Of a stretch of DNA of 8,953 bases, positions 1 to 8,953 are shown in pieces (positions within the stretch are counted from its first letter, which is position 1; each line of letters begins with the position of its first letter). This DNA comes from Veillonellaceae bacterium (GTDB lineage Bacteria; Bacillota_C; Negativicutes; Veillonellales; Veillonellaceae). The position numbers and the translations under genes are program-made. The notes beneath the pieces were generated by a model that made no database searches, was not told where the DNA came from, and was given only the letters and a program-made list of their open reading frames with translations. Location of the stretch: NCBI GenBank assembly GCA_902834965.1, contig CADFKY010000035.1, positions 1-8,953 of the forward strand. Reading direction: 5' to 3'.

Positions 1-762
1 GGTGAATTAGATGTAAGCAATCATCCACTCACAAGACCTGCCATGATTGAATCGGAAGCGATTAAGCGCTTTAGTACAATTGGTGCTGCATTAGACTATC
101 CTGTACATATTGTTCATGTAAGTTCTAAAGAGGGCCTTGAAGAGGTTATTCGAGAACGGAACCTAGGGCATAAAGTGACTTGTGAAACATGTCCACAATA
201 TTTAGTGCTCGATGAATCACGATATAATTTGCCTGATTTTGAAGGTGTTAAATATGTGATGAGCCCACCGCTGAGAACAATTCAGGATCAAATGGCATTA
301 AAGGATGCATTAGTAAATGGTCTATTCCAAACGATTGGTTCTGATCATTGTAGCTTTACCTTTAATGAACAAAAATTAAAGAGTCGACATGACTTTACCC
401 GTATTCCTGGAGGTATTCCAGGCGCAGAGGAACGGGGTATCATCGCTTATAATGTGTTGGTAAATCAATGCAATATGAGCGCTGTAGATTTTATGAAATT
501 AGTTAGTGAAAACCCTGCAAAGCTTTACGGTATGTATCCGAAGAAGGGCACGTTAGCCGTTGGCAGCGATGGGGATATTACAATTGTTGATAAGCACATT
601 GAGCATGTGCTTTCAAAAGAGTCCGCCCATACAAAGGCTGACTATATACCTTATGAGGGCATATCCGTAACAGGTAAAGTTCGAGATGTTATCCTTAGAG
701 GTCACCATGTGGTACAAGATGGATCCTTATTAGAATCATATCTTGGTGAATGTATTCCTTAA
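1..762 (+). CDS. hydA: Dihydropyrimidinase / D-hydantoinase family amidohydrolase, 5'-truncated
   Basis: This is the C-terminal 253 residues of a cyclic amidohydrolase; the frame is open from base 1, so the start lies upstream. The family hydrolyses the cyclic amide bond of dihydropyrimidines or hydantoins with a two-metal centre. Visible hallmarks are IVHVSS (fragment residues 37-42), whose His matches a metal ligand, then GETCPQY-like CETCPQY, YVMSPPLR, IGSDHCSF with the metal-ligand Asp, DFTRIPGGIPG, and the C-terminal ENPAKLYGMYPKKG and GSDGDI segments. The two early metal-binding His residues and the carboxylated Lys would be in the missing part. It lies 17 bp before the xanthine dehydrogenase start, so the two are probably one operon. 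Hydantoinase genes (such as E. coli hyuA) also occur near selenium-dependent molybdenum hydroxylases, so the substrate may be a purine-derived or hydantoin-like ring rather than dihydrouracil. Family assignment is secure; substrate is not. Confidence 0.93.
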   Translation, partial: GELDVSNHPLTRPAMIESEAIKRFSTIGAALDYPVHIVHVSSKEGLEEVIRERNLGHKVTCETCPQYLVLDESRYNLPDFEGVKYVMSPPLRTIQDQMALKDALVNGLFQTIGSDHCSFTFNEQKLKSRHDFTRIPGGIPGAEERGIIAYNVLVNQCNMSAVDFMKLVSENPAKLYGMYPKKGTLAVGSDGDITIVDKHIEHVLSKESAHTKADYIPYEGISVTGKVRDVILRGHHVVQDGSLLESYLGECIP

Positions 763-779
763 TGAGAGGAGGGCTATAT

Positions 780-3329
780 ATGTACCGCTTTCAAGTGAAT
801 GGCACCCAACATGAGGTTCAAGAGGATCAACGTTTAATTGATTTCTTGAGAGCTGATTTGAAATTGACGGGCACTAAAGAAGGTTGTAGTGCTGGTGCTT
901 GTGGTACGTGTACAGTAATTATAGACGGAAAAAAAGCAAAGGCTTGTGTAACTAAACTATCCCAATTAGATGGTAAATCAGTCGTAACAATTGAGGGCTT
1001 ATCTGAACGGGAAAAAGCGGTATACACCTATGCTTTTGGTGAATGCGGAGCGGTGCAGTGTGGTTTCTGTATCCCAGGTATGATTATTAGTGCAAAAGTT
1101 TTGATTGATGAAAATAATGACCCTACACCTGACGATGTTAAAAAGGCTATTTTAGGTAATATCTGTCGTTGTACTGGTTATGTGAAAATTGAAGAAGGCA
1201 TTATGCTGGCAGCAAAAATGTTCCGTGAGAACTTACCAGTTCCTGAAAAGGATACAAATGGTAATGTAGGTGCTCGTTTACACCGCGTTGATGCGGAGGA
1301 AAAAGCACTTGGTACTGGAAAATATGCTGACGATATCCATATGGATGGCATGATTTACGCAAAAGCGTTGCGTTCTAAATTCCCTCGTGCTAGAGTCGAT
1401 CGCGTTGATGTGTCTAAAGCACTTTCACATCCTAAGTGTGTAACGGCTTTGACTGCTAAAGATGTACCATTCAATAAGACTGGTCACTTAGTGCCAGACT
1501 GGGATGTACTCATCGCAGAAGGTGATAATACTCGCTATGTTGGCGATGCAATTGCATTAGTAGCAACTACAGAGAAGAAATATTTGGACGAAGTTCTTGC
1601 TCTCGTTGAAGTTGATTATACAGAGTTAGAGCCTGTAGTAGACCCATTAGAAGCATTGAAACCGGATGCACCTCAATTACATCCAAATGGAAATGTATTG
1701 ACTCGTCAAACATTATCTCGTGGTGATGTAGATAAGGCTATTGCTGAGGCCGCATTTGTAGTGACAAATCACTATTCCACACCTCAAACAGACCATGCGT
1801 TCATGGAACCTGAATGTGCTGTAGCATATCGTGAAGGTGATGTAATTCATCTCTATTCAGGTAGCCAAAATGTTTACGATGATCGTCATGAAGTATCTCG
1901 TATGCTTGGCATTCCTGAGGAATCTGTAAAAGTTCATAGCATGCTTGTAGGTGGTGGCTTTGGTGGTAAAGAGGACATGAGCGTACAGCATCATGCATCT
2001 CTTGTAGCATGGCTCACAGGCAAACCAACTAAGGTTCTCTTCTCCCGTCAAGAAAGTCTTAATATTCATCCTAAACGACATGCGATGGAGATGGATATTA
2101 CTACTGCTTGTGATGCAGAAGGTAACTTGGTAGCAAGTAAGGTGAACATCGTATCTAACTGTGGTGCATATGCATCCTTAGGTGGTCCTGTACTTCAACG
2201 TGCAGGTACACACTCTTGTGGTCCTTACAAATTTGATAACTTTGCCTTTGATGGTGTTTGCGTTTACACAAATACTGTTCCTGGTGGTGCATTCCGCGGG
2301 TTCGGTGTAACACAAACCATCTTTGGTCAAGAACAAAACATTGATGAATTAGCTGCATTGGTAGGCATGGATCCTTGGGAGTTCCGTTATAAAAACGTTG
2401 TTCGCCCTGGTGATTCCTTACCAAACGGCCAAATTTGCTCCGAAGAAACTGCATTAGCAGAATGTTTGGAAGCCGTAAAAGATGCGTATTATGCATCTGA
2501 TCGTACGGGCCTTGCAGTATGCTTGAAAAATAGTGGTATCGGTGTAGGTTTACCTGATACTGGTCGCGTTATCTTAGAAGTACGTGATGGTAAAGTTCGT
2601 ATCCGTACTGGTGCAGCATGTATCGGTCAAGGTATGGCGACTATGGCTACTCAAGTGCTTTGTGAAACAACTGGCTTAACAGCGGATAAAGTATTTGTGG
2701 AACGTCCAGATACAGTACGTACACCAGACTCTGGTACAACTACTGCATCCCGTCAAACAGTATTCACTGGTGAAGCAACGCGTAAAGCAAGTCTTCGCTT
2801 GAAAGAAATGTTAGAAACTAAGACCTTAGAAGAATTGAATGGTGTAGAAATTTATGAAGAGTTCCTTGGTGAAACTGATCCATTCAACTCCGATAAACCA
2901 CATCCAAAAAATCACGTTGCTTACGGTTATGGTGCTTGTGTAGCTAGAATTGGTGAAGATAATAAAGTTGCTGAACTACATGTAGCATACGATGTAGGTC
3001 GTGTTGTAAATCCTCAATCTTGTGCTGGGCAAGCCGAAGGCGGTGCTATCATGGGTATGGGCTATGCAGTTACAGAAGACTTCCCTTATAAGGATGGCTA
3101 TGTAACAGCTAAATATGGCACATTAGGTCTTCTTAGAGCCACACAATGTCCCCCAATTCATGTAAGCCTTATTGAAAAAGGGACACCAGAACAATATGCA
3201 TATGGCGCTAAGGGTATTGGCGAAATCTCTAGTATCCCTATTGCACCAGCTATTGCAAATGCATATCGTCGTATCGACGGAGAACCACGTAGGTCCTTGC
3301 CGATTCAACATACAGGTTATAAAAAATAG
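780..3329 (+). CDS. Selenium-dependent-type xanthine dehydrogenase: fused [2Fe-2S] and molybdopterin domains
   Basis: A molybdenum hydroxylase of 849 residues, expected to oxidise xanthine or a related purine in the cytoplasm. Domains: plant-ferredoxin-type [2Fe-2S] (about 1-75; Cys36, 41, 44, 56), second [2Fe-2S] with CGFC (Cys94, 97) and CRC (Cys129, 131), then the molybdopterin domain from about 165. Xanthine oxidase-like motifs follow: GGGFGGKE 391-398, AFRGFG 504-509 (Arg506), IGQGMAT 615-621, a Ser/Thr-rich segment 651-660, and GIGE with the likely catalytic base Glu815. There is no FAD domain, so electrons must pass to a separate subunit or acceptor. Length and fusion match the selenium-dependent xanthine dehydrogenase family, in which selenium is a labile cofactor ligand, not selenocysteine; no in-frame TGA is present. 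The ATG at 780 is chosen over an upstream in-frame start at 750 because AGAGGAGGG lies at 765-773, 6 nt before it. Purine specificity is supported by the downstream permease but not proven. Confidence 0.93.
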   Translation: MYRFQVNGTQHEVQEDQRLIDFLRADLKLTGTKEGCSAGACGTCTVIIDGKKAKACVTKLSQLDGKSVVTIEGLSEREKAVYTYAFGECGAVQCGFCIPGMIISAKVLIDENNDPTPDDVKKAILGNICRCTGYVKIEEGIMLAAKMFRENLPVPEKDTNGNVGARLHRVDAEEKALGTGKYADDIHMDGMIYAKALRSKFPRARVDRVDVSKALSHPKCVTALTAKDVPFNKTGHLVPDWDVLIAEGDNTRYVGDAIALVATTEKKYLDEVLALVEVDYTELEPVVDPLEALKPDAPQLHPNGNVLTRQTLSRGDVDKAIAEAAFVVTNHYSTPQTDHAFMEPECAVAYREGDVIHLYSGSQNVYDDRHEVSRMLGIPEESVKVHSMLVGGGFGGKEDMSVQHHASLVAWLTGKPTKVLFSRQESLNIHPKRHAMEMDITTACDAEGNLVASKVNIVSNCGAYASLGGPVLQRAGTHSCGPYKFDNFAFDGVCVYTNTVPGGAFRGFGVTQTIFGQEQNIDELAALVGMDPWEFRYKNVVRPGDSLPNGQICSEETALAECLEAVKDAYYASDRTGLAVCLKNSGIGVGLPDTGRVILEVRDGKVRIRTGAACIGQGMATMATQVLCETTGLTADKVFVERPDTVRTPDSGTTTASRQTVFTGEATRKASLRLKEMLETKTLEELNGVEIYEEFLGETDPFNSDKPHPKNHVAYGYGACVARIGEDNKVAELHVAYDVGRVVNPQSCAGQAEGGAIMGMGYAVTEDFPYKDGYVTAKYGTLGLLRATQCPPIHVSLIEKGTPEQYAYGAKGIGEISSIPIAPAIANAYRRIDGEPRRSLPIQHTGYKK

Positions 3330-3341
3330 AATATTTGCTTA

Positions 3342-3369
3342 ATGGGTAGGGGCTACGGCCCCTGTCCAT
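3342..3369 (+). promoter_or_regulatory. Very stable hairpin with UACG tetraloop between xanthine dehydrogenase and permease
   Basis: Bases 3342-3353 pair with 3358-3369 over 12 bp, including two G-U wobbles, around the loop TACG. The closing pair is C-G, giving the cUNCGg type of tetraloop known for exceptional stability. No T-tract follows on either strand, so it is not a standard intrinsic terminator. It lies 13 bp after the dehydrogenase stop codon. Possible roles are an RNA processing or 3'-end protecting stem inside the operon, partial attenuation, or part of a structured permease leader. The pairing is seen directly; the role is inferred. Confidence 0.6.
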
Positions 3370-3406
3370 CAAGGTTCCCACGTGAAGTCTATGAGATTTT
3401 TAAACT

Positions 3407-3431
3407 CTATCAAGTACGATAGTATGACTAT
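3407..3431 (+). promoter_or_regulatory. Two overlapping alternative small hairpins in the permease leader
   Basis: CTATC (3407-3411) can pair with GATAG (3418-3422), while ATAGT (3419-3423) can pair with ACTAT (3427-3431). The shared bases 3419-3422 make the two stems mutually exclusive. They lie 44-68 nt before the permease start. Each stem is only 5 bp in AT-rich sequence, so chance is a serious alternative. The rest of this 145-nt gap has no recognisable riboswitch consensus and no convincing -35/-10 pair. Confidence 0.25.
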
Positions 3432-3474
3432 ATTATTTACTAGTAACTAAAACGTAAGATATGAGGTGATTCTT

Positions 3475-4860
3475 ATGAGTAAAGGTGTATCTGGTGTCAA
3501 CCATGTAGATGGTATGTTGCCAATCCCGCAATTATTTGCTTATGGTTTACAGCACGTGTTAGCCATGTATGCTGGTGCCGTAGCGGTACCAATCATTATT
3601 GCGCAAGCCATGCATTTGCCAATTGAAGATTTAATTCGTTTGATCACAGCCGATTTGTTCACATGTGGTGTAGCTACATTGATTCAAACATTAGGCTTTG
3701 GTCCTGTTGGTGGTCGTATTCCTCTTATTCAAGGTGTAACATTTGCTTCTGTAGGTCCAATGATCCTGATTGGTCAACAGCATGATATTAATACCATTTA
3801 TGGTGCTATTATCGTAGCCGGGCTGTTTACATTTGTTGTAGCACCATTCTTTAGCCGTTTGATTCGTCTATTCCCGCCTGTAGTAACAGGTACCATCATT
3901 ACTATTATTGGTATTAACTTGATGCCAGTAGCGGTTAACTGGATGGGTGGCGGCGTAGGTAACAAAAACTTCGGCGATCCACTATACATAGCTCTTGGTG
4001 TAGCTACATTTATTCTCGTTATTTTGACATATCGATTTGGTAAAGGGTTCCTTGGTAATCTGGCTATTTTGGTAGGGCTTATCCTCGGTACTGCTCTAGC
4101 TATGATTTGTGGTATTACTGACTTCTCTGAAGTAGGTCGTTCTCAATGGATTTCCGTTGTAACACCATTCTACTTTGGCATGCCTACCTTTGATTTTGCA
4201 TCTATTATTTCTATGATCATTGTAATGCTTGTAGTTATGGTAGAAACAACAGGTGATAGTATTGCGGTTGGTGAAATCGTAGACAAACCTATCGGCCAAA
4301 AAGAATTGGCTGCAGTGCTTCGCGCTGATGGTTTATCCACTTTAATCGGTGGTATCCTTAATAGCTTCCCTTACACTGCATTTGCTCAAAACGTTGGTCT
4401 TATTGCTGTAACACGTGTAAAAAGTCGCTTCGTTGTAGCCGCATCTGGTGTAATCTTGATTTTATTAGGTTTATTCCCTAAGTTAGCAGCTATTGTAGCT
4501 TGTATCCCAAATGCTGTATTAGGCGGTGCAGGTATCGCAATGTTTGGTATGATTATTGCCAGCGGTATTCGCTCCCTTGGTAAAGTTAACTTCGATGGTA
4601 ACTACAACTTGATGCTCGTAGCAATTAGTATTGGGGTATCCATGATTCCATTGGCAGCGCCTCAATTCTATGCACACTTCCCAGCTTGGGCACAAATTCT
4701 TTTGAAATCTGGTATCACAGCTGGTAGTATCGTAGCCGTTCTTTTGAATGTAGTATTCAATGGCTTCGGTTATAAAACAGTTAATGAACCTAACCGTGCA
4801 ACACGTAAATATCGTCACTTCACACGATTCAAAGGTTATCCTAAACATTTCTATCAATAA
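3475..4860 (+). CDS. NCS2-family nucleobase:cation symporter, likely xanthine/urate permease
   Basis: An integral membrane protein of 461 residues with the usual NCS2 length and many hydrophobic segments. It should import a purine base (xanthine, urate or a relative) using a cation gradient. The N-terminal GLQHVLAMYAGAVAVP (24-39) contains His27, equivalent to the TM1 His of XanQ. IQGVTFASVGPM is at 85-96. VETTGD carries Glu257 in the TM8 position, LRADG carries Asp285, and QNVGLIAVTR (305-314) is the NCS2 signature with Gln305 and Asn306. These are the substrate-site residues of the family. The ATG at 3475 is chosen because GAGGTG (3463-3468) sits 6 nt upstream; an in-frame GTG at 3466 overlaps that ribosome binding site. 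The gene follows the purine-oxidising enzyme and probably feeds it. Similarity is greatest by eye to the PbuX/XanQ/UacT group; uracil (UraA-like) transport is less likely given the neighbours. Confidence 0.92.
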   Translation: MSKGVSGVNHVDGMLPIPQLFAYGLQHVLAMYAGAVAVPIIIAQAMHLPIEDLIRLITADLFTCGVATLIQTLGFGPVGGRIPLIQGVTFASVGPMILIGQQHDINTIYGAIIVAGLFTFVVAPFFSRLIRLFPPVVTGTIITIIGINLMPVAVNWMGGGVGNKNFGDPLYIALGVATFILVILTYRFGKGFLGNLAILVGLILGTALAMICGITDFSEVGRSQWISVVTPFYFGMPTFDFASIISMIIVMLVVMVETTGDSIAVGEIVDKPIGQKELAAVLRADGLSTLIGGILNSFPYTAFAQNVGLIAVTRVKSRFVVAASGVILILLGLFPKLAAIVACIPNAVLGGAGIAMFGMIIASGIRSLGKVNFDGNYNLMLVAISIGVSMIPLAAPQFYAHFPAWAQILLKSGITAGSIVAVLLNVVFNGFGYKTVNEPNRATRKYRHFTRFKGYPKHFYQ

Positions 4861-4966
4861 GATATAGTTAAATTAATTAATTCTCATACGATTACATGTA
4901 TTGTCTCTCACGGTAGAAACCTTGTTTATATAGGTAAAAAATCTATATACATGTTTTCGCTCTTTC

Positions 4967-5005
4967 AAAAAGGTCTCACTCTAGTTTTAGAGTGGGGCCT
5001 TTTTT
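4967..5005 (+). terminator. Strong intrinsic terminator after the permease gene
   Basis: A 17-bp stem (4967-4983 with 4988-5004, two G-U wobbles) closes a GTTT loop and runs into a six-T tract at 5000-5005. An A-run at the 5' side pairs with the T-tract, so it could also act on minus-strand transcripts. It separates the purine block from the RuBisCO-like gene. The preceding 106 bases hold only AT-rich sequence with a weak 9-bp hairpin at 4927-4949. Confidence 0.9.
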
Positions 5006-5008
5006 GTA

Positions 5009-5037
5009 TGGAATCGTGTACTACTTTGGTATATAAT
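5009..5037 (+). promoter_or_regulatory. Candidate promoter for the RuBisCO-like gene
   Basis: A perfect TATAAT lies at 5032-5037, 30 nt before the start codon and just after the terminator. A 17-nt spacer would place the -35 at TGGAAT (5009-5014), a poor match. TGG before an overlapping TATATA (5030-5035) could serve as an extended -10. The position, directly between a terminator and a gene start, is the best support. Confidence 0.45.
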
Positions 5038-5067
5038 TAAATAATATTATTGCAAAGGAGACGCATT

Positions 5068-6255
5068 ATGAAAGACGAGCGATTTATAGTTACGTATCGA
5101 ATAGAAGCAAGTTCATATGAAGAGGCAAAAGCCATTGCCTGGGCTGTTCAGGTAGAACAAACCATAGAGTTTCCTTATGAGTTTGTTACGGATCCGTACA
5201 TTAAAGGTACTATCACTGGCAGATTGGAGTCATTAGAACCTATGAGTTCTGATTCCACATATGCCAATGTAGGGGTTATGCCTAATGTTACGATAAATCC
5301 GTCTCATTACTATGTGGCTCGTATTTCATATCTTGTAGATACAACAGCGCTAGAAGCAACGCAATTCTTAAATGTTGTCTTTGGTAACTCATCGTTACAG
5401 CCACATATTTGGGTGGTGGATATTGAACTTTGTTCCACTCTATATGATGTGTTTAAAGGACCTAGATTTGGCTTGCATGGGCTTCGTCGATTAGTGGATA
5501 CGCCAACGCGTCCTATGATTCAAGCTGTTGTGAAACCGATGGGGACACCGAATGAAGAGCTCGCTCGTATGTGCGGTGCTTATACACGTGGTGGAGCAGA
5601 TGTTATCAAAGATGACCACGGTATTTCTAATCAGTCATTCTCTCAATTTAAAGATCGTGTACAACGATGTGCTGCCATGGTACGTGAAATGAATGAAGCC
5701 CATGGTACACATACATTATATGCAGCTAATGTGTCTGGTGATGGTACAGACGTAATAGAGCGAGCTTATTTTGCAAAAGATGCAGGTGCTACAGCTCTTA
5801 TGGTGGCTTCCGGTCTTGTGGGATTTGGATGGCTTCATAAATTAGCAAATGATGAAAAGTTAGGCTTACCAATCATTCATCATCCTGCTTACTCTGGTGG
5901 CTTTATGAGCCCTGGTGTATCTGGTATTGCCGACTATTTGCAATTGGGATTGTTACCACGTATCTTTGGTGCAGATATGCCTATCTTTGTATCCTATGGT
6001 GGACGTTTTACTTTCACCGAAGATCAATGTAAGAGAATTTCCTCTTATATTAAACATCCATTTGGATTGATGAAAGCAGCCTGTCCAGCACCGGGTGGTG
6101 GTGTAACAGATGCTCGTCTCAATGAACTGGTAGAGTTGTATGGAAATGATACGATGTTCCTCGTTGGTGGTGACATGTTCCGCCGTGGACCAGATATTGA
6201 AGCTAATATGGCATACTTTGTAGAACGGTTGAGTGAATTATCTAAAACCAATTAA
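5068..6255 (+). CDS. RuBisCO-like protein (form IV, RLP) with a KDDH active-site motif
   Basis: A 395-residue homologue of the RuBisCO large subunit, shorter than the roughly 470 of true RuBisCO and typical for RLPs. The N-terminal alpha/beta domain spans about 1-135 and the TIM barrel 140-395. By motif alignment to spinach numbering, Lys156 matches K175 (VVKPMG) and Lys181, the carbamylated K201, is kept in GGADVIKDDHG with Asp183 for D203. E204 is replaced by His184, K177 by Met158, and R295 by Pro273 in HHPAYSGG. Loop 6 reads GGRFTF, without the GKLEG lysine motif. Phosphate-binding glycines remain in APGGG (341-345) and VGGD (366-369). Carboxylase activity is therefore not expected. Known RLPs act as enolases/isomerases in methionine salvage or on isoapionate-type sugar phosphates; which applies here is unknown. 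The start ATG has AAGGAG (5055-5060) 7 nt upstream; an in-frame TTG at 5050 is rejected. It lies between a terminator and walJ, 82 bp downstream, with no partner enzyme visible. Confidence 0.9.
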   Translation: MKDERFIVTYRIEASSYEEAKAIAWAVQVEQTIEFPYEFVTDPYIKGTITGRLESLEPMSSDSTYANVGVMPNVTINPSHYYVARISYLVDTTALEATQFLNVVFGNSSLQPHIWVVDIELCSTLYDVFKGPRFGLHGLRRLVDTPTRPMIQAVVKPMGTPNEELARMCGAYTRGGADVIKDDHGISNQSFSQFKDRVQRCAAMVREMNEAHGTHTLYAANVSGDGTDVIERAYFAKDAGATALMVASGLVGFGWLHKLANDEKLGLPIIHHPAYSGGFMSPGVSGIADYLQLGLLPRIFGADMPIFVSYGGRFTFTEDQCKRISSYIKHPFGLMKAACPAPGGGVTDARLNELVELYGNDTMFLVGGDMFRRGPDIEANMAYFVERLSELSKTN

Positions 6256-6266
6256 TGATTGTGTTA

Positions 6267-6294
6267 GTGAAAGTGATAACAGATTGACTTTCAC
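6267..6294 (+). repeat. Perfect 8-bp inverted repeat between the RLP gene and walJ
   Basis: GTGAAAGT (6267-6274) and ACTTTCAC (6287-6294) are exact reverse complements separated by 12 bases. A further three pairs (6263-6265 with 6296-6298, one a G-U wobble) can form beyond an A-A mismatch. No T-tract follows, so it is not a clear terminator. It could be a weak RNA hairpin in a readthrough transcript or a protein-binding site. A TATGAT box at 6312-6317 lacks a good -35 at normal spacing. Confidence 0.45.
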
Positions 6295-6337
6295 AGACGT
6301 ATGTAAAGAATTATGATTTAGTATATGGAGTGTTTTG

Positions 6338-7144
6338 ATGAGTGAATCCTCACCGTTGGAGGTCCATGTTCTTGCTAGTGGTAGCAAAGGCAATTGTACA
6401 GTAATAAAAAAAGGGAACTCCGTCATATTGCACGATGTGGGCATTAGTTGTCGACGTATCGTCAATGGTTTAAAAGAATTGCATATCGATATGGCACAGG
6501 TAGAGGGCATTTTTATCAGTCATGAACATAGTGATCATATTGCAGGTCTTCAACAATTGTTGAAACGTTTTGATATCCCTGTGTATACGAAACAAGGGAC
6601 GTGGCGTGAAATTCAAGATAAGTTAATTGTGCCAAAGAATCAATTAATAGAATTGACTAAGGGGAGCCTCTCTCTTGGTAATCTTGTAGTCGAGTCTTTT
6701 GGCGTTAGTCATGATGCGGCTGATCCAATAGGTATTAATGTATTTGCTGGAAAAGATAAGGCTACTGTCGTTACCGATACGGGTGTAATTTCTGATAGTA
6801 TCTTACATCGTATGGATGATACGACTCTGTTAGTACTAGAAGCCAATTATGATCCTCATATGTTGCGGTTTGGTCCTTATCAACCATTTTTAAAACAACG
6901 TGTAGCTAGCGATGAAGGTCATTTAAGCAATGAAATGGCTGCCCGAGCTTTGCTCATGATGAAGCGACCTGACTTTATGCAAGTTATTTTGGCCCATCGT
7001 TCTGAAAATAACAATAATGCCGTCCTTGTTACGCAAACGATAGGACAGATGCTCGTAGATGGTGGCGTTCGCATTGGACCGGAAATGAAGTTGCAACATG
7101 GACAACCTAATGAAATTGTGTCTATGCAATCTGTAAAGAGGTAG
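6338..7144 (+). CDS. walJ: WalJ/YycJ-family metallo-beta-lactamase-fold hydrolase
   Basis: A 268-residue cytoplasmic MBL-fold protein. The N-terminal ASGSKGNCTVI (13-23) is characteristic of the YycJ/WalJ family. SHEHSDHIAGL (61-71) gives the metal ligands His62, His64, Asp66 and His67; further candidate ligands are His125, Asp147 (VTDTG) and His220 in AHRSENN. Relatives are thought to act as 5'-3' exonucleases or nucleases, and in low-GC Gram-positives the gene sits with the WalRK two-component system and affects cell division and wall processes. No walRK genes are visible here, so the exact role is inferred from family alone. The ATG at 6338 has GGAG (6327-6330) 7 nt upstream; an in-frame TTG at 6335 is rejected. 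It is followed after 3 bp by rlmH. There is no clear terminator between the RLP gene and this one, so shared transcription is possible. Confidence 0.9.
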   Translation: MSESSPLEVHVLASGSKGNCTVIKKGNSVILHDVGISCRRIVNGLKELHIDMAQVEGIFISHEHSDHIAGLQQLLKRFDIPVYTKQGTWREIQDKLIVPKNQLIELTKGSLSLGNLVVESFGVSHDAADPIGINVFAGKDKATVVTDTGVISDSILHRMDDTTLLVLEANYDPHMLRFGPYQPFLKQRVASDEGHLSNEMAARALLMMKRPDFMQVILAHRSENNNNAVLVTQTIGQMLVDGGVRIGPEMKLQHGQPNEIVSMQSVKR

Positions 7145-7147
7145 AGT

Positions 7148-7627
7148 ATGAGATTTTATGTAGTTTGTATTGGCAAGTTAAAAGACGCTTACTTGCGCGA
7201 TGGGGTAGCAGAATTTGTAAAACGTATGCGTCCATACGGGGGCATTACGATTACAGAATTAAATGAAAGTAAAATTGGAGACAAACCAAGTGATGCAGAT
7301 CGTAAACAAGTCGTTGCAGAAGAAGGGGAACGTTTATTAAAAGCTGTTCCAAAGAATGCTTATACAGTGTTGTTAGATGTGTACGGTAAAACGATGTCCT
7401 CTGAAGACTTGGCCAAAACAATAGCTAAACTAGAAGTCGATGGTATAAGTGATATGGCGTTCATCATTGGCGGTGCTTTTGGAGTAAGCGATGAGTTGCG
7501 CAAGTCCGTGAATTATAAATTATCCTTTAGTCCTATGACATTTACCCATCAAATGGTACGCTTATTACTAGTAGAGCAAATTTATAGAGCATCTAAAATT
7601 AATCGCAATGAACCATATCATTGGTGA
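7148..7627 (+). CDS. rlmH: 23S rRNA (pseudouridine-1915-N3)-methyltransferase RlmH
   Basis: A full-length 159-residue RlmH, the SPOUT-class enzyme that uses S-adenosylmethionine to methylate N3 of pseudouridine 1915 in helix 69 of 23S rRNA on assembled ribosomes. Family marks are the N-terminal FYVVCIGKLKD, LLDVYGKTMSSE (75-86), the SAM-binding IIGGAFGVSDELR (106-118), and the C-terminal knot segment FSPMTFTHQMVRLLLVEQIYRA (127-148) ending in NEPYHW. The family usually ends in PYHK or similar; the final Trp here is a small variation. The start is 3 bp after the walJ stop, and its ribosome binding site AGAGG (7137-7141) lies inside the end of walJ, which suggests translational coupling. No GC-rich terminator follows. 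Confidence 0.96.
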   Translation: MRFYVVCIGKLKDAYLRDGVAEFVKRMRPYGGITITELNESKIGDKPSDADRKQVVAEEGERLLKAVPKNAYTVLLDVYGKTMSSEDLAKTIAKLEVDGISDMAFIIGGAFGVSDELRKSVNYKLSFSPMTFTHQMVRLLLVEQIYRASKINRNEPYHW

Positions 7628-7694
7628 TGTAGTTAATTTAAATAGATTGTATCTCTTGAATAAATAATATAATTATGATGAGGGTAGATTGATT

Positions 7695-7717
7695 TAGTAT
7701 CAGTATAAGAAATACTA
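7695..7717 (+). repeat. Short inverted repeat in the rlmH-CBS gap
   Basis: TAGTAT (7695-7700) pairs with ATACTA (7712-7717) around an 11-nt loop. It lies upstream of the likely CBS-gene promoter and could be an operator or chance in AT-rich DNA. Confidence 0.25.
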
Positions 7718-7742
7718 TTAGAATAGACTTACAAATTATTTA

Positions 7743-7748
7743 TATAAT
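7743..7748 (+). promoter_or_regulatory. Candidate -10 box for the CBS-protein gene
   Basis: TATAAT is exact. No strong -35 is found at 16-18 nt; TTAGAA (7718-7723) lies 19 nt away. A second exact TATAAT at 7791-7796 is an alternative and would give a much shorter leader. Because the region is very AT-rich, either match could be chance. Confidence 0.35.
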
Positions 7749-7779
7749 GTTCTTATAAAAAAAGGAGTTTTATTATATT

Positions 7780-7833
7780 ATGTCGAATAGTATAATAAAG
7801 CAAGATGTATTTGTAAGGAGGAATTCACTATGA
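7780..7833 (+). CDS. Possible 17-codon upstream ORF overlapping the CBS gene start
   Basis: A short ORF (MSNSIIKQDVFVRRNSL) begins at ATG 7780 and stops at TGA 7831-7833. The stop overlaps the next gene's ATG as ATGA. AAAGGAG (7761-7767) is 12 nt upstream, a long but possible spacing. Its codons for Arg-Arg are AGG AGG, which are also the ribosome binding site of the next gene. It may be a leader peptide or uORF that couples translation, or it may be chance. I recognise no homologue. Confidence 0.25.
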   Translation: MSNSIIKQDVFVRRNSL

Positions 7834-8285
7834 AAATCCAAGAAGTAATGAATAAATACCCTGTTACTGTTGGCAAAGATGCGCCAATTTCTGATGTGGC
7901 TGATTTGTTGGTAAAATATAATTTAACAGCTGTTTCCGTAGTGGATGACAACAATAAATTATTAGGTATTATTTCTGAAGGCGATTTGCTTTACAAAAAA
8001 GTACGTCCTCATGTACCTCACTATGTAAATGTATTAGGCGCAAGTATCTATTACAATGGCATTGGCGAATATAATGCTCAATTTAAAAAATTATTAGCGT
8101 CTCATGTTCATGAATTGATGACTGAAGAAGTAATTACAACTACACCGGATAAAGATGTAGAAGAAATTGTATCTGTTATGCTTGATCAACATTTGAAAAA
8201 TGTTCCTGTAGTAGACAAGGATTACCATTTGATTGGTATCTTATCTCGCCGTGACATCATCAAATTGATCGCTAAAGATAACTAA
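7830..8285 (+). CDS. Two-CBS-domain protein
   Basis: A 151-residue stand-alone CBS pair, a module that usually binds adenine nucleotides or S-adenosylmethionine and senses energy state. CBS1 covers about 1-57 and ends with GIISEGDLL (46-54); CBS2 covers about 93-149 and ends with GILSRRDII (136-144). Each has the ribose-binding S-x-x-D pattern (Ser49/Asp52 and Ser139/Asp142). A linker at 58-92 containing RPHVPHYVNVLG joins them, as in other short bacterial CBS proteins. There is no catalytic, membrane or DNA-binding domain, so it probably acts through a partner. A strong ribosome binding site AAGGAGG (7815-7821) is 8 nt before the ATG. The gene has its own leader and terminator, so it looks like a single-gene unit. 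Its biological role is unknown. Confidence 0.92.
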   Translation: MKIQEVMNKYPVTVGKDAPISDVADLLVKYNLTAVSVVDDNNKLLGIISEGDLLYKKVRPHVPHYVNVLGASIYYNGIGEYNAQFKKLLASHVHELMTEEVITTTPDKDVEEIVSVMLDQHLKNVPVVDKDYHLIGILSRRDIIKLIAKDN

Positions 8286-8309
8286 TTCGCATAATTATGT
8301 AATACATAG

Positions 8310-8338
8310 AAAGACCACCCGTTTTGGGGTGGTCTTTT
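8310..8338 (+). terminator. Intrinsic terminator after the CBS-protein gene
   Basis: An 11-bp perfect stem (8310-8320 with 8327-8337) with a GC-rich core closes a six-base loop and ends in TTTT (8335-8338). The complementary A-run at its 5' edge gives some ability to act on the opposite strand. It separates the CBS gene from tig. Confidence 0.9.
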
Positions 8339-8361
8339 AGTGTAAATTGAGAAGAATTGCA

Positions 8362-8399
8362 TTGACCTTGCATTTATGTTATTATTAGGAGTGCATAAT
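8362..8399 (+). promoter_or_regulatory. Candidate tig promoter region
   Basis: TTGACC (8362-8367) is a good -35, and TATTAG (8383-8388) a moderate -10 at a short 15-nt spacing. TTGCAT (8368-8373) with CATAAT (8394-8399) is an alternative at a long 20-nt spacing. Neither pair is ideal, but a promoter is expected here because a strong terminator lies directly upstream. Confidence 0.35.
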
Positions 8400-8414
8400 A
8401 TACTACAGAAATTT

Positions 8415-8427
8415 GGGCGTATTGCCC
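8415..8427 (+). promoter_or_regulatory. Small GC hairpin in the tig leader
   Basis: GGGC (8415-8418) pairs with GCCC (8424-8427) around GTATT, ending 4 nt before the GAGGAGG ribosome binding site (8431-8437). It is one of few GC-rich patches in the leader and could influence ribosome access or mRNA stability; the role is inferred. Confidence 0.3.
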
Positions 8428-8448
8428 TTCGAGGAGGACATATTTTAA

Positions 8449-8953
8449 ATGAAAGCAACTGTAAATCCTGTTGATCAACACGTAGTAACGTTAACTATTG
8501 AAGTACCTGCAGCAGAAGTAGATAAAGGCATTAAACAAGCTGTAAAACGCATTGCAGGTCAAGTGAACATCCCTGGCTTCCGTAAAGGCCATGCGCCTCG
8601 CCGTATTTTGGAAATGAACTTCGGCAAAGAAGCTATCTTGGAAGAAGCATTCGAAGTATTGGCTAGCCAAAACTACAGTGCTGCACTTCGTGAAAACGAT
8701 ATCGTTCCAGTATCTGAACCAGAAATCGAACGCGAACAATTCGAAGAAGGTAAAGACTTGATTTTCAAAGCTACTGTAACTAAACGCCCTGAAGTTAAAC
8801 TTGGCGATTACAAAGGCTTAGAAGCAGAAAAACAAGACGCTACAGTAACTGACGAACAAATCGAAGAACAATTGAACAATATTCGTGAACAACAAGCAAA
8901 AATGGTTGTTGCTGAAGAAGGCGCTACAATTCAAAAAGACGACTTCGCAGTAA
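8449..8953 (+). CDS. tig: Trigger factor, 3'-truncated (N-terminal 168 residues)
   Basis: The N-terminal part of the ribosome-associated chaperone and peptidyl-prolyl isomerase that meets nascent chains at the exit tunnel. Residues 1 to about 115 form the ribosome-binding domain, with the signature IPGFRKGHAP at 41-50 (Gly43, Phe44, Arg45, Lys46, Gly47, Pro50) that docks on ribosomal protein L23. Residues about 116-155 form the charged linker, and the start of the FKBP-type isomerase domain (VVAEEGATIQKDDFAV) reaches the window end. The rest lies outside. The ATG is preceded by GAGGAGG (8431-8437) at a slightly long 11-nt spacing. Codons look strongly biased, as expected for a highly expressed gene. 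In many bacteria clpP and clpX follow tig, but that cannot be seen here. Confidence 0.95.
   Translation, partial: MKATVNPVDQHVVTLTIEVPAAEVDKGIKQAVKRIAGQVNIPGFRKGHAPRRILEMNFGKEAILEEAFEVLASQNYSAALRENDIVPVSEPEIEREQFEEGKDLIFKATVTKRPEVKLGDYKGLEAEKQDATVTDEQIEEQLNNIREQQAKMVVAEEGATIQKDDFAV

Follow-up and report, generated by a model that had tools for sequence, protein, structure and literature searches.

The window, by which we mean the whole 8,953-nucleotide stretch of DNA analysed, opens with a truncated hydantoinase-like gene, after which come a selenium-dependent xanthine dehydrogenase of the single-chain kind (TIGR03311, 1276.8 bits), a xanthine permease and a gene for a RuBisCO-like protein (RLP), followed 3' by genes for an MBL-fold protein, the SPOUT methyltransferase RlmH, a CBS protein and a partial last gene, of which only the start is present and which was read by eye as trigger factor (Tig). 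The features of the RLP gene are collected in Table 1. The closest genome compared had 71% of the window's 31-letter words in common. No Rfam RNA was matched in the window at the gathering score, and the promoter and terminator scans of the window were uninformative (4 found versus 5.2 expected, and 2 versus 1.0, respectively).

Table 1. Position of the RLP gene and of its features in the window
Feature	Position	Strand	Remark
RLP gene	5068..6255	+	KDDH (DeepYkr-type) clade; predicted 5-methylthioribulose-1-phosphate 1,3-isomerase; 395 residues; Veillonella
K181-D182-D183-H184-G185 codons	5608..5622	+	metal-site signature of the clade, KDDH replacing KDDE
K156 codon	5533..5535	+	equivalent of the RuBisCO general-base lysine; invariant in 53 sequences and in 40/40 rows
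G311-G312-R313-F314 codons	5998..6009	+	Arg at the loop-6 Lys column of the RuBisCO row (alignments)
Ribosome-binding-site-like AAAGGAGA	5054..5061	+	precedes the RLP ATG; read from sequence

The purine genes lie directly upstream of the RLP gene in the window, and a function of the RLP tied to them could be read from this neighbourhood; we consider this very improbable, because the genes of window positions 1-4857 (hydantoinase-like, xanthine dehydrogenase and xanthine permease) flank the RLP gene upstream at no more than 7 of the 21 named Veillonella loci, whereas the MBL, RlmH and CBS genes follow it in all 21 and Tig in 20 (it was not found in L041). The purine-gene block at 1-4857 is an accessory island.

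With the ATG at 5068 taken as start codon, the alignments agreed with what had been claimed in an earlier, sequence-only reading of this DNA, namely an RLP with a KDDH motif that retains K181 and D183 and has H184 in place of E204 and P273 in place of R295; the loop-6 lysine (Lys334), which that reading had called absent, is replaced by R313 in the corresponding column of the 40-row alignment. In the RuBisCO numbering used here, the general-base lysine equivalent to K156 is K175. Since H184, P273 and R313 replace E204, R295 and Lys334, a carboxylase is not expected, as had been held from the sequence alone. In the alignment of 53 sequences, K156, K181-G185, H272-P273 and G311-F314 were all unvarying. 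The 40-row alignment and tree comprised 33 clade rows and seven outside rows (one RuBisCO, three OiaX-type and three MtnW), and the results showed that all 33 clade rows have His at site 184 and Arg at site 313, the motif being KDDH in 32 and KEDH in one (Ponticoccus); all seven outside rows have Glu at site 184 (KDDE), with Lys at site 313 in the RuBisCO and OiaX-type rows and Ser in the MtnW rows. The His-bearing clade was split from the seven KDDE rows with a branch support of 95/98, and the Veillonellales rows formed a subclade of their own with a support of 86/99. Because H184 is found in all 33 clade rows, KDDH is a signature of the clade and not a quirk of the Veillonella RLP. The signature of KDDH plus GGRF, both of which the RLP carries, was defined from the alignment rows used here and not from published criteria.

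The Rhodopseudomonas palustris structure 3qfw lies inside the KDDH clade in the same tree. By elimination, as the non-Photo RLP of R. palustris, 3qfw is assigned to the RLP1 type, and the DeepYkr label is based on this elimination together with the excerpted text of PMC5893883. It is a 100% match to a protein on a contig of 5,513,844 bases, further clusters under the name R. palustris share 64-71% identity with it, and its strain may differ from the strain of PMC5893883. The Veillonella RLP and the R. palustris RLP1-type proteins form a group from which MtnW, OiaX-type proteins and RuBisCO are excluded. That it should be an MtnW enolase, an OiaX decarboxylase or a true RuBisCO is scarcely credible: the fold is common to all of them in a comparison made among RuBisCO relatives only, and NCBIfam models of all three gave matches, but the scores are far under the curated cut-offs (182.4 of 409 and 138.2 of 513.6 bits for the MtnW models, 79.6 of 700 bits for OiaX and 108 of 438 for RuBisCO), E204 and R295 are lost, and the RLP falls outside those clades. 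The placement outside the MtnW group made by the sequence-only reading is thus borne out, by the separate clade as well as by the score, and its link to apionate catabolism fails, the OiaX row having KDDE, lying outside the clade and scoring low. The same reading had proposed a substrate yet to be identified and a reaction that may be new. This does not hold, since KDDH marks the clade of 3qfw and the reaction of RLP1 and the Rhodospirillum rubrum RLP is known from the excerpted text of PMC5893883; a known clade, the residues of that clade and partner genes elsewhere were all found, the partner genes in relatives. With the enzyme type already known, the suggestion of a new reaction falls away.

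The same excerpts assign to RLP1 of R. palustris and to the RLP of R. rubrum the conversion of 5-methylthioribulose-1-phosphate into 1-methylthioxylulose-5-phosphate in the MTA-isoprenoid shunt (PMC5893883). The Veillonella RLP is very probably a KDDH/DeepYkr-type 5-methylthioribulose-1-phosphate 1,3-isomerase of this oxygen-independent shunt, and most likely it does not fix CO2 and turns a by-product of spermidine synthesis into an isoprenoid building block. Spermidine synthase would yield MTA, which would be converted by MtnP and MtnA into 5-methylthioribulose-1-phosphate; migration of the carbonyl within the chain, catalysed by the RLP, would yield 1-methylthioxylulose-5-phosphate, along with some of the ribulose epimer; the cupin would strip the methylthio group, giving methanethiol and DXP, and DXP would enter the MEP pathway via Dxr. 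In catalysis, K156 may act as the general base, a metal may sit on K181, possibly carbamylated, and on D183, perhaps with H184, and the phosphate may be bound at the glycine motifs, with R313 replacing the loop-6 lysine. We infer this reaction and its steps, whereas the clade, the signature, the fold and the partner genes in relatives were observed. The metal-dependent enolisation suggested earlier is probable, and the R. rubrum RLP presumably likewise shifts the carbonyl through enolisation. Weighing against the isomerase assignment are the low identity to two R. palustris RLPs (34%), the separate subclade of the Veillonellales rows, the distance between the RLP and cupin genes in V. parvula, the mixed pathways of other clade members and the few independent events behind the co-occurrence of RLP and cupin. 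The literature searched contained no enzyme assay of a Veillonella RLP.

Partner genes were counted in 60 relatives, 46 with and 14 without an RLP gene. With the cupin of a Gemmatimonadota RLP-cupin-mtnA run as query, a cupin was found in 45 of the 46 RLP-bearing genomes (E <= 4e-20) and at that strength in none of the 14 RLP-less ones (weak other matches in G046 and G056), although these counts are not independent, as the co-occurrence reflects few gains or losses, mainly the absence in genus g7. Both mtnA and mtnP were present in 58 of the 60 genomes (missing in G055 and G058), dxr was present in all 46 RLP genomes, and the full set of RLP, cupin, mtnP, mtnA and dxr was present in all 28 genomes of the family Veillonellaceae. 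The cupin of V. parvula SKV38 matched 3jzv (Rru_A2000) at an E value of 1.5e-36, with 63 of 139 aligned positions identical, and besides 3kgz and 3ibm further PDB cupins were matched only at 1.8e-6; Rru_A2000 is described as the R. rubrum methylsulfurylase in the excerpted text of PMC4958253. In this V. parvula genome the RLP and cupin genes are located at 751,745 and 1,698,444, about 947 kb apart, which is a matter of arrangement and not of function. After mtnP and mtnA, V. parvula has ahcY and an amidohydrolase gene whose product reaches the cut-off of none of the NCBIfam deaminase models listed. The cupin lies within about 6 kb of speE in 7 of 16 genomes of families f2 and f3 (G030, G032, G033, G035, G036, G047 and G049). 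In the single-contig genome G013 the speE match (G013:C1:1574999-1575457) spans only positions 1-151 inside an open frame of 2714 residues, so that speE looks disrupted, with cupin and RLP kept. In another genome (G050, L098:7277-8525) a carbon-nitrogen hydrolase, by eye resembling the methionine-salvage omega-amidase, is found directly 3' of the cupin.

Other clade RLPs adjoin mtnK-mtnA-split transketolase genes or rhamnose-type genes, and the pathway is therefore not uniform across the clade. On alphaproteobacterial plasmids (L115:954-5110, L116:955-5110 and L117:2055-5131) a clade RLP lies behind a split transketolase pair, to which the plasmid loci of NT-25 and Mariluticola add mtnK-mtnA; this suggests another fate for 1-methylthio- or 1-deoxyxylulose-5-phosphate, and a literature search on the arrangement found no paper combining its terms. 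In a Hyphomicrobiales locus (L042:201-8511) a KDDH RLP precedes an aldolase/dehydrogenase fusion (by eye from translations) and, further on and on the other strand, a rhamnose-isomerase-like gene (by eye), suggesting a use in deoxysugar breakdown. The order mtnK-mtnA-TktN-TktC-RLP in NT-25 and Mariluticola raises the alternative that the Veillonella RLP also serves a different pathway, in which its product is cleaved and not desulfurised. This appears quite improbable, as the transketolase-linked rows branch apart from the Veillonellales rows in the 40-row tree, the cupin is universal in the 28 Veillonellaceae genomes, and there is no transketolase gene among the neighbours of window-type RLPs in a comparison made with the window's own genes only.

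A second alternative concerns the substrate. MtnP and MtnA could turn 5'-deoxyadenosine, derived from radical SAM reactions, into 5-deoxyribulose-1-phosphate, and the same carbonyl shift on this compound would yield DXP with the cupin unneeded; as a dual or main use of the RLP we consider this unlikely, though less so than the foregoing. In the excerpted texts, R. rubrum MtnP acts about 30 times more slowly on adenosine than on MTA and 5-deoxyadenosine (PMC4958253), and an MtnA-type enzyme of M. jannaschii serves both pathways (PMC6302742). Genome G029 (99% complete, 60 contigs) has RLP (contig 48), mtnA, mtnP and dxr, and gave no match for the cupin, speE or the Dxs-like gene, being the only one of the 60 genomes without any speE match (that of G013 is partial). 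Its contig 18 retains, with no run of N interrupting them, the genes that normally separate speE from the cupin (yggS, two sepF-like genes, a YlmH-like gene and divIVA, identified by homology to G035); gyrA (by eye) occupies the expected place of speE, other genes that of the cupin, and proC is missing there. The presence of RLP without speE and cupin in G029 hints that DXP may be formed directly from 5-deoxyribulose-1-phosphate. The case is weakened by its resting on a single draft assembly (60 contigs) among 46 RLP genomes, and by the cupin, required for methylthio substrates alone, being retained in the other 45. The literature searched, partly as excerpts, contained no paper linking 5-deoxyribulose to DXP through an RLP and no test of RLP activity on 5-deoxyribulose-1-phosphate.

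The relatives showed no recognisable Dxs of the usual kind, the best TIGR00204 match (in G005) belonging to the PRK12315 subfamily. When this PRK12315-type protein was used as query in a direct search of the genomes, a Dxs-like gene was found full-length and without stop in 14 of the 28 family genomes, interrupted in two (G012, in two frames; G019, with one in-frame TGA) and absent in 12 (G002, G003, G004, G006, G007, G013, G015, G018, G020, G022, G024 and G026); V. parvula SKV38 is among the 12, and G007 and G013 are single-contig genomes. For all 46 RLP genomes the gene was intact in 17, interrupted in two and absent in 27, two of the 27 (G053 and G055) being only 75% complete. A split transketolase remains in V. 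parvula after the search. The candidates for a distant Dxs with in-frame stop in G039 and G050 were rejected as two adjoining genes of a split transketolase, and both genomes were counted as Dxs-less. Within the family the Dxs-like copies, apart from that of the query genome, are 47-86% identical to the query and G010 has two, so that it looks like an accessory gene.

With no Dxs in 12 of the 28 family genomes, the MTA-isoprenoid shunt may be the DXP source there, and the RLP may be the only recognisable source of the isoprenoid building block in many Veillonella. We put forward only tentatively, and would not yet expect, the broader view that the RLP is the conserved isoprenoid entry in Veillonella and is essential, with Dxs-less species making all of their DXP from SAM by-products (from MTA with the cupin, and from 5'-deoxyadenosine via isomerisation of 5-deoxyribulose-1-phosphate). 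Genus g7 has no RLP in any of its 14 genomes, and ten of them (G031, G034, G037, G040, G044, G046, G052, G054, G058 and G059) carry dxr without Dxs-like gene, RLP or cupin; another DXP source must thus exist in the order, unless these pathways idle, which counts against the shunt as the DXP source in Dxs-less Veillonella. The other four (G042, G048, G056 and G060, the last in two frames) carry a PRK12315-type Dxs-like gene and are exactly those without dxr, suggesting that this type serves a non-MEP role, in Veillonella too. In the excerpted text of PMC4334135, R. rubrum has dxs and lowers it when given MTA, so that the shunt is a supplement in that organism. Literature on essential genes gave nothing on Veillonella among the matches listed.

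Veillonella is a common genus of the mouth and gut, and its genomes encode a complete anaerobic route by which DXP would be made and methanethiol set free; no test of this route in Veillonella was found in the literature searched. Excerpts of earlier work place Veillonella and Dialister among the organisms with homologues of RLP, cupin, MtnP and MtnA (PMC5893883, 2018), describe a form IV protein, with Veillonella prominent, that was used as a strain marker and called a methionine-salvage protein (PMC4384745), report depletion of MTA by V. atypica and V. montpellierensis (PMC8260719), and count 181 species that lack only Dxs, five of them with both RLP and cupin, for which the shunt may substitute (PMC10663253). 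The shunt and the proposal that it substitutes for Dxs are both published, so that enzyme and idea are known already; the distribution of Dxs and shunt genes across Veillonella did not appear in the excerpts of these four papers. The RLP would be an enzyme of known kind that may have unusual importance in its host. Were the Dxs-less species dependent on the shunt, an essential pathway would be fed by a relative of RuBisCO alone, and this, if true, would help to answer how some bacteria with the MEP pathway live without Dxs, a question left open in the excerpted text of PMC10663253.

In comparison to R. palustris RLP1 and the R. rubrum RLP (Rru_A1998), the Veillonella RLP is alike in clade, in fold (3qfw) and in the KDDH and R313 found in the R. 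palustris rows, and mtnP, mtnA and a Rru_A2000-like cupin are also present in the genomes of Veillonella relatives. It differs in that it is only 34% identical to two R. palustris proteins, the sequence comparison being with R. palustris and not with the R. rubrum RLP; in that RLP and cupin genes are near each other in R. rubrum (A1998 and A2000) and in R. palustris (RPA2169 and RPA2170) but apart in V. parvula; and in that its host is anaerobic, as the sequence-only reading had supposed, with many relatives lacking a recognised Dxs. With MtnW (YkrW; 2,3-diketo-5-methylthiopentyl-1-phosphate enolase) it has in common the fold, KDD, a proline at the R295 position and a role in methionine salvage, while MtnW has KDDE, serine at the loop-6 column and an oxygen-dependent pathway, and the RLP stays well below the MtnW cut-off. 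For OiaX (3-oxo-isoapionate-4-phosphate decarboxylase) the only likeness listed is the superfamily, and the differences are its KDDE motif, arginine at the R295 column, lysine at the loop-6 column and a separate clade.
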